This document shows positions 1-64,000 of a stretch of DNA of 64,000 nucleotides, piece by piece (the first letter of the stretch is position 1; every line of letters starts with the position of its first letter). A model generated the notes under the pieces. The model did no database searches, was not told the DNA's origin, and saw nothing but the letters and a program-made list of their open reading frames with translations. The DNA is from Euzebya tangerina (GTDB taxonomy: Bacteria > Actinomycetota > Nitriliruptoria > Euzebyales > Euzebyaceae): positions 682,001 to 746,000 of the forward strand of contig NZ_PPDK01000001.1 in NCBI RefSeq assembly GCF_003074135.1, given 5' to 3'. The translations under genes and the position numbers were made by a program.

Positions 1-257
1 ACCGAACCGCGGGCGGCGTCGATGACGCCGTAGTCCTCACCGACGTGGCTGACCGTGCCGACCACGACCTGACCAGCGGCCCGAACCTCGACGCGGTCCC
101 CGCGGATCATCATCTCGCGGGCCACCCCGGGGAGGGTCCGCGCCCGGAGTTCCGCCTGGAGCGCGAGCGCCTCGTACTCGGCCTGCTCGGCGCGGATCTC
201 GGCACTCATCTGCGCGTCGAGCTGGCCCAGCAGGGGGTCGGTCTCCGGGTTGTCCAC
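1..257 (-). CDS. Conserved actinobacterial hypothetical protein, 5' part only
   Basis: The reverse strand is open from a GTG at 257 to the window edge, about 85 residues, so the C-terminus is missing. The N-terminal half is helical and Glu/Ala-rich (DPLLGQLDAQMSAEIRAEQ). It is followed by a beta-rich stretch with VEVRAAGQVVVGTV and HVGEDYGVID, which looks like a small SH3/LSm-like barrel. Small actinobacterial proteins with this helix-plus-barrel layout are known but uncharacterised; that comparison is from memory. It is divergent from the protease gene starting at 311. An in-frame TTG about 8 codons upstream is an alternative start. No function is assigned. Confidence 0.55.
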   Translation of the reverse strand, partial: MDNPETDPLLGQLDAQMSAEIRAEQAEYEALALQAELRARTLPGVAREMMIRGDRVEVRAAGQVVVGTVSHVGEDYGVIDAARGS

Positions 258-310
258 AGCCAGCGGAATGCTACAGGCCAAGGCCCGCGCACAGAGTTAC
301 GGTTGTGGGT

Positions 311-2863
311 ATGGCACTGGGTCGGTTTGGCACACGCGCGGTTCTGGCACTCGTCCTGCTCGTGGGCGCTGCCGTGCTGCCCGCCGGCATCAGCCCGGCT
401 GGGGCCACCGTGAGCCAACTCTCGGCGGCAGCGCATGCGGCCACAGCTGGCGTGGACGACGTCGATCAGGCCGTGGTGGACCGCCTCACGCAGCTGCATG
501 CGATCCGCGGAGCCGGGACTGACGCGACGCTGTCAGGTGGCACCCCACTGGTGGAGGGCCCCTCCGCACCCACGGACCCGCTGACCCGGTCCCCTGTCAT
601 CCCGGGCTCCTACCTGGTGACGACGAACGGCGTGTACGACCGGCGCGCGTACACCGCGGCCGGCTTCGACGACGCCACCTGGATCGGCTCCGGGGTCGTC
701 CACGTGACGGTTGATCCGGCCATGGCTGACCAGGCCGTCGCGGGACTGCGAGGCCAGCCGGGTGTGGTCTCGGTCGAGCCCAACCGGCAGCGTCAGTTCC
801 ACGCCGTGCCGAACGACCCCGGCTACGTCGACCAGTGGTCGCACCAGATCACCCAGATCGAACGCGCCTGGGACGAGACGACCGGCAACGCCGACGTCCT
901 GGTGGCCGTCGCCGACTCGGGCATCGTCGCCTCCCACCCCGACCTTGCCGGGGTCGTCACCGAGCAAGTCGATGCCGGCACCGGGCAGATCATGCAGGGG
1001 GCGACCGACAACGACATCTGCCGGGTCGGACACGGCACCTGGGTGGCCGGGGTGCTGGCCGGTGTAGGGGACAACGCGACCGGGATTGCTGGCGTCAACT
1101 GGGACCTGTCGATCCTCGACATCAACACCGCCGACCCGAGCCTCGGCTGCAGCGGGCCCAGCGACGTCGGCACCATCGCGGCCATCGACTACGCCGCCCG
1201 CCAGGGCGCCGACGTGGTGAACCTGAGCCTGGGTGGCCCCGAGACGGAGTGCCCGCGCGCGCTGCAGCAGGCCATCACCAGCGCGATCGAGCAGGGCACC
1301 ATCGTGGTGGCCTCGAGTGGGAACGGCGGACCCAGTGGGGCGGCCAACACCCCGGGCAGCTGCAACGGCGTCATCTCCGTCGGGTCCGTCACGCCGACCA
1401 GTTCGATCTCCGGCTTCTCGACCACCAACCCCTACGTCGACCTGGTCGGGCCCGGTGGGACGGGCGGCCAGCCCAGTTCGGCCGCCGACGTCCTGACCAC
1501 CAGCTTCTACGCCAACGGTGCGCAGACCGGCGAGTACGTCGCGGTCGCGGGCACCTCCTTCTCCGCCCCCTACGTCTCGGGCGTCGCGGCCCTCATCCGC
1601 GCGGTCAACCCCGCCCTGACGCCGACGCAGGTCGAGTCGCTGCTCGAGTCCACGGCGACCGACCTGGGACCCACAGGACGGGACGACCAGTACGGCTGGG
1701 GTCTGGTCAATGCCGACGCGGTGGTCGCGGCGGCGTCGGGAGATCCCGTCGGCGAGCCGGAGCCCGATCCGAACTTCCCGACACCGAGCCCGGGCGATGA
1801 CGACGACCCCATCCGACCCGGCGGCAATGTCAACGTCATCCGCATCGCGTCCGGGCCGACCACTGAGCCCATCCCGCAAGCCGTCCAGGTTTCTGAGAGT
1901 GTCTTCGCGAGTGTCGGGGAGAGCCCCGGTCCCGCGACCGGCGTCCGCGCCCAGTGGGGTGTGATCGCTCGAGAGGACGACTACGCCGACGCCTTGGCCG
2001 GGTCGACACTGACGCTCGGTCAGGCGCCGCTGCTCTTCACGACGCAGACCGGACCCCTCGCTGAGGAGACGTCAGGCGAGTTGCGGCGGGTGCTGGAGCC
2101 CGGCTCGACGGTCTACCTGCTGGGTGGGGTCAACGCGCTCCCAGCGGGACTCGAGGCGGAGGTCACGGCCCTCGGCTTCGACCCCGTGCGACTGGCCGGT
2201 CCGATCCGCGAGTCGACGGCTGCCGCGGTCGCGGACGAGGTCGACGAGCTCCTCGTCAAGGACGGTCTCGAGCCGGCGAGCACCGTGGTGATCGCGACCC
2301 GCCAGAACTGGCCCGACGCGGTCGGTGGCGGGCCGCTCGGCTCCCAGTTCGGGATGCCGATCCTGCTCACGCCGACCGACTCGCTGGCCCGCGAGACCGC
2401 AGAGGCCCTCGCCGCTCGCGACCTCGAGCGGGTGTACGTCATCGGCGGCAATGCGGCCATCTCCGACGCGACGGAGGCCCTGATCGCTGAGCAGATCGAT
2501 ACCGCGACCATCACCCGACTCGGCGGTCTTGAGCGCGCCGAGACGCTGCTCGAGGTCTCCGGAGAGATCGAGCGCCTGTTCGGGTTGACCGCACTCGAGC
2601 GGCCGCGCAACGCGCTGGCCGTGAACCTCCGTCGGGACGACGGGTTCGCGCACGTGCTGTCCGCAACCGTGCCCGCCGCAGCCTTCACCGGGTTCTTCAT
2701 CCCCATCGAGGGTGATGGCGGCACGATCCTGACCCAGCAGACCCAGGACTTCATCCTCGGGTTGGGTCTCGACACCTTCCTCATGGGCGGACCGGATCTC
2801 ATCGCCGACGAGACCGGCCAGCAGATCCTGCAGCTGATCCGAGAGACACCCGACAGCACGTGA
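311..2863 (+). CDS. Secreted subtilisin-like serine protease (S8) with C-terminal CWB2 cell-wall-binding repeats
   Basis: About 850 residues. A Sec-type signal peptide (to about residue 32, ending PAGA) is followed by a propeptide-like region and an S8 catalytic domain (about 165-475). The triad is Asp202 (AVADSGI), His241 (GHGTWVAG) and Ser416 (GTSFSAPYVSG), with oxyanion Asn338 (SGNGG). After a Pro/Asp linker, residues 510-850 hold three cell-wall-binding type 2 repeats, recognisable by ADALAGS, VYLLGG, VYVIGG and FLMGG motifs, which in this family anchor proteins non-covalently to the wall. It should therefore act outside the cell at the surface. A GTG at 305 is an alternative start. The stop overlaps the next start (GTGA), so translation of a cytoplasmic methyltransferase may be coupled to it. 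Confidence 0.93.
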   Translation: MALGRFGTRAVLALVLLVGAAVLPAGISPAGATVSQLSAAAHAATAGVDDVDQAVVDRLTQLHAIRGAGTDATLSGGTPLVEGPSAPTDPLTRSPVIPGSYLVTTNGVYDRRAYTAAGFDDATWIGSGVVHVTVDPAMADQAVAGLRGQPGVVSVEPNRQRQFHAVPNDPGYVDQWSHQITQIERAWDETTGNADVLVAVADSGIVASHPDLAGVVTEQVDAGTGQIMQGATDNDICRVGHGTWVAGVLAGVGDNATGIAGVNWDLSILDINTADPSLGCSGPSDVGTIAAIDYAARQGADVVNLSLGGPETECPRALQQAITSAIEQGTIVVASSGNGGPSGAANTPGSCNGVISVGSVTPTSSISGFSTTNPYVDLVGPGGTGGQPSSAADVLTTSFYANGAQTGEYVAVAGTSFSAPYVSGVAALIRAVNPALTPTQVESLLESTATDLGPTGRDDQYGWGLVNADAVVAAASGDPVGEPEPDPNFPTPSPGDDDDPIRPGGNVNVIRIASGPTTEPIPQAVQVSESVFASVGESPGPATGVRAQWGVIAREDDYADALAGSTLTLGQAPLLFTTQTGPLAEETSGELRRVLEPGSTVYLLGGVNALPAGLEAEVTALGFDPVRLAGPIRESTAAAVADEVDELLVKDGLEPASTVVIATRQNWPDAVGGGPLGSQFGMPILLTPTDSLARETAEALAARDLERVYVIGGNAAISDATEALIAEQIDTATITRLGGLERAETLLEVSGEIERLFGLTALERPRNALAVNLRRDDGFAHVLSATVPAAAFTGFFIPIEGDGGTILTQQTQDFILGLGLDTFLMGGPDLIADETGQQILQLIRETPDST

Positions 2864-3648
2864 CGAGCGCCGCCGAGCGCTGGACCCGGGAGCTGGCCGC
2901 CTGGGAGATTCCGCCGGCCATCCTCCAGGCGGCCCCACGCAACCCGTATGAGTTTCCACTGGCGCAGATCGCCTCGCCATCGGGCGACGCGCTGGCCAGC
3001 CCCACGGGACAGGCTGTCCTCGATGTGCTGCGGCCGGGCGAGACCCTGCTCGACGTCGGGTGTGGCGCGGGGCGCAACACGGGTGCCTTCACCGAGCAGT
3101 TCCGCGTCGTCGGGATCGAGCCCCGGCCGGCACTGGCCCAGTTGGCATCCGAGCGTGGCATCGACGTGCACGGTGGGCGCTGGCCCGAGGTAGCGGAGAC
3201 GGTCGACGACGCGCCGGTCGTGGTCTCCCACCACGTGATGTACGACGTCCAGGCGCCTGTCCCCTTCCTGCAGGCGATGCACCGTCGAGCGACCCGGCGC
3301 GTGGTCATCGAAGTCACGGACCGTCACCCGTGGGTGTCGGTGGGGCCGCTGTACCAGGCGGTGCATGGGATCGATCGGCCGACCGGGCCCTCTGCTGACC
3401 TGCTGGCCGGTGTGGTCGAGGAGGCCGTGGGGGCGGTCCCCGAGCAGGTCACCTGGAAGCGGACCGGCTCCACCTACGACGACGTGGAGGCCTTCCTCGA
3501 TCACCAACGGCGCATGCTCTGCATCGACCAGGCGCATCCACAGGCCACGGCACTCCGTGAGGCGGCCCTGGCCTCGGTTGAGGTGACGGACGACGGCGCC
3601 GTCCAACTGCCCGACGTCCACCAGACCTCGCTGTGGTGGGACGTCTAG
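2860..3648 (+). CDS. Class I SAM-dependent methyltransferase
   Basis: 262 residues with a Rossmann-type SAM site: motif I LLDVGCGAGRNTG near residue 63, an acidic strand-2 end (VVGIEPRP) and a motif IV-like HHVMYDV. The C-terminal part carries an aromatic tail (SLWWDV). It starts at a GTG overlapping the protease stop by 4 bases. The substrate cannot be read from the sequence; it may be a small molecule or a surface-related substrate, given the coupling to a wall protease. Fold assignment is firm, function open. Confidence 0.85.
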   Translation: MTSAAERWTRELAAWEIPPAILQAAPRNPYEFPLAQIASPSGDALASPTGQAVLDVLRPGETLLDVGCGAGRNTGAFTEQFRVVGIEPRPALAQLASERGIDVHGGRWPEVAETVDDAPVVVSHHVMYDVQAPVPFLQAMHRRATRRVVIEVTDRHPWVSVGPLYQAVHGIDRPTGPSADLLAGVVEEAVGAVPEQVTWKRTGSTYDDVEAFLDHQRRMLCIDQAHPQATALREAALASVEVTDDGAVQLPDVHQTSLWWDV

Positions 3649-3697
3649 GTGGCCCCGTTCATCCGGCCGGCCCTCCGTAACCCGCTCCGCGACCAGG

Positions 3698-3739
3698 GTG
3701 TGTCATGTTCCTATGCCGCGCCGCCCGAACACGACACAC
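3698..3739. repeat. Long inverted repeat between genes
   Basis: Two 13-base arms, GTGTGTCATGTTC at 3698-3710 and GAACACGACACAC at 3727-3739, are reverse complements with one mismatch around a 16-base loop. It lies 49 bases after the methyltransferase stop. There is no T-run, so an intrinsic terminator is only one reading; an operator for the next gene is another. Confidence 0.6.
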
Positions 3740-3836
3740 ACCCGGCAGCCGGTCTGGCGTCGCCTGCAGGGACAGCAGCACGGCTCCTCGAGGGCTAACG
3801 AACCGTGATCCCTGCGGGCTGCAGCACCACACCCTG

Positions 3837-4286
3837 ATGGTTGCCCTGACCCGGGAGGAGCGTCGAGCGCTGCGCTCGACACTGCTCGACCGGGCGCCAT
3901 GGCTCGGCGACACGGATCGGGGCCCGCAGTCGGTGTCCGCCGGGGAGTGCGATCTCTGCGGGCAGGAGGCCCGCCTGGTCCAGCCGTGCGGACCCCCGCC
4001 CTCCGCCCTCGGCGCAGCGGCGGCACCCACCTGGGCGCTCGGGCGACGCTGCGCGGCCGAGCTCGGCGTGGCGGGCTGGTGCGACGGCCACGCGGAGGAG
4101 GCCAGGACCACGCTTGCCTGGTTGGCCGCGTTGCCGGCCAACGCCGACCTCGTCGCACGGCTGTGGTGGGTGGCGTGCGGAGAGGTCCGACCCGATCCGA
4201 CGCTGTCGCGCACGGCCGTGGCGTTGATCGCCGCCGACACCGTCGGCAACGCCGGCCCGCCGGGTGCTGATGAGGCCCTACCCTGA
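3837..4286 (+). CDS. Hypothetical protein with CxxC/Cys-His cluster
   Basis: 149 residues from the ATG at 3837. The frame is open further upstream to 3705, but that ATG sits inside the inverted repeat and the extension looks non-coding. The central part has CDLCG, then GRRCAAELG and WCDGHAEEA, a spacing that could bind a metal such as zinc, followed by two amphipathic helices (TLAWLAALPANADLVARLWW). It is 4 bases upstream of a glutamine amidotransferase gene and probably co-transcribed. I do not recognise the family. Confidence 0.6.
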   Translation: MVALTREERRALRSTLLDRAPWLGDTDRGPQSVSAGECDLCGQEARLVQPCGPPPSALGAAAAPTWALGRRCAAELGVAGWCDGHAEEARTTLAWLAALPANADLVARLWWVACGEVRPDPTLSRTAVALIAADTVGNAGPPGADEALP

Positions 4287-4290
4287 CGAC

Positions 4291-5022
4291 GTGACCGTCC
4301 GCATCATCCAGCACCTGCCCCACGAACACGACGGCGTCCTGGGAGAGGTCCTCGAACTCGCCGGCGTCAGCCGCGAGACCATCCGTGCCTGGACCGGCCA
4401 GCCGGTCCCGACCACCATACTCGGCATCGACGCTCTGGTGGTGCTGGGCGGCGACATGAACACCGACGAGGAGGCGCAGTGGCCGCACCTGGCCGATGTC
4501 CGGACCGCCATGCGGGCTGCCGTTGATGCTGACGTCCCCACGCTGGGCCTGTGCCTGGGTGCGCAACTGCTGACCGAGGCCGTGGGCGGGACTGTCACCC
4601 ACGGCACACCAGAGATCGGGTTCCCGCCCGTGTTCCTCACGCCTTCGGGGCGCGACCACGCCGTCCTCGGGGTCCTCCATCAGCTCACAGACCCGCTGGA
4701 CCCGCAGGCCGGCGTCCCGCTGTTCAACGCCCACGCAGACCAGATCCACCCACCAGCACACGCAACCTTGCTGGCCTTCTCCGACGCCACGCCGGTGCAC
4801 GCGTTCGCCGTGGGATCAGGTCTCGGCCTGCAGTTCCACGCCGAGATCGACGCGTCCTACGTCGCCTCCTACGTCGAAGCGGATGGCGTCGAGGCGTACC
4901 TCGAGGCCAATGGCTGGACCGGTGCGGAGCTCGTTGCCGCTGCCAGGCGCCACAACACTGCCCATCGCAGGGTCGGCCTGGCCCTCTTCGAGGCCTGGGC
5001 GCGACACGCCGGCGTGACCTGA
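4291..5022 (+). CDS. Class I glutamine amidotransferase (GMP-synthase-like, stand-alone)
   Basis: 243 residues from the GTG at 4291, chosen over GTG 4264/ATG 4270 because it avoids overlap with the previous gene and begins at the first beta strand (TVRIIQHLPHEHDG). The nucleophile elbow GLCLGAQ gives Cys88, and QFHAEID supplies His183 and Glu185 of the triad. Stand-alone proteins of this type hydrolyse glutamine or gamma-glutamyl compounds; the acceptor here is unknown. A second amidotransferase of this fold is fused to a dioxygenase-like domain at 53739. Confidence 0.85.
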   Translation: MTVRIIQHLPHEHDGVLGEVLELAGVSRETIRAWTGQPVPTTILGIDALVVLGGDMNTDEEAQWPHLADVRTAMRAAVDADVPTLGLCLGAQLLTEAVGGTVTHGTPEIGFPPVFLTPSGRDHAVLGVLHQLTDPLDPQAGVPLFNAHADQIHPPAHATLLAFSDATPVHAFAVGSGLGLQFHAEIDASYVASYVEADGVEAYLEANGWTGAELVAAARRHNTAHRRVGLALFEAWARHAGVT

Positions 5023-5046
5023 CCAGTTCCTGCAGCCCGCTCGCGG

Positions 5047-5055
5047 TTATCCACA
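5047..5055 (+). promoter_or_regulatory. DnaA box (TTATCCACA)
   Basis: Exact 9-base match to the DnaA box consensus in the 120-base gap before the first ssb-like gene. A related TTGTCCACA lies at 250-258 and a cluster of sites precedes dnaB. Binding is inferred from the motif alone. Confidence 0.45.
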
Positions 5056-5142
5056 GGTGGCCGCACTTTCCTCTCGGGGGCGGCGCCGAATGCAGAACTC
5101 TTGGTGCCGCACGTGACAGCACCACCCGAGAGGACCACAGCA

Positions 5143-5601
5143 ATGACCACGCCCAACACGATCACGGTGGCCGGCAACCTGACGGCTGATCCCGACTACC
5201 GCGTCACCTCCGGCGAGATCCCCCTCGTCCGCATCCGCATGGCCGTCAGCCGTCGGACCTACAACAAGGCCAACGACTCCTGGGACGACCGACACGACGG
5301 CTTCTTCACCGTGGTCTGCTGGCGCGAGATGGCCCGCCATGCCAGCGCCTCCCTGCGCAAGGGTGACCGGGTCGTGGTCAGCGGCCGGCTGATCCACCGC
5401 GAGTACGAGGTCACACCCGACGGGGACGATGGCCCGCCGCAGACCCGGAGCGTCGTCGAGATCGAAGCTGACGAGATCGGCGGGTCGCTCCGCTGGTCGT
5501 CCTGGGCCCGGATGCAGACCCGGGCCATCGACGGCACAGACCACGAGACGGCCTCAACCGGTCAGGCCGCTGAGGACACGGCTGTCGCACCCGCCGCGTA
5601 A
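5143..5601 (+). CDS. Single-stranded DNA-binding protein paralogue lacking the acidic tip
   Basis: 152 residues. The OB fold is intact (TITVAGNLTADPDYR, RTYNKANDSWDDRHDGFFTVVCW, LRKGDRVVVSGRL, VEIEADEIGGSLRW). The C-terminus ends in an Ala/Thr-rich tail with no DDxPF-type tip, the peptide that recruits partner proteins in canonical SSB. The ATG at 5143 follows a GAGAGG ribosome-binding site and is preferred to an in-frame GTG at 5101. It precedes rpsF and is followed by a canonical ssb (6090-6551), so this locus has two. Actinobacteria often encode a second SSB for specialised roles such as sporulation or recombination; the role here is unknown. Confidence 0.88.
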   Translation: MTTPNTITVAGNLTADPDYRVTSGEIPLVRIRMAVSRRTYNKANDSWDDRHDGFFTVVCWREMARHASASLRKGDRVVVSGRLIHREYEVTPDGDDGPPQTRSVVEIEADEIGGSLRWSSWARMQTRAIDGTDHETASTGQAAEDTAVAPAA

Positions 5602-5697
5602 CGTGCCGGCCACCACGACAAGACCGACATCAGGGAGACCGACGAGCAGACCGACGAGCAGGGAGTGAGCAAGCGGGTACGCTGATTGGTCCGTCCT

Positions 5698-5732
5698 GCC
5701 CTCCACGGGTGCAACCGCACGAGCGTGAGGGC
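5698..5732 (+). promoter_or_regulatory. Structured 5' leader of rpsF (candidate S6:S18 autoregulatory element)
   Basis: A hairpin with a 9-bp outer helix (5698-5707 with 5724-5732, one bulged C), a 1x3 internal loop, and a 4-bp inner helix closed by AACC lies 24 bases before the rpsF start. rpsF leaders in many bacteria carry an RNA that binds the S6:S18 complex and has a CCG-containing loop; the loop here reads AACCGCAC. The assignment is inference from position and shape. Confidence 0.35.
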
Positions 5733-5756
5733 CGCCCAAGACCGAAGGATGGTCAA

Positions 5757-6062
5757 TTGCGCACGTATGAACTGATGATGATCTCCCGCGGCGACCTCGA
5801 TGATGTCGCCGTGGACACCAACATCCGCCGCTTCACCGGGCTGATCGGTGAGCAAGGCGGCAAGGTGATCAACGTCGATCACTGGGGCAAGCGGCAGTTC
5901 GCCTACGAGATCGACCACCGGACCGAAGGCTTCTACACCGTCATCGATCTGGAGATCGACAGCGACGGTCTGAACGAGGTCGATCGCCAACTCGGCATCA
6001 CCGACGAGGTCGTCCGGCACAAGTTCGTCCGCCCGCCGATCCGCCTGAAGAAGGTCAAGTAG
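5757..6062 (+). CDS. rpsF: 30S ribosomal protein S6
   Basis: 101 residues, normal for the family, from a TTG start at 5757 preceded by AAGGA (5745-5749). This start gives the canonical N-terminus MRTYELMMI; an upstream GTG at 5709 would add a non-conserved extension lying over the leader hairpin. S6 features include HWGKRQFAYEI and YTVIDLEID. S6 binds S18 and 16S rRNA in the platform of the small subunit. It begins the conserved rpsF-ssb-rpsR-rplI block. Confidence 0.97.
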   Translation: MRTYELMMISRGDLDDVAVDTNIRRFTGLIGEQGGKVINVDHWGKRQFAYEIDHRTEGFYTVIDLEIDSDGLNEVDRQLGITDEVVRHKFVRPPIRLKKVK

Positions 6063-6089
6063 CAGACCGCCCACGCGGAGGAGTAGGCC

Positions 6090-6551
6090 ATGGCAGCGAA
6101 CCAAGAGAACAACATCACCGTCGTCGGGAACCTGACGAAGGATCCCGAGTTGCGGTACACCCCGGGCGGTCACGCCGTGGCCAACCTGGCCGTGGCCGTC
6201 AACCGGCGTGTGAGGAACTCCCAGACCAACGAGTGGGAAGACAGGCTCGATGGGTTCTTCGACGTCAACATCTGGCGTGACTACGCTGAGAACGTCGCCG
6301 AGTCCCTGCACAAGGGCGACCGCGTCGTCGTCATCGGCCGCCTCACGAAGCGGTCCTGGGAGGACAAGGACGGCAACACCCGGTGGCAGACCGAGATCGA
6401 GGCCGATGAGATCTGCCCCAGCCTTCGTTGGGCTCGTGCATCGGTGACCCGCGCCACCGGCGGAAGCGGAGGCGGAGGCGGAGGCGGCAGCACCGCCAGC
6501 CGTCCGCCGATGCCCAGCGCGCCACCGGACGCCGACGACGTCCCCTTCTAG
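6090..6551 (+). CDS. ssb: Single-stranded DNA-binding protein
   Basis: 153 residues: an OB fold ([17 protein letters not shown] to [12 protein letters not shown], about 1-115), a Gly-rich linker, and the conserved acidic tip DDVPF that docks replication and repair partners. It coats single-stranded DNA during replication and repair. It lies in the standard order between rpsF and rpsR. It is the housekeeping SSB here; the paralogue at 5143 lacks the tip. Confidence 0.97.
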
Positions 6552-6613
6552 CCGGCCTTCTCGACCGGCCCGCCCGAACCGCATCATCACCACCTGACCA
6601 AAGGACTCATCTC

Positions 6614-6856
6614 ATGGCCCGCCAACAGCCCCAGCGGCAACAGCGCCCCGCCAAGCGCAAGGAAGACTTCTTCAAGAAGAACAAGATCGAGTACATCGAC
6701 TACAAGGACGTCGAGCTGCTCAGCCGGTTCGTCTCCGAACGCGGCAAGATCCGCTCCGCCCGCGTCACCGGTGTCAACCCCCAGCAGCAGCGACTGCTCG
6801 CACAGGCGATCAAGAACGCCCGCGAGATGGCGCTGATGCCCTACACCAGCCGGTAG
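6614..6856 (+). CDS. rpsR: 30S ribosomal protein S18
   Basis: 80 residues starting [11 protein letters not shown], with the S18 core ([48 protein letters not shown]). It contains no Cys and so belongs to the zinc-independent form. It partners with S6 in the 30S platform. The upstream gap of 62 bases contains no other gene. Confidence 0.97.
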
Positions 6857-6892
6857 ACGGGCCCACGGCAGCGGCACCAAGGAGTAACTGAC

Positions 6893-7516
6893 ATGCAGGT
6901 CATCCTGAAGGGCTTCGTCGACAACCTCGGCGACGCCGGAGACATCGTGGACGTCGCCAACGGCTACGCCACGAACTTCCTGATCCCCCAGAACCTGGCG
7001 ATGCGTGCCACCAAGGGCGCCGTCGCTGACGCCGAGGCGCTCAAGCGGTCGCGCCTGAAGCGCGAGGCCGTCGAGATCGCCGAGGCCGAGGAGCAGGCCA
7101 AGGGCCTGACCGGTCGCGTGCTGGTCGTGGAAGCCACGGCCGGCGAGGACGGCACCCTGTACGGGTCCGTCGGGAAGCGCGACGTCGCCGAGGCGCTCAA
7201 GCGCACCACGGGACTGGAAGTGGACAGCAAGCGGGTGGACCTGGACCGCCCGCTGAAGACCGTCGGCCAGCACGACGTCGGTGTGAAGCTGCACCGCGAG
7301 GTCACCGTGATGATGGTGGTCGACGTCGTGGCCGACGAGGTCATCGAGTCCGGTGCCGGGGAGCTCGAGGAGGCACTTGCCGAGGTCGACGAGCTGACCG
7401 CCGAGCAGCAGGCCGCCACAGAGGCCGGCTACGCCCCGGTGGACGCCGAGCCAGCCTCAGACGGCACCATCGGCGCGACCGCTCCATCGGTGGCCGCGGA
7501 GGACGAGGACGAGTAA
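6893..7516 (+). CDS. rplI: 50S ribosomal protein L9 with acidic C-terminal extension
   Basis: 207 residues; L9 is usually about 150. The N-terminal rRNA-binding domain (MQVILKGFVDNLG, NGYATNFLIPQ), the long connecting helix and the C-terminal domain (TLYGSVGKRDVAEAL) are all present. After residue 150 an extra tail of about 55 residues is rich in Glu, Ala and Asp and ends EDEDE. The ATG follows AAGGAG with normal spacing. The tail is probably disordered; its role is unknown. Confidence 0.96.
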   Translation: MQVILKGFVDNLGDAGDIVDVANGYATNFLIPQNLAMRATKGAVADAEALKRSRLKREAVEIAEAEEQAKGLTGRVLVVEATAGEDGTLYGSVGKRDVAEALKRTTGLEVDSKRVDLDRPLKTVGQHDVGVKLHREVTVMMVVDVVADEVIESGAGELEEALAEVDELTAEQQAATEAGYAPVDAEPASDGTIGATAPSVAAEDEDE

Positions 7517-7549
7517 CCCTCCCAACCAATTGGATTTTGCGGCCCCTCG

Positions 7550-7571
7550 GACCCCTGCGGTTCGGGGGGTC
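7550..7571 (+). terminator. Possible terminator hairpin after rplI
   Basis: GACCCC (7550-7555) and GGGGTC (7566-7571) pair around a 10-base loop, 34 bases after the rplI stop and before the convergent serine dehydratase gene. There is no T-run, as is common in high-G+C actinobacteria. Confidence 0.35.
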
Positions 7572-7672
7572 GTGTGCTGCGGCGGGCCCCCGGGCGTGTC
7601 ACGTTCCGAGCACCACGACCCGGCACCCGACCTGACACCCGACTCGGACCCCAAGCGGCCCGAGCCGCGTGG

Positions 7673-9058
7673 TCAACACTCCGGGTGATTCACGGCGAGG
7701 CCGCCCTCGGAGGTCTCCTTGTACTCCTCGCGCATGTCCTCACCGGTCCGCTTCATCACCCGGATGACGCGGTCCAGGCTGACGACCTCCTGCACGACCG
7801 AGTGCAGAGCCAACTGGGCCGCCGAGACGGCCTTGGCGACCCCCATGGCGTTGCGCTCGATGCACGGCGCCTGGACCAGACCTTTGATCGGATCACAGGT
7901 CAGCCCCAGGTTGTGCTCCATCCCGATCTCAGCCGCCGTCGTCACCTGCCCAGGCGTCCCACCGAGCAGCTGGCACAACGCCGCCGCGGCCATCGACGTT
8001 GCGGTCCCCACCTCGCCCTGACATCCCACCTCTGCTCCGGAGATGCTGGCGTGGGTCTTGACCAGCATGGCGATCGCAGCCGCCGTGGCCAGAGCGTCGT
8101 GGATCTCGACTCGGGAGAAGCCGTGCTGCTGGGCGGACTGCACGAGCACGGCGGGGACGATGCCCGCGGCCCCGTTGGTCGGGGCCGTGACAACCCGGCC
8201 TCCGGCCGCGTTCTGCTCCTGAACGGCGAAGGCGTAGGCCTGCGCCCGCGCGATGGGTGCGTACCCGAGGTCGACGTCCCCCCGGTGGACCTGGGCCAGC
8301 AACTCCGGTGCCCGACGCTGGACGCCCAGCCCGCCAGGCAGCACACCGCGCCCGGCCAGGCCGGTGTCGATGCACTCGTTGAAGGTGTCCCAGACCAGAT
8401 CGAGATGCGTCGTCGCGGCCGCCCCGTCGTCATGGGACAGCGCTCGCTCGTTGGCCAAGACGACCTGACCGACCGTGCCGCCCATCTCCTGTGCCCGCTC
8501 GAGCAGAGATGCGGCGTCACCGAAGGGATGGGGGACCGGTCTGGGCTTGCCGGCGCCGTCGCCGTCGGCCACCTCCTCCGGCCGTCTGATGAACCCGCCG
8601 CCGATCGAGCACCACGTCTCCGCGGCCACCACCTCGTCTCCCCGGCGCAGGTGGAATGTGACGGTGTTGGGATGCGGCAGCTGTTCGTCCCTGGTGTCCC
8701 GTGCACGGAGGAAGTTGACGTCGTCCGGCTCGAGCCTGATGTCGATCCCGTCGAGCATCGCCGTGAGGCACGGGTCAGCGGCCAGCGTCTCGCGCAGTGC
8801 CAGGACCGCGGCCGGGTCGCAGGAATCGGGTGCCCAGCCCATCAGCCCGGCCATGGTGGCCAGATCGCTGTGGTGCCCGCGGCCGGTCGAGCCGAGCGAC
8901 CCCTTGAGATCGACCGTGATGTGCCCCCGGGTGTGGCCGGCATCCAGCAGGCCCTGACGGAAGGCCGCGGCCGCACGCATCGGCCCCACCGTATGACTGG
9001 AGGACGGGCCGATGCCGACCCGGAAGAGGTTGGCCAAGCGGATGTTGATGGGCGACAT
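7673..9058 (-). CDS. sdaA: L-serine ammonia-lyase (iron-sulfur L-serine dehydratase)
   Basis: 461 residues, typical of the single-chain enzyme that converts L-serine to pyruvate and ammonia using a [4Fe-4S] cluster. The N-terminal domain begins with the conserved LFRVGIGPSSSHTVGP. The cluster cysteines are visible in EVGCQGEVG and in GLTCDPIKGLVQAPCIERN. The gene is convergent with rplI and divergent from the LacI regulator, with 81 bases between the two starts. It is not part of the ribosomal block and, with the sugar operon, separates rplI from dnaB. Confidence 0.95.
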   Translation of the reverse strand: MSPINIRLANLFRVGIGPSSSHTVGPMRAAAAFRQGLLDAGHTRGHITVDLKGSLGSTGRGHHSDLATMAGLMGWAPDSCDPAAVLALRETLAADPCLTAMLDGIDIRLEPDDVNFLRARDTRDEQLPHPNTVTFHLRRGDEVVAAETWCSIGGGFIRRPEEVADGDGAGKPRPVPHPFGDAASLLERAQEMGGTVGQVVLANERALSHDDGAAATTHLDLVWDTFNECIDTGLAGRGVLPGGLGVQRRAPELLAQVHRGDVDLGYAPIARAQAYAFAVQEQNAAGGRVVTAPTNGAAGIVPAVLVQSAQQHGFSRVEIHDALATAAAIAMLVKTHASISGAEVGCQGEVGTATSMAAAALCQLLGGTPGQVTTAAEIGMEHNLGLTCDPIKGLVQAPCIERNAMGVAKAVSAAQLALHSVVQEVVSLDRVIRVMKRTGEDMREEYKETSEGGLAVNHPEC

Positions 9059-9098
9059 GAGGGGATCGTCGCACAGTTCGAGTGATGAGCGTTGCCCC

Positions 9099-9136
9099 TT
9101 GACTCACCCTCGACCGTCCGCTAGAAATCGATTTCT
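9099..9136 (+). promoter_or_regulatory. Promoter with LacI-family operator over the -10
   Basis: TTGACT (9099-9104), a 17-base spacer and TAGAAA (9122-9127) form a sigma-70-like promoter. A perfect 14-bp palindrome, AGAAATCGATTTCT (9123-9136), covers the -10 and probable start point and carries the central CG and GAAA/TTTC half-sites typical of LacI-family operators. It ends 3 bases before the regulator's ATG, so the transcript has almost no leader. Inference: the regulator represses itself and the downstream sugar operon. Confidence 0.75.
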
Positions 9137-9139
9137 CAG

Positions 9140-10162
9140 ATGCCTCGCAAGCCCGCCACCATCACCGAAGTCGCCGCACTCGCCGGCGTGTCGGCACCAA
9201 CCGTCTCACGCGTTCTGAACGGCAACACCTCGGTGCGGGCCGATCTGCGGGAGCGCGTGCTGAGTGCGGCGGAGGGGCTGGACTATCGGCCCAGTCCCAT
9301 GGCGCGCGGCTTGCGGACCGGCCGGTCCTCGACCGTTGCATGCATCGTTCCGTTCGTGTCGAATCCCTCGGCTGTTGATCACGTTCGCGGGATCGTCGAG
9401 GGCGTTCGAGGCGTCGACACGCCACTCAGCCTGTACGACGTCGAGCGACCGGGCGATCTCGTCGCCCATCTCGATCACCTCGACCGCATGCGCCCTGCCG
9501 GACTCATCGTCGTCGCACTCCACGTGGGTTCGGAGGCAGTCGACGGCTTCGCCGCCGCCAACGTCCCGCTCGTGCTGCTCGACACGACCCATCCCGGAGT
9601 ATCGAGCGTCGTCCTCGATGAGCACGGCGGTGCGGACCGTGCGGCTCGGCACCTCGTGGAGCTCGGGCATCGTCGCGTCGCCTTCATCGGCGACGACGAG
9701 GACAACGAGTTCGGCTTCACCTCCTCACGTGAACGGCGGATCGGCTTGGAACGCGGTCTTCGGGAGCTGGGTCTGCAACTGGATCCGTCCCACGTTCGCA
9801 CGGGCCCGCACTCCCGTGCCGTCGCAGCGGCGCACACGACCGAGTTGCTCCTGGCCGAGAATCCTCCGACTGCGGTTCTTGCGGCCTCGGATACCCAGGC
9901 ACTCGGCGCGATGGACGCGATTCGTTCCGCCGGGCTGACCGTTGGTGCCGATGTGTCGGTGATCGGGTTCGACGATGCCGCCATCGCCGCCGATGTCGGT
10001 CTGACCACGATCGACGGCCAACTCGTCGCCGCCGGCCAGAAGGCAGCTCGGCTTCTGGCCCGCCTGATGACCGATCCCGCATCCGATGCCACGACGGTCG
10101 TGCTCGACGCGCGACTGCGCGTTCGGTCCTCGACCGGCCCGCCTCCTCACGACGACCCGTGA
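9140..10162 (+). CDS. LacI-family transcriptional regulator of the adjacent sugar operon
   Basis: 340 residues: an N-terminal LacI helix-turn-helix with hinge (TITEVAALAGVSAPTVSRVL, DYRPSPMARGLRTGRS) and a periplasmic-binding-protein-like effector domain (about 62-330, with VVLDEHGGADRAARHLVELG and SVIGFDDAAIAADVG). The gene is first in an operon with a sugar ABC importer and a glycosidase, and a palindromic operator overlaps its promoter. The effector is probably the imported sugar or its breakdown product. Confidence 0.93.
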   Translation: MPRKPATITEVAALAGVSAPTVSRVLNGNTSVRADLRERVLSAAEGLDYRPSPMARGLRTGRSSTVACIVPFVSNPSAVDHVRGIVEGVRGVDTPLSLYDVERPGDLVAHLDHLDRMRPAGLIVVALHVGSEAVDGFAAANVPLVLLDTTHPGVSSVVLDEHGGADRAARHLVELGHRRVAFIGDDEDNEFGFTSSRERRIGLERGLRELGLQLDPSHVRTGPHSRAVAAAHTTELLLAENPPTAVLAASDTQALGAMDAIRSAGLTVGADVSVIGFDDAAIAADVGLTTIDGQLVAAGQKAARLLARLMTDPASDATTVVLDARLRVRSSTGPPPHDDP

Positions 10163-10234
10163 CACCTGCCCCAAGCGACGCGATGGACCACTCCTGTGGA
10201 AGGGACCCGTCCAATCCGACGAGCAAGGGAACCG

Positions 10235-11686
10235 ATGAAGACAACAACGCGAATCGGCGCGCTGATGACAGCGATCGCCATCACAGCCGCCGGGTGCGGC
10301 TCCGACTCTGCGCCAAGCGCTGAGGAGCCGGCCGCTGACCCGACGCCGACCACGGAGCAGGCCGGGCCTGACACCACCGATGATGACGAGTCCGTTGCGG
10401 CCGAGGACGTGACGGCGGACGGCTCGACCACCGGCGATGCCGCCGCGTGTGACGGCGAGATCGACGAGCCCGTGACCGTCACCGCCTGGAACCATGCGGG
10501 CCAGGGGAACGAGCAAGATCTGATGACCGAACAGATTGCCGACTTCAATGCTGGTCCGGGAGCCGAGCTGGGCGTCACCGTGGCGGTGGAGTTCCTGCCC
10601 GACGGCACCTACGTCGAGACCGTCCAGTCAGCTGCCGCGACGGGTGACCTGCCCGACGCACTCGACTTCGACGGTCCGTTCCTCTACAACTACGCGTGGG
10701 CGGACAATCTGATCCCGATCGACTCGTGCGTGCCCGATGACGTGGAGCGCAACCTCCTGCCGTCGATCCTTGCGCAGGGCACCTACGACGGCGAGCTGTA
10801 CTCCGTCGGAACCTTCGAGTCCGGGCTCGGCATCTACGCCTCGCGCAGCGTGCTCGAGGAGAACGACATCCGCATCCCGACGTCGCCGCGCGACGCCTGG
10901 AGTGCCCAGGAGTTCGACGAGATCCTGCGCACGCTGCAGGCTGCCGGCTTCGAGCACCCGCTGGACATCAAGTGGTACTACGGGGGCGGGGCGACTGCGG
11001 AGTGGTACACGTACGGGTTCTCACCCGTGATCCAGTCCGCCGGAGCTGACCTGATCGACCGATCCGACTACCGGTCGGCGGACGGCATCGTGAACAGCCC
11101 GGAGGCCGTCGCTGCGCTGGAGCTGTTCCAGCAGTGGGCCGAGGACGGACTCATCGACCTGGAGTCGACCGACGACCTCCCGTTCCAGGAGGGCACGGTA
11201 CCCCTGTCGTGGGTTGGGCACTGGCTCTACGGCCCCTACGAGGAAGCACTCGGCGACGACCTGGTGGTCGTGCCACTGCCGGACTTCGGAGAGGGCAGCG
11301 TCACCGGCCAGGGATCCTGGAACTGGGGCATCTCGTCGACCGCCGAGGAACCGGACGCCGTGTGGGCGTTCTACGAGTTCCTGCTGTCCGATGAACAGCA
11401 ACTCCGCTGGAGTTCGACGATCGGCGCGCCTCCGGCGACACAGTCTGCCGCCGCCAGTTCGGAGCTGTTCGGTCCCGGGGGCGACCTGGAGATCTACATC
11501 GACCAGCTCTCGACCTCCTCGGTTGCCCGGCCTCAGACGCCCGCCTACCCAGCGATCACCGAGAGCTTCGGGGCCGCGTTCGCCAACATCCTCCTCGGGG
11601 CCGACGTGCAGTCCGAACTCGATCGCGTGGCCGACGAGATCGAGCAGGACCTCGTCGCGAACGACTTCTACCCGGCCACCAACTGA
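10235..11686 (+). CDS. Sugar ABC transporter substrate-binding lipoprotein (family 1)
   Basis: 483 residues from the ATG at 10235 (AAGGGA just upstream; an in-frame GTG at 10196 is less likely). A lipoprotein signal peptide ends at the lipobox TAAGC, followed by an acidic, Thr-rich linker of about 60 residues and a solute-binding domain of the maltose/sn-glycerol-3-phosphate type (VTAWNHAGQGNEQ, WNWGISSTAEEPDAVWAFYEFLL). It would be anchored outside the membrane and deliver an oligosaccharide to the permeases encoded next. Confidence 0.92.
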   Translation: MKTTTRIGALMTAIAITAAGCGSDSAPSAEEPAADPTPTTEQAGPDTTDDDESVAAEDVTADGSTTGDAAACDGEIDEPVTVTAWNHAGQGNEQDLMTEQIADFNAGPGAELGVTVAVEFLPDGTYVETVQSAAATGDLPDALDFDGPFLYNYAWADNLIPIDSCVPDDVERNLLPSILAQGTYDGELYSVGTFESGLGIYASRSVLEENDIRIPTSPRDAWSAQEFDEILRTLQAAGFEHPLDIKWYYGGGATAEWYTYGFSPVIQSAGADLIDRSDYRSADGIVNSPEAVAALELFQQWAEDGLIDLESTDDLPFQEGTVPLSWVGHWLYGPYEEALGDDLVVVPLPDFGEGSVTGQGSWNWGISSTAEEPDAVWAFYEFLLSDEQQLRWSSTIGAPPATQSAAASSELFGPGGDLEIYIDQLSTSSVARPQTPAYPAITESFGAAFANILLGADVQSELDRVADEIEQDLVANDFYPATN

Positions 11687-11774
11687 TCAACCAGTTCCTT
11701 CCACAGGAGTCCGCCGGGTCCTCGTCGCTCGCAGACGACGACCCGGCGGTCCTGTCCTCACGACAGCCACCACC

Positions 11775-12719
11775 ATGACCGCCACACCAATTCAGCCGGG
11801 CATCGCTCCGGCTCAACCGACGCCACGCCGAGCCGGCCGGCGTGGACGCCGATCTGACGGGCGAGCTGCCTCCGGCTTCCTCGCACCGGGCGGGCTGCTC
11901 CTCGGCCTCTTCGTCGTCGGACCGTTCATCGCCGCGATCGTGCTCTCACTCACGAACTGGCGACTGGTCAGTCCGCTCCCGACGCAGTGGGTGGGGCTCG
12001 AGAACTACCGCGCGATCATCGCCGACTCCCAGTTCTGGATCGCGATTCGCAACAACCTCACCTTCGCCGTCCTCGTCGTTCCGCTGCAGACCATCCTCGC
12101 CCTCGCCATGGCCGTGCTCGTCAACCGCCCGGTTCGGGGACGGGTGGTCATCCGCACCATCTACTTCCTCCCCGTCGTCACGGTGATGACCGCCGCGGCG
12201 GTCATCTGGCGGCTGCTGCTCACGCCGGACGGAGCGGTGAACAGCGTCCTGGGCACCATCACCTTCGGTGCGCTCGAACCGAACTGGCTGACGTCAACCA
12301 CGGCGGCCATGCCCGCAGTCGTGCTCGTGTCGATCTGGCAGGGAGCTGGCTTTCAGATGGTGATCCTGCTGGCAGCCCTGCAGGGCGTGCCGAGTGACTT
12401 GTACGAGGCGGCATCGATCGACGGGGCGACCCGCTGGCAGACGTTTCGACACATCACCGTGCCCGGCATCCGCAACGCGCTGATCTTCGTCGTGACGGTC
12501 ACGACGATCCTGGCCTTCCGGCTGTACGACCAGGTCGTCGTCTTGCCCACCCCAGCGGGCGGCCCGCGGGACGCCACCCGCACGATGATGCTCGAAATGG
12601 TCCAGACGGGATTCGGCCGGCAGTTGATCGGACGAGCGTCGGCGATTGCGGTGCTGTTCTTCGTCATCGTCCTGGCGCTCACCGCGCTGCAGCGCGCACT
12701 GTTCCGAGAGTCGCCATGA
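11775..12719 (+). CDS. Carbohydrate ABC transporter permease (MalF-like, CUT1)
   Basis: 314 residues. After a basic Pro/Arg-rich cytoplasmic N-terminus there are about six membrane segments and the EAA loop YEAASIDGATRWQTFRHITV that contacts the ATPase. The ATG at 11775 was chosen because the long open frame upstream overlaps the binding-protein gene. Its stop overlaps the next permease start (ATGA). No ATPase gene is present in this operon, so it probably uses a shared MsiK-type ATPase encoded elsewhere, as is common in actinobacteria. Confidence 0.93.
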   Translation: MTATPIQPGIAPAQPTPRRAGRRGRRSDGRAASGFLAPGGLLLGLFVVGPFIAAIVLSLTNWRLVSPLPTQWVGLENYRAIIADSQFWIAIRNNLTFAVLVVPLQTILALAMAVLVNRPVRGRVVIRTIYFLPVVTVMTAAAVIWRLLLTPDGAVNSVLGTITFGALEPNWLTSTTAAMPAVVLVSIWQGAGFQMVILLAALQGVPSDLYEAASIDGATRWQTFRHITVPGIRNALIFVVTVTTILAFRLYDQVVVLPTPAGGPRDATRTMMLEMVQTGFGRQLIGRASAIAVLFFVIVLALTALQRALFRESP

Positions 12720-13546
12720 GGCGACGTGGATCGTTGGCCCTCTCCGCGGTCATGCTCGCGCTGGCCGCGTTTTCCCTATTCCCGCTCCTCATCGCGTTGG
12801 CCGGCGCGTTCAAGGACGACGCCTTCGTCTTCGCCGAGGCCGGATCACTCCGATCGGTGATACCCGAGCCGTTCGTCGGGCTCGAGAACTTCCGAGACGT
12901 CGAGCGACGGACCGACCTCTTCCGCCCCTTCGCCAACTCGGTGATCATCACGACGTCGATCGTCGTCGTCGGCGCCGTGGTGAACTCGCTGTTCGGCTAT
13001 GCGCTCGCCCGACTTCGCTTCCGAGGCCGAACACTGCTCGTCGCGCTGATCGCCTCACTCATCATCATCCCGTTCGAGGCACTCGCCATCCCGCTGTTGC
13101 TGCTGTTCGCCGAGATCGACTGGCTTGACAGCTACCGAGTCCAGATCCTGCCCTTCATCGCGAACCCGTTCTTCATCTACCTCTTCTACACCTTCTTCCT
13201 CGACATGCCCGTCGAACTCGAGGAGGCCGCCAAGGTCGATGGCGCAGGACCAGTACGGGTCTTCGTGTCCGTGATCGCGCCGTTGGCGCGCCCCGCCTAC
13301 GCAACAGCGGCGATCCTGACGTTCCTGTTCTCGTGGGGTCAGTTGCTGTGGCCCACGATCGTCACGAGGAGCGCCGAGGTACGTCCCCTGCCGCTCGGCC
13401 TCGCCGTCTTCCAGACCAGCCCTCCGGTCCAGTGGGGCGACATCATGGCCTTCGTCTCGTTGATGACGATCCCGACGGTCGTGATCTTCATCTCGTTCCA
13501 GCGACACTTCGTCGAGGGCATCGCATCCCAGGGCATCAAGGGATGA
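12716..13546 (+). CDS. Carbohydrate ABC transporter permease (MalG-like, CUT1)
   Basis: 276 residues, six predicted membrane segments and an EAA motif (EEAAKVDGAGPVRVFVSVIA). It overlaps the upstream permease and the downstream glycosidase by 4 bases each, indicating tight co-translation. It forms the second half of the membrane channel with the product of the preceding gene. Confidence 0.93.
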   Translation: MRRRGSLALSAVMLALAAFSLFPLLIALAGAFKDDAFVFAEAGSLRSVIPEPFVGLENFRDVERRTDLFRPFANSVIITTSIVVVGAVVNSLFGYALARLRFRGRTLLVALIASLIIIPFEALAIPLLLLFAEIDWLDSYRVQILPFIANPFFIYLFYTFFLDMPVELEEAAKVDGAGPVRVFVSVIAPLARPAYATAAILTFLFSWGQLLWPTIVTRSAEVRPLPLGLAVFQTSPPVQWGDIMAFVSLMTIPTVVIFISFQRHFVEGIASQGIKG

Positions 13547-14511
13547 CGCTGTTCCTGGACGACCGGTGGGTGTGGGACTTCTGGACCATCGAGCACGAGG
13601 ACGTGCTCCACCTCTACTTCCTGCAGGCACCGCGGTCACTGCGCGACCCGGATCTCCGCCATCTCAACGCCACCGTCGGGCACGCCACCTCGACCAACCT
13701 CCTCGACTGGACTGTGCACGGTGACGCCCTCGCGCCGGGTGAGCCCGGACAGTGGGACGACACGGCGATCTGGACGGGAAGCGTCATCCAGGACCCGCAC
13801 GGCTGGGCCATGCTGTACACCGGTGTGACCTTGCAGGCGGGGCGTCCGGTGGAGCGCATCGGCCTCGCCCGGTCGACCGACCTCCACCGCTGGACCAAGA
13901 GCCCGCTCAATCCCGTCATCGAGACCGACGACCGCTGGTACGAACCGCCGCTCAGCACGCGCTGGAATCATGGCTGGCGCGATCCCTTCGTGGTCGCCAG
14001 ACCGCAGGGGTACGAGGTGCTCATCTGTGCTCGGACCGCTGACGGTCCGAGCGATCGACGGGGCGCAGTGGCCCGAGCGACCTCACCTGATCTCGAGCAG
14101 TGGGTGGTGCACGAGCCCGTGTTCGCACCAGGCTGCTTCGCCGAGATCGAGGTGCCGCAGACGGTCGTCATCGACGGCGTCCAGGTGCTGATCGCATCGA
14201 CGCAGCGGACCCGGCCGACAGACGTCGTCTGGGACGCGGGTTTGGTCGGGACACGCTGCTTCGCCCGCCACGGCCGTGGGTGGGACGCGCACACCGGCGC
14301 GTGGCTCGTCGGCGACCGCGCGTGGACGAACTACGCGGCTCGGGTCGTGGAGGCGTTCGGGCGGTGGTGGCTGATGAGCACCATCGCCCACGATCGAGGA
14401 GGCTACGTCGGCGCCCTGTCCGATCCCACGCCCTTGGAGCGGCTGCCGGAGCTCGTCCGGCACCCGAAGCCGGGTCCGGTCGGTCGCAGCCGACCCGACC
14501 CGTCCGCGTGA
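13543..14511 (+). CDS. Five-bladed beta-propeller glycoside hydrolase (GH32/68/43-like)
   Basis: 322 residues from the ATG overlapping the permease stop. The N-terminal WVWDFW supplies a candidate nucleophile Asp, WRDPFV is the RDP motif of the GH32/GH68 clan, and FAEIEVPQ provides a candidate acid/base Glu. HATSTNLLDWT and LARSTDLHRWT mark repeated blades. There is no signal peptide, so it should act in the cytoplasm on an imported oligosaccharide. In this clan the usual substrates are beta-fructosides; GH43-type arabinosides or xylosides cannot be excluded. Confidence 0.8.
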   Translation: MTLFLDDRWVWDFWTIEHEDVLHLYFLQAPRSLRDPDLRHLNATVGHATSTNLLDWTVHGDALAPGEPGQWDDTAIWTGSVIQDPHGWAMLYTGVTLQAGRPVERIGLARSTDLHRWTKSPLNPVIETDDRWYEPPLSTRWNHGWRDPFVVARPQGYEVLICARTADGPSDRRGAVARATSPDLEQWVVHEPVFAPGCFAEIEVPQTVVIDGVQVLIASTQRTRPTDVVWDAGLVGTRCFARHGRGWDAHTGAWLVGDRAWTNYAARVVEAFGRWWLMSTIAHDRGGYVGALSDPTPLERLPELVRHPKPGPVGRSRPDPSA

Positions 14512-14565
14512 CGATCTCCCCGCACGCCCGATGGATGACCGAGATAAGACGAACCTTCACCCACG

Positions 14566-14597
14566 TTGACCACAGCTGTGGACAAGTCTGTGGATGA
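14566..14597. promoter_or_regulatory. Cluster of DnaA-box-like sites upstream of dnaB
   Basis: Within 32 bases lie TTGACCACA (14566-14574, one mismatch to TTGTCCACA), TGTGGACAA (14577-14585, exact TTGTCCACA on the other strand) and TGTGGATGA (14589-14597, one mismatch to the complement of TTATCCACA). The two reverse-strand sites are 12 bases apart. They sit 145-176 bases before dnaB in a gap of 230 bases (14512-14741) that holds no gene. Confidence 0.45.
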
Positions 14598-14741
14598 GTG
14601 GCCGTCGGTTGTTGAGCACTTCTGTGGTTCTGTTGACCGCCGGGGCTCCACCTGTGGGCCCGTCGACGCCTGGTGACGGATCGTGCGAAGTGCCGGGCCA
14701 CCACTGGTGGATGTCACACCTGACTGGCAACCTGACCCGTC

Positions 14742-16220
14742 ATGTCCTCACCTCCCGACTACGCCACGGCCGCTCCTCCCTCAAGCGGGAGCAGCGGTTC
14801 TGGCGGGTTCGAGCGGACCCCGCCGTACTCCCTCGAGGCTGAGATCAGCGTGCTCGGGAGCATGCTGCTGAGCGCGGACGCAATCGCCGAGGTGGCCGAG
14901 CTGGTCAGGCCCGAGGACTTCTACCGCGGGGCTCATCGGACCCTGTTCGAGGCCATGCGGGACCTCTACGACCGAGGCGAGCCGGTCGACACCGTAACCC
15001 TGGCCGACGAGTTGACGAGGCGAGGGAAGCTGGATGACATCGGGGGGGCGTTGGCCATCGCCGACATCTCCGCGCAGGTCCCCACACCCGCCAACGCCGT
15101 CTACTACGCCCACATCGTCAGCGACCGCGCGCTGAAGCGCCGGTTGATCGAGGCCGGCAGCTCGTTGACCCGGCTGGGCTTCGACCCGGAGACGAGCGGC
15201 GTGGATGCGGTGGATGCCGCCGAGGCCGAGGTCTTCGAACTGGCCAACAACCAGCGGGGCAACGACTTCGTCCCGATGCGTGAGCTGCTGCTGGAGGCCT
15301 TCGAGACCATCGAGAAGCTGCACGAATCCGACTCGACCATCACCGGACTGGAGACGGGCTTCACCGATCTGGACGAGTTGACCTCGGGACTGCAGCCCGG
15401 CCAGCTCATGGTGCTGGCGGCCCGACCCGCGATGGGGAAGTCCACGCTGGTCACCAACATCCTGTCCCACATCACCGCGGCGCAGCGCAAGCCGGCGATC
15501 ATCTTCAGCCTCGAGATGAGCCAGATGGAGATCGTCAACCGCATGCTCTCGGCAGAGGCCAGGATCGACTCCGACCGGATGCGGACGGGGAAGCTGAAGG
15601 CGGAGGACTGGCCGAAGCTGTCCAAGGCCATGGGCAAGCTGGCCGAGGCCCCGCTGTTCATCGACGACACGCCCGGTGTGTCCATGATGGAGATCCGGTC
15701 GAAGTGCCGGCGCATCGCCCAGCGGCACGGGCTGTCGCTGGTCGTCGTCGACTACCTGCAGCTGATGGAATCCCACAAGACCAAGACCGACGGTCGGGTG
15801 CAGGAGGTGGCGGAGTTCAGTCGTGGCATGAAGGTCCTCGGCAAGGAACTCGGGTGCCCCGTCATCGCGTTGTCCCAACTCTCGCGCAAGCCGGAGGAGC
15901 GGCCCGACAAGCGCCCGCTGCTCTCCGACCTGCGTGAGTCCGGCGCGATCGAACAGGACGCCGACATCGTGGGGTTCATCTATCGCGACGAGGTCTACAA
16001 CCCCGACACCGAGGCGAAGGGCGAGGCCGAGTTGATCATCGCCAAGCACCGTGCCGGCCGACTGGCCACGGTGAAGCTGTCCTTCCTCGGCCACCACTCA
16101 CGGTTCGCCAACATGGCCCGGATGCCCAGCAGCTACGGCGGCGGCTCGGCCGCGGCACCGCCACCGGCAGCGGCACCAAGCGCGAGCGGATACGGGGCCG
16201 AACCGTCGGACGCGTTCTAG
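14742..16220 (+). CDS. dnaB: Replicative DNA helicase DnaB
   Basis: 492 residues. The N-terminal domain (TPPYSLEAEISVLGSMLLS to about residue 125) is followed by a linker and the RecA-like motor domain with Walker A ARPAMGKSTL (near 226-235), Walker B LVVVDYLQLM and DLRESGAIEQDADIV. A Gly/Ala/Pro-rich tail closes the protein. No intein interrupts the Walker A region, a common insertion site in actinobacterial dnaB. It unwinds DNA at the fork as a hexamer. In many bacteria dnaB follows rplI directly; here they are 7.2 kb apart. Confidence 0.98.
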   Translation: MSSPPDYATAAPPSSGSSGSGGFERTPPYSLEAEISVLGSMLLSADAIAEVAELVRPEDFYRGAHRTLFEAMRDLYDRGEPVDTVTLADELTRRGKLDDIGGALAIADISAQVPTPANAVYYAHIVSDRALKRRLIEAGSSLTRLGFDPETSGVDAVDAAEAEVFELANNQRGNDFVPMRELLLEAFETIEKLHESDSTITGLETGFTDLDELTSGLQPGQLMVLAARPAMGKSTLVTNILSHITAAQRKPAIIFSLEMSQMEIVNRMLSAEARIDSDRMRTGKLKAEDWPKLSKAMGKLAEAPLFIDDTPGVSMMEIRSKCRRIAQRHGLSLVVVDYLQLMESHKTKTDGRVQEVAEFSRGMKVLGKELGCPVIALSQLSRKPEERPDKRPLLSDLRESGAIEQDADIVGFIYRDEVYNPDTEAKGEAELIIAKHRAGRLATVKLSFLGHHSRFANMARMPSSYGGGSAAAPPPAAAPSASGYGAEPSDAF

Positions 16221-16247
16221 CCTCCTCGGCGCCGGTCGGCGTCGGCC

Positions 16248-17105
16248 CTACTCGGCCATCGCGGTGAGTCGGGCCACCTGGTCGTCGGACAGCTCAAGCT
16301 CGGCCGCACGGACGTTCTCCTCCAGATGCTCCGGCGAGGAGGTCCCGGGGATCGGCACCATCACCTCACTGATGTGCAGCAGCCAGGCCAGGGAAACCTG
16401 AGCGGCCGTTGCTCCGGTCTCCGCCGAGACCTCGGCCAGCGCGCCCGAACCTTCAGCCAGTTCAGCAGCGGCGATCGGGAACCACGGGATGAAGGCGATC
16501 CCCTCACGGTCGCAGTGATCGAGCAGCTCCTGTGACTGCCGCACCGTCAGGTTGTACAGGTTCTGCACCGAGACGATGTCGGTGGTCTCCTGTGCGGCGG
16601 TGAGGTCCTCCACGGAGACCTCGGACAGCCCGATCGAGCGGATCTTTCCCGCCTCCTTCAGCTCGGCGAGGCGACCGATCTGCTCAGCAGCCGGCACCGA
16701 CGGGTCGATGCGGTGCAGCTGGTAGAGGTCGATCTGGTCGACGTCGAGTCGACGCAGGCTCATCTCGACGCACTGCTGCAGGTAGTCGGGGTGTCCGACC
16801 GGACGCCACTCGTTCGGACCCAGCCGTGTGAGGCCGCCCTTGGTCGCGATCAGGACGTCGTCGTAGGGGTGCAGCGCCTCGCGGATCAGGTCCTCACTCA
16901 CGAACGGCCCGTAGGAGTCCGCGGTGTCGATGAAGGTGACGCCGAGGTCGACGGCGTCGCGCAGCACCTGGATGGCTCGATCGTGGTCTGCCGGCGGACC
17001 CCAGATCCCGTCTCCGGTGATGCGCATGGCCCCGAAGCCCATGCGGTTGATGGTGTGACCGTCGAGGTCCAAGGTGCCGGCGGCTGCTGCTGGTCGTTCG
17101 CTCAT
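16248..17105 (-). CDS. Aldo/keto reductase
   Basis: 285 residues from the ATG at 17105 (a TTG at 17138 is possible but overlaps the neighbouring stop region). The TIM-barrel reductase tetrad can be read: Asp and Tyr in FIDTADSYGPF, Lys in LIATKGG and His in YQLHRID. C-terminal PIPGTSSPEHLEENV is the NADP(H)-binding signature. It reduces aldehydes or ketones; the substrate is unknown. Convergent with dnaB and 29 bases downstream of the GH3 gene, with which it may be co-transcribed. Confidence 0.92.
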   Translation of the reverse strand: MSERPAAAAGTLDLDGHTINRMGFGAMRITGDGIWGPPADHDRAIQVLRDAVDLGVTFIDTADSYGPFVSEDLIREALHPYDDVLIATKGGLTRLGPNEWRPVGHPDYLQQCVEMSLRRLDVDQIDLYQLHRIDPSVPAAEQIGRLAELKEAGKIRSIGLSEVSVEDLTAAQETTDIVSVQNLYNLTVRQSQELLDHCDREGIAFIPWFPIAAAELAEGSGALAEVSAETGATAAQVSLAWLLHISEVMVPIPGTSSPEHLEENVRAAELELSDDQVARLTAMAE

Positions 17106-17134
17106 GGCCCATCGATGCCCGTCCGGCGCCGATG

Positions 17135-19579
17135 TCAATCCGGATGGGGCTCTGCCACGCCTCTCAGGCCACCTGCCTCCTCGGTGTCTGCGGAGGCGCG
17201 TCCGACGTTCAGTGCCGCGATCAGCTGGTCCACCACCGCCATGGCGAGCGGTTGCCGGGCGACCATGGGCAGCACCCGTAGTGGCCCCTGCTCGGCGCCG
17301 ATCCGCATCATCTTGCGCGTGAGGGGGTCGGTCTCGTCCGGCAGCACCTGACGCTGCAGTGCCGTGAGCGTCCGGGCGAGCACTCGGCCCCGACGGGTCT
17401 GCTGGAGATCTGCCATGGTCGTATCCCGGGTGAAGGGGACGATCGGTCGAGGCGGCGGGACCGCGTGGCCGAGCAGCACGCCGAGCTCCTCGTCCGTGGC
17501 CACCGCTCCCAGCGGGCCAGGCACAGCCGTCACGACGTCGTCGCTCTCGATGTCGACCGTCACCACGCCGGCGATGTCCCGCGAGGAGGTCCCGATGCGG
17601 ATCTCGAACCTTCCCGCCTCGACCAGCCAGTCCGCCGCTGCGACGTCATAGACGGCGAAGGCACGCCGGTCCAGCCGTACGGTCACCCGCCGCGACGTGC
17701 CGGGGTCAAGTGCCACGGCGACGAAGCCCTTCAGCTCCTGCTCGGGCCGGTGGACGGTGGACTCGACATCGTGGACGTAGACCTGAACGACCGCCGTCCC
17801 GGACCTCGACCCGGTGTTGGTGACCTCGACGCTGACGGTCAGGTCGGTGCCAACCCCCTCCACGGCCGGCGAGCCAAGCTCGACGGTGGTGTAGCCGAGG
17901 CCGTGGCCGAAGGGAAACCGCGGCTCGACGTCGAAGGTGTCGTGGAACCGGTAGCCGACGAACAGGGTCTCCCGGTGCACCACGCGTGTTGGGTGATCGG
18001 CGAAGTCGGCGTCGGCGGCCAGGTCGGCGACGGCGACCGGGATGGAGTGCGCCAGCCGGCCACGAGGCTCGACCTCGCCCAGCAGGACCTGCGCCAGCGC
18101 GGACCCACCGGCCTGACCGCCAAGCCAGGCCTCGATGACCGCCGCGGGCTCCTCCGCCCAGGGGATCTCCACCGGTGCGCCGTTCTGCAGGACGACGACC
18201 ACCTGACTCGCGACCGCGCAGATCGTCCGCACCAGGTCGTCCATCGCCGGGGGCAGCCGGAGGGTGTCCCGGTCCCAGCCCTCGGACTCGATCAGAGCCG
18301 GTAGCCCCACGACCAGCACCACCACATCGCAGGCGGCGGCCAGTCGGACGGCTTCGCCGACATCCGCAGCCGACGACTCCCCGGTCTCGCCGTCGTACCC
18401 CGGGGCGAAGGGGACATCACGGCCCAGCCGCTGACCCAGCGCCCCCAGCAGGTCGTCGACCCGGGTCGGGTTGACGCGGGAGCTGCCGCCGCCCTGGTAG
18501 CGCGACTCGCGGGCGAACTGGCCGATCACGCCGATCGAGTGCTCGCTGGCCAGCGTCTCCGCCGCGAGGGGCAAGATTCCGTCGTTGGTGAGCAGCACGG
18601 TGCCCGCGGCGGCTGCGCGCCGGGCGAGGTCGTCGTGCTGGTCCATGACGTCGGTGCTGTCACCGGCGGCTCGAGGTGCGGACCTGACACCGCTGGCCAT
18701 CCGCCCCTCGACGGCCCGTGCCGCCAGGGTGGCCAGGTTGCGGCACGCCCGATCAACCGCCTCCGACGGCAGCCGACCGCTGTGGATCGCGGCTCGGACC
18801 TCCCCGTCCCAGACGCCGGCTGAGCCGGGCATCTCGAGGTCCATCCCGGCGGCCACACTGGTCGTCCGGTCGGCGGTCGCGAACCAGTCGCTCATGACCA
18901 CCCCATCGAAGCCCCACTCCTCGCGCAGGATGGACGTCAGCAACTGCGCGGACTCGCCCACGTGCTCGCCGTTCACCAGGTTGTAGGCCGACATGACCGT
19001 CCACGGCGCGGACTCGCGGATCACGATCTCGAAGGTGGCCAGGTACAGCTCGCGGAGGGTCCGCTGGTCGATGATGGCGTCGACCCGCATCCGGTAGAAC
19101 TCCTGGTTGTTGGCCACGTAGTGCTTGGCACACGCCCCGACACCCTGCGATTGGATTCCGCGCACGGTCGCCGCCGCCATCTTGCCGGTCAGGAACGGGT
19201 CCTCCGAGAGGTACTCGAACGTCCGGCCACCGGCGGGGTGCCGAACCAGGTTCATCGCCGGCCCGAGGACGACGTCGACCTCGTGGTGTCGGGCTTCGAT
19301 GCCGAGGGCGACGCCGATCTCCTCGGCCAGCTCGACGTCCCAGGTCGATGCCAGGGTGATCGCTGGTGGAAAGCACGTCGCGGGCCGCGCATCGCTCATG
19401 CCGAGGTGGTCGTCGGCCTCGACCTGCCGACGGATGCCGTGGGGACCGTCGGCAACCCGGATCGCCGGGATCCCGTCCACGGCCTCGGTGGTCCAGAACG
19501 TCGCGCCGGAGAGCAGCCGGATCTTGGTGTCGAGGTCCAGGCCGGCGACGACGTCGGCGGGCGATTCCTCGCTGGTCAC
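17135..19579 (-). CDS. Glycoside hydrolase family 3 (beta-glucosidase-type)
   Basis: 814 residues from a GTG at 19579 that overlaps the nitroreductase stop (GTGA). The GH3 barrel has the nucleophile Asp231 in GVVMSDWFA and the substrate-binding KH in CAKHYVANNQ. The alpha/beta sandwich follows (QGGGSSRVNPT, VVLVVGLPALIESEG) and then a fibronectin-III-like domain (TVSVEVTNTGSRSGTAVVQVYV). A further tail of about 120 residues is helical. There is no signal peptide, so it is cytoplasmic and would hydrolyse imported beta-glycosides. Confidence 0.95.
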   Translation of the reverse strand: MTSEESPADVVAGLDLDTKIRLLSGATFWTTEAVDGIPAIRVADGPHGIRRQVEADDHLGMSDARPATCFPPAITLASTWDVELAEEIGVALGIEARHHEVDVVLGPAMNLVRHPAGGRTFEYLSEDPFLTGKMAAATVRGIQSQGVGACAKHYVANNQEFYRMRVDAIIDQRTLRELYLATFEIVIRESAPWTVMSAYNLVNGEHVGESAQLLTSILREEWGFDGVVMSDWFATADRTTSVAAGMDLEMPGSAGVWDGEVRAAIHSGRLPSEAVDRACRNLATLAARAVEGRMASGVRSAPRAAGDSTDVMDQHDDLARRAAAAGTVLLTNDGILPLAAETLASEHSIGVIGQFARESRYQGGGSSRVNPTRVDDLLGALGQRLGRDVPFAPGYDGETGESSAADVGEAVRLAAACDVVVLVVGLPALIESEGWDRDTLRLPPAMDDLVRTICAVASQVVVVLQNGAPVEIPWAEEPAAVIEAWLGGQAGGSALAQVLLGEVEPRGRLAHSIPVAVADLAADADFADHPTRVVHRETLFVGYRFHDTFDVEPRFPFGHGLGYTTVELGSPAVEGVGTDLTVSVEVTNTGSRSGTAVVQVYVHDVESTVHRPEQELKGFVAVALDPGTSRRVTVRLDRRAFAVYDVAAADWLVEAGRFEIRIGTSSRDIAGVVTVDIESDDVVTAVPGPLGAVATDEELGVLLGHAVPPPRPIVPFTRDTTMADLQQTRRGRVLARTLTALQRQVLPDETDPLTRKMMRIGAEQGPLRVLPMVARQPLAMAVVDQLIAALNVGRASADTEEAGGLRGVAEPHPD

Positions 19580-20274
19580 ACCCACACCATCACCTCGTCC
19601 AGCGGCTTGCGCGTGATGTCGGGCACCTCGGCGTCGGCAGCGGGATAGCCGACCGGCAGCACCAAGTAGGCCTGCTCGTGCTCGGGCCGCCCCAGGATCT
19701 CGGCGAGGAACCCCATCGGGCTGGGCGTGTGCGGCAGCGTGGCCAGCCCGATCTGGTGGAGAGCCGCGATGAAGAAGCCGGCGGCGATGCCGCAGGACTC
19801 CGTGCTGTAGTAGTTCTTGGACCTCCCCGTCGGTGTCGGGGTGTAGCGGTGTCGGAAGAGGACCACAAGGTACGGGGCATCGGTGAGGTGGTGCTTGACC
19901 GCGTCCGTGCCCAGCGGCGCGAGGGCCTCCAACCACTCCTCGGGAGCTCGCTCGTCGTAGAACGCCCGCTCCTCCTCTTCGGCCGCGGCACGGATGCGGC
20001 GTCGGACATTGAGGTCCTCGACGACCACGAACGTCCACGGCTGACGGTGGGCGCCAGAGGGAGCGCTGGACCCGATCTCGATGGCCCTCCGGATCAGCGC
20101 CGCCGGGACGGGATCCCCGGAGAAGTGCCGGACCGAGCGCCGCGCACGCATCTGTCGAGCGAGCTCCTCCGCGGTTGCCGCCATCGCCGCCGGCGACATG
20201 CGGACGAAGTCGAGCGGGCGCATCACGGGCTCGTGGCGTGGTGCCTGAGGAGATGGCAGCGGGGGATCAGCCAT
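19576..20274 (-). CDS. Nitroreductase-fold flavoprotein, iodotyrosine-deiodinase-like
   Basis: 232 residues from the ATG at 20274 (Met18 at 20223 is an alternative). FMN-binding motifs MRARRSVRHF and SSAPSGAHRQPW are clear. The C-terminal half (ESCGIAAGFFIAALHQIGL, LPHTPSPMGFLAEILGRP, PVGYPAADAEVPDI, RKPLDEV) resembles bacterial homologues of iodotyrosine deiodinase, which reductively dehalogenate halotyrosines, rather than generic nitroreductases. It is translationally coupled to a GH3 glycosidase by a GTGA overlap. Dehalogenase activity is inference from family resemblance. Confidence 0.85.
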   Translation of the reverse strand: MADPPLPSPQAPRHEPVMRPLDFVRMSPAAMAATAEELARQMRARRSVRHFSGDPVPAALIRRAIEIGSSAPSGAHRQPWTFVVVEDLNVRRRIRAAAEEEERAFYDERAPEEWLEALAPLGTDAVKHHLTDAPYLVVLFRHRYTPTPTGRSKNYYSTESCGIAAGFFIAALHQIGLATLPHTPSPMGFLAEILGRPEHEQAYLVLPVGYPAADAEVPDITRKPLDEVMVWV

Positions 20275-20428
20275 GCGTCGGATCGTAGGCGGAGCCCGGG
20301 TCCGGGCGGACCCGCAATCAGTTCTTACATCCGCGGTCATGGCTGAGGTGGTTCTGCAACTCAAGCGGCGTGGTCGGCGTCGGACGCTACATACCCACCA
20401 CCCGCGTGACCGCACGAAAGGCCCTCCG

Positions 20429-21538
20429 ATGACCCGCACCTCCACCGCAGACCGATCCCGCCGACGGACCCTCCACCCTCGACGCCTCCTCGCCATGGTC
20501 CTGGTCCTGCTCCTGCTGCTGGCCGCCTGCTCCGCGGGTGACGACGGTGACGCTGAGGCCAGCGACGACACCGCCGAGGCCGGTGATGCCACTGCAGCGG
20601 CCGAGTTCGGCGATGACGAGGCCTTCGACGAGGAAGCCATGGAGGAGGCGGAGGCGGACGAGGCCCTCGGCCTGGCCGAGAGCGACCCCGACGGCCGCGA
20701 TGTGGCCCAAGCCGAGCCCGCCGCACCGGAGGCCGCAGAGGACGGCTCCGCAGCGCCACCGCCCACCACCGCCTCGACCGGCGAGCGGATCATCAAGGAG
20801 GGGACCGTCACCGTCCAGATCGAGCCGGGTGAGTTCGACACTGCCTTCGGGCAGATCGTCGCTCGCGCCCAAGCCCTCGGCGGCCACGTGTCCGGGACCT
20901 CCTCCTCGACCAACCCGGGGCCGGACGACACGACGTTGACCTCCGGACAGGTCACCATCCGTATCCCGGTCCAGAGCTTCGAGGACCTGCTGACCTCCCT
21001 GGGCGACGCCGGTGAGGTGGTCGATCGCAACATCACCAGCCAGGACGTGACCGCGGAGTTCACCGACCTCGAGTCACGTCGTCGCAACCTGCAGGCTCAG
21101 GAGCGCTTCTACCTGGGGCTGCTGGACCAGGCACAGGGCGTCGAGGACGCCATCGCGATCCAGCAGCAGCTGGACGGGATCCAGTCCCAGATCGAGCAGA
21201 TCACCGGTCGGCTGAACCTGCTGGAGGATCGGTCGTCGTTCTCGACCCTGACCGTCCTGCTGCAGGAGCGTGGAGCCACGACCCCCGAGCCCGTCGACGA
21301 GGAGCCGGGTGGACTGGCCCCCTACATCGACCAGGCCATCGAGACGTTGATCGCCACGGTGGGCGGCCTGATCGTGGTGGCGACGTTCCTGAGCCCCTTC
21401 CTCGTGATCCTCGGCGTGGCCTACCTGATCTGGCGGACGGTCTTCCGCGGGCGTCGGACCATCGTCCCGCCCAGCCAGGTCACTGGCCCACAGGCTCCGC
21501 CTGCGGCGTCGGAGCCTCGAGAGCCGGTCGACGCGTAG
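20429..21538 (+). CDS. DUF4349 lipoprotein with C-terminal membrane segment
   Basis: 369 residues from the ATG at 20429 with GAAAGG upstream. The lipobox LLLAACS follows a leucine-rich signal; then comes an acidic linker (EEAMEEAEADEALGL) and the DUF4349 core with a coiled coil (LESRRRNLQAQERFYLGLL). A C-terminal membrane helix (residues about 310-340) ends in a short basic tail (RTVFRGRRT). DUF4349 proteins are envelope proteins of unknown function, often lipoproteins. It is divergent from the nitroreductase gene. Confidence 0.9.
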   Translation: MTRTSTADRSRRRTLHPRRLLAMVLVLLLLLAACSAGDDGDAEASDDTAEAGDATAAAEFGDDEAFDEEAMEEAEADEALGLAESDPDGRDVAQAEPAAPEAAEDGSAAPPPTTASTGERIIKEGTVTVQIEPGEFDTAFGQIVARAQALGGHVSGTSSSTNPGPDDTTLTSGQVTIRIPVQSFEDLLTSLGDAGEVVDRNITSQDVTAEFTDLESRRRNLQAQERFYLGLLDQAQGVEDAIAIQQQLDGIQSQIEQITGRLNLLEDRSSFSTLTVLLQERGATTPEPVDEEPGGLAPYIDQAIETLIATVGGLIVVATFLSPFLVILGVAYLIWRTVFRGRRTIVPPSQVTGPQAPPAASEPREPVDA

Positions 21539-21554
21539 CCCTCTCTCCAAGGCA

Positions 21555-21595
21555 AGGTTCCCCACCACCGCAAGTCCCTCCCCGGTGGGGAACCT
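21555..21595 (+). terminator. Perfect 12-bp hairpin downstream of the DUF4349 gene
   Basis: AGGTTCCCCACC (21555-21566) and GGTGGGGAACCT (21584-21595) are exact reverse complements around a 17-base loop. It starts 17 bases after the stop codon, a normal terminator position, but has no T-run. The right arm is also the first unit of the tandem array that follows. Confidence 0.6.
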
Positions 21596-21697
21596 GACCT
21601 CACCGTGGGGAACCTGACCTCACCGTGGGGAACCTGACCTCACCGTGGGGAACCTGACCTCACCGTGGGGAACCTGACCTCACCGTGGGGAACCTCA
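21584..21697. repeat. Tandem array of a 20-bp unit
   Basis: The unit aacctgacctcaccgtgggg repeats with an exact 20-base period. GTGGGG starts at 21585, 21605, 21625, 21645, 21665 and 21685, giving five complete units and a truncated sixth. The copies are identical, implying recent expansion by slippage. Each copy contains the right arm of the upstream hairpin. Confidence 0.92.
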
Positions 21698-21749
21698 CCC
21701 TCCAGGCCGACGCACCGAGCAACCCAACCCTCCCCGCTACTGTGGGACC

Positions 21750-22007
21750 ATGACCCCGGAGACCTGGGCCGACGTCGGCAACTGGCTGCTCCTCGCCGTG
21801 GGGGCGGCCATGTTCTTCGGGACCGGCTTCGCGGTCCTGTCGTTCCGACGCAATGGCGTGTTCCCTGGCCAGGAACTGGACGACGACGGCCTGCCAACCC
21901 ATGAGCCGGCCCTCAGAACCGCCTACGTCAAGATCGTCCTGGGACTGGTCCTCGGGGTGTGGGGCCTCGCCGGCCTGACCGCCGGCACCGTCATCGGCCT
22001 GTCGTAG
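21750..22007 (+). CDS. Small membrane protein, function unknown
   Basis: 85 residues with two hydrophobic segments, about 12-30 (WLLLAVGAAMFFGTGFAVL) and 60-84 (VKIVLGLVLGVWGLAGLT), joined by a polar loop (FRRNGVFPGQELDDDG). Both ends probably face the same side of the membrane. It lies alone between the tandem array and a convergent gene. I do not recognise the family. Confidence 0.65.
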   Translation: MTPETWADVGNWLLLAVGAAMFFGTGFAVLSFRRNGVFPGQELDDDGLPTHEPALRTAYVKIVLGLVLGVWGLAGLTAGTVIGLS

Positions 22008-22023
22008 GCAGTCCGAGGCCTAC
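22004..22023. terminator. Small hairpin shared by two convergent stop codons
   Basis: GTAGGC (22004-22009) pairs with GCCTAC (22018-22023) around 8 bases. The arms contain the stop codons of the small membrane protein gene and of the convergent aminotransferase gene, a position suited to a weak bidirectional terminator. Confidence 0.4.
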
Positions 22024-23711
22024 CCCGCCACCTCGGCGGGGAGCGGGAACCAGCGCAGGCTCTCGAAGTCCTCGCTGACCTCTGGCCAACCCGGGTCGAC
22101 CGCTGGTCGACGACGGTGCAGCAGCTCGTGGGCCGCTGCCAGGTGCTCTGACAGCGACACCTCGTCCCGACCTCGGGCGGGCCGCGTCTGGGTGAAGCCG
22201 TCCTGTCCGATGACCAGATCCGCCAGCCGCTCGATGCCGGCCTCCGTCGCCTCGCGATGCTGCCACCGACCAGTCCGCGCGTCGAAGCGGTAGTCCGCCA
22301 GCAGTTCGATGCCGTGACCCGCCACCAGTTCAACGGCAGACAGGATGTAGCCGAACTCCTCCTCATCGATGAAGTAGTTGAAGTTGACCCGCACCCAGCC
22401 CGGCTTGATGCCCTCACAGCCCGTGCCGATCTCACGCTCCAGGGCACGGGAGGCGTCCACGTCGATGCCGAGCAGTCGGTGCCCGTACGGACCAGCACAG
22501 GAGCACCCGCCACGGGACTGGATGCCGAACAGATCGTTCAGCAGGGCCACGACGAAGTTGTGGTGCAGGTACCGGCCAGGGCGGTCATGGGCCACCACGA
22601 ACGAGACGATCGAGAGGCGCTCGCGCTCGAGCGATCCGAGGATCTCGATCTTCGGGTGCACCCTCCACCGGTCGATGGCCCGGGTGATGAAGGCGTCCTC
22701 ACGACGACGGATCTCGTCGGCCCCGACGGAGTCCTTCAACGCGAACACCAGACCAGCGCGGATCGAGCCGACGATGTCGGGAGTCCCGCCCTCCTCCCGG
22801 TGTTCGATGTCGTCGAGGTAGTGGTGCTCGGTCGGGTTGACGTACCACACCGTGCCCCCACCGGGCACGCTGGGCACCCGGTTGGTGAACAGGTCCTTGC
22901 GGGCCACGAGGAGCCCGGGCGTCCCCGGCCCGCCGACCATCTTGTGCGGGCTGAGCACCACGGCGTCGAAGTAATGATCGGGGTCGCTGCCCTGGTCCTT
23001 CCCTCCCTCAGGCGCGACGTCGATCTCGACGTAGGGGGCCGCGGCTGCGTAGTCCCAGATCGCCAGGGCGCCGTGCTCGTGGAGGAGACAGCTGACGGCC
23101 GTGGTGTCGGTGATGATGCCCGTCACGTTCGAGGCGGCCGAGAAGGAGCCGATCAGCAGGGGACGGTCGGCGTGCGCCACGAGCTTGGCCTCGAGATCGG
23201 CCAGGTCGATCCCGCCATCCAGGTCCTCGTGGATGGTGACCACGTCGGCGATGGTCTCCCGCCAGGCGAGGTCGTTGGAGTGGTGCTCGTACGGCCCGAT
23301 GAAGACGACCGGGCGATCGGTGGGCTCGAGCGTGACGTGGTCACTCAGGCGCTCGGGGACCCGCAACCCGAGCACGTGGACCAGCCGGTCGATGGCGCCG
23401 GTCGAGCCCGAGCCGCAGAAGAGCACGGCGTACTCGTCGTCCGCCCCCACGCAGGACCGGATGATCTCCCGTGCGTCCTCTCGGAAGCGTGTCGTCTGCA
23501 GACCGGTGCCGGAGGACTCGGTGTGGGTGTTGGCGTAGGTCGGCAGGACGTGATCGCGGATCGCGTCCTCCACGAAGTCCAGGGCACGACCCGAAGCCGT
23601 GTAGTCCGCGTAGACCACCGGGCGGGTTCCGTAGGGCCCGTGCATCGTCTGCCGGGACCCGATGACACCATCCCGAATGCGGTCGACCAGAGCCTGCACG
23701 TCGGTGCTCAT
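22020..23711 (-). CDS. Class V aminotransferase (cysteine-desulfurase-like PLP enzyme)
   Basis: 563 residues, longer than typical desulfurases (about 400). The PLP lysine is in SPHKMVGGPGTPG. N-terminal VVYADYTASGRALDFVED and the central FSAASNVTGI and IWDYAAAAPYVEID are typical of the fold. A Cys-containing loop SRGGCSCAGPYGHRL occupies the position of the desulfurase active-site Cys loop. The last 100 residues are an extension not found in short desulfurases. The substrate is unknown; no Fe-S assembly gene lies nearby. Confidence 0.88.
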   Translation of the reverse strand: MSTDVQALVDRIRDGVIGSRQTMHGPYGTRPVVYADYTASGRALDFVEDAIRDHVLPTYANTHTESSGTGLQTTRFREDAREIIRSCVGADDEYAVLFCGSGSTGAIDRLVHVLGLRVPERLSDHVTLEPTDRPVVFIGPYEHHSNDLAWRETIADVVTIHEDLDGGIDLADLEAKLVAHADRPLLIGSFSAASNVTGIITDTTAVSCLLHEHGALAIWDYAAAAPYVEIDVAPEGGKDQGSDPDHYFDAVVLSPHKMVGGPGTPGLLVARKDLFTNRVPSVPGGGTVWYVNPTEHHYLDDIEHREEGGTPDIVGSIRAGLVFALKDSVGADEIRRREDAFITRAIDRWRVHPKIEILGSLERERLSIVSFVVAHDRPGRYLHHNFVVALLNDLFGIQSRGGCSCAGPYGHRLLGIDVDASRALEREIGTGCEGIKPGWVRVNFNYFIDEEEFGYILSAVELVAGHGIELLADYRFDARTGRWQHREATEAGIERLADLVIGQDGFTQTRPARGRDEVSLSEHLAAAHELLHRRRPAVDPGWPEVSEDFESLRWFPLPAEVAG

Positions 23712-23753
23712 GATCGGATCGTATCGCCGACTGCGGGCCGGTCCTCCTTGCGG

Positions 23754-23942
23754 CTAGCTCATGACCGGCTGGTGGCTTCGCTTCCGGGCGTATATGGCCT
23801 GATCGGCCCGTTCAAGCGCGGCGCTCAACTCCTCGTCGTCGGACAGCATCAAACGGCCCACCGACACCCCGACGGTGATGGTGTGCACGGCGGAGGAGCC
23901 CTCAATCGGCCCTGCGACCACTTCGGCAGTCGGGTTGCCATG
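23754..23942 (-). pseudogene. Decayed copy of the 3' end of the GGDEF gene at 26224-27987
   Basis: Read leftward from about 23942 this encodes a clear match to the last 63 or so residues of the neighbouring GGDEF protein (EVVAGPIEGSSAVHTITVGV against EVVAEPIDGTSAGHTINVGV; LERADQAIYARKRSHQPV against LERADQAMYARKRSRQPV) and ends in a TAG. Homology stops abruptly near 23942, so the rest of the gene is missing. A one-base deletion near 23927 shifts the frame compared with the intact copy. Nucleotide identity is roughly 75% by eye, so this is not a recent duplication. It flanks the kinase gene in the same orientation as the intact copy. The rest of the 331-base gap (23712-24042) shows no gene. Confidence 0.85.
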
Positions 23943-24042
23943 CCGCTATTCCGGCCGGTGGCTCTCTAAACCACTACGGCGCGCAAGGTAGCGTTCGAGG
24001 CGATGGGCGGATGTGTTCAACTCAATCGACGGGTGACAGCCC

Positions 24043-26196
24043 GTGTCGGCTGAGCCCCTCGACCTCGGTATCCCTGGACTGACGGACGCGGTGCTCGTTG
24101 GGAGTGGAGGCCACGCAACCGTCTACCGCGCCAGGCAACCAGCCTTCGGCAGGGTCGTCGCCGTCAAGGTGATCACGGCTGCGCATAGTGATCCGCAGGT
24201 CCGACAGCGCTTCGAACGCGAGTGTCGTGCCATGGGCCAACTCTCGGAACATCCCGCAATCGTGACCGTCTACGACGCCGGTTCAACGGAGAGCGGCCAT
24301 CCCTATCTGACCATGGCCTATGTTCCCGGGGGGTCGCTCCAGGACGACCTTGATCAGGGAGCCACGTGGCCTTGGTCCAAGGTGCTTGCGCTGGGCGTGA
24401 GGATGAGCGGTGCTCTGGAAGCGGCGCACCAGGCGGGAGTTCTGCATCGTGACATCAAGCCCGCCAACATCCTGAGTTCGAAGTACGGGCCGCAGTTGGC
24501 CGACTTCGGCATCGCACGGGTGGCCGGCGGGCACGAGACCGGTACCGGCATCGTGACGGCGACTATTGCGCATGCTCCTCCCGAGATCCTCGACGGTGTG
24601 AGACCGTCGGCTGCGTCGGACATCTACTCACTGGGATCGACGCTATATGCCATGTTGGCTGGTCGGCCCCCGTTCATGGCTGATCGTGAGGAAGAGTCTG
24701 TGCTTCCGATGATCGTGCGGATTCACGCTGATCAGCCGCCTGACCTACGGCAGATCGGTGTTCCGGACGCGGTTGCCGACGTGATGGAAGGCTGTCTTTC
24801 GAAGAGTGCGGAGGCACGCCCGCAGCGTGCAGTTGAACTTGGCCGGGAACTGCAGGCTCTACAGCGACAGATGAGTGTGGAGGTGACTCCTCTGCACGCT
24901 CCCGACGACGAACTGACCACCGTTAAGGTTGAGGTCGCGCCGCCGAGGGAGCCACGACCGAGGCCGGATTCGCCAGTCACTCGCCGACGCGATCTGAAGC
25001 TCTCAGCGCTCGCGGTCGGCCTCGTCGCGTTACTGGCAAGCGGGTGGTGGTGGTCCACGACGCTTGACCGCCAGGCCGATGACAGTACGGCTGCGGAAAC
25101 GACGCCTAACGAGGGCGCCGAGGAATCGCTGCAGCCAAGCTCCGATCCGGCACAGATCACTAACTCCCCACCCCCCGATGAGCAAATCCCTACCCCGTCA
25201 GCCGTGGCGTCCGCATCCGCGGCTCCGCCCGACGTACTGAGCAGCATCGACGTCGGCACGGCAGCCTTCTCGATCCTCAGCGATCCCATCTTCGATCTCT
25301 GGGCCCCCGCTTCCGGCCCGGCTGCTCTGGTTCGCATTGACCCCTCAAGCGGTCAAGCCACCGGTCAGGTCCCGCTCGGCGGAGTGCCCGAGACACCAGT
25401 TCGTGCCGGTGCCTCTAACCAGTTGTGGGTGACGCTGATCAGCAGCAACCAAGTGGTGCAAATCGATCCTGTTGCCGAGGTGGTAACCGCAACCGTCGAG
25501 GTCGGAGCCAACCCTTTCATCCCTGCCGTCACTGACGACGCCCTGTGGGTTCCCAACCGCGACGACGGAACGCTCTCGCGGATCGACATCAGCAGCCGAC
25601 GGGTGACCGACACGGTGTCGGTCGGGGAGAATCCCAGGACTCCCACCATCGTCGGAGGTGCCGCCTGGGTCAGCAACGGCGATGATGGAACGCTTTCCCG
25701 GGTTGATCTGGACCGGCGTGAGGTGACTGACACGGTGCCGATTGGGGGGTCTCCATCCGCACCGGTGTTCTTCGACGGCACACTATGGCTAGCTACCTCC
25801 GAGCCTAGTCGTGTTGTGCAGGTCGACCCGGCGAGCGCACAGATCCTACGAGACATCACGGTAAGCAACGGCGCACAACAGCCCGTCGTTGGCGGCGGCG
25901 CTCTATGGGTGGCCAATCGAGATGCGGGTGCGCTCACACAGATCCGTCCCGATCAGGCAATCGTGGAGGCGACGTTCGACATCGGTGGGCGCCCGATGAC
26001 ACCCGCGGTCATCGATGGGGCGCTGTGGGTGCCTGACCGGGTGAACTCGACGGTAAGCAGATTCGATCTCGAGCAGATGAGGGTGACAGGTGTCGTGGAG
26101 GACCTAGGCCGACCTGACACCCCTGTCGCTGGGCCCGGAGGCGTTTGGGTGACTGACATCGAGAACGGTCGTGTCGTTCTAATCAGCACTCGGTGA
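24043..26196 (+). CDS. Membrane Ser/Thr protein kinase with extracytoplasmic beta-propeller sensor
   Basis: 717 residues from a GTG. The N-terminal Hanks-type kinase (about 10-275) has a Gly loop GSGGHATVYRA, Lys42 (VVAVKVI), the catalytic loop LHRDIKPANI (Asp137) and Asp154 in DFGIARV. A juxtamembrane linker leads to one membrane helix (about 320-340, LSALAVGLVALLASGWWW), then an acidic/Pro-rich spacer and repeated strands from about 400 to 717 (ALWVPNRDDGTLSRID, AAWVSNGDDGTLSRVD, ALWVANRDAGALTQI), which form a YVTN/NHL-like beta-propeller. The outside propeller replaces the PASTA domains of PknB. Its G+C is visibly lower than its neighbours (about 60% in one sampled line), suggesting transfer. 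Confidence 0.93.
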   Translation: MSAEPLDLGIPGLTDAVLVGSGGHATVYRARQPAFGRVVAVKVITAAHSDPQVRQRFERECRAMGQLSEHPAIVTVYDAGSTESGHPYLTMAYVPGGSLQDDLDQGATWPWSKVLALGVRMSGALEAAHQAGVLHRDIKPANILSSKYGPQLADFGIARVAGGHETGTGIVTATIAHAPPEILDGVRPSAASDIYSLGSTLYAMLAGRPPFMADREEESVLPMIVRIHADQPPDLRQIGVPDAVADVMEGCLSKSAEARPQRAVELGRELQALQRQMSVEVTPLHAPDDELTTVKVEVAPPREPRPRPDSPVTRRRDLKLSALAVGLVALLASGWWWSTTLDRQADDSTAAETTPNEGAEESLQPSSDPAQITNSPPPDEQIPTPSAVASASAAPPDVLSSIDVGTAAFSILSDPIFDLWAPASGPAALVRIDPSSGQATGQVPLGGVPETPVRAGASNQLWVTLISSNQVVQIDPVAEVVTATVEVGANPFIPAVTDDALWVPNRDDGTLSRIDISSRRVTDTVSVGENPRTPTIVGGAAWVSNGDDGTLSRVDLDRREVTDTVPIGGSPSAPVFFDGTLWLATSEPSRVVQVDPASAQILRDITVSNGAQQPVVGGGALWVANRDAGALTQIRPDQAIVEATFDIGGRPMTPAVIDGALWVPDRVNSTVSRFDLEQMRVTGVVEDLGRPDTPVAGPGGVWVTDIENGRVVLISTR

Positions 26197-26223
26197 TACG
26201 TAGGCGCCTTGCGGCGCACCGCG

Positions 26224-27987
26224 CTACTGGAAGACGGGCTGGCGGCTTCGCTTGCGCGCGTACATGGCCTGATCGGCCCGCTCGAGCGCGTCGCTCAACG
26301 CCTCGCCGTCGGCGACCATCGCCCGGCCGACGGAGACGCCCACGTTGATGGTGTGCCCGGCGGACGTGCCATCGATCGGCTCGGCCACCACCTCGGCCAG
26401 TCGGGTTGCCATCGCGCTGGCCGCCTCGGGGTCGACCCCCGCCAGTACGACCACGAACTCGTCGCCACCGGTGCGGGCCACGGCGTCCTCAGGTCGGACG
26501 GCGCTCTTCAGCCGGTCAGCGACCTGGCACAGCAACTCGTCCCCGACGGCGTGACCGTAGGCGTCGTTCACCGGCTTGAAGCCATCCAGGTCGAGGGTGA
26601 GCACAGCCAGGTCGTCGACGGCGCGCAGGGGCTCGGTGTGCTTGTCGAGGCCGGCCCGGTTCAGCAGGCCGGTGAGGGGGTCTTGGTGGGCCGCGTCGAT
26701 CAGGTCCGAGGTACTGCGGTTCAGCTCGCCCACCGCCAGGCGCAGCCGTTGGCCGAGCCCCCCGGCCGATCCGTCGGACAGGACCGGCGCCGTCAGGTCT
26801 CCCTCCGCCAGGGCGTGGAGTTGGTCGTCGACCAGCTGCAGGCTGGTGCGGATCTCGTCCATCGCCCCGGCGATGCGCCCGATCTCGTCATCGGTGCCGA
26901 TCGCGGCGGCCTCGAGGGAGAAGTCGCCCTCAGCGATCTGTGTGGCGGATTCGACCAGGGTGTCGACCCGTCGCGTGAGTCGGCGTAGGACGGAGATGGT
27001 GGCGGTGATGACTGCGATGACGACGGAGATCAACGCGCCGAGGCTGATGAGGCCCGTTCGCTGCGCCTGGTCCGCCCGGCTGGCGGCATCGGCGTACAGG
27101 TCGTCGGTGATCTGATCCGCCAGCAGCGATACGTCGGCCCGGTAGGCGTCACTCAGCCGCAGGAGGTCAGCGACGCCCGCTTCGTCGAGGTCGAAGGGTC
27201 GTTGGCCACTGTGCTGTGCGTCACGCAGGACCTGACGCCACGGACCGGCCGGGTCCTCGCCGGGTGCCGGCGGACGCTGGCCTTCCTCGATCCCACCGTT
27301 GATCCAGATCCTCGCCTCGGCCAGCTTCTCACGGGTCGCGTTGTTCGGACCCAGCAGCTGACGGGGCGCCTGTGGCCCCGGTGCCCCCGGCGGAGCCGCC
27401 TGCGCGAACGCTCCCACGTGCAGCCGCCACATCGCGTCGGCAGTCTCGTGCCCGGCGAGGACGACGGCGTTCTGGGCAGCGGCCAAGCCCAGCCAGCGGC
27501 TGTCCAGCCCGGCGACGCGGGAGGCGCGCGCGGCGGTCGTGGCAAAGGCCAACTCGCCGTGCAGCCGCCCGAGGGCCTCGCTTCCGGCTCGGAGGTCCTG
27601 GTCTGCGATCGCCTGTCGGACCGCGATCAAGCGGTCGTACAACTCCGTCACTGCGCGTTGCTCGTCGACCGTCAGGTCGGCTGCCTCGATGGTGGCCATC
27701 GAGGCGTCGCTCTGCTCGGCCAGATGCGCGAAGGTGAGTCCAACCTCGTCGGGGACGGGGCCGCCGCCCGGGTTGTCGATTCGCAGACGATAGAGCCAGC
27801 TCTCGGCGCGAAGGGCGGCCTCGATGTCGGTCAGGACCGCCAGGTCGTCGAGGTGCTCGACCTCAGCAGTGGCCACACGGGCGTCGGCTTGGGCACGGAG
27901 GGCCAGAGCGGCGAGGGCGATCACCGCGACGAGCAGCGGGACGCCGGCGAGGATCAGCAGCTTCGCGCGCAGGGAGAGGGAGGTCAT
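26224..27987 (-). CDS. Membrane-bound GGDEF protein (predicted diguanylate cyclase)
   Basis: 587 residues. One membrane helix at about 8-30 and a second at about 310-335 bracket a helical extracytoplasmic sensor of about 275 residues. A HAMP-like segment (RRLTRRVDTLVESATQIAEG) and a coiled region follow, then a GGDEF domain with intact GGDEF at residues 507-511 and the upstream HQDPLTGLLNR. It should make cyclic di-GMP in response to an external signal. A broken copy of its 3' end lies at 23754-23942, on the far side of the kinase gene. Confidence 0.93.
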   Translation of the reverse strand: MTSLSLRAKLLILAGVPLLVAVIALAALALRAQADARVATAEVEHLDDLAVLTDIEAALRAESWLYRLRIDNPGGGPVPDEVGLTFAHLAEQSDASMATIEAADLTVDEQRAVTELYDRLIAVRQAIADQDLRAGSEALGRLHGELAFATTAARASRVAGLDSRWLGLAAAQNAVVLAGHETADAMWRLHVGAFAQAAPPGAPGPQAPRQLLGPNNATREKLAEARIWINGGIEEGQRPPAPGEDPAGPWRQVLRDAQHSGQRPFDLDEAGVADLLRLSDAYRADVSLLADQITDDLYADAASRADQAQRTGLISLGALISVVIAVITATISVLRRLTRRVDTLVESATQIAEGDFSLEAAAIGTDDEIGRIAGAMDEIRTSLQLVDDQLHALAEGDLTAPVLSDGSAGGLGQRLRLAVGELNRSTSDLIDAAHQDPLTGLLNRAGLDKHTEPLRAVDDLAVLTLDLDGFKPVNDAYGHAVGDELLCQVADRLKSAVRPEDAVARTGGDEFVVVLAGVDPEAASAMATRLAEVVAEPIDGTSAGHTINVGVSVGRAMVADGEALSDALERADQAMYARKRSRQPVFQ

Positions 27988-28027
27988 GGGGGTGTCTTCG
28001 ACCCCTCCCGTGCAAGATTGAGAACTA

Positions 28028-28651
28028 CTACTCTTGGTCGAGACGGCTCACGGAACGTGGTGCGGCATGGCCGGTCAGCCAAGCGTCGACGTGCCGGTCC
28101 ACCAACTCATCCGTGACCGTTGCCAACGCGAGCGCGGTCACCGCGAACAGCGGCCCCATCAGCTGCATGGTGGCGATCTCGATGTCGAGGTCGTCGCGCA
28201 GCCATCCCTGTGCGATGCCGTCCCGGAGCAGCGGCGTGACCGGAGAGTCGCCCAGCGACACGATGTGTTGGCGGGCGACGGCGAGATCCGGATCGCGGCT
28301 GGCCCGATTGGCCAGCTTGATCAGATCGGGCAGCGCCTGCTGGGAGCAGAGCGCCGCCCCGACCGCTTTCAAGAAGGCGCGGAGGTCAGCGATGGCATCG
28401 TCGGTCCGTTGGACCGGAACGGTCGGCGGGACGCTGGCTGCCAACGCGCTCGCGATCAGATCGTCGCGGTCGGAGAAGTGTCGATAGACCGTCGCCCGAC
28501 TGACGGCCGAGATCTCCGCGACCCGGCTGTGCGTGACCGCTTCGATGCCGCCGTCCGCCAGCAGCCGCAGCACTGCAGCGTGAACCTCCTCGAGGGTCCG
28601 CTGCACCCGCGGGTCGGTCTCGGCCTCCCGCGACTCCTCCAGGTCCGTCAC
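28028..28651 (-). CDS. TetR-family regulator of the MmpL exporter
   Basis: 207 residues: an N-terminal helix-turn-helix (GIEAVTHSRVAEISAVSRAT, VYRHFSDRDDLIASAL) and a variable all-helical ligand domain. Its start overlaps the exporter stop by ATGA, so the two are co-transcribed, and half-sites GTCTCA/TGAGAC lie upstream of the exporter. Inference: it represses this operon and is released by an exported or toxic hydrophobic compound. Confidence 0.92.
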   Translation of the reverse strand: MTDLEESREAETDPRVQRTLEEVHAAVLRLLADGGIEAVTHSRVAEISAVSRATVYRHFSDRDDLIASALAASVPPTVPVQRTDDAIADLRAFLKAVGAALCSQQALPDLIKLANRASRDPDLAVARQHIVSLGDSPVTPLLRDGIAQGWLRDDLDIEIATMQLMGPLFAVTALALATVTDELVDRHVDAWLTGHAAPRSVSRLDQE

Positions 28652-31236
28652 TCGGCCAGCACAGCAGTGGAGTCGTCGGGGTGGCGGTCGTGCGCGTCAC
28701 CCTCGACGGCGTGGAGGTGTCCGCCGCGCCGTCGACCGTAGAGCACCAGCAGCGGCGGGAGGACCGACAGCGCTGACAGGAGGGCCAGTCCCACGGCGTA
28801 CACGGTGACGATGCCCATGCGTTGGAACGGGACGATCGAGGCGAAGATCAGCGAGGTGAAGCCCAGCACCGTGGTGAAGGCGGACCCGGCCAGGGCTGCG
28901 CCGGTGTGGGTCAGCGAGTCTCGCAGGGCCGTCGGCACGTCACCGCCGGCCTCCTCCAGATCGGTCACGAAGCGCTCGCCCAAGTGGATCGAGAAGTCGA
29001 TCCCGACCCCGATCACCAGGGCCGAGATGATGGCGGTGATCGGGTCGAAGGGGATGCCGGTGAGGTACATGAGGCCGAACACCCAGAGCACCACCACACC
29101 GACGGGGAGGGTGATGATCACGCCGAGCAGTGGCTGCCGGTTTCGCACCGCGTAGACGCCGATCAGCAGCAGCAGCACGGCCCCGAGCGTCGTCAGCAGA
29201 CCGGTGATCTGGGAGGATGAGAGGCCGTCGATGACACCGTCGGTGATGATCTCGTCGGAGGTGACGGTCGTCGCAAGGCCCAGGTCCTGAATGGGCTGAA
29301 GTGCCTCGTCCATGGACGCCTGCAAGGTGGCGGCCCCGACCTCCTCGGACTGGGTGCGGACCGAGAGCCGGGCGGCCGGCGCGTCATAGGCACCAGCCTC
29401 GGGGTCGATCTCCGCCGCGAGGTCCGAACTACCGCCCACGTCGACGACGCCCTCGACGTCCACGAGGTCGGTGCGGAGCTGATCGACCACCTGGACGAAC
29501 GCCTCGTCGTTCACGGCGTCCCCCTCGACCAGGACCTGTGTGGTCTCGGCCAGGCCACCTCCGAAGTCGCGCTCGAGTACACCGACCGCCTCGACCAGCG
29601 GGGAATCCTGTGGCAGGAACGCGGTCACGTCGAACTCGACGTCCAGTTGCGTGAGCGACCAGGCTCCGCCGGCCGAGAGGACCAGGACCACGCCGAGGAC
29701 GACGTAGGGGGCCTTGAGCGCCGGGGTCAGCGCGAACAGGGCAGCGCGGGCGAACGGTGAGCGCTCAGAGGTCGCGACCTCATGGCGGGGCACCGTGGGC
29801 GCATCACGTCGCTCACGGATGCGGTCCAGCAGCAGACGACCGGCGGGCAGCACGGTCAGGGTGAGCAGGAAGATCACGACGATGCCGGCGGCCGCCAGAA
29901 CACCAAGGTCCTGGATCGCCGGGATGGGAGAGACCAGGTTGGTCAGGAACCCGATGGCGGTGGTCACCATCGACAGCAGCAGCGCCACGCCGATGGTGGG
30001 CCCGAGCTTGGCGACGGCCTCGCGAGGGGTGGGGCTGGCTGACCGGTTCAGCTCCTCCCGGTAGCGCGATTGGACGTAGATGGTGTAGCTCACGCCCAGG
30101 GCCAGCAGCAGGATCGGCACGATCTGCGTGGGCGGCGTCGCCTGGCCGATCAGGCCCAGGTAGTTCGGTCCGAGGAGCACGGCGATGCCCTGGAGCCAGG
30201 TGATGCCGATCATGACCGACACCAGCGCCAAGGCCATGTCGGCAAGCGACCGCCGGACGGCACCCAACAGTCCCAGGTTCTGACCACGACTGGCCCGCAA
30301 CACGAAGGCCAGGACGATCAGGATCACCAGCGCGGCGATGCCGAAGAGACGACCGACCTCCGCCTGGAAGTCCTCACCGGGGTCAGCGACGAGGAGGAAG
30401 GAGAACGGTAGAGCGTCCAGGGGCGGGGCTTCGGCCTCCAGGGTGTCGGCGAACTCGCCCTGGGCCGTGGCCAGGGCGGCTTCGTCGGCGAAGGCGGTGT
30501 CGTCCAGGGTCAGGAGAACCAGGCCGGACGGCGCCTGCGTGGGGTCCTCACCGGCGGACAGCTGTGCCGCGAAGCCCAGTCCGCCGCCGCCCTGCCCGGG
30601 GGCGCCGCCGCCGGGGGGCGCCTGGCCCTGAGGGGCTGCCTGGTCAGGGGCTGCCTGGTCAGGCGCTGCCTGATCGGGCGCCTGGGCCTCTTCGCCCGGG
30701 CCGGGCGTCTGACCGTCGGCTGCCTGACCCTGTCCCTGTTGGCCCTGCGGTGCCGTGCCCGGCGGAGGCGCCTGCCCTGGTGGCGGGCCGCTGAGTGCCA
30801 GCTCCTGCAACTGGTCGACCTGGGCGTCATCGCCAGCCGCCAGATCGATCCCCTGCTGGGCAGCGGCCGCGATGGCCGGCGTCAGGTAGCCGATGGCGGC
30901 GCCCGGCGCCCCCTCGGGGGTGAGCAACGCGTCGCCGAAGACGTCCTGGGCGACCCGTTCGATCGTCAGCTGGGTGGCTGCACCATCGGCGGAGATCACG
31001 TCCTCGCCCGTGACGACCACCTGCAACGTCGTCGTCCCGGCGTCGTCGAAGCGCTCGGCGAGCTCCTCCGCGGCGAGCACCTCGTCGTTGGTGGGCGAGA
31101 AGGCGGAGGAGTCGTTGGACAGCTCCTGCTGCGGCGCAAACGAGGCCAGGAGCGCGGTCAACAGGACGACCAGGATGATGGTGATGCCGGGTCTGGCGGC
31201 CACGGCGGTGGTGATGGGTCGAAGCAGGGCTTGCAC
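28648..31236 (-). CDS. MmpL/RND-family exporter
   Basis: 862 residues from a GTG with GAGGAG upstream. About twelve membrane helices are arranged as two RND halves, each with a large external loop after the first helix. The first loop carries an unusual Gln/Pro/Gly-rich insert of about 90 residues (QAAPDQAAPDQAAP, PPGGGAPGQGGGG) encoded by 15-bp DNA repeats near 30632-30676. Sterol-sensing-like segments include TAIIGIGLVI-type stretches such as IISALVIGVGIDFSIHLGE. MmpL proteins export lipids or hydrophobic compounds using the proton gradient; the cargo is unknown. Confidence 0.93.
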   Translation of the reverse strand: MQALLRPITTAVAARPGITIILVVLLTALLASFAPQQELSNDSSAFSPTNDEVLAAEELAERFDDAGTTTLQVVVTGEDVISADGAATQLTIERVAQDVFGDALLTPEGAPGAAIGYLTPAIAAAAQQGIDLAAGDDAQVDQLQELALSGPPPGQAPPPGTAPQGQQGQGQAADGQTPGPGEEAQAPDQAAPDQAAPDQAAPQGQAPPGGGAPGQGGGGLGFAAQLSAGEDPTQAPSGLVLLTLDDTAFADEAALATAQGEFADTLEAEAPPLDALPFSFLLVADPGEDFQAEVGRLFGIAALVILIVLAFVLRASRGQNLGLLGAVRRSLADMALALVSVMIGITWLQGIAVLLGPNYLGLIGQATPPTQIVPILLLALGVSYTIYVQSRYREELNRSASPTPREAVAKLGPTIGVALLLSMVTTAIGFLTNLVSPIPAIQDLGVLAAAGIVVIFLLTLTVLPAGRLLLDRIRERRDAPTVPRHEVATSERSPFARAALFALTPALKAPYVVLGVVLVLSAGGAWSLTQLDVEFDVTAFLPQDSPLVEAVGVLERDFGGGLAETTQVLVEGDAVNDEAFVQVVDQLRTDLVDVEGVVDVGGSSDLAAEIDPEAGAYDAPAARLSVRTQSEEVGAATLQASMDEALQPIQDLGLATTVTSDEIITDGVIDGLSSSQITGLLTTLGAVLLLLIGVYAVRNRQPLLGVIITLPVGVVVLWVFGLMYLTGIPFDPITAIISALVIGVGIDFSIHLGERFVTDLEEAGGDVPTALRDSLTHTGAALAGSAFTTVLGFTSLIFASIVPFQRMGIVTVYAVGLALLSALSVLPPLLVLYGRRRGGHLHAVEGDAHDRHPDDSTAVLAE

Positions 31237-31261
31237 GGGGATCTCCTCGGCAGGGTCACAG

Positions 31262-31285
31262 TGAGACTGACCGTCTCAATGAGAC
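31262..31285 (-). promoter_or_regulatory. Operator-like triple half-site upstream of the MmpL-TetR operon
   Basis: TGAGAC (31262-31267), GTCTCA (31273-31278) and TGAGAC (31280-31285) form two overlapping palindromes: a 17-bp one with a 5-base spacer and a compact 13-bp one, GTCTCAATGAGAC. It is 26 bases upstream of the exporter GTG. Binding by the TetR protein is inferred. Confidence 0.6.
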
Positions 31286-31343
31286 GATGTGTCGCATAGT
31301 GCCACGCCGACGGGTGCCGTGCACCCCCGAGTCTCCGGGGACG

Positions 31344-32492
31344 TCAGACGGAGGGCAGCGCGGGCGGGATGTCGAAGGGGCTGAGTGGCTCGTTGCCGTC
31401 CTCGGTGATCAGGAACATCTTCTCCAGACGGACGCCCCCGACGTCGTCACGGTAGCCGCCAGGCTCGACCAGGACGACCATGCCCGCCTGGAGGACGGCG
31501 TGCTCCCCGGGGATGATGCGCGGCCACTCGTGGACCGAGGTGCCGATGCTGTGGCCGATGTGGACCGGGTTGGCAAACCCGGCGTCGGTGATGATCGAGC
31601 GGATCGAGGCGTCGAAGTCGTGGGCGGTCACGCCGGGCCGCAGTGTCTCCAGGACCTGCTCCCAGGCGTGGTGGACGAGCCGGTAGAGATCGGCCAGCGC
31701 AGGCGTCGGCTCCCCGATGCAGGTCGTGGTGCAGGAGTCGCCCCAGTACCCGTCGACGCGGGGAGCCAGATCCGCGATGATCGCATCCCCCGGTCCCATC
31801 TCGCGCGTGCCGGGCCAGCCGCCGACCGCCGCGGTCCGGGCCTGTCCGGAGACCAGGTCGCCGGTGACAGCGCAGCGCTGGCCAGCGGCATCCTCCATCG
31901 CCGCACGCACGTCGTGGAAGAGCTCGAGCTCCGTCCGCCCCTCGTGCCCACCTGCGCGGACGACGGCGTGGCCGGCGGCCGTGACCTCGGCACAACGGCG
32001 CAGGGCGGCAACCTCCGCCTCGGTCTTTATGGCTCGCTGTCGGTTCAGCGCCTGGGTCAGCGTCCGTGTCGCGGTGGCACGCTCCTCCACAGCGCGGGTC
32101 ACGGCTGTCAGGACCTGTGCCCCTTCGACGGCGACGACCCCGCCGACGTCCAATTGGTCGAACAGCTGGGCGACGCTGGCCGCGTACTTCTCGCCCAGCG
32201 GGCGATGATCGGTGAAGCCCAGACACTCGTAGCTGACGATCACCCCGTCCGACGTGCCGACCGCCGACGCCTGCGCGACCGGCACCTCGAGCTCGTGGCA
32301 GACCAGCCCCACCGTGCCATCTCGGCTGATGACACCGGTCGTGGGCCCCCCGTCCCAGGGAGAGGGTCCGGCCTCGACCGCTGCGATGTGCTGCAGCCCG
32401 TACGCGACGGCCTCCTGCGAGGTCAGCACCGCCCAGTCCGCCTCGAGCTCGTCCAGGACCGCCTGGACCCGTCTGGTTCGTTCGTCCGTCAT
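31344..32492 (-). CDS. M24-family metallopeptidase (Xaa-Pro peptidase/creatinase-like)
   Basis: 382 residues: an N-terminal creatinase-like domain (about 1-140) and the pita-bread catalytic domain. The metal ligands are visible in order: Asp in IIADLAPRVDGYWGDSC (two), His in HIGHSIGTSVHE, Glu in VLVEPGGY and Glu in VRLEKMF. It would cleave X-Pro peptides or, as a creatinase-like relative, hydrolyse a C-N bond of a small substrate. It is the last gene of the 13-gene operon, 12 bases after the DUF4432 gene, so a metabolic rather than peptide substrate is possible. Confidence 0.88.
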   Translation of the reverse strand: MTDERTRRVQAVLDELEADWAVLTSQEAVAYGLQHIAAVEAGPSPWDGGPTTGVISRDGTVGLVCHELEVPVAQASAVGTSDGVIVSYECLGFTDHRPLGEKYAASVAQLFDQLDVGGVVAVEGAQVLTAVTRAVEERATATRTLTQALNRQRAIKTEAEVAALRRCAEVTAAGHAVVRAGGHEGRTELELFHDVRAAMEDAAGQRCAVTGDLVSGQARTAAVGGWPGTREMGPGDAIIADLAPRVDGYWGDSCTTTCIGEPTPALADLYRLVHHAWEQVLETLRPGVTAHDFDASIRSIITDAGFANPVHIGHSIGTSVHEWPRIIPGEHAVLQAGMVVLVEPGGYRDDVGGVRLEKMFLITEDGNEPLSPFDIPPALPSV

Positions 32493-32504
32493 CGCACGTT
32501 CCCT

Positions 32505-33581
32505 TCAGGCGTGGGCTGGCCCCGGTGGGGGAAGCCCCGCCAGATCGTCGGTCAGTTCCAGGGTGAGGTCGTAGGAGACCGACTCGTCCGGCTCCAGCGT
32601 CCGCAGCCGGCCGCTCTGCCGCGCCGTCGCTCGGCCCTCCGGCCCGTTGGTCGATGGCTCCAACCCCAGCACGTAGGTGCCGTCGGCCAGCATCCGCCAC
32701 ACGAACACATCGGGGAGCACCGCCGTGTCGAACCGCTCCACGAACGCCAGGCCGAGCCGGTCGTTGGCCAGGGCCACCACGGCCCGCTCGCCGTCGAACC
32801 GCAGCTGGGTGACCTCCTCGACGGCTCCCCGCTTCGGCTGGCCCATGCGGTCGAAGCCACGCACCGTGTGGTCGCCACGTGGGATGGCCTCGACGGCGGT
32901 GGTCACCAGTCGAGCCCCTTCGTCGAGGAGGGGCCAGCCGACGTTGACGTGGTACAGCAGCATGTGCGGTGTCGGCACGTGCCCGCCATTGGTCACGACG
33001 TCGCGGAGGGTGATGATCGGCCGCCGGAGGTCCATCTCAACGCGTCGTCGCAGCGTGAGCACCTCGGCGAAGACGCCCGCCTGCCGCACCAGCCCCTCCG
33101 CCCAGAGCGTGCCGGCATCATGGTCGACGCCGTAGCCGAGCAGCCGCGCCGGCTCGCCACTCAGCCGACCGTGCAGCGGGAAGGCCGACGTCGTCTTGGG
33201 CGGGTACGCCAGGTAGCGGGTCTCGTCCTCCTCGGGGAACATGGTGTGGTCCAGCCCCGCGGTGGCCAGCAACCCGCCGCCGAAGGAGCGGAGCCACCCC
33301 AGGTGCTCCGCTGTGGCCAGGCCGGGTGCGCGAGTGCCCACAGGGGAGATCCAGCTGATCGGCATCCCACCGAGCCGGCAGGCCCCCAGGTCGAACCCAC
33401 GATCGACCACGACGTCCAGCGTCAGCCCGGAGGGGCTCGCGAACTCGAGCAGTCGAGTGCCGCGGCCGGCACCATCGGACAACTCCACCAGCCGCACGTC
33501 GGCGACCTGGCTGCCCCGGCCGACCCGCTGCCGCCAGGCCACGGGATCCGGCGGCAACCACTCAGTGCGTGACCCAGCCAC
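32505..33581 (-). CDS. DUF4432 (aldose-1-epimerase-like) protein
   Basis: 358 residues from a GTG at 33581, overlapping the SDR gene by 20 bases. The galactose-mutarotase-like beta-sandwich is suggested by GFDLGACRLGGMPISWISPVG, GLLATAGLDHTM, PLHGRLSGEPA, MLLYHVNVGWPLLDEG and YVLGLEPSTNGPEG. The conserved His residues in PLHG and YHVN and the Glu in GLEP are candidates for the mutarotase catalytic set. It may open or invert the anomeric centre of the sugar handled by this operon. Confidence 0.85.
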   Translation of the reverse strand: MAGSRTEWLPPDPVAWRQRVGRGSQVADVRLVELSDGAGRGTRLLEFASPSGLTLDVVVDRGFDLGACRLGGMPISWISPVGTRAPGLATAEHLGWLRSFGGGLLATAGLDHTMFPEEDETRYLAYPPKTTSAFPLHGRLSGEPARLLGYGVDHDAGTLWAEGLVRQAGVFAEVLTLRRRVEMDLRRPIITLRDVVTNGGHVPTPHMLLYHVNVGWPLLDEGARLVTTAVEAIPRGDHTVRGFDRMGQPKRGAVEEVTQLRFDGERAVVALANDRLGLAFVERFDTAVLPDVFVWRMLADGTYVLGLEPSTNGPEGRATARQSGRLRTLEPDESVSYDLTLELTDDLAGLPPPGPAHA

Positions 33582-34314
33582 CGTCGATCCCGATCGTCTG
33601 GCCGGTGATGAAGGATGCGGCGTCGCTGGCGAGGAAGCCGACCAGGTTGCCGATGTCCTCGGGTGTCCCGCGTCGCTTGAGCGCCTGTTGGTCCAGGACC
33701 CACTGGTTGTACCCCGCCGGGTCGGGGTGGATCGCTTCGGCCGCAGTCGGGAAGGCGCCGGGTGAGATGGCGTTGACGGTGATCCCGTCCGGCCCGACCT
33801 CTCGGGCCAACGTCCGCGTGAAGCCGATGATACCGCCCTTGGATGCGACGTAGTCCAGCAGTTCGGCGAACCCCACGAAGAAGGTCAGGGACGCCACGTT
33901 GACGATGCGTCCGGCCGCGGACTCCTGCAGTTGCGGGTGCAGGGCCCTGGCGCAGAGGAAGTAGCCGCGCAGGTTCACCTCGAGCGTCCGGTCCCACTCC
34001 TCCGGGGTGATCTCCGTCCACGGTCGCGAGGCGTAGACCGCCGCGTTGTTGATCAGGATGTCGGCGCCGCCGAGATCGTCTGCTGCCTCGGCCAGTCGGC
34101 CCACGGCATCGAGGTCGCGCTGGTCGCACTCGACGCCCACCGCGTGGCCGCCGGTCCTGGTGAGACTCGTGACGAGCGCCTCCAGCCCGTCGGTGTCCAC
34201 ATCCGCGCAGATGACCGTGGCGCCGTCGGCGGCCAGCCGCCCGACGATGCCGTGCCCAAGCCCACCCGCGGCGCCGGTGACCACCGCGGTGCGACCGTCC
34301 AGAGGTCCGCTCAT
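33562..34314 (-). CDS. Short-chain dehydrogenase/reductase (first of two)
   Basis: 250 residues, classical SDR: cofactor motif VTGAAGGLGHG, NNAAV, catalytic Ser in NVASLTFF and YVASK for Tyr-Lys. CADVDTD at the end of strand 2 favours NAD(H). C-terminal FITGQTIGIDGGW is typical. It overlaps the second SDR gene by ATGA. Oxidation of a sugar or polyol hydroxyl is likely from the operon context. Confidence 0.9.
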   Translation of the reverse strand: MSGPLDGRTAVVTGAAGGLGHGIVGRLAADGATVICADVDTDGLEALVTSLTRTGGHAVGVECDQRDLDAVGRLAEAADDLGGADILINNAAVYASRPWTEITPEEWDRTLEVNLRGYFLCARALHPQLQESAAGRIVNVASLTFFVGFAELLDYVASKGGIIGFTRTLAREVGPDGITVNAISPGAFPTAAEAIHPDPAGYNQWVLDQQALKRRGTPEDIGNLVGFLASDAASFITGQTIGIDGGWVTH

Positions 34315-35093
34315 GGGTCGAGGGTCCTGGTCTGGTCGGCCGAGGTCGGCGCGGGTGCGCCGTAGGCCAGGAAGCCGCCGTCCACCGCCAGGGTTGTTCC
34401 GGTGACGTAGCTGGCGTCGCGTGAGAGCAGGAAGGCGATCGCGGCCGCGATCTCAGCGGGAGCGCCGACCCGCCGTGCCGGGATCCGGTCCAGCAGCCCG
34501 TCTTCGTCGATGAGCCCCATCTGGATGGCGTTGGCGACCATCGGTGTGCCGATGTAGCCGGGTTCGACGGCGTTCACGCGCACGCCGCGGGCCGCCCACT
34601 CCGTCGCCAGGGCGCGGGTCAGGCCCACGACGCCGGTCTTGGTGGCGCAGTACGGGGTCCGGCCGGGCATCCCGCGCTCGGAGTTTGAGGAGGCGAGGTT
34701 GACGATCGCGCCGCGTCCGGCCGCGAGCATGCGCGATCCCACGACCTGGCAGCACTCGAAGACGCCGGTGAGGTTGACCGCCACGACCTCGGCCCAGCGG
34801 GCGGGGTCCAGCGACTCGCTGGCGCCGATGCGCTGGATGCCGGCGTTGTTGACCAGGTCGGTGATGGGGCCCAGGGTGCGTTCGGTCTCCTGGACGCCGG
34901 CCTCGATGGTGGTGCGGTCGGTGACGTCGACGTGGACGGCGAGCGCCGGTCCGGGGAGGGTTGCGGTCAACGCCTCGGCCTGCTCGGTGTCGACGTCGGC
35001 CACGGCCACGGCCACGCCGTCGGCGGCCAGCCGCTTTGCCGTCGCGGCCCCGATGCCCTGGGCAGCGCCGGTGATCAGGGCCACCCGGCTCAC
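34311..35093 (-). CDS. Short-chain dehydrogenase/reductase (second of two)
   Basis: 260 residues from a GTG at 35093 that overlaps the transketolase stop (GTGA). It has ITGAAQGIGAAT, VADVDTE (NAD preference), NNAGIQ, Ser in NLASSNSERG and Tyr-Lys in YCATK, plus YVTGTTLAVDGGF. It is clearly distinct in sequence from the adjacent SDR, so the two probably act on different intermediates. Confidence 0.9.
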   Translation of the reverse strand: MSRVALITGAAQGIGAATAKRLAADGVAVAVADVDTEQAEALTATLPGPALAVHVDVTDRTTIEAGVQETERTLGPITDLVNNAGIQRIGASESLDPARWAEVVAVNLTGVFECCQVVGSRMLAAGRGAIVNLASSNSERGMPGRTPYCATKTGVVGLTRALATEWAARGVRVNAVEPGYIGTPMVANAIQMGLIDEDGLLDRIPARRVGAPAEIAAAIAFLLSRDASYVTGTTLAVDGGFLAYGAPAPTSADQTRTLDP

Positions 35094-36871
35094 GGCGCGA
35101 CCTCGGCCAGTGCCTGCGCCCACACGTCGTCGTCGACGCGGACGTAGTGGACCTTCTCGTGTGCTTCCAGGGTCGGGGCCCCTCTCCCGGGGACGGTGTC
35201 CAGGACCAGGGCCGCCGGGCTCGCGACCGATCGGGCCGTCGCGAATGCGGCCCGCAGTGCGTCGTGGTCGTGCCCGTCCAGGCGCTGGACGTGCAGCCCG
35301 AAGGCGGTGAGCTTGTCGACCACCGGCTCGAGTCCCATGACGTCATCGATCGCCCCGTCGGCCTGCTCGCCGTTGTAGTCCACGAAGAACGTCAGGTTGG
35401 CCAGCTGGTGGTGGGCGGCTGCCATGAAGGCCTCCCACACCGCGCCCTCGTCCAGTTCGCCGTCGGAGAGCTGGCAGATCACGTGCACGTCACGACCGGC
35501 AGAGCGCTCGCCGAGGGCGATCCCGACGGCCTGGGAGGGCCCCTGTCCCAGCGAGCCACCGGTCACCTCGAAGCCCGGGGCGTCCTCCAGTGGCGACTCC
35601 TCGATGGCCGACCCGTCTGCTCCGTAGGTCGCCAGTTGCTCGTCGTCGTAGACCCCGAGGGCGCCCAGGGTGGCGTAGAGGGCGATGGCGCTGTGCCCGG
35701 TCGAGAGTACGAAGCGGTCAGTCGGCTGCCCGTCCGCGCCGTGTCGCAGGACATCGGCGAAGACCACGGCCATCACGTCGGCGAGTTGCAGGCCCTGCCC
35801 GGCGTAGCCCTGCCCTCGCCGCCGACACATGTGCACGACGTTGTGTCGGATCCTCCGGGCCAGGTCGTGGCTGTGGCCACTCCAGGCGACGATCGGCTGC
35901 GGAGCCGCCTGTGCCGGATGCCCGGCGGGCGCGATGGCCCTCCGCCCTCGGATCACCTCGGCGATGGCAGTCGGCGACAGACCTGCCTGGTCACGGACGT
36001 AGTCGGGGGTCCCGTAGGCCTGCCAGGCGTCGGACAGACCAAGCCGGGTGACGGGCACGCCGACGCCGTGGTCGGCCAGGGCGAGCGCCACGGCGGCGCC
36101 AAGCCCGGCATGGCGCACGTGGTTCTCGACGGTGATCACCCGTCTGCGAGACCGGGCCAGATCGGCCACCACCTGGGCTGGGAAGGGCTTGAGCGAGGCC
36201 ACGTGGAGATGGGCAGCAGCGGCGCCCAACTCGCGCGCCTCACGCACCCAAGTGGTCGCCAGACCGGTCGAGACGACGGCCACGTCGTGGGCGCCGTCGG
36301 CCAGCACGCGGTGGCTGGGCAGCTCAGGGGTCGGGTCGTCGAAGAGCAGCGGGACCTGACCACGCATCGCCCGGATGTAGGTCAACCCACCGCGGTCCAG
36401 GGCGGTGTCGAGGGCCTGCCGCAGCTCGGTTGCATCGGCGGGGTCGAGCACGCGCATGCCGGGCACCGCACGCATCAACGCCGCGTCCTCGATGGCCTGG
36501 TGCGTGCCCCGGAACCGGCTGGTGACACCGGGCAGGAATCCGACGATCACGGCGTTGCTCGGGCCGGTGGCCAACGACATCGAGATCTGATCGTAGGCCC
36601 GGCGGGTCAGGAAGACCCCGAAGCCGACCACCACCGGCCGCCATCCGGCCTTGGCCAGGCCGCCCGCGATGCCGATCAGATTCTGCTCGGCCATGCCGAC
36701 CTGGATGAACCGGTCACCGAACGACTGGGCGAAGGGGAGGACGTCGGTCCACTTCGACAGGTCGGCACTGAGCACCACGAGGTCGTCATGGCGCCGGCCT
36801 GCTGCGACCAGCGCCTCGGCGAACGGTGCCGTGACGGTCCGGTGCGTTCCGGCGATGGTCTCAGCCAGCAT
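35090..36871 (-). CDS. Transketolase with halves fused in reversed order
   Basis: 593 residues from the ATG at 36871. Residues 1 to about 170 are the pyrimidine-binding domain (IQVGMAEQNLIGIAGGLAKAG, SRFRGTHQAIEDAALMRAVP) and 170-305 the transketolase C-terminal domain (SLKPFPAQVV, VITVENHVRHAGLG). The TPP/pyrophosphate domain comes last (about 325-593: STGHSAIALYATLG, SLGQGPSQAVGIALG, QLSDGELDEGAVWEAF, FVDYNGEQADG). In normal transketolase the TPP domain comes first; split versions are separate N and C subunits. Here the C subunit precedes the N subunit in one open frame with a Pro/Ala-rich linker. It transfers a two-carbon ketol unit between a ketose and an aldose; substrates unknown. Confidence 0.92.
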   Translation of the reverse strand: MLAETIAGTHRTVTAPFAEALVAAGRRHDDLVVLSADLSKWTDVLPFAQSFGDRFIQVGMAEQNLIGIAGGLAKAGWRPVVVGFGVFLTRRAYDQISMSLATGPSNAVIVGFLPGVTSRFRGTHQAIEDAALMRAVPGMRVLDPADATELRQALDTALDRGGLTYIRAMRGQVPLLFDDPTPELPSHRVLADGAHDVAVVSTGLATTWVREARELGAAAAHLHVASLKPFPAQVVADLARSRRRVITVENHVRHAGLGAAVALALADHGVGVPVTRLGLSDAWQAYGTPDYVRDQAGLSPTAIAEVIRGRRAIAPAGHPAQAAPQPIVAWSGHSHDLARRIRHNVVHMCRRRGQGYAGQGLQLADVMAVVFADVLRHGADGQPTDRFVLSTGHSAIALYATLGALGVYDDEQLATYGADGSAIEESPLEDAPGFEVTGGSLGQGPSQAVGIALGERSAGRDVHVICQLSDGELDEGAVWEAFMAAAHHQLANLTFFVDYNGEQADGAIDDVMGLEPVVDKLTAFGLHVQRLDGHDHDALRAAFATARSVASPAALVLDTVPGRGAPTLEAHEKVHYVRVDDDVWAQALAEVAP

Positions 36872-37391
36872 CGGGCGCTCCCGGTCCCGGCAGTGGCTCG
36901 GATGCCCAGTAGCGGGAGCGGAGGTGATGGGCGACACCCGGGGAGTTGACGGCAAACAGGTCGAAGGTGCCCTCGTAGTCCTCCGGCAGGTGGAAGCCGT
37001 GTGGCGTGCCGGCGGGTACGTGGAAGAGGTCGAGCGGGCCGGCGTCGTGGACGGTGTCACCGATCGTGACCTGCGCCTCGCCGGCGATGACCAGGTACAA
37101 CTCATCGCCGTAGCCATGGACGTGGGTGGGCCAGGCGGCCCCAGCCCCGGCTCGGATCAGCACCCAGTCCATGCGCCGCTCCGGCCACAGCAGCAGGTTG
37201 ATGGGCATGGCGCACGTCGCCGCGGGGAAGTCGGCCCGGACGGCCTCGTCGTACACGTTGGCCTTCAACGAGATGTCGCCCCGAAGTTGGGCGAGGTGCT
37301 CGTCCAGTTCGGCGACCGCGCCAGCTCCGTCGCCGCTGAGGCGATCGAATCCATGGCGGTCGTAGAAGGTGCGGTCGTGGGGGATGGTCAT
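36861..37391 (-). CDS. Cupin-domain protein
   Basis: 176 residues from an ATG with GGAG upstream. The single cupin barrel carries THVHGYGDELYLVIAGEAQV (motif 1 with two His and a Glu) and HVPAGTPHGFHLP (motif 2), so a metal site is likely. The N-terminal 60 residues are helical. It overlaps the transketolase start by 11 bases. Small cupins in sugar operons act as isomerases, epimerases, dioxygenases or ligand sensors; the sequence does not decide. Confidence 0.82.
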   Translation of the reverse strand: MTIPHDRTFYDRHGFDRLSGDGAGAVAELDEHLAQLRGDISLKANVYDEAVRADFPAATCAMPINLLLWPERRMDWVLIRAGAGAAWPTHVHGYGDELYLVIAGEAQVTIGDTVHDAGPLDLFHVPAGTPHGFHLPEDYEGTFDLFAVNSPGVAHHLRSRYWASEPLPGPGAPDAG

Positions 37392-37425
37392 GGGGGCTCC
37401 GGGTCTGTCGAGTCGTTGGTCGACC

Positions 37426-38106
37426 TCAGTCGGTCAGCAGCTCGAACGGGTCGTCGGGGGGTTGGGCGCCGTCGGTCAGGTGCGCGAGCAGCGACACGTA
37501 GCCGTTGTGGACGTGGCGGGAGGTGACCTCGGCCACACGGTCGAGGTCGGCAGCCCGGACCGCGGCGAGCATCTCGCGGTGCTCGACGATCGACTGGGGG
37601 ACCCGTTCGCTGGCGACCCGCAGGAGGTCCCAGGGGAAGTCGGCCCACAGATCGGCGATGCCGTCGACGAAGGACTCGGGACCGGAGCGCTCATAGAACA
37701 GGAAGTGGAACCGTCGATTGAGTTCGGAGATGCGGAGACCGTCCGCAGCGGGGTCGGCCTCCTCCATCTCGTCCAGGATCCCCTCAGCAGCCATCAGATC
37801 GGCCGGCGTCATCCGCATGGTGGCGCGCTGCATCGCATACGGCTCGACCAGCCGCCGCAGCATGTAGGTCCCCTTGACCCGTTCGAGGTCGACCTCGGCG
37901 ACTCGGACGCCTCGGTGGGCGGTGCCCACGAGCAGACCCTCCGCCTGCAGCTGCCGAAGTGCCTCGCGAACGGGGGTGATCGAGGTGGAGTACTCCTCCG
38001 CCAGCTCGTCCTGCAGCACCCTGGTCCCGCGCTTCAGCTCGCCGTTGGCGATTCGCTCACGCAGTCCTCGAGCGATCATGTCCTTCTTGGTGACGGCCAC
38101 ACTCAC
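37426..38106 (-). CDS. GntR-family (FadR/FCD) regulator of the operon
   Basis: 226 residues from the GTG at 38106 that overlaps the CoA-transferase stop (GTGA); a second GTG at 38100 is equally readable. The winged helix (MIARGLRERIANGELKRGTR, ELAEEYSTSITPVREALRQL) is followed by an all-helical FCD domain with metal/ligand residues (ELNRRFHFLFYERSG, EHREMLAAVRAADLDRVAEV). It is encoded in the middle of the catabolic operon and is the best candidate to bind the palindrome in that operon's promoter (45388-45399). Confidence 0.92.
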   Translation of the reverse strand: MSVAVTKKDMIARGLRERIANGELKRGTRVLQDELAEEYSTSITPVREALRQLQAEGLLVGTAHRGVRVAEVDLERVKGTYMLRRLVEPYAMQRATMRMTPADLMAAEGILDEMEEADPAADGLRISELNRRFHFLFYERSGPESFVDGIADLWADFPWDLLRVASERVPQSIVEHREMLAAVRAADLDRVAEVTSRHVHNGYVSLLAHLTDGAQPPDDPFELLTD

Positions 38107-39281
38107 TCCAACATCTCGAGGGCCTGGTGGTCGAACGGGTTCCCATCTTCCCCCAACGTCGGTGGCCGTTCTCGCATCCGGACCGTCCCGAAGGCTCGCG
38201 CGGCCAAGCCGTCGATCGTCGTGACCGAACCTGCACCGCGAGCCGGGACGGTCTGGACGATGCCCCGTTCCCCGAGCACGGGGTGATCGAGCACCGCGCC
38301 CACGTCGTTCAGTCGCGCGTACGCGAAGCCACCGGTCGCCAGGAGCTCGACGGCCTCGTCGACGGTGACCGAGGCGAAGGCCTCGCGGACCAGCTGGTCG
38401 ACGGCCTCCCTGTTCCTGACGCGGTCGAGGTTCGAGATGAAGCGCTCGTCGTGGGCCAGATGGGAGGCGTGCAGGATCTGGTCGCAGAACCTCGACCACT
38501 CCGCGTCCTGCTCGATGGCCAGCAGCACCTTGCCGTCGGTGCAGGGGTAGACGCCGTACGGCGCGATGGCGTGATGGTGTTGGGGCATGCGGGGGTAGGT
38601 GATGCCGGCATTGGCGGCACTGGTGAGCATCGGCCCGAGGAACTCGGCCGCGACGTCGAGCATGGCCACGTCGAGGAACGCCCCGTGTCCGTCCTGCCGC
38701 AGCCGGTGGACGGCCGCAACAACGAGTGTGGCCGCGTAGATCCCCGAGGCGACGTCGCACATGGACACGCCGACACGGGTGGGTGTGTCGGGCGTGCCGG
38801 TCAGGCTCATGATCCCGCTCTCGGCTTGGACGAGCATGTCATAGGCCTTGCGGTCGGCGAAGCTGGTCTCGGCCCCGTATCCGGAGATGTGGCACACCAC
38901 CAGCTGTGGGTACTCCTCGCGCATCCGCCGCTCGGTCAGGCCCAGTCGACCCGCTGCTCGCGGGGACATGTTGAGGACCAGGACGTCGGTGTCGTGGAGC
39001 TGCGCCATGAACGCGTCGCGCTGCCCAGCGTCCGACAGGTCGACGGCGACGGAGCCCTTCCCACGGTTCAGCCACCAGAACTGCGCCGACTCACCGGCGG
39101 CGTGGTCGTCCCAGTGGCGGGCGAAGTCACCCTCGCCAGCTCGCTCCCACTTGGTCACCGTGGCCCCCATGTCAGCCAGGATCCTGGTGCACAGGGGCCC
39201 GGCGACGGACTGCTCGAGGCCGATCACCCGCACCCCGCGGAGGGGGGGTGCGCCGGGCGACGATCTGGTGGCGTGTGACAC
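38103..39281 (-). CDS. Class III (CaiB/BaiF) CoA-transferase
   Basis: 392 residues from the GTG at 39281, which has AGAGGA just upstream; the frame is open further but without conserved sequence. The family start GVRVIGLEQSVAGPLCTRILADMGATV, the NRGKGSVAVDL loop and the catalytic Asp in AYDMLVQAESGIMSLTG are present. It would move CoA between two carboxylic acids. Its presence in a sugar operon suggests that the pathway yields an organic acid that must be activated. Confidence 0.92.
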   Translation of the reverse strand: MSHATRSSPGAPPLRGVRVIGLEQSVAGPLCTRILADMGATVTKWERAGEGDFARHWDDHAAGESAQFWWLNRGKGSVAVDLSDAGQRDAFMAQLHDTDVLVLNMSPRAAGRLGLTERRMREEYPQLVVCHISGYGAETSFADRKAYDMLVQAESGIMSLTGTPDTPTRVGVSMCDVASGIYAATLVVAAVHRLRQDGHGAFLDVAMLDVAAEFLGPMLTSAANAGITYPRMPQHHHAIAPYGVYPCTDGKVLLAIEQDAEWSRFCDQILHASHLAHDERFISNLDRVRNREAVDQLVREAFASVTVDEAVELLATGGFAYARLNDVGAVLDHPVLGERGIVQTVPARGAGSVTTIDGLAARAFGTVRMRERPPTLGEDGNPFDHQALEMLE

Positions 39282-39342
39282 GATGTCCTCTGCGAGGTGT
39301 GGTGGGGCGGCGGTGATGACGGGTGAGGCGGTGACGGACCGC

Positions 39343-40665
39343 TCAGGAGTAGGCGTCCGGGAAGCTGCCGAGGTCACGGCAGCCGCACAGGGCGTAGAAG
39401 AGGGGTCCGAGCTCCTCCGCGATCGCCTCATCACGCTCCTCCGCCGTCTGGATGGCTGGCTGCGGCACGATCCAGCGCTCGGGCACCGGCGTGCCCTCCA
39501 GGATGTCCGCAGCGGCCTCGATGGCGGTCCGCCACTGGTAGTTGGGGAAGGTCGGGGCGACGGCGTTCAGGTCTCCCTCGGCCCAGGCCTGCAGGAACTG
39601 GTTCTCGTCCTCGCCGACGATCAGCGGGACCTCCAGACCCGCGTCCTCGAAGGCTTCGATCGTGGGGATCGCTGCTGCGCCGGCGTCCATCCACACCGCG
39701 TCGATCTGGCCGAAGCGCTGGATGGCGTCGGTCACGATCTGCTTGGTGGCCGTCGGGTCCTGTTCGGTGAACTCCACCGCCACGACGTTGACGTCGGAGT
39801 CGCGGAAGGCCTCGACGGCGGCACCCCAGCGCCACTCGAGCTCGGCCACGCCGGGCAGGATGCGCAGCGCCAGGACGTTGGCGCCGGGCTCGGCGTTCTC
39901 CACGATGAACTCGGCACCCTGGTAGCCGAACAGGTAGCCCCCGATCGAGCTGACGTAGGTCGTCTGGCAGTCGCTGTTGACCGGGCTCGCCAGGACCACG
40001 ACCGGAAGGCCGGCGTCGCAAGCAAGTTCCACAGCGGGCGTCAAGGCGTCCGCAGTGAAGGGAGCCACGATGAGCACGTCGCAGGTGCCGCCGTCCACCA
40101 GGGCTTCGATGTCGGCGATCTGCTGGTTGTCGTCACCCTCGGCGTCCACGTAGTTCAGCGTGACGTTCTCGATGTCCTCGGCTGCGGCCTGTGCCGTTGT
40201 GGCGCCCTGGGCACGCCAGCCGTTGCCCTCGGAGATGTTGGAGAAGCACACCTCGCCCTCGCCGTCGACGGCGAAGTCGGTCGTCTCGACCATGGTCGGG
40301 TCGAGTTGCTGCAGCCAGGGCTGGTCGTCGGGTCCTTCCGGCGTTGCATCAGCCAGCGCCAGCTGGGCCTCGAAGTCCTCCTGGACGAAGAAGTCGGTCT
40401 GGGCCAGCAGGTCGTCACCGCCGTCGTCGGCCGGCTCCTCCTCCGCTGGCTCGTCATCCGCTGCTGCGTCGTCAGCAGGCTCTGCGTCAGCGGACTCGTC
40501 CCCCGCCGGCTCGTCATCGGCAGGCTCGTCCTCGGCTGCGGTGTCGTCGGCCGCCGCGTCGGTGGTCTCCTCGTCGCCGTCATCTGCCGTGGAGCAGGCC
40601 GCGAGCAGGAGCGTCAGGACCATCAGGAGGGCCCAGAGGGTCCTGGCTGGGTGTCGGCTCGTCAT
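39343..40665 (-). CDS. Ribose-type ABC transporter substrate-binding lipoprotein
   Basis: 440 residues from the ATG at 40665, which shares one base with the upstream permease stop (TGATG). Lipobox LLLAACS; then an Asp/Glu/Ala-rich linker of about 50 residues; then a family-4 periplasmic-binding fold (VCFSNISEGNGWRAQGAT, CDVLIVAPFTADALTPAVELA, GYLFGYQGAEFIVENAEP, LIVGEDENQFLQAW). Cys residues near the C-terminus (ALCGCRDLG) could form a disulfide. The ligand is probably a monosaccharide or polyol. Confidence 0.92.
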   Translation of the reverse strand: MTSRHPARTLWALLMVLTLLLAACSTADDGDEETTDAAADDTAAEDEPADDEPAGDESADAEPADDAAADDEPAEEEPADDGGDDLLAQTDFFVQEDFEAQLALADATPEGPDDQPWLQQLDPTMVETTDFAVDGEGEVCFSNISEGNGWRAQGATTAQAAAEDIENVTLNYVDAEGDDNQQIADIEALVDGGTCDVLIVAPFTADALTPAVELACDAGLPVVVLASPVNSDCQTTYVSSIGGYLFGYQGAEFIVENAEPGANVLALRILPGVAELEWRWGAAVEAFRDSDVNVVAVEFTEQDPTATKQIVTDAIQRFGQIDAVWMDAGAAAIPTIEAFEDAGLEVPLIVGEDENQFLQAWAEGDLNAVAPTFPNYQWRTAIEAAADILEGTPVPERWIVPQPAIQTAEERDEAIAEELGPLFYALCGCRDLGSFPDAYS

Positions 40666-41639
40666 CAGTTTCCCTTTCGAGTGGATCGGGCTGCGATGGC
40701 CACAGCGCCGATGAGGATCAGCCCCTGCACGGTGAGTCGGAGGGGTTGTGGTAGTCCGAGGAGGTTCAGGACGGTGAAGAGGGCGGCCAGCGTCACGGCG
40801 CCGGCGACGGCCGCTGGGACCGACCCCTTGCCGCCGCCGAGCACTGCTCCGCCGAGCACGACGGCGGCGATGGCTTGGAACTCGAGTCCCGTGCCCAGGT
40901 CCAGGGAGACGCCGGTGAAGCCGGAGAGGAGGAAGGCGGCGATGCCGGCGAGGGTGCTGGAGAGCAGGAATGCCCGAAAGCGGACTGCGGCGGAGGGGAT
41001 GCCCGAGACACGGGCGGCGCGGGGGTTGCCCCCGACGATGGTGATCTGGTTGCCGAAGGTGGTGCGGTGCAGCAGGACGCCAGCCAGGATCATGACGGGG
41101 ACGGCGATCACCACCGACCACGGCAGCTGCCGGAGCAGAGGGTCGACGGCGAAGCCGCCACGACCCCACTGGCGAAACGCCTCCGGGAGGATGTTGCTGG
41201 GGACGCCGTCGGTCACCAGCCGGGCCGTGCCATCCAGGACGAGCAGCATGCCGAGGGTGCCGAGCAGGCTGGGGACCTTGAGCAGCAGCGTCACAGCGGC
41301 GTTGATCAGTCCCACCACCAGGCTGACACCCATGATGACGGCCAGTCCGAGCAGCCAGCGGCCGTCCTCCCCGCCGACGACCTCCGAGGCCAGGATGGCC
41401 GAGAGCGTGACCTGCGAGCCGACGGACAGGTCGAAGTCGCCGGCCGTCACGACGAAGACCTGGCCGACGGCCAGCAGGGCGGCCGGCATGACGGGCTTGA
41501 GGAAGAACGTGAGGAAGTTCGACGGGTCCAGCAGGGTGGTCTGCAACGCCACCATGGCCACGAGGACCGCCGCCATCACGAGGTACGGCGCCGCCTGGGC
41601 ATCCAGGCGCAGTCGGCTGGGCAGAGCGAGCGTGCTCAT
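40665..41639 (-). CDS. Ribose-type ABC transporter permease (second copy in operon)
   Basis: 324 residues with about ten hydrophobic segments and the RbsC-family signature (VVTAGDFDLSVGSQVTLSAI, TTFGNQITIVGGNPRAARVSG, AIAAVVLGGAVLGGGKGSV). It starts at an ATG overlapping the other permease's stop (ATGA). Having two distinct permeases suggests a heterodimeric channel as in Lsr- or Rha-type systems. Confidence 0.93.
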   Translation of the reverse strand: MSTLALPSRLRLDAQAAPYLVMAAVLVAMVALQTTLLDPSNFLTFFLKPVMPAALLAVGQVFVVTAGDFDLSVGSQVTLSAILASEVVGGEDGRWLLGLAVIMGVSLVVGLINAAVTLLLKVPSLLGTLGMLLVLDGTARLVTDGVPSNILPEAFRQWGRGGFAVDPLLRQLPWSVVIAVPVMILAGVLLHRTTFGNQITIVGGNPRAARVSGIPSAAVRFRAFLLSSTLAGIAAFLLSGFTGVSLDLGTGLEFQAIAAVVLGGAVLGGGKGSVPAAVAGAVTLAALFTVLNLLGLPQPLRLTVQGLILIGAVAIAARSTRKGN

Positions 41640-42616
41640 CGGGCCGGCTCCGTCCGGCGCAGCTGGTAGCTGGCTACAGCGGCGATGATGACGAGGCCCT
41701 CGACGATGGTCTTGGCGAAGGGGTCGACGCCGAGCACGTTGAGGACGACCTCCAGCACCGCGAAGATCACAACAGCCGCCACCGTTCCCGGGACGCCGCC
41801 GCGACCGCCCCCCAGGGCGGTGCCGCCGAGCACGACGACCGCGATCGACTCGAGGTCGTAGCCGCCACGCGTGCCGACACCGGTGTCGGGCCCGCCGAGC
41901 CGGCTGGCCAGGTACACGCCGGCCAGTGCGGCGAGGATGCTGCAGACCACGTGGGCGGCGACGATCACCCGCTCGACACGGATGCCGGAGGCACGGGCGA
42001 TGTCCTGCGACCCGCCGATGGCGTAGACGTGGTGGCCGGTGCGGGACCGACGGAGCCAGAGGTGGGCAGCGACAGCCACGATGACCAGGACGACGAAGGA
42101 GAGCGGGACCGCGCCGAGGCTCCCGTAGCCGAACTCGCGGAAGCCCTCCGACACGCTGCCGACGCGACCCTCGACCAGGGCGTTCAGGGCCCCGTTCAAC
42201 AGCAGCGCCGTGCCCAGGGTGGCGATCAGCGGATTGACGCCGAGCCGGGCGATGACCAGGCCGTTGACGGCTCCGACCACCCCTCCGGCGGCGAGCGCGG
42301 CCACCACGGCGGGGACGGCCATGCCGGCCTGGCCGTCCATGACGGCCGCCGTGACCACCGCGCCGAGGGTGACCGTCCAGGCCACGCTCAGATCGAAGGA
42401 CCCGACGACCATGGCCAGGGTCTGGCCCACGGCGACGAACCCCAGGGCCGTCGATCCGATCGCGATCGTCCGCAGGCTCGTGGAGGAGAGCATGCTCTCG
42501 CCACTGAGCGTCGTGATCGCGAGCGCGGCGATCAGGACGGCGATCAGGACCAGCCAGATCGGCTCCACCTGGCGGCGCGACCACAGCGGTGCCATCACAG
42601 TCGAGGCCGTTGTCAT
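41636..42616 (-). CDS. Ribose-type ABC transporter permease (first copy in operon)
   Basis: 326 residues, about ten membrane segments, with the family motifs MVVGSFDLSVAWTVTLGAV, HHVYAIGGSQDIARASGIR and SIAVVVLGGTALGGGRGGV. It overlaps the ATPase gene by 4 bases. It is paired with the permease at 40665-41639, which it resembles only in general layout. Confidence 0.93.
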   Translation of the reverse strand: MTTASTVMAPLWSRRQVEPIWLVLIAVLIAALAITTLSGESMLSSTSLRTIAIGSTALGFVAVGQTLAMVVGSFDLSVAWTVTLGAVVTAAVMDGQAGMAVPAVVAALAAGGVVGAVNGLVIARLGVNPLIATLGTALLLNGALNALVEGRVGSVSEGFREFGYGSLGAVPLSFVVLVIVAVAAHLWLRRSRTGHHVYAIGGSQDIARASGIRVERVIVAAHVVCSILAALAGVYLASRLGGPDTGVGTRGGYDLESIAVVVLGGTALGGGRGGVPGTVAAVVIFAVLEVVLNVLGVDPFAKTIVEGLVIIAAVASYQLRRTEPAR

Positions 42617-44127
42617 GCGGCACCCGAGAGCTGATCGAGGGTGATGCCGGTCGCCAGCGACATCACGTCCTCCTCGGAGGCATCCGCCGGCAATTCCCCG
42701 GCCACGGTGCCGCGGCGCAGCACCACCACGCGGTCGGAGACCCCCAGCAGTTCGGGGATCTCGGAGGAGATCATCACCACCCCCATGCCCTGCGTGGCCA
42801 GGTCGCGCAGGACCGTGTGGATCTCAGCCTTCGAGCCGACGTCGATGCCTCGCGTGGGTTCGTGCAGCAGGAGCACATCCACATCGGCCGTGAGCCACTT
42901 GGTGAGGACCACCTTCTGCTGGTTGCCGCCGCTGAGCTCGGCGACCGGCTGCTCGGCGCTGCGGTACTTCAGCGCGAACCGGTCGAGCAGGGCGATGATG
43001 CGGTCGCGCAGTCCCTCGGTGCGTCGGAGCGCCGCTGCGGTCATCCCCGCGTTGGTGCGGATCGACAGGGTGACCACCAGACCCTCGCCCTTGCGGTCGG
43101 CCGTGACGTAGCCGATGCCGCCAGCCACCGCCTGGCGGGGAGACTGCACGTCCAAGCGCGTTCCAGCCACGTCGACGGACCCGTGCGTGAAGGGGACCAG
43201 ACCGAAGATGCCGTCGGCCAGCTCGGCCTGCCCGGCCCCCTCCAGGCCGCCGATCCCGAGCACCTCACCACGACGGAGGGACAGGGAGATCGGCCCGACC
43301 CGTTCATTGCGCACCGCATCGAGGCGGAGCACGACCTCACCGATGTCCTCGGGCCCTGCCCAGTCGGGGTAGTACTCGTCGAGGTCGCGCCCGACCATCA
43401 GCCGCACCACGTCCTGCTCGGTGAGCTCGCCGACGTCCCGTTCGGCGACGCGCTGCCCGTCGCGGAGCACGACCACCCGGTCGGCCAGGTGGAAGACCTC
43501 CTCCAGCCGGTGGCTGATGTAGACGACCGCCGTCCCGGCTGTCGCAAGATCTCCGATCAAGGTGAACAGGGCCGCGGCTTCCTGTGGCGCGAGCGCCGCA
43601 GTGGGCTCGTCCATGATGAGCACGCGGGCGTCAACGGCCAGTGCCTTGGCGATCTCCACCATCTGCTGTCGTGCCAGCGTCAGGTCGCCAGCCCGATCGT
43701 CGGGCCGCACGGCGTCGGCGACGCCGAGGCGGTCGAGGAGCGCCTGGGTCGCCCGATGCATGGCGCGACGATCCACCACGCCGCGGGCGCGCGGTTCGAC
43801 GCCGAGGAAGACGTTCTGCGCCACGGAGCGCTCGGGGAGGATCGACAGCTCCTGGTGGATGATGGAGATGCCGGCACGACGGGCTTCCAGCGGGTGCTTG
43901 AAGCGCACCGACTGGCCGTCGACGACGAGATCGCCCGCATCCGGCCGGTGGACACCGGTCAGCAGCTTCATGAGCGTGGACTTGCCGGCGCCGTTCTCGC
44001 CGACCACGGCGGTGACGCTGCCTGGCGCGATCGTGAGGTCGACGGCGTCGACGGCCACGAGTGCGCCGAAGCGCTTCGTGAGCGCGCGCGCTTCCAGGAT
44101 CGGTTGATCCGACGACGGTGTCGACAT
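42613..44127 (-). CDS. Ribose-type ABC transporter ATPase (two NBDs)
   Basis: 504 residues. NBD1 has Walker A GENGAGKSTLMKLL, a signature LTLARQQMVEI and Walker B VLIMDEPTAAL. NBD2 has the degenerate Walker A usual for this family (GLEGAGQAELADG) but a normal signature LSGGNQQKVVL and LLLHEPTRGIDVG. It energises sugar import through the two permeases that follow. It is 22 bases after the oxidoreductase gene and lacks an obvious Shine-Dalgarno. Confidence 0.94.
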   Translation of the reverse strand: MSTPSSDQPILEARALTKRFGALVAVDAVDLTIAPGSVTAVVGENGAGKSTLMKLLTGVHRPDAGDLVVDGQSVRFKHPLEARRAGISIIHQELSILPERSVAQNVFLGVEPRARGVVDRRAMHRATQALLDRLGVADAVRPDDRAGDLTLARQQMVEIAKALAVDARVLIMDEPTAALAPQEAAALFTLIGDLATAGTAVVYISHRLEEVFHLADRVVVLRDGQRVAERDVGELTEQDVVRLMVGRDLDEYYPDWAGPEDIGEVVLRLDAVRNERVGPISLSLRRGEVLGIGGLEGAGQAELADGIFGLVPFTHGSVDVAGTRLDVQSPRQAVAGGIGYVTADRKGEGLVVTLSIRTNAGMTAAALRRTEGLRDRIIALLDRFALKYRSAEQPVAELSGGNQQKVVLTKWLTADVDVLLLHEPTRGIDVGSKAEIHTVLRDLATQGMGVVMISSEIPELLGVSDRVVVLRRGTVAGELPADASEEDVMSLATGITLDQLSGAA

Positions 44128-44149
44128 GATGGCAGGTGCGTCGCGGTGT

Positions 44150-45337
44150 CTAGATGATGACGTCGGAGACCGCGCCGTCGTCCTCGCGCAGGATCAGGTT
44201 GGTCCGTCCGTCGGGCAGCAGCTCCTTCTTGAGGACGATCTTCCCGTCGTGCCGCTCGATGTCCTTGGCGATCCGCGGCGTCTCGCCGTGTCGCCACTCG
44301 ACGTGCACCGGTTCCCAGGCACGGGTCTCCACGGACTTGTACGCGGCGTCCATCACGGCGTTGACGACGTAGCCGTCGTAGAAGGTCTCCGCGGGTTCGC
44401 GACCTTCGTCCATGGCGTCGAACATGTCGAGGAACATGTCGACGTAGCCCAGCGCCGAGGCCTCACCGCCGACCGGGAACAGCCAGCCCGCGTCGGTCTC
44501 GGCCTTCTCGGCGACGTAGCCGGCACCCTGGCCGGTGGAGTACATCTCGAGCCCCGTCCGCAGCCAGTGATCGATGCGCACGATCCCGTCGGTCCCCGAC
44601 ACCTCGTCGCGCAGGTCCATGCCTCCCCGGAAGGTCCACGAGCACTCGAACTGACCGATGGCGCCGTTGTCGAACCTCACCAGCGCGACCGCGTTGTCCT
44701 CGAGGTCGATGGGGTGGACCAGCGTGTCGGCCCAGGCCATCACCTCGACCGGCCGGTTCCCCTTGCCGACGAAGTTTCGGATGATCTCGATGCAGTGGCA
44801 CGACATGTCGATGATGGCGCCGCCGCCGGCGGTCTCCTTGTTCCAGAAGTGGGCGGTGTGGGGTCCCGGGTGAGCTTCACGGCTGCGGACCCAGGTGACG
44901 TCGCCGATGGCGCCGTTGTTCACCGCTTCGAGGGCCTTGAGCGTCTTGGGGGTGTAGCAGAGATCCTCCAGGTAGCCGGCGAAGACGCCAGCCTTCTCCA
45001 CGGCGTCCAGCATGCGCTTGGCCTCCTCTGCCGTGCGTGCCAGGGGCTTGGTGCACAGGACGGCCTTGCCAGCTTCCGCGGCGAGCATCACGGCCTCCTC
45101 GTGCAGGGAGTTGGGCAGCCCGATGACAACTGTGTCGGTGTCCGGGTGGTTGATCGCCTCCTTCATGTCGGTGGCGGTGTGGGGGATGTCCCAGCGGGAC
45201 GAGAACGCGTCAGCACGCTCCTGGGTCCGCGAGTAGACGCAGCCGACCCGGTCACGTCCACGGAAGGCGTGCAGCGTCTCGGCGTAGAAGTTCCCGATCA
45301 GTCCGGTCCCGAGCAGGGTGATGGCGTGGCTCTCCAC
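44150..45337 (-). CDS. Gfo/Idh/MocA-family oxidoreductase
   Basis: 395 residues from the GTG at 45337, with AGGAG upstream; the frame is open to 45403 but that part covers the promoter. The N-terminal Rossmann domain begins [17 protein letters not shown], the cofactor-associated Lys is in [16 protein letters not shown], and the catalytic-domain pattern [20 protein letters not shown] holds the typical GGG-x3-D-x3-H. It would oxidise a sugar or inositol-like hydroxyl with NAD(P). It is the first gene of the leftward operon. Confidence 0.92.
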
Positions 45338-45375
45338 AGATGGCTCCTGGGTTGCAAGTCGTCGTGTTTCGTGCA

Positions 45376-45404
45376 TCTCATCGCAGATCATGCATGATGT
45401 CAAG
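45376..45404 (-). promoter_or_regulatory. Promoter of the 13-gene operon with palindromic operator in the spacer
   Basis: On the reverse strand TTGACA (45404-45399, consensus -35) is followed after 17 bases by a weak TGAGAT (45381-45376). A perfect 12-bp palindrome ATCATGCATGAT (45388-45399) fills the spacer and touches the -35, an ideal repressor position. The divergent region (45338-45465) is markedly A+T-rich for this genome. Binding by the operon's GntR protein is inferred. Confidence 0.6.
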
Positions 45405-45465
45405 AAGAATATTTGTTTAGGTGAATCGTGTATGATCTGGCATCCCCGTTCCGAGGAGCCACCCC

Positions 45466-46458
45466 GTGTTCACAGCCGACCGCGTCCAGATCACCGTCGT
45501 CATGGAGAACCAGATCGACATGCTCCTACCGGATCTCGACCCGGACGCGGGGGCGCTGCACTGCGTCACCCGCAACGGCCTCGTCGAGCACTTCGACCCC
45601 AAGCACACGATCCCGGTGGCCGAGAACGGCATCTCCCTGCTGGTCGAGGCGTGGCGGGGGAAGCGCTCGAGCCGCGTGCTGTTCGACGTGGGGATCACCG
45701 GAAGCGCGATGGCCCACAACCTGGCCGCGCTGCGGATCGACCCGGCCACGATCGACCACATCGTCATCTCGCACGGTCACCCCGACCACTACGGCGGGAT
45801 CCACGGGGTGCTGGAGCTCACCGAGAACCGCCGTACGCCCGTCGCAACGCACCCCGACGCGTTCCTCCCCCGGTACGCCGTCATGCCCGACGGTCGCACC
45901 TCACCCTTCTACAACCGCGACTTCACCGCAGACTCACTGGACGTCCGAGGTGGGGCCCCGGTGCTGACCAGAGAGCCATTGGACCTGGGCTGGGGGCTGC
46001 GCACGACGGGTGAGATCCCACGGGAGGTCGACTTCGAGGGCCCCCGCCCACCGGCCGAGCCGATCGGCGCCCCCGGCTTGTACCAGGTCGATGATGATGG
46101 CGCGTTCGGCCTGGACGAGGTGTGGGACGAGCAGGGACTGGTGATCGACGTCGCAGGCGAGGGGCTGGTCGTGCTCACCGGCTGCGCCCATGCCGGGGTG
46201 ATCAACACCTGCCGTCGTGCCGTGGACCTCGCCGGTGGCGACCGGCGGGTTCGTGCCGTCATGGGCGGATTCCACCTGGGATTTCCGACGACCCCCCAGG
46301 AGAACGTCGCCAAGACCGTCGACGCCTTCAGCGAGATGGGCGCCGACATGGTGATGCCGATGCACTGCAGCGGCCTGCGCGCGCACGCCGCGATGCAGGC
46401 TGGCCTACCGGAGGCCTACGTGCAGCCGGCCGTGGGCTCGGTCATCACGATCGGCTAG
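45466..46458 (+). CDS. Metallo-beta-lactamase-fold hydrolase (dihydropterin phosphate synthase-like type)
   Basis: 330 residues from a GTG with GAGGAG upstream. Metal-binding motifs are [13 protein letters not shown] (HxHxDH), a His in [13 protein letters not shown], and GGFHLG near the C-terminus. The long version with TGCAHAGxxNT is typical of the MBL group annotated as 7,8-dihydropterin-6-yl-methyl-4-(beta-D-ribofuranosyl)aminobenzene 5'-phosphate synthase, most of whose bacterial members have unknown function. It is divergent from the oxidoreductase and shares the intergenic operator region, so it may act in the same pathway, for instance as a lactonase. Confidence 0.87.
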
Positions 46459-46483
46459 GTCATCGAGGTCGGCTCGACGTGTG

Positions 46484-46975
46484 TCAGTTCAGCTGCTTCC
46501 AGAAGACCACCTTGTGGTCGCCTGGGCCGTAGAACTCGCGGATGCGGGCTTCCTCCACGTAGCCGAGTCGGGCGTAGAACGCGCGGGTGCGGGTGTACTG
46601 GTCAGTGGAGGAGGTCTCGACGACGAGGGTTCGTGCTTCGCCCTCACCCCGACCGCGGAGATCGTCCTCGACGTGGTCCATCACCGCTGCGCCGATGCCG
46701 GTGCTCTGGTGGTCGGGGTGGACCGCGATGAAGTAGAGATTCCACATCCGGTCGGCGTACGGCTCGGGCGCGAACTGGGCCGCGGCGACGACGGTGCCGT
46801 CGGCGGCCTCGACCACACGCCACTCGTGGCCTTGGAGGCTGCCGTCGAGTGCTCCGTGGAGCATGTCATCGAAGAACTCGGCCTCGTCGGCGCTGAACAT
46901 GTCGGCGTCGACGGCGATCTCCTTGATGCGGGCCAGATCGTCGGCGGTGGCGGTGCGGATGGTGTGCGTGGTCAT
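46484..46975 (-). CDS. GNAT-family N-acetyltransferase
   Basis: 163 residues from the ATG at 46975; the longer open frame overlaps the divergent regulator gene. The acetyl-CoA-binding motif A is FIAVHPDHQSTGIGAAVMD, preceded by the strand WNLYF and followed by TRAFYARLGY (motif B). It acetylates a small molecule or a protein N-terminus; the substrate is unknown. Confidence 0.88.
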   Translation of the reverse strand: MTTHTIRTATADDLARIKEIAVDADMFSADEAEFFDDMLHGALDGSLQGHEWRVVEAADGTVVAAAQFAPEPYADRMWNLYFIAVHPDHQSTGIGAAVMDHVEDDLRGRGEGEARTLVVETSSTDQYTRTRAFYARLGYVEEARIREFYGPGDHKVVFWKQLN

Positions 46976-47080
46976 GCCGTTCTCGAGTCTGTTCGGTTGG
47001 TGATTGGTGTCGAGCCGCTGATCTCCGAGCCCGCCAGCGGCCTCGCCCGGTCGACGGTCAGCGGCGTATCGTCGTCGGAC

Positions 47081-47521
47081 ATGGGCGCAGCTGCCACCCC
47101 CCGGGTCCACGAGGACCTGCTCGCGCACCTGCGGCGGGCCAAGGACTTGGCCGACCGTCACTACGCCGCTCCGTTGGATCTCGACGGCCTGGCCGCGGCG
47201 GCGGGGGTGTCGAAGTACCACTTCCTGCGCTGCTTCACCGCGACCTACGGCGTCACACCCGCCCGCTACCTGACCGAGCGCCGGATCGCCCAGGCCCAGG
47301 ACCTGCTGCGTACGTCCAACCTGGCCGTGACCGAGGTGTGCCTGCTGGTCGGGTTCTCGAGCCTCGGGTCGTTCTCCACCAAGTTCCGGGCGCTGGTCGG
47401 GATGAGCCCCTCGGCCTACCAGGCATCCTATGCCGAACGAGGGGTCCCGAAGATCCCCGGCTGCTGGGTGTTCATGCGGGGCTGGCAGGGCCCGGAGGAC
47501 CGCAATTCTGGAGAAGCGTGA
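47081..47521 (+). CDS. AraC-family regulator consisting only of the DNA-binding domain
   Basis: 146 residues holding both AraC helix-turn-helix motifs (LDGLAAAAGVSKYHFLRCF and VTEVCLLVGFSSLGSFSTKF) and almost nothing else, so no effector domain is evident. It is 28 bases upstream of a VOC-family gene and probably controls it; such AraC-VOC pairs recur in actinobacteria. The 105-base gap to the divergent acetyltransferase gene should hold both promoters. Confidence 0.9.
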   Translation: MGAAATPRVHEDLLAHLRRAKDLADRHYAAPLDLDGLAAAAGVSKYHFLRCFTATYGVTPARYLTERRIAQAQDLLRTSNLAVTEVCLLVGFSSLGSFSTKFRALVGMSPSAYQASYAERGVPKIPGCWVFMRGWQGPEDRNSGEA

Positions 47522-47549
47522 GTCCGCCGGACCTCGCTACGGTCCGATC

Positions 47550-47987
47550 ATGACGATCACACACATCTCACTCGCCACCGTCTGGGTCACCGATCAGGAC
47601 GAGGCCAAGGCGTTCTACATCGACACCTTGGGCTTCGAGGAGGCCACCGACATGACGATGGGCGACGGCTACCGCTGGGTCGCTGTCCGGCACCCCGACC
47701 ACCCGGAGCTGGAGGTCACCCTGATGGTCCCCGGACCACCTCTGACCGATGAGCACGCCGAGGCGATCCGGCGGTCGCTGGCCTCCGGCGACAACCCCGG
47801 GCTGGGTGTGTCGACCGACAACTGTCAGCAGACCTTCGAGGAGTTGGAGGCCAAGGGTGTGACGTTCGTCCAGCCGCCCGCCGAGCGGCCCTACGGGGTG
47901 GAGGCCGTCTTCCGCGACAACCAGGGGAACTGGTGCGTGTTGGTGGAGCGCACGGAGTACGACGGCAGCGAGTTCCCGCACGCCTGA
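47550..47987 (+). CDS. VOC-family (glyoxalase/bleomycin-resistance-like) protein
   Basis: 145 residues from the ATG at 47550. Two beta-alpha-beta-beta-beta modules are visible: HISLATVWVTDQDEAKAFYI with WVAVRHPDHPELEVTL, and LGVSTDNCQQTFEELEAKGV with AVFRDNQGNWCVLVE. Metal ligands would be the His in THISLA and the Glu near the end. The family includes dioxygenases, isomerases and resistance proteins; the function is open. Confidence 0.88.
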   Translation: MTITHISLATVWVTDQDEAKAFYIDTLGFEEATDMTMGDGYRWVAVRHPDHPELEVTLMVPGPPLTDEHAEAIRRSLASGDNPGLGVSTDNCQQTFEELEAKGVTFVQPPAERPYGVEAVFRDNQGNWCVLVERTEYDGSEFPHA

Positions 47988-48010
47988 TCCTCACCACTCC
48001 GCCACCACCA

Positions 48011-50932
48011 TCACCGGCTGATCAGCGCCTCGACGGCCACCAGCGCCGCGGTCACCAACTCAGCCGGTTCGCGTTGCGCGCCCTCCTCGCGGAGGCGCTG
48101 TGCCACCCGGAGACCGAGCCGCTCGGCCAGGGCGGTGGTCGCCACGGCCACGCGACGACGCTCGGCCTCATACAGGGCAACTGACGAGGTGGCTCCCAGC
48201 AGGAGGGCGGCCACCTCATCGCTGCCCATGCGAGTGAGGAGCACGGCCACGTTGCGCAGGGTGCTCTCCTGCACGCTGACGCTGCCCGACCCGCGAAGGG
48301 CCTCCAGCGTCTCGCGGGCGTGGTGCAGCACGGTCGCGGGATCGCCGTGCCGTGCGCGCAGGGCGGTGGCTCCGCTGCTGGCGGCGACGATCACCAGGTG
48401 ACCACCAACCGCGTGGCCCCGCTCGATGGCCACCTCGAACGCGGCCAGGGCCGCCTCGGGGTTGTGTCCGGCCTCGGCCTCGGCGCGGGCGTAGGCCGCC
48501 CAGGCGTCCAGCAGAGGGCTTCCCAGCTGCTGGGCGCGCCGCGAGACATCTGCGGCCGCGCGACGGGCCGCTGCGAAGTCACCCACGTAGGCCCGCGAGA
48601 GCGCCACGCCGACCAGACCGGCCGTCGCCTGGTAGCCATCCCCGGCCTCCTCACCAACTCGGAATGCTTCGAGGTAGGCGGCTTCGGCACCGTCGTCGAC
48701 CCCCCACAGCCGGATGTTGCCCAGGACGTTCCAGCCAGCTGCTGACACTGGCGTTGCCTCTCGCCGGGCGAGCAGGGGCTGGACCAGCCGGTGCGCCTCG
48801 CCGAAGGCGCCGCGAGTGGAGGCCTCGATCGCAGCGGCAACGGTGACGCCATCGCTGAGTGTGTCTGGCACGCTCGATTCCCGGCCGTTGCCGATCAGAC
48901 CCTGGGCAGCACGGGCGCTGCGGAGGAGCTCTGGGCGTTGAGTCTCGAAGGCGTACTCCGACACGCCACACGCCAGCCGTGCCAGTGCTCCAACGTCACC
49001 ACGGTCGACCACCCGATCGGTGACGCGCTGCAGGTCGGCCAGGCACGCGTTCAGCTCGGTGATCCGCTCGATCTCGCCCGGCGTCCCGAAGCTGGCTGCG
49101 GTCGCCTCGGCCATCGCCAGCACCACGTCGGTGTGCCGCGCCTCGGCCGCCGCCGAATCGCCGACCTCCTCCAGCTCCTCGGCCGCGCAGGCCCGCAGCG
49201 TCTCGAGCAGCAGGAAGCGTCCGGGCTTCCGGCGCGCCACGAGTGAGTGCTCGACCAGTCGGCCGAGACTGGCCGCCGCTCCCGGGATGGCGGCACCAGC
49301 AGGGCCGAGCAGGCCCTCCGCCTGCGCCACGGTGAAGGGACCCGCGAAGACCGACAGCCACCCGAAGGCGCGCCGGTCGGCGTCGCCGAGTTGTGCGGTG
49401 GACCAGGCGACCAGGCTGCGCAGGTCCGAGTGCGCGGGGTGCGGCACGGGTCGCGCCGCCTCCAGCAATGCCAACCGGTCGTCGAGCCGGTCCCGCACGG
49501 CCTCAAGACCCAGGTTGCGCGTCTGGCGGGCGGCCAACTCGATGGCCAGCGGAAGACCGTCCAAGGCCACCACGACGTCCGTGGCCGTTCGGCGCTGCTC
49601 GGGGTCATCCAGGTCGAGGCTTGGGCCAACGCGTGCGGCGAAGAGGGTCAGCGCAGCCGCCGGGTCGTCGCCAGATGACCGGGTTGGCAGCGGCTCGACG
49701 TTGCTGATGTGCTCCCCGTCTATCCCAAGGGGGATGCGGCTCGTCGAGAGGATCGTGGTTCCGCGCGTGACCTCGAGAAGTGCATCGGCGACGTCGGCCA
49801 CCTGGGCGACGGCCTGCTCGCAGTTGTCGAGCACCACCAGTGGGCCTGTGGCGCCCAGTGCCTCCGCCAGTGGGGAGAGCGTGACCATGTCGGTCGGTGT
49901 GCCACAGCCGACAGCCAGCGCAAGACGGCCCAGCACGTCCGGACGGTTGCGCGCGTCGAGCAGGTCAGCCCAGACGACGTCGCCCTCCTCGCGTCGGGCG
50001 ACCTCCAGGGCCAGCCGCGTCTTGCCAACCCCGCCTGGCCCCAGCAGCGTCACACACCGGTGGGTAGCCAGGTCCCGCCTCGTCCGCTCGATCTCGTTCT
50101 GTCGGCCGTGCAGGCTCGAGCGCGGCGGCGCCGGGCGTGCCCGCCGCTCCGAACGGCCAGACGGCGGGTCGGCCGGGCCGACCACGCTGGGCAACTGCCC
50201 ACGCAGCAGGGCGGTGTGGACCTCCTCCAGCGCGGCTGAAGGGTCCAGACCCAACTCGGTGACGAGCCGATCCCGGAACGCCTGCACGGCGCTGTCGGCC
50301 TCGGCCAGCCGTCCGGTGGCGGCCAACGTCCGGACCAGCAGCACCACACCGGGCTCGTGCAGTGGGTCGATGCTGAGGACCGAGCGGGCGTCGGTTTCGG
50401 CCAGGGCGACCTCGCCGGTCTCCAGGGCGGCCACGCCTCGGTCGACCTGCGTCAGCAGTCGCCTGCGGAGGAGCCGAGCGGCATCCTCGACCAGGCCGTT
50501 CGCCTCCAGGACCGCAGGGTCGTCGGTGCGCCACAGCTCGAGCGCCTGATCCAGCTGCTGGCGGCGCTCGGCCGGGTCGGCGACGCGGGAGGCCTCCACC
50601 ACGAGGTGCTCGAAGCGCACGACGTCGACCGTGACAGCGGGCACGGTCAGGCGGTAGCCGGGCGGTGCCCGCTGGATCGTGTCCGGTCCGCCCAGGTGGT
50701 GCCGCAACCTGGCGAGCTGCGATTGCAGGCTGTTCCGTGCGGACGGCGGGGCTGCCTCCGCCCACAGCAGGTCGATGAGGCGGTCGGTGGAGACGGTCCG
50801 GGGTCGGTTGATGGCCAGCGCGGCCAGCAGGCGGCGCTGGTGGCCCTCCGGGATGGCGGCGGGCTCCCCGTCCACCTCGACCACGAGCGGCCCGAGGAGC
50901 GCGATGCTCACCTCATGCGGAGTCTCCGCCAT
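48011..50932 (-). CDS. SARP/AfsR-type transcriptional activator with NB-ARC and TPR regions
   Basis: 973 residues from the ATG at 50932. An OmpR-type winged helix (about 5-95, ALLGPLVVEVDGEP, LIDLLWAEAAPPSARNSLQSQ) and a bacterial transcriptional activation domain (about 100-245, DVVRFEHLV, VTELGLDPSAALEEVHTALL) are followed by an NB-ARC ATPase (Walker A LLGPGGVGKTRLALE, Walker B VVLDNCEQ) and a C-terminal TPR-like helical repeat (about 560-973). AfsR-like proteins activate secondary-metabolism promoters at direct repeats spaced 11 bp; such repeats occur at 52232-52258. Targets are unproven. Confidence 0.93.
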   Translation of the reverse strand: MAETPHEVSIALLGPLVVEVDGEPAAIPEGHQRRLLAALAINRPRTVSTDRLIDLLWAEAAPPSARNSLQSQLARLRHHLGGPDTIQRAPPGYRLTVPAVTVDVVRFEHLVVEASRVADPAERRQQLDQALELWRTDDPAVLEANGLVEDAARLLRRRLLTQVDRGVAALETGEVALAETDARSVLSIDPLHEPGVVLLVRTLAATGRLAEADSAVQAFRDRLVTELGLDPSAALEEVHTALLRGQLPSVVGPADPPSGRSERRARPAPPRSSLHGRQNEIERTRRDLATHRCVTLLGPGGVGKTRLALEVARREEGDVVWADLLDARNRPDVLGRLALAVGCGTPTDMVTLSPLAEALGATGPLVVLDNCEQAVAQVADVADALLEVTRGTTILSTSRIPLGIDGEHISNVEPLPTRSSGDDPAAALTLFAARVGPSLDLDDPEQRRTATDVVVALDGLPLAIELAARQTRNLGLEAVRDRLDDRLALLEAARPVPHPAHSDLRSLVAWSTAQLGDADRRAFGWLSVFAGPFTVAQAEGLLGPAGAAIPGAAASLGRLVEHSLVARRKPGRFLLLETLRACAAEELEEVGDSAAAEARHTDVVLAMAEATAASFGTPGEIERITELNACLADLQRVTDRVVDRGDVGALARLACGVSEYAFETQRPELLRSARAAQGLIGNGRESSVPDTLSDGVTVAAAIEASTRGAFGEAHRLVQPLLARREATPVSAAGWNVLGNIRLWGVDDGAEAAYLEAFRVGEEAGDGYQATAGLVGVALSRAYVGDFAAARRAAADVSRRAQQLGSPLLDAWAAYARAEAEAGHNPEAALAAFEVAIERGHAVGGHLVIVAASSGATALRARHGDPATVLHHARETLEALRGSGSVSVQESTLRNVAVLLTRMGSDEVAALLLGATSSVALYEAERRRVAVATTALAERLGLRVAQRLREEGAQREPAELVTAALVAVEALISR

Positions 50933-51012
50933 GCCACCAGTGTCGCAGACGTCGATCGAGCGAAGGCGTTGGCCGCCGCCCGGGGGCACGCTCGCGAGGA
51001 CGGGCACCTCGC

Positions 51013-52149
51013 TCAGGCCCTGCCGAGGTAGAAGCGCCACATGTCGTTGTCGACATCCAGGATCCGCACGTCGGCGACACCCGCCTCGTCGAACCAGTCG
51101 AGCACGTCGGCCGGACGTGCGAGGGACCCGTGGGCCACCGGGCCGTCCTCGGCGCGAGTGGCCGGAAGGCAGTGCAGGACGCTGAAGGCGTATAGGAATC
51201 GCTCGTAGGGCTCGGCGGGGGCGGTGAAGGCCTCGGCCGTCTTCTCATCGGCGACCAGCAGGTAGCCGCCATCCCGGAGCGCCCGACGAGCGGACCGCAG
51301 CGCGGCGACCGGATCAGCGATGTCGTGGAGGGTCTCGAAGCAGGTGACCAGATCCACAGGGTCCGGCGTCTGGAAGGTGGTGGCGTCGCCCAGCGTGAAG
51401 CCGACGCGGTCGGCGACTCCGACGGCTGCGGCGTTGTCGCGCGCAGCCGCAATCGACGCGGCATCGAGATCGACGCCGCGGACCACGGCGTGGGGGTAGG
51501 CCCGGGCCAGGGCGATCGAGGACCAGCCGAGGCCGCATCCGAGGTCGAGCACCCGGACGGTGTCACGGCTCACCAGCGTCTGATGGACCGACCCCATGGC
51601 GGGCAGCCACGAGCTGGCCATCTCGCCGGAGATCATGGGTCGGTTGAACCCGGCGATGCCCTCGCGGATCTCCGCGCCGTAGGCCGAGAAGGCAACCCCG
51701 GCACCCGAGGAGAAGGCCCCCCGGACGTCGGGGGTGGTTCGGCCCAGCCCGACCAGAAGTGATCCGGCAGGAGCCTGGTGATAGGGGCTCGTCGGATCGA
51801 GCAGGACCTCGGCGTGGGCGGCTGAGAGCCGGTACACACGGTCATCCGCAGCGGCCGCGGCGTCGTCGACGTCGATCAGGTCGGCAGCTGCCTGCTGCTC
51901 AACCCACTCCTTGACGTAGCGGTGGTCGGTCCCGGTGTGGGCGGCGAGCTCGGCGGCGGTGCACGGCTGTGCCGCCAAGGCTGCGTACAGCCCGGTGGCC
52001 AGGCCGACATCGACGGTCAGCAGCTCCATGCCGCCGAGCAGGCTGCCGAAGAGGCGCTCGGCCAGCACCGCACGGGCATCGACGTGTTCGGGTGCGGTCT
52101 CGGGCGGCGCCGTGGGGTCGCTGATGGGTGGGTCTGAGAGGTCAGTCAT
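51013..52149 (-). CDS. SAM-dependent methyltransferase with N-terminal winged-helix dimerisation domain
   Basis: 378 residues from the ATG at 52149. The N-terminal part (about 30-110, VDVGLATGLYAAL, TAAELAAHTGTDHRYVKEWV) resembles the winged-helix region of O-methyltransferase/rrmJ-type proteins. The Rossmann domain has motif I VLDLGCGLGWSSIALA, VVRGVDLDAAS and VDLVTCFETLHDI. The gene is 80 bases upstream of the SARP regulator on the same strand. Substrate unknown. Confidence 0.88.
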   Translation of the reverse strand: MTDLSDPPISDPTAPPETAPEHVDARAVLAERLFGSLLGGMELLTVDVGLATGLYAALAAQPCTAAELAAHTGTDHRYVKEWVEQQAAADLIDVDDAAAAADDRVYRLSAAHAEVLLDPTSPYHQAPAGSLLVGLGRTTPDVRGAFSSGAGVAFSAYGAEIREGIAGFNRPMISGEMASSWLPAMGSVHQTLVSRDTVRVLDLGCGLGWSSIALARAYPHAVVRGVDLDAASIAAARDNAAAVGVADRVGFTLGDATTFQTPDPVDLVTCFETLHDIADPVAALRSARRALRDGGYLLVADEKTAEAFTAPAEPYERFLYAFSVLHCLPATRAEDGPVAHGSLARPADVLDWFDEAGVADVRILDVDNDMWRFYLGRA

Positions 52150-52231
52150 GGTGCTTCCTAGGTCGATGTGGTTTGGGGGCGTCCGTCCGAGGTGGATCCG
52201 AAGACGTGCGCCGCAGCGTGTCCGCCTGGTG

Positions 52232-52258
52232 GTGCACGACCGGTGCAGCGGCAGTGCA
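52232..52258. promoter_or_regulatory. Three GTGCA direct repeats with 11-bp period (SARP-like site)
   Basis: GTGCA begins at 52232, 52243 and 52254, exactly 11 bases apart, in the 236-base gap (52150-52385) between the divergent methyltransferase and secreted-protein genes. SARP activators bind direct repeats on one DNA face with this period, and a SARP gene lies next door. No convincing -10 is placed correctly, so this is suggestive only. A further GTGCA at 52286 is out of phase. Confidence 0.4.
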
Positions 52259-52385
52259 GTGGTCGGGAGCGCGAGGTCGCCGCCCGTGCACGACGCCCGC
52301 ACCAGCGGCGCACCGGGGGCGCCGCACCGTGTCGGCACACCGAGCCGGCACCCCTGTCGGCACCCCCCTATGCAAAGGAGATGCC

Positions 52386-53006
52386 ATGCGCATCCGGAAG
52401 TCCATCATCATCGTGTCGATCGCTGCGCTGCTGGCGGCGCTGGCCGCCACGGCCGTCCTCGCCCGACCGAGCGCCGGCGGCCGCTCACTGGACGTCGAGG
52501 TTGCGGAGATCGGCGCGAGATTCGTCTTCGACCCGGACGTGGTCGACGAGGACGGCGTTCCCCTGCGCGGCAACGACTTCGTGACCGAGGGCTACGTCTA
52601 CGAGGCGGGCACGCTCACCTGCACCGACGGCGTCTGCGACGGTGTCATCTACGACGAGGACGGCACGCCGTCACCGGAGTTTCCCGACCGCCTCATCGGC
52701 TCGTGGACCTGCTGGGGCACCCACACCGAGGATGCGGCCACCACCACCAGCGGCGACATCGTCGCCACCACCCAGGTGTATGACTTCGAGGAGGAGCTGG
52801 GTGAAGAGTCGGTCGTGACCACCGGCTTCGAGCGGGCCGACGACGTGCCGATCGACCGGGCCATCGTCGGTGGCACCGGCCGCCCGGGAATCGATCGTGG
52901 CGTCGCCACCCAGTCGTTCCAGGGCCTCAACAACGCCGAGACCGTCATTGACGGCGCACCGGTGTTCGGGGTCACCCTCTTCGTGGAGTTGAACCGTGCC
53001 GGCTGA
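52386..53006 (+). CDS. Secreted beta-rich protein, possibly allene-oxide-cyclase/dirigent-like barrel
   Basis: 206 residues from the ATG at 52386, with AAAGGAG upstream. An N-terminal signal (IIIVSIAALLAALAATAVLA) precedes a strand-rich domain: DVEVAEIGARFVFDPDVVDE, WTCWGTHTEDAATTTSGDIV, AIVGGTGRPGIDRGVATQSF and PVFGVTLFVELNRAG. The order resembles the calycin-like barrel of allene oxide cyclase and dirigent proteins, with the GGTG...G motif, but this is a weak match by eye. Two Cys pairs could form disulfides. It overlaps the next methyltransferase start by 11 bases. Confidence 0.72.
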   Translation: MRIRKSIIIVSIAALLAALAATAVLARPSAGGRSLDVEVAEIGARFVFDPDVVDEDGVPLRGNDFVTEGYVYEAGTLTCTDGVCDGVIYDEDGTPSPEFPDRLIGSWTCWGTHTEDAATTTSGDIVATTQVYDFEEELGEESVVTTGFERADDVPIDRAIVGGTGRPGIDRGVATQSFQGLNNAETVIDGAPVFGVTLFVELNRAG

Positions 53007-53667
53007 GCACATCCCGGCCATCGACGTCCCCGCGCCGTTCCACAACGGTCGGCGCGGCCGCTGGAACGCGTGGTTCTTCGCCACCTTCGACCGCTACATC
53101 AACGTCATCCTCCGTCGCCACAAGTCCCGGGCGTTCGCTGGGATCGCCCCCGGCGACGTCCTGGAGCTCGGCCCGGGGGTTGGGGCCAACTTCGCGTTCA
53201 TCCCATCGGGAAGCAGGGTGCTGGCCGTGGAACCGAACCGGGCCATGCACCCGCGGCTGATCGCGCGGGCGGAGGATCACGGACTGGATCTCGAACTGCT
53301 CGAGGTCGGCGCCGAGGTCCTGCCGCTTCCCGACAACTCGGTCGGCGAGGTCATCTGCTCGCTGGTGCTGTGCACCGTGGAGCAGCCGGAGCGGGTGCTC
53401 GCTGAGATCCGCCGCGTCCTGCGGCCTGGCGGAAGGTTCCGATTCGTGGAGCACGTCGCCGCTGCGCCGGTCTCGCCGCGCCGCTGGCTGCAGGAGGCAT
53501 TGACGAGGCCCTGGGCGTGGGTGTTCGAGGGCTGCCGGCTCTGCCGTGACACCGGCCGCGTGATCCAGGACGCCGGGTTCGCCCGGGTCGAGATCACCCG
53601 CCGACGACCCGCCTGGTCGGTCTTCGTGCCAGTCAACAGCATGATCTACGGCGTCGCGACCACCTGA
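52996..53667 (+). CDS. Class I SAM-dependent methyltransferase (METTL7-like layout)
   Basis: 223 residues from a GTG inside the preceding gene. Motif I VLELGPGVGANFAFI, then VLAVEPNRAMHPRL, LPLPDNSVGEVICSLVLCTV and LRPGGRFRFVEHV give a complete SAM site. The C-terminal part (PWAWVFEGCRLCRDTGRVI) matches the small-thiol/lipid methyltransferase subgroup with a Cys-containing loop. Translationally coupled to a secreted protein, which is odd for a cytoplasmic enzyme. Confidence 0.88.
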   Translation: MPAEHIPAIDVPAPFHNGRRGRWNAWFFATFDRYINVILRRHKSRAFAGIAPGDVLELGPGVGANFAFIPSGSRVLAVEPNRAMHPRLIARAEDHGLDLELLEVGAEVLPLPDNSVGEVICSLVLCTVEQPERVLAEIRRVLRPGGRFRFVEHVAAAPVSPRRWLQEALTRPWAWVFEGCRLCRDTGRVIQDAGFARVEITRRRPAWSVFVPVNSMIYGVATT

Positions 53668-53738
53668 GGAGGGCGCGGGTCGCTCTGGACGGCAGCCCGT
53701 GCGGGGGGGCCACCGGCCTGACGTATCCTTCACATCTT

Positions 53739-55277
53739 GTGAAGCCGTTCCTGCTCATCGCTCATCGGGTCGTCGATCGTGCCGCCGACAGCGAGTACGA
53801 GGCCATGCGACGCTTCGCGGGCCTGTCGCACCAGCAGCTCCATCGGGTTCGGGCAGAGCAGGCGCCGATCGGCCCGATCGACTTGGAGGACTGGTCCGGG
53901 ATCATCCTCGGAGGTGGCCCCTACAACGCCTCAGATGCGGAGAAGTCGCCAACCCAGCAGCGGGTGGAGGCCGAGATCGCGGCGCTCCTGGACGACATCG
54001 TTGCTGAGGACTTCCCGTTCCTCGGGGCCTGCTACGGGATCGGCACGCTGGGACGGCATCAGGGCGCGGTCGTCGACCGGACCTACTCCGAGCCCGTCGG
54101 CGCCAAGACGATCCGGCTGACGGCGCAGGGCCTCGCCGACCCGCTGTTCGGTGCACTGCCCGAGGCCTTCGAGGCCTTCCTCGGCCACAAGGAGGCCATC
54201 GCCGAGCTGCCGGACCACGCGGTCCGGCTGGCCTCCTCCGACACCTGCCCGGTGCAGGCGTTCCGCATCAGGACCAACGTCTACGCGACGCAGTTCCACC
54301 CGGAGCTCGATGTCGCGGGCATCCAGACGCGCATCGACGTCTACGCCCACGCCGGCTACTTCGAGCCTCATGAGGCCGAGGAACTGAAGGCCCGCGCCCG
54401 CGCGGCCCGCGTGACCGCACCACCGCAGATACTCCGTGGCTTCGTCCGGCGCTACGCCCGCGACCGCCCCACGACGGCGGATCCACGGCTTCCACGCCGG
54501 CAGCTCATGCGCTCGGCCGGTGTCCTTGCCGCAGCGGTGCTGGCCAGCGGCTGCACCGAGGCGGACACCTCCGACGGGGTGGCGGACATCTCGGAGCCAG
54601 CCGTCGACGGGGCCCCCCGGCCGGAGTCCGGTGAGCCCACGTCGTCGGGGAGTGCAGCGCCGGGATCGACCGCGCTGTCCGACCCGGTGCCAGCAGACTT
54701 CGAGGACCTGCCCATCTGCCAGACCACGCGCTCGGCTGCCGAGGGGCCCTTCCCGAACCTCGAGATCCTGGACCGGCGTGACATCACCGAGGGGCGTCCC
54801 GGGCAGCCGGTCCAGCTCGGGCTGCGCGTCGTCGACGCCGAGTGCCAGCCCATCGAAGCGGCGGTGGTGACGGTGTGGCACGCCGACCACTCCGGCGATT
54901 ACTCCTCCTACACCGACGGTGGATCCGGGAAGGACGAAGAAGCGGGCACGACCTTCCTCCGCGGCCAGCAGACCAGCGGCCCGGACGGGGTCGTCGTCTT
55001 CGACACGGTGTTCCCAGGCTGGTACGAGGGCCGCGCCGTCCACATCCACCTGTCCGCGGAGGCCCCCGAGGGTCGGCAGCTGACAACGCAGCTGTACTTC
55101 CGGGAGGACCTCACCGCCGAGGTCCTGACGGAGGGCCCCTATGCCGAGTTCGGCCAGCCCGACACCAGCGTCCAGGCCGACGGCCTGGCCGGCGACCCGG
55201 CGGCGGAGGGGACCCAGCTGGTCAGCCGCCGCGTGGACGGGAGCATCCAGGCACTGCTCAACATCGGGCTCACGTGA
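53739..55277 (+). CDS. Fusion: glutamine amidotransferase + exported intradiol-dioxygenase-like lipoprotein
   Basis: A single open frame of 512 residues from a GTG. Residues 1-225 are a class I amidotransferase with Cys98 (GACYGIGTLG) and His187/Glu189 (QFHPELD). Residues 253-272 form a Tat-like lipoprotein signal: RRQLMRSAG, a hydrophobic run and a lipobox LASGC (Cys272). Residues about 310-480 match the protocatechuate-dioxygenase fold (EGPFPNLEILDRRDI, VTVWHADHSGDYSSY) with Fe-ligand-like Tyr and His in GWYEGRAVHIHLS. No stop separates the parts. A start inside the frame (GTG 54411, or ATG 54507 without the twin Arg) could give the lipoprotein alone, but no clear ribosome-binding site precedes either. 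Confidence 0.85.
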   Translation: MKPFLLIAHRVVDRAADSEYEAMRRFAGLSHQQLHRVRAEQAPIGPIDLEDWSGIILGGGPYNASDAEKSPTQQRVEAEIAALLDDIVAEDFPFLGACYGIGTLGRHQGAVVDRTYSEPVGAKTIRLTAQGLADPLFGALPEAFEAFLGHKEAIAELPDHAVRLASSDTCPVQAFRIRTNVYATQFHPELDVAGIQTRIDVYAHAGYFEPHEAEELKARARAARVTAPPQILRGFVRRYARDRPTTADPRLPRRQLMRSAGVLAAAVLASGCTEADTSDGVADISEPAVDGAPRPESGEPTSSGSAAPGSTALSDPVPADFEDLPICQTTRSAAEGPFPNLEILDRRDITEGRPGQPVQLGLRVVDAECQPIEAAVVTVWHADHSGDYSSYTDGGSGKDEEAGTTFLRGQQTSGPDGVVVFDTVFPGWYEGRAVHIHLSAEAPEGRQLTTQLYFREDLTAEVLTEGPYAEFGQPDTSVQADGLAGDPAAEGTQLVSRRVDGSIQALLNIGLT

Positions 55278-55665
55278 GCTCGGAGATCTCGAAGAGGTGC
55301 CCGTCGGGATCGCGGAAGAACGCCCTGATCTCGCCGCCCCGATCGACTGGATCGGCCAGGAAATCCGCGCCACGGCTGGCCAGGAGCTGGTGCGCGGCGC
55401 GGCAGTCGTCGACGCGGAATATCAGCTGAGCACTGACGAGATCGGGGGCCCGGGGAGGGGCCAGCACGACGGTCGGCTTTCCCGGTGTCGGCTCGCCACC
55501 GGTCACCAGCAGGAGCCAGCTGCCCTGCACGTCCAGCACGACGGAGGTCCCTCCGTACTCGCCGCACACCGAGGCATCGAGGACGTCGACGTACCAGTCA
55601 CGGCTGGCCGCGGCGTCCGCGACGACCAGCATGTGCGTCACCGCTCGGGCGGCGAAGGCCTCCAT
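55270..55665 (-). CDS. VOC-family protein
   Basis: 131 residues: MLVVADAAASRDWYVDVLDA and LIFRVDDCRAAHQLLASRGA begin the two modules, and FRDPDGHLFEISEL is the usual VOC ending with its metal-binding Glu. It overlaps the convergent fusion gene by 8 bases at the 3' ends. Function unknown; dioxygenase-like or antibiotic-binding roles are typical. Confidence 0.88.
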   Translation of the reverse strand: MEAFAARAVTHMLVVADAAASRDWYVDVLDASVCGEYGGTSVVLDVQGSWLLLVTGGEPTPGKPTVVLAPPRAPDLVSAQLIFRVDDCRAAHQLLASRGADFLADPVDRGGEIRAFFRDPDGHLFEISELT

Positions 55666-55682
55666 GACGGCAGGCTACGTCG

Positions 55683-56342
55683 TCAGCCGGCGCAGATCGA
55701 CACCGTTGTCGTGGCCATGAGCGCAGTCGGTTCTGGCAGTCCCGGCCGCATGTCACCGACCGTGGCGATCAGGAGGTACCCGCCCGGCGCGGGCATCTCC
55801 TCCTCGCTGAGTTCCCACAGCCCCCAGTGCGACGCCGACCCGGGGTCCACGACGGCGCCGCTGGTGTGCACGTTGAAGGCCGGATCGTCACCGACGACGA
55901 TGATCTGCTCGTCCCGCTCCTGGATGAGGGTCCGCGAGATGGACGGAGCGAACACGCGGTACCACGGGCCACCATCTCGGGGATGCAGGCTGAAAGCGTG
56001 ACCGGATCCCAAGGCCATCACCGGGCTGTCGGTTGCGTTGAAGAACCGGAGTGCGAAGGCATCACCTGCTCGCAGACGAGCCGGACCCGCTTCCAATCGC
56101 AAGCCGTCGACCTCCTGCGCGACCTGGTCGTTGGTCCCGGGATACTCATCGAACGGCAGAGCGGGTGCCGGCATGGGGCACTCCTCGTCCGGTCGAACTG
56201 GCGTCTCCTCTACGGTTGTCGTCACGCTCGGCCCGTCGATGCCGTTCGTCGAGGCAGTCAGGGTCTTAGGCGTCGTGCACCCAGCGGCCAGACAGAGCAT
56301 CATCACCAGCAGCGAGCCCCGGAGCCGAATGGTGTTCGCCAT
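55683..56342 (-). CDS. Putative lipoprotein, function unknown
   Basis: 219 residues. The signal MANTIRLRGSLLVMMLCLAAGC has a lipobox LAAGC; a Thr/Ser-rich linker follows. The rest is strand-rich (GPARLRAGDAFALRFFNATD, HWGLWELSEEEMPAPGGYLL), suggesting an immunoglobulin-like sandwich of the kind seen in surface inhibitors, but no family is recognised. The next gene in its direction is 18 bases away. Confidence 0.72.
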   Translation of the reverse strand: MANTIRLRGSLLVMMLCLAAGCTTPKTLTASTNGIDGPSVTTTVEETPVRPDEECPMPAPALPFDEYPGTNDQVAQEVDGLRLEAGPARLRAGDAFALRFFNATDSPVMALGSGHAFSLHPRDGGPWYRVFAPSISRTLIQERDEQIIVVGDDPAFNVHTSGAVVDPGSASHWGLWELSEEEMPAPGGYLLIATVGDMRPGLPEPTALMATTTVSICAG

Positions 56343-56416
56343 ACTCGGTCATGGTGCGTCGAGACCGAGTAGCCGCGCGGTGAACGATGGGCAACGACGG
56401 TCTTGGACGTCCACCC

Positions 56417-56448
56417 TTGACACAACCATACAAGTATAGTCATGTATG
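56417..56448 (+). promoter_or_regulatory. Promoter region A of the second sugar operon with shared 10-mer
   Basis: A consensus -35 TTGACA (56417-56422) is followed 5 bases later by ATACAAGTAT (56428-56437), which recurs exactly at 59413-59422. CATACA (56427-56432) and TGTATG (56443-56448) form an inverted repeat with a 10-base spacer around it. A -10 is uncertain (TATAGT at 56435 or TCATGT at 56440). The gap 56343-56481 is strikingly A+T-rich here. Confidence 0.55.
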
Positions 56449-56481
56449 TAGCTCAGCACGGCGGAGCAGTGAGGAGCAGCG

Positions 56482-57363
56482 ATGGCCCGGTACTCGATCT
56501 GGCTGGTCCAGACCGGCATCATGGCGGAGTTCCCGCGCAGCGGGATCTTCTACGGACAGCACAACGCCGGGACCCTGGAGGTCCCACTCGGATTCGTGGT
56601 GGTGAAGGGCGAGGGCCACCTCGTGGTCGTCGACACCGGCTACGACTGGGGCCGGTATGGCGAGGAGTTGACCTCGATGTACGGCGTCACCAACCCAGGC
56701 CCGCCGCCGGACCAGCTGCGTCGCCTCGATCTCGAACCGGACGAGGTCGACCACGTCCTGCTGACGCACGCCCACTGGGACCACATGGGCTTCCTCGACG
56801 CCTTCCCCAACGCGACCGTGCACCTGCAGCGCCACGAACTGGACGGCTGGGTCGCCAACCTGTCGAAGCCACCGCGACATGGGTTCCTGCACACCGGCGT
56901 CGACCCGGTCGACTTCCGCCAGCTCATGGAGCGGACCTTCGCCGGGAAGGTCGTGCTGCACGAGGGACCGATCGACCACGTCCTCCCGGGGATCCACCTG
57001 CGCACCGCCTTCGACGGGCACACCCACGGCGGTCAGTACGTCATCATGGACGTCGATACCGCGGATGGCGTCCAGCGCTGGGCGGCCGTCGGGGACGCCA
57101 TCTTCTGCCTGGAGAACCTCACGGGCTCAGACGGGTCGGGTGTCTACGTGCCGGTTGGCGGCGCCACCGGCTCGCAATCCCGTGTCCTCGCCACCTACGA
57201 CGACGTCCTCGGCGCCGTCGGCGGCGACCCGCACCGGATCGTCCCGGTTCACGACCTCGATGCCTACCAGCGATTCCCATCGACCAGATTGCAGTCCGGG
57301 CTGCACATCGCCGAGGTGACGCTGGCGGATGATGAGCCCTCCCGCATCGCCGCTGCCGTCTAG
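56482..57363 (+). CDS. Metallo-beta-lactamase-fold hydrolase, lactonase-like
   Basis: 293 residues with LLTHAHWDHMG (HxHxDH), a His in FDGHTHGGQYVIM and an Asp/His pair in AAVGDAIF and IVPVHDLDAY, the metal set of the N-acyl-homoserine-lactonase group. It is first in an operon with an FGGY kinase and a ribose-type importer, so hydrolysis of a sugar lactone is more likely than quorum quenching. The ATG follows GAGGAG. Confidence 0.88.
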   Translation: MARYSIWLVQTGIMAEFPRSGIFYGQHNAGTLEVPLGFVVVKGEGHLVVVDTGYDWGRYGEELTSMYGVTNPGPPPDQLRRLDLEPDEVDHVLLTHAHWDHMGFLDAFPNATVHLQRHELDGWVANLSKPPRHGFLHTGVDPVDFRQLMERTFAGKVVLHEGPIDHVLPGIHLRTAFDGHTHGGQYVIMDVDTADGVQRWAAVGDAIFCLENLTGSDGSGVYVPVGGATGSQSRVLATYDDVLGAVGGDPHRIVPVHDLDAYQRFPSTRLQSGLHIAEVTLADDEPSRIAAAV

Positions 57364-57375
57364 CACACGCCCGAG

Positions 57376-57846
57376 ATGTCTCACGCTCAGGACCTGTTGG
57401 CCATCCACCGTCGGATCCAGGATGAGGACGTGGCCGCCGCCGTCCAGCTGTGGACGGTGTTCGGGCGACTCAAGAACGAGCTGAACCTGCTGCAGGTCGT
57501 GGCGATCGCCACCGTCGGTGGGGAAGGCAACAAGCCGGCCTACCGCCGGCGGATGGAGGCGTCGTCCCGTCGCATCGATGTCGTGGCCGCCGATCTCGAG
57601 CGCCTCCGCGAGGACGACTGGTCGCCCCACCTCCGCGGACTCTGGCAATCACTTCGCTCGTTGGCCGACCAGATCCGGCTCCGAGCAACACGCGACCCGC
57701 GCGACGCGACCGAGCTGTGGGAGCGCGCGATGGAGGCCTACGCCCTGGGCCGCGAGTTGGCGAAGACCCGGTGGGCGTTCGAGATGCGCCCCGAAGGACT
57801 TCCGCTTCGTCCGGAGGCAGCCGTCGACTTCCGCCTGCTCGCGTGA
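57376..57846 (+). CDS. Helical protein of unknown function in the second sugar operon
   Basis: 156 residues, nearly all predicted helix (HRRIQDEDVAAAVQLWTVF, RMEASSRRIDVVAADLERL, LWQSLRSLADQIRLRATRDP). No motif, signal or membrane segment is seen. It is 12 bases after the hydrolase gene and overlaps the kinase start (GTGA). I do not recognise the family. Confidence 0.75.
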   Translation: MSHAQDLLAIHRRIQDEDVAAAVQLWTVFGRLKNELNLLQVVAIATVGGEGNKPAYRRRMEASSRRIDVVAADLERLREDDWSPHLRGLWQSLRSLADQIRLRATRDPRDATELWERAMEAYALGRELAKTRWAFEMRPEGLPLRPEAAVDFRLLA

Positions 57847-59378
57847 CGGATGTCGTCCTGGGGGTGGACGTCGGCTCGAGCGCGGTGAAGGTGGCCGCCG
57901 TGGCGTTGGACGGCCAACTGCTCGGCACCGCCGAGGTTCCGTACCCCACGACCCGTCCGGCTCCCGGTCGAGCACACCAATCAGCGGAGGACTGGTATCG
58001 CGCAAGCTGCCAGGGCATCCGCCGATGCCTCGCCGACACGTCGTTCCACCCGAGCCGTGTCGCTGCGGTCGCAGTCGACGGCCCGGCACACAACGTCGCG
58101 CTGCTCGACGATCGGGATCGAGTCCTCGCTCCGGTGATCCACTGGTCCGACACCCGGGCGGCCGACCTGGCCGGGATGCTCGACGCCACGCACGGCGCGG
58201 TCATTCGCCAGCAGACCCTCCATCACCCGAAGGCGTCGTGGACCTTGGCGCAGCTGCGGTGGGTGGCCGAGCATCAGCCAGGCACCTGGGCCCAGGTTCG
58301 CCGAGTCGCGGTGACCAAGGACTACGTGCGGTTCCGACTGACCGGCGAACACGCGACCGAGTCCTACGACGCCCTCGGCACCCAGCTCTACGACACAACC
58401 ACCGACCAGTGGTCGCCAGACCTGCTGGCCCTGCTCGAGTGGGGCGATCGCGAGCTGCCTCCGATTCGACCGGCAGGAGCCGTCGCAGGGACGGTGACGC
58501 CGGCTGCGGCGGTTGACTGCGGCCTGCCGGCCGGTACCCCCGTCGCCGTGGGCACCAGCGACACGCTGGCCGAGTCAGTGGCCGTGGGTGTGACGGATCC
58601 CGGGCAGGCGCTCGTGAAGCTCGGGTCCTCGGCCAACGTCCTGGTGGTCACGGACGCTCCGGGCGAGGCCGAGGGCGCGCTGACCTACCCGCATCTGCGC
58701 TCCGGACGCTGGATCCAGGTGACGGCCACCAGTGCCGGAGCCGCTGCCGCTCGCTGGTTGCGGGATGCCGTGTTCCCCGAGCATGACCGGACCGCGGACG
58801 ATCTCGGAATCCCGGCCTACACCCTCATGGAGCGGATGGCCGCGGCAGTTCCCCCGGGCTCCGCGGGCCTGCTGTTCCACCCCTATCTCAATGGTGAGCG
58901 GGCCCCGATCGACGACCCGAAGCTGCGAGCCCACCTGCTCGGGATCTCCTCGGCGCACACGCGATCGCATCTGGTCCGGGCGGTGTTGGAGGGTGTCGCC
59001 TACTCGGTCCGGCACTGCTGGGACGCCCTGACCGGCCCGGCCGTCCATGACGATGCCCAGCCACTGCCCCTGTCGTTGATCGGCGGCGGCGCACGGAATG
59101 CCGTCTGGGCCAGGATCGTCTGCGACGTCCTCGGCACGCCCCTCGCCGTCACCACCGGGCCGGCCGCAGCAGTCGGATCGGCGCGGCTCGCGGCGACGGC
59201 TGCGGGGCTGACGCTCGACACGGCCGCTGACCACCCCTGGGGCATCGATTGCAGCCGGCTCGAGCCTGACCCCCAGGCCTGTGGCATCTACGACGAGCTG
59301 ATGGCGATCTATCTGGACGCCATCCACGCCGTTGCACCGCTGAGCCACCGTCTCAGTTCATTTGGCCTTTCGACGTGA
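57843..59378 (+). CDS. FGGY-family carbohydrate kinase (xylulokinase-like)
   Basis: 511 residues from the GTG at 57843. The N-terminal phosphate loop LGVDVGSSAVKVAAVALDG, the motif AVAVDGPAHNVALLDD, the C-terminal HPYLNGERAPIDDPKLR and the adenosine motif LIGGGARNAVWARIVCDVLG are those of xylulokinase-type enzymes. It phosphorylates a ketose or polyol with ATP, probably right after import. A binding-protein gene follows after a 91-base gap that has its own promoter-like motif. Confidence 0.9.
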   Translation: MTDVVLGVDVGSSAVKVAAVALDGQLLGTAEVPYPTTRPAPGRAHQSAEDWYRASCQGIRRCLADTSFHPSRVAAVAVDGPAHNVALLDDRDRVLAPVIHWSDTRAADLAGMLDATHGAVIRQQTLHHPKASWTLAQLRWVAEHQPGTWAQVRRVAVTKDYVRFRLTGEHATESYDALGTQLYDTTTDQWSPDLLALLEWGDRELPPIRPAGAVAGTVTPAAAVDCGLPAGTPVAVGTSDTLAESVAVGVTDPGQALVKLGSSANVLVVTDAPGEAEGALTYPHLRSGRWIQVTATSAGAAAARWLRDAVFPEHDRTADDLGIPAYTLMERMAAAVPPGSAGLLFHPYLNGERAPIDDPKLRAHLLGISSAHTRSHLVRAVLEGVAYSVRHCWDALTGPAVHDDAQPLPLSLIGGGARNAVWARIVCDVLGTPLAVTTGPAAAVGSARLAATAAGLTLDTAADHPWGIDCSRLEPDPQACGIYDELMAIYLDAIHAVAPLSHRLSSFGLST

Positions 59379-59401
59379 AGGACCAGTCTTTGAAATAGGA
59401 C

Positions 59402-59430
59402 TGGACAACTATATACAAGTATGTACTACT
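59402..59430 (+). promoter_or_regulatory. Promoter region B of the second sugar operon with the same 10-mer
   Basis: TGGACA (59402-59407) followed after 5 bases by ATACAAGTAT (59413-59422) mirrors the arrangement at 56417. An alternative -35 is TTGAAA (59390-59395) with TATACA (59412-59417) as -10. It lies 40-68 bases before the binding-protein ATG, in a short A+T-rich gap (59379-59469). Confidence 0.5.
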
Positions 59431-59469
59431 ACCTCCCACAGCTTCGAGCCGACAAGTGGGAGCACGGTC

Positions 59470-60678
59470 ATGACACAGACAAGCCGGACGTGGATACGAG
59501 CAGTGGCGGTGTTCGCGGTGCTGACCCTCATGGTGGCCGCCTGCTCCTCGACGGAGGACACCGAGGACGCTGCGGACACCCAGACCGATGACGCCGACAC
59601 GGCTGCGGCGGAGCCGACGGACGAGGCTGACCCGGAAGACCAGGCAGGCGACGACGGCGACTCGGGTGGCGACGACGCGACCGAGGAGACTGCCAGCGAG
59701 GATGCTGCGGCTGCGTCGGGGGACGACCAGGGCGCTGATGAGGGCGAGATCACGGCGACACCAACTGCTGATCTGTGCCCCGACGACGGCACCACCTACG
59801 TCGTCGGCTACGACACCTTCTCCGAGAGCCAGGAGTTCGCTGCGGCCCGCTTCGACGGCCTGCAGATGTGGGAGGAGGAGTTGGGCTGCATCGAGATCAT
59901 CCGGGCCGTCGACAACGCTGATGGCGCCACCGCTCTCGCCAACGTCCGCACCTTCATCAACCGGGAGGTGGATGGTGTGCTGCTGCTGCAGGTCGTCTCC
60001 GACGCCCAAGCCGGCATCGTCCAGGAGTTGGACGAGGCGGGCATCCCGGTCATGGCCACCGACATCGCCGCGCCCGGCGCCCCCTTCCTGAGCGCAAGTG
60101 ACGCCGAAGCGGGCGTCCAAGCCGGCGAAGCGCTGGTCGCGGCACACCAGGACAGCGGGGCCGAGGAGTCGCCCTGGGTCGTGTTGGTCAAGGTCCCCGC
60201 TGCCGGCGAGGTCGTCGGCCAGCGGATGGCCGAGGCCGAACGGGTGATCACCGAGCAGCTCGACGTCCCCAGCGAGCAGGTCGTCTCGGTGGAGGTGACC
60301 CAGCAGACCTCCGAGGAGGCCTTCAACGCCACCCGACAAGCCCAGGGCGTCATCCCCGACGACGTCCCGGTCCTGGTCACCGCGGTCAACGACGAGCTGG
60401 CCCTCGGTGCCTTCCAGGCTCTCGACCAGGCCGACCGGGGCCGAACCCTGACCGTGGTCGGGATCGGTGGGCTCTCAGCTGGCCTCCAAGCCACCTGCCA
60501 GTTCGACCAGTGGGCCGGCACGGTCGACTTCGACCCCTTCGGCCAGACCGGCTACATCGTCTCGATGATGCTCCGGCTGATGAGCGGGCAGGACGTCCCC
60601 GACGAGTTCTTCACGCCCACCGAGGTCATCGGTCCCGAGCAGGTCGCCGAGCGCTACCCGGAGCAGTGCCCGGCGTGA
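59470..60678 (+). CDS. Ribose-type ABC transporter substrate-binding lipoprotein
   Basis: 402 residues from the ATG at 59470. Lipobox LMVAACS, an Asp/Glu/Ala-rich linker of about 70 residues, then the family-4 sugar-binding fold (YVVGYDTFSESQEFAAARFD, INREVDGVLLLQVVSDAQAG, AVNDELALGAFQALDQADRG). It differs from the operon-1 binding protein in core sequence, so the two systems probably import different sugars. Its stop overlaps the ATPase start (GTGA). Confidence 0.92.
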   Translation: MTQTSRTWIRAVAVFAVLTLMVAACSSTEDTEDAADTQTDDADTAAAEPTDEADPEDQAGDDGDSGGDDATEETASEDAAAASGDDQGADEGEITATPTADLCPDDGTTYVVGYDTFSESQEFAAARFDGLQMWEEELGCIEIIRAVDNADGATALANVRTFINREVDGVLLLQVVSDAQAGIVQELDEAGIPVMATDIAAPGAPFLSASDAEAGVQAGEALVAAHQDSGAEESPWVVLVKVPAAGEVVGQRMAEAERVITEQLDVPSEQVVSVEVTQQTSEEAFNATRQAQGVIPDDVPVLVTAVNDELALGAFQALDQADRGRTLTVVGIGGLSAGLQATCQFDQWAGTVDFDPFGQTGYIVSMMLRLMSGQDVPDEFFTPTEVIGPEQVAERYPEQCPA

Positions 60679-62189
60679 TCCGACCGGACCAGCAGCCGAG
60701 GTCAGCTGTGGCCCCGGTCATCGCAGCCACCGGACTGCACAAGCGGTACGGCGGCGTGCAGGCCCTCCGCGGCGTGGACATCGCCGTCGCGGCCGGAGAG
60801 GTCGTCGCCATCGTCGGCGAGAACGGCGCGGGGAAGTCCACCTTGGTCAAGGCGCTCTCGGGCGTGATCGAGCCCGACGCCGGAGAGATCGCCGTCGACG
60901 GGGTGCCCCACCGACTGAGCAGCCCGCGTGTCGCACAGGCCGTCGGCATCCGGATCGCCGCCCAGGAGTTGCAGCTGGCCGTCGACGTGTCGGTCACCGA
61001 GAACCTCCTCATGGGACAGCTCCCGACGCGAGGCTGGCTGGGGACCGTCGACTGGGCTGCCGCGCACGACCTGGCGGAGCAGCGCCTCGCTCGGCTGGGT
61101 GTGCACCACGTCGACGTCACCCAGTCGATCCGCACGCTCTCCGTCGTCGACAGCGCCTTCGTGCAGATCGCCCGGGCGATGAGCGAGGAGACCAGGGTGC
61201 TGATCCTTGACGAGCCCACGGCCCCGATGGACGCCACGGAGGTCACCCAGCTGCTCGAGGTCATCCGGACGGTGTCAGCGACCGGCATCGCCGTGCTCTA
61301 CATCTCCCACCGCCTCCCCGAGATCTTCGCCATCTGCCATCGCGCGGTCGTCCTCCGCGACGGAGAGATCGTGGCCGAGTTCGGCGTCGATGAGATGACG
61401 ACCGAGCGCCTCGTGGAGGCGATGGTCAGCGGACGGATGCGCGAGTTCGACGTTCCTGACCGTCCGGTCGGCGACGGTGGGTTCGGCTTGGAGGCGCACG
61501 GCGTCCGAGGCCGTGTGATCACCATCGACCACCTGACCGTTGCGCACGGCGAGGTCGTCTCGGTCTACGGGAGCCTCGGGTCGGGCCGGGAGGAGGTGGC
61601 GCCGAGCCTGCTGGGCCTGACCGGATCCGTCGCGGACCTCACCGTCCAGGGCCGCTCGATCGGGCGTGTCACGACGCCGGCGGTGATCGATGCGGGTGTG
61701 GGGTACGTGCCGGCAGAGCGGCGGTCGGAGGGTCTGGTGCTCGAGCGCAGCGTCGCGGAGAACCTCACCTTGGGGATGCTCGGCCAGCTGTCCAACCTCG
61801 GTGTGGTCGATCGACGCCGCGATGCCGAGATCGTCGCCACCTGGATCGCGTCACTGGACATCGCAACCGACTCCCCGGAGACCCCGGTCCAGGCGCTCAG
61901 CGGAGGCTCCCAGCAGAAGGTGCTGTTGTCCCGCTGGCTGGCTGCAGGCAAGCAGGTCCTGGTCCTCGAGGAGCCGACCCGCGGTGTTGACGTGGCGACC
62001 AAGGCGGAGATCTACCGCACACTTCACCAGCACGCGGCGAGGGGCGGCTGCGTCCTCATCGTCTCCTCCGACATCGAGGAGGTGGCGCGGGTCTCCCACC
62101 GGGTCCTGGTCATGCGCGACGGTGGCATCGTCGCGGAGTTGCACGGCGCCGAAGAAGCCGACATCGCGGCGCGGGCGATGGCCGCATGA
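60675..62189 (+). CDS. Ribose-type ABC transporter ATPase with an atypical first signature
   Basis: 504 residues from a GTG. NBD1: Walker A GENGAGKSTLVKALSG and Walker B VLILDEPTAPMD, but the signature reads LSVVDSAFVQIARAM, without the usual Gly/Gln pattern. NBD2: degenerate Walker A GSLGSGREEVAPSLLG, normal signature LSGGSQQKVLLSRWL and VLEEPTRGVDVA. In this family the site made of NBD2 Walker A and NBD1 signature is already weak, so a single active site remains plausible. Confidence 0.93.
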   Translation: MIRPDQQPRSAVAPVIAATGLHKRYGGVQALRGVDIAVAAGEVVAIVGENGAGKSTLVKALSGVIEPDAGEIAVDGVPHRLSSPRVAQAVGIRIAAQELQLAVDVSVTENLLMGQLPTRGWLGTVDWAAAHDLAEQRLARLGVHHVDVTQSIRTLSVVDSAFVQIARAMSEETRVLILDEPTAPMDATEVTQLLEVIRTVSATGIAVLYISHRLPEIFAICHRAVVLRDGEIVAEFGVDEMTTERLVEAMVSGRMREFDVPDRPVGDGGFGLEAHGVRGRVITIDHLTVAHGEVVSVYGSLGSGREEVAPSLLGLTGSVADLTVQGRSIGRVTTPAVIDAGVGYVPAERRSEGLVLERSVAENLTLGMLGQLSNLGVVDRRRDAEIVATWIASLDIATDSPETPVQALSGGSQQKVLLSRWLAAGKQVLVLEEPTRGVDVATKAEIYRTLHQHAARGGCVLIVSSDIEEVARVSHRVLVMRDGGIVAELHGAEEADIAARAMAA

Positions 62190-63202
62190 CGGCGTCCACC
62201 CACGCGACGAACGACTCCACCGGGCCGGTCACACCGACTCACGACGCACCAGGGTCCGGCCGCTCCCGCCGGCGACTGCGGGGTGCCCGCAACCAGGGGC
62301 TCCTGGTGATGCTGACGCTGCTCGTCGTCACGTTCTCGGTCATCAGCCCCTTCTTCCTGCGCCTCAACAACTTCTTGGACATGGGGGCGGTGGTCGGGAT
62401 CCTCGGGCTGATGGCCGTGGCCCAGACGCTGCTCATCGTCTCCGGAGGCATCGACATCTCGCTCGGCTCCAACGCGGCGGTCTGTGCGGTGAGCTTGGTC
62501 ATCCTCCATCAGGGCGGCCTGCCGATCTGGGTTGCCGCCGGCCTCGCGCTGTGCATCGGCATCGGCATCGGCCTGTTCAACGGCGTCATCACCGTGTGGG
62601 GCGGCATCGACCCGCTGGTGACGACGCTGGGCACCCTGTCGATCTTCCAGGGCCTGGCGTTCACGATCTCGGGAACCCGGACGATGATCATCCGGTCTGA
62701 GAGCTTCGCGTTCCTCGGCCGCGGCGACGTGCTCGGCGTGCCCATGCCCCTGCTGCTGTTCGCCCTGGCCATGGGGCTGGGCTTGTTCGTCGAGCGCCGG
62801 ACCCGCTTCGGCCGAGCCGTCTACGCCGTCGGGGGGAACCTCGAGGCAGCCCGGAACTCCGGCCTGCACGTCGACCGGATCCGGCTGGTCCTCTACGTCC
62901 TGTCCGGTGCCTCAGCCGCGATGGCCGGGATCATCGTGGCCTCCCAGCTGAGCTCCGCGGCCCCGCAGATCGGCGCCTCCTATCTGCTCAGCGTCATCAC
63001 CGCGGTGATCCTCGGCGGCGCCAGCCTGCGGGGCGGCCGCGGCTCGCTGGTCGGCACCCTCATCGCCGTCGCCATCCTCGGCGTGCTGCAGAACGGCTTC
63101 GCGCTGCTCCAGTGGTCAGCGTTCGCCCAGAGCATCGTCCTCGGCATCTTCCTGATCGTCGCGGTCCTCGTGGACCAGCGGCTTCGCACCCGAACCACCT
63201 AG
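62186..63202 (+). CDS. Ribose-type ABC transporter permease
   Basis: 338 residues. A basic cytoplasmic N-terminus (RSRRRLRGARNQG) precedes about ten membrane segments with the family motifs IVSGGIDISLGSNAAVCAVS, AVYAVGGNLEAARNSGLHVD and SVITAVILGGASLRGGRGSL. Only one permease is encoded here, unlike the two in the other operon, so a homodimer is expected. It overlaps the ATPase gene by ATGA. Confidence 0.93.
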   Translation: MTASTHATNDSTGPVTPTHDAPGSGRSRRRLRGARNQGLLVMLTLLVVTFSVISPFFLRLNNFLDMGAVVGILGLMAVAQTLLIVSGGIDISLGSNAAVCAVSLVILHQGGLPIWVAAGLALCIGIGIGLFNGVITVWGGIDPLVTTLGTLSIFQGLAFTISGTRTMIIRSESFAFLGRGDVLGVPMPLLLFALAMGLGLFVERRTRFGRAVYAVGGNLEAARNSGLHVDRIRLVLYVLSGASAAMAGIIVASQLSSAAPQIGASYLLSVITAVILGGASLRGGRGSLVGTLIAVAILGVLQNGFALLQWSAFAQSIVLGIFLIVAVLVDQRLRTRTT

Positions 63203-63212
63203 GGGAACTCCG

Positions 63213-64000
63213 TTGCCACCGTCCACCGCAGACCTTCGCCAGCCACCACAGGTCACCCTGCCGTCGCTCACCGACGTCGGGGAGTCCGAGGCGCTGGCGC
63301 TGTACCGGTCGATGTTCCTGATCCGCCGCTTCGAGGAGACGGGCAACGAGCTGTTCCTCAAGGGCCGGGTGCCCGGCACCATCCACCTCTGCCTGGGTCA
63401 GGAGGCCGTGGTCGTCGGCACCTCTGCAGCACTCGAGCCCGAGGACCGGATCACGTTGACTCATCGCGGCCACGGACAGGCGCTGGCCAAGGGTGTCGCG
63501 CCCGGTCCGCTGTTGGCCGAGATCATGGGCAAGGTCGACGGCGTCTGCCGCGGCATGGGCGGCTCCCTCCACGTCGGGGACTGGAGCGTCGGCGCACTCC
63601 CGGCCATCGCCATCGTCGGTGCCTCCAGCCCCATCGCCACCGGCCTGGCCTTCGCCGCCAAACGACAGGGTACGGGACGAGTGGTCGTCAACTACTTCGG
63701 CGACGGTGCCGCCTCCAAGGGCGAGTTGCACGAGGCCATGAACCTCGCCGCCCTGTGGGAGCTCCCGGTCATCTTCCTGTGCGAGAACAACGTCTACGCC
63801 TCGACGACCCACATCAGCGAGTACCTGCCGAACGACACGATCGCGGAGCGCGCCACGGCCTACCGAATGCCAGGTGTCTCCGTCTACGGCAACGACCCGC
63901 TGACCGTTCGACAGGCCGTGGCAACGGCAGCGGAACGCGCCCGCCGAGGTGGCGGACCGACGCTGGTGGAGTGCCTCACGTATCGCCGTGGCGGACACAA
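63213..64000 (+). CDS. TPP-dependent dehydrogenase E1 alpha subunit (acetoin/2-oxoacid type), 5' part
   Basis: Open from a TTG at 63213 (AGGGGAA 5 bases upstream) to the window edge, 262 residues so far of an expected 320-340. It has IRRFEETGNELFLKGRVPG, HLCLGQEAVVVG, the His-rich THRGHGQALAKG, GMGGSLHV and the TPP motif NYFGDGAASKGELHEAMNLA, all typical of PDH/acetoin-dehydrogenase E1 alpha. An E1 beta gene probably follows outside the window. In this operon it may decarboxylate or cleave a 2-oxo or acyloin intermediate made from the imported sugar. Confidence 0.9.
   Translation, partial: MPPSTADLRQPPQVTLPSLTDVGESEALALYRSMFLIRRFEETGNELFLKGRVPGTIHLCLGQEAVVVGTSAALEPEDRITLTHRGHGQALAKGVAPGPLLAEIMGKVDGVCRGMGGSLHVGDWSVGALPAIAIVGASSPIATGLAFAAKRQGTGRVVVNYFGDGAASKGELHEAMNLAALWELPVIFLCENNVYASTTHISEYLPNDTIAERATAYRMPGVSVYGNDPLTVRQAVATAAERARRGGGPTLVECLTYRRGGH

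Follow-up and report, generated by a model that had tools for sequence, protein, structure and literature searches.

A naturally permuted transketolase-like protein of Euzebya tangerina that very probably arose by order reversal and fusion of split transketolase genes

A run of thirteen minus-strand genes lies within the 64,000-nucleotide stretch of Euzebya tangerina DNA that was analyzed (the window) and encodes, from its upstream end, a Gfo/Idh/MocA dehydrogenase, the ATPase, two permeases and binding protein of a sugar ABC transporter, a family III CoA-transferase, a GntR/FCD regulator, a cupin, a transketolase-like protein, two SDR proteins, a DUF4432 protein and an M24 metallopeptidase-family protein (Table 1). 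The run has one wider gap, of a few hundred bases, ahead of the binding-protein gene. The transketolase-like gene is tightly placed in the run, with its start within the last bases of the cupin gene and its stop codon overlapping the first SDR gene. The initial annotation had described a 13-gene catabolic operon without aldolase or sugar kinase, and the description held: the gene run was confirmed, and a family search matched neither aldolase nor kinase families among the thirteen genes. The DUF4432 and M24 peptidase-family genes (31344-33581) close the sugar operon, and a plus-strand open reading frame lying over them (31287-33572) had no family match and is probably spurious.

Table 1. Coordinates of the operon genes and of features within the permuted transketolase-like gene (positions in the window)
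Feature	Position	Strand	Basis or remark
Gfo/Idh/MocA dehydrogenase	44150..45403	minus	70% identical to one near Jannaschia locus
Sugar ABC ATPase (AraG/XylG/RbsA type)	42613..44127	minus	
Sugar ABC permease 1	41636..42616	minus	
Sugar ABC permease 2	40665..41603	minus	start approximate
Ribose-type periplasmic binding protein	39343..40269	minus	start approximate
Family III CoA-transferase	38103..39251	minus	start approximate
GntR/FCD regulator	37426..38076	minus	start approximate
Cupin	36861..37391	minus	overlaps transketolase-like start by 11 bases; 50% identical to cupin before Jannaschia tktB
Permuted transketolase-like protein (Pyr - C - linker - PP), 593 aa	35090..36871	minus	Pfam, structure model
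Pyrimidine-binding domain, aa 14-173, catalytic Glu62	36353..36832	minus	Pfam PF02779 Transket_pyr, 8.8e-27
Transketolase C domain, aa 194-303	35963..36292	minus	Pfam PF02780 Transketolase_C, 1.7e-12
GTGA at codon 306/307, out of frame (GTG in frame, TGA in frame +1)	35953..35956	minus	junction reading
Pro/Ala-rich linker, aa 309-333, ~25 residues	35873..35947	minus	lower-confidence coil in model
ThDP/PP domain, aa 336-582, Mg ligands Asp470 and Asn500	35126..35866	minus	Pfam PF00456 Transketolase_N, 1.3e-32
SDR 1	34311..35123	minus	overlaps transketolase-like stop; 61% identical to SDR after Jannaschia tktA
SDR 2	33562..34314	minus	50% identical to second Jannaschia SDR
DUF4432 protein	32505..33581	minus	Pfam PF14486, 3e-84
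M24 metallopeptidase-family protein	31344..32492	minus	

The transketolase-like gene lies exactly where the initial annotation had placed it and reads from an ATG at 36871 to a TGA at 35092-35090 with no internal stop. Matches to the Pyr, C and PP domains all exceed the curated Pfam cut-offs and follow one another in the order Pyr-C-PP, not the PP-Pyr-C order of transketolase (EC 2.2.1.1); thus the open reading frame and Pfam both confirmed the earlier claim of one continuous frame in which Pyr and C come first, then a linker and then PP. In ordinary transketolases, in DXS and in bacterial pyruvate dehydrogenase E1, the PP domain comes first (PMC7661550). The protein is not a DXS, as it scored 136 bits against the TIGR00204 cut-off of 466 and also differs from DXS in domain order, nor is it a pyruvate:ferredoxin oxidoreductase, for which the sole match was PFOR_II at 20 bits against a cut-off of 27. 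By sequence, the nearest families are transketolases. An order with Pyr before PP is present in pyruvate:ferredoxin oxidoreductases and decarboxylases, and thus the novelty is confined to the transketolase branch and does not extend to all ThDP enzymes. We conclude that, as far as we have seen, the Pyr-C-PP arrangement is new within the transketolase branch.

A monomer model built on alignment rows of both halves (pLDDT 85.5, pTM 0.75) showed residues 309-333 as coil. Searches with Foldseek and VIA-align indicated that residues 12-309 match the C-terminal chain 6yaj (Z 34.8, 2.3 Å over 289 residues) and that residues 331-593 match the N-terminal chain 6yak (Z 34.7, 2.0 Å over 263 residues), the two chains of a solved split transketolase. 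None of the Foldseek matches listed spanned both halves, as expected for a permuted chain, and the Pyr-C half matched DXS structures as well as transketolases. Activity of split transketolase requires both chains to be assembled (PMC7661550). Two fused chains would pair to give the assembly that the two-plus-two split enzyme has, with each ThDP sitting between one Pyr domain and one PP domain, such that the order of domains along the chain would be immaterial for catalysis.

The motifs expected of a ThDP enzyme are present, including GMAEQN (catalytic Glu62), STGH, GGSLGQG, SDGELDEG (Mg ligands Asp470 and Glu475) and DYNG (Mg ligand Asn500), as well as His575. Glu62, His393, the GSL residues, Asp470, Glu475, Asn500 and His575 are invariant in 77 to 80 relatives (80 for Glu62), and the protein contains the full ThDP/Mg and catalytic residue set of transketolase (Asp, Asn, two Glu and His). 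A GYxGQ motif stands at the region of E. coli His26, and its Tyr is found in 81 of the 81 relatives showing that region; members of the GYxGQ split subfamily have two separate genes, whereas here both halves share a single frame. The initial annotation had stated that all cofactor motifs are intact. Alignment upheld the statement for ThDP, Mg and the catalytic Glu, but it did not carry over to the substrate pocket, from which most phosphate-orienting residues are missing.

To find relatives, 84,980 species genomes were scanned with six exact 8-residue patterns from the permuted protein, a scan that may miss rarer or more distant fusions, and open reading frames at the best 80 of 292 loci were sorted by half and order. 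Among those best 80 loci, the usual order, in which tktA (PP) precedes tktB (Pyr-C), was found in 72, the reverse in 5 (L010 from Jannaschia and L011 to L014 from actinobacterial metagenome-assembled genomes [MAGs]), a single visible half in 3 and a fused gene in none. A sixth reversed split locus, L123 (actinobacterial), came from a genome search, and these six are the loci most similar to the permuted protein. Five reversed junctions were read, each with an overlap of 4 bases (ATGA or GTGA) or 1 base. Two genomes bearing reversed pairs also have further split pairs, which lie far from the reversed ones and follow the usual order. The record of L012 is titled as a "Bifidobacterium breve" MAG, yet it shares its order with the L011 and L013 genomes, and its gene arrangement and proteins are almost identical to those of L013 (an Actinomycetota MAG); the species label looks wrong. 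Two Microvirga loci (L036 and L087) are distinct split pairs of the same subfamily, a few kilobases apart on opposite strands.

Maximum likelihood trees were built separately from separate alignments of the two halves. In both trees, the reversed loci and the permuted protein fell on one side of a branch (support 100/99 for the PP half and 100/100 for the Pyr-C half) with the permuted protein as sister to Jannaschia (100/98 and 100/99, respectively), and thus the fused protein nests within the reversed split group, whose Pyr-C-upstream arrangement it shares. Two residues beside the substrate site also mark the reversed clade: Arg121, where all 80 usual-order rows have Gly, and Glu425, where all 77 have Met. 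Moreover, Jannaschia shares the gene order cupin-tktB-tktA-SDR-SDR (50, 56, 60, 61 and 50% identity, respectively) and has a closely similar Gfo dehydrogenase near the locus; its transporter is different. The reversed split loci, the nesting in the trees and the Jannaschia synteny together argue for a reversal of gene order followed by fusion. The ancestor would have been a split transketolase with PP encoded by tktA and Pyr-C by tktB, the gene order would have reversed from tktA-tktB to tktB-tktA, and later, in the E. tangerina lineage, a frame change at a short stop/start overlap would have joined tktB to tktA and left a flexible linker where they met. We conclude that the protein is very probably a naturally permuted ThDP ketol-transferase born in this way. 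The initial annotation had proposed a permuted enzyme rather than debris, derived from fused split tktB-tktA genes; the six reversed split loci and the trees of both halves support both proposals.

The fusion could be a sequencing or assembly error, with the true genome encoding a split tktB-tktA pair that overlaps at GTGA. The reversed-order relatives are all split, and there is one fused copy in one assembly. Between the halves, the GTG at codon 306 is the sole start in frame; a TGA overlaps it in frame +1, and one extra G in GAGGTGA could mimic a fusion. When single-base changes were simulated, an insertion anywhere in codons 297-340 extended the first half to codon 385 and a deletion past approximately codon 306 extended it to codon 366, apart from two positions that gave a stop at codon 330; a deletion in codons 297-306 gave a 4-base GTGA stop/start overlap resembling that of the split relatives. 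Codon composition of the linker cannot separate fusion from error, because under the error the linker would be the tktA N terminus. TktB would then stop at residue 305, however, whereas all aligned TktB rows but two continue for at least 4 residues and mostly at least 6, and the lead of TktA ahead of GYAGQ would be approximately 50 residues instead of the 29 to 34 or so in relatives. Furthermore, residues 306-314 (VIRGRRAIA) are similar to the TktB tail of Jannaschia (VLSGERVAA), and the model puts a helix across residues 300-308. Ending the first half at residue 305 would take away the tip of the last TktB helix, and the GTGA is thus better read as what may remain of the stop-start overlap between tktB and tktA in split relatives. 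The run of bases is only GG rather than a long homopolymer, and the other operon genes are intact families. From residues 306-314 to GYAGQ, the permuted protein has about 40 residues and Jannaschia TktA has 33, consistent with an end-to-end join of tktB and tktA with little added. We conclude that the fusion is very probably genuine and that a sequence error is unlikely.

A second fused copy was not found in 150 relatives, in 396 genomes of the phylum, in 346 and 398 genomes around the Jannaschia genome or in 166 and 198 genomes around the actinobacterial reversed-locus genomes, for a total of about 1,660 genome searches in partial and partly overlapping samples. Likewise, no plasmid record covered 80% of a junction query. 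A widespread subfamily of permuted proteins, which many relatives would have spoken for, thus gained no support, as only one fused example emerged across the genomes searched. The reversed pair occurs in Actinobacteria and one alphaproteobacterium and is absent from the three other genomes of the Euzebya genus, a spread that suggests horizontal transfer. Split transketolases are said to be limited to archaea and certain thermophiles (PMC7661550); contrary to this restriction, mesophilic bacteria commonly carry split transketolase-like genes, as at loci L015 to L089, with matches also in 739 plasmid records, not all of which are necessarily split. A search of open-access literature yielded no paper on a permuted or reverse-order transketolase and none on apulose with transketolase.

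Residues are compared below by number equivalences among the human, yeast and E. coli transketolases that we take to be correct. E. coli His26 corresponds to Tyr356 and His100 to Ser426, to which Glu425 is adjacent; Arg121 falls at the site of E. coli Asp469, is found in the reversed clade only and could hold a substrate carboxylate. Ordinary transketolases contain a phosphate motif, RSFHR (PMC11659671), the sites of which are T14, W41, F84, L113 and R170 in the permuted protein, so that F84 and R170 alone agree with the motif. In usual-order relatives, the sites are mostly E/D, Y, Y, L and R, and loss of most phosphate-orienting residues is common to the whole subfamily and not confined to the permuted protein. 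The solved E. coli variant S385Y (5hht, by title) carries the residue that natural relatives have, and the E. coli variant R358I/H461S/R520Q performs better on 5-keto-gluconate (PMC12016104). Since most residues that grip the phosphate are gone, the substrate is probably unphosphorylated.

The protein could instead be an ordinary transketolase that acts on phosphorylated ketoses, its halves merely rearranged. Its best matches are transketolases, the cofactor and catalytic residues are kept, and so are R170 (E. coli R520) and His575. At the sites of E. coli H26, H100, R358, S385, H461 and D469, however, the permuted protein has Y, S, T, W, L and R, respectively, whereas the characterized split enzyme of C. 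hydrogenoformans has ordinary residues at most such sites. Moreover, the same genome also encodes a full-length ordinary transketolase, which indicates that the permuted protein is a specialized extra copy. Ordinary function is thus quite unlikely. The transketolase scaffold could also serve another ThDP reaction, for instance a DXS-like or acyloin-forming ligation or the cleavage of a cyclic ketol produced by the Gfo/inositol-dehydrogenase-like enzyme; this would fit the remodeled pocket, the match of the Pyr-C half to DXS structures as well as to transketolases and the resemblance of the operon Gfo to inositol and levoglucosan dehydrogenases. The nearest sequences are transketolases, however, and the best match of the PP half is a split transketolase, and we regard such a reaction as rather unlikely.

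Ketol transfer could plausibly be an unusual step in this operon, as the initial annotation had hinted. A two-carbon ketol unit would be moved from an unphosphorylated ketose, perhaps one bearing a carboxylate, in a catabolic operon for a sugar or sugar acid that has dehydrogenases and neither kinase nor aldolase. From the missing residues and the neighboring genes, our guess is that the substrate is a sugar acid. A galactonate-dehydratase-like, enolase-superfamily gene adjoins the transketolase genes at actinobacterial reversed loci (L011:10809-12047, L012:10724-11929 and L014:3452-4750), where SDR is also present, and would fit such a substrate; the E. tangerina operon lacks a sugar-acid dehydratase. 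The reversed loci L012 and L013 add two Gfo genes and a 2-hydroxyacid dehydrogenase in a putative sugar-acid operon. Near the Jannaschia locus, a gene at L010:913-1872 encodes a beta-keto acid cleavage enzyme whose score exceeds the cut-off for 3,5-dioxohexanoate:acetyl-CoA acetone transferase. That the permuted protein is a dedicated ketol-transferase cleaving an unphosphorylated, carboxylated ketose, e.g., a keto-sugar acid, in place of kinase and aldolase, and thereby defines a new route for its clade, is a tentative proposal with the odds against it.

Among named systems, the split transketolase of C. hydrogenoformans (PMC7661550) consists of the same pieces (PP and Pyr-C) with the same folds at 35 to 38% identity and likewise lacks a PP-Pyr linker, but its two chains are unfused and each is inactive alone, and it keeps the ordinary substrate residues GHP, DLSKST, ATHAG and GED. 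Canonical homodimeric transketolases (E. coli TktA and human TKT) share the three domains and the ThDP chemistry but have the order PP-Pyr-C, a PP-Pyr linker of ~70 residues and phosphate-binding residues. The sulfofructose transketolase SqwGH (PMC11659671) is a split enzyme with an altered head-group motif, RAFDR, and a nonphosphate substrate, but it is unfused and its motif differs from that of the permuted protein; sulfosugar pathway genes were not found in the E. tangerina operon. Usual-order split genes of Mesorhizobium, Devosia, Azospirillum, Planctomycetota and others share GYxGQ and the loss of the phosphate grip, but have tktA before tktB and lack the two clade-marking residues. Only the reversed loci of Jannaschia sp. 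LMIT008 and the actinobacterial MAGs share both piece order and clade, along with Arg121 and Glu425 where visible, and differ in being two genes.

The permuted protein would thus unite in one chain a split transketolase-like enzyme from a family with a pocket rebuilt away from sugar phosphates, and as such may be useful to enzyme engineers. The usual explanation for circular permutation of enzymes is duplication followed by trimming. In this case, the stages of a permutation seem to be preserved in living genomes as the normal-order split pair, the reversed split pair and the fused reversed pair, and the survival of the intermediate, the reversed split pair, is the most surprising aspect.
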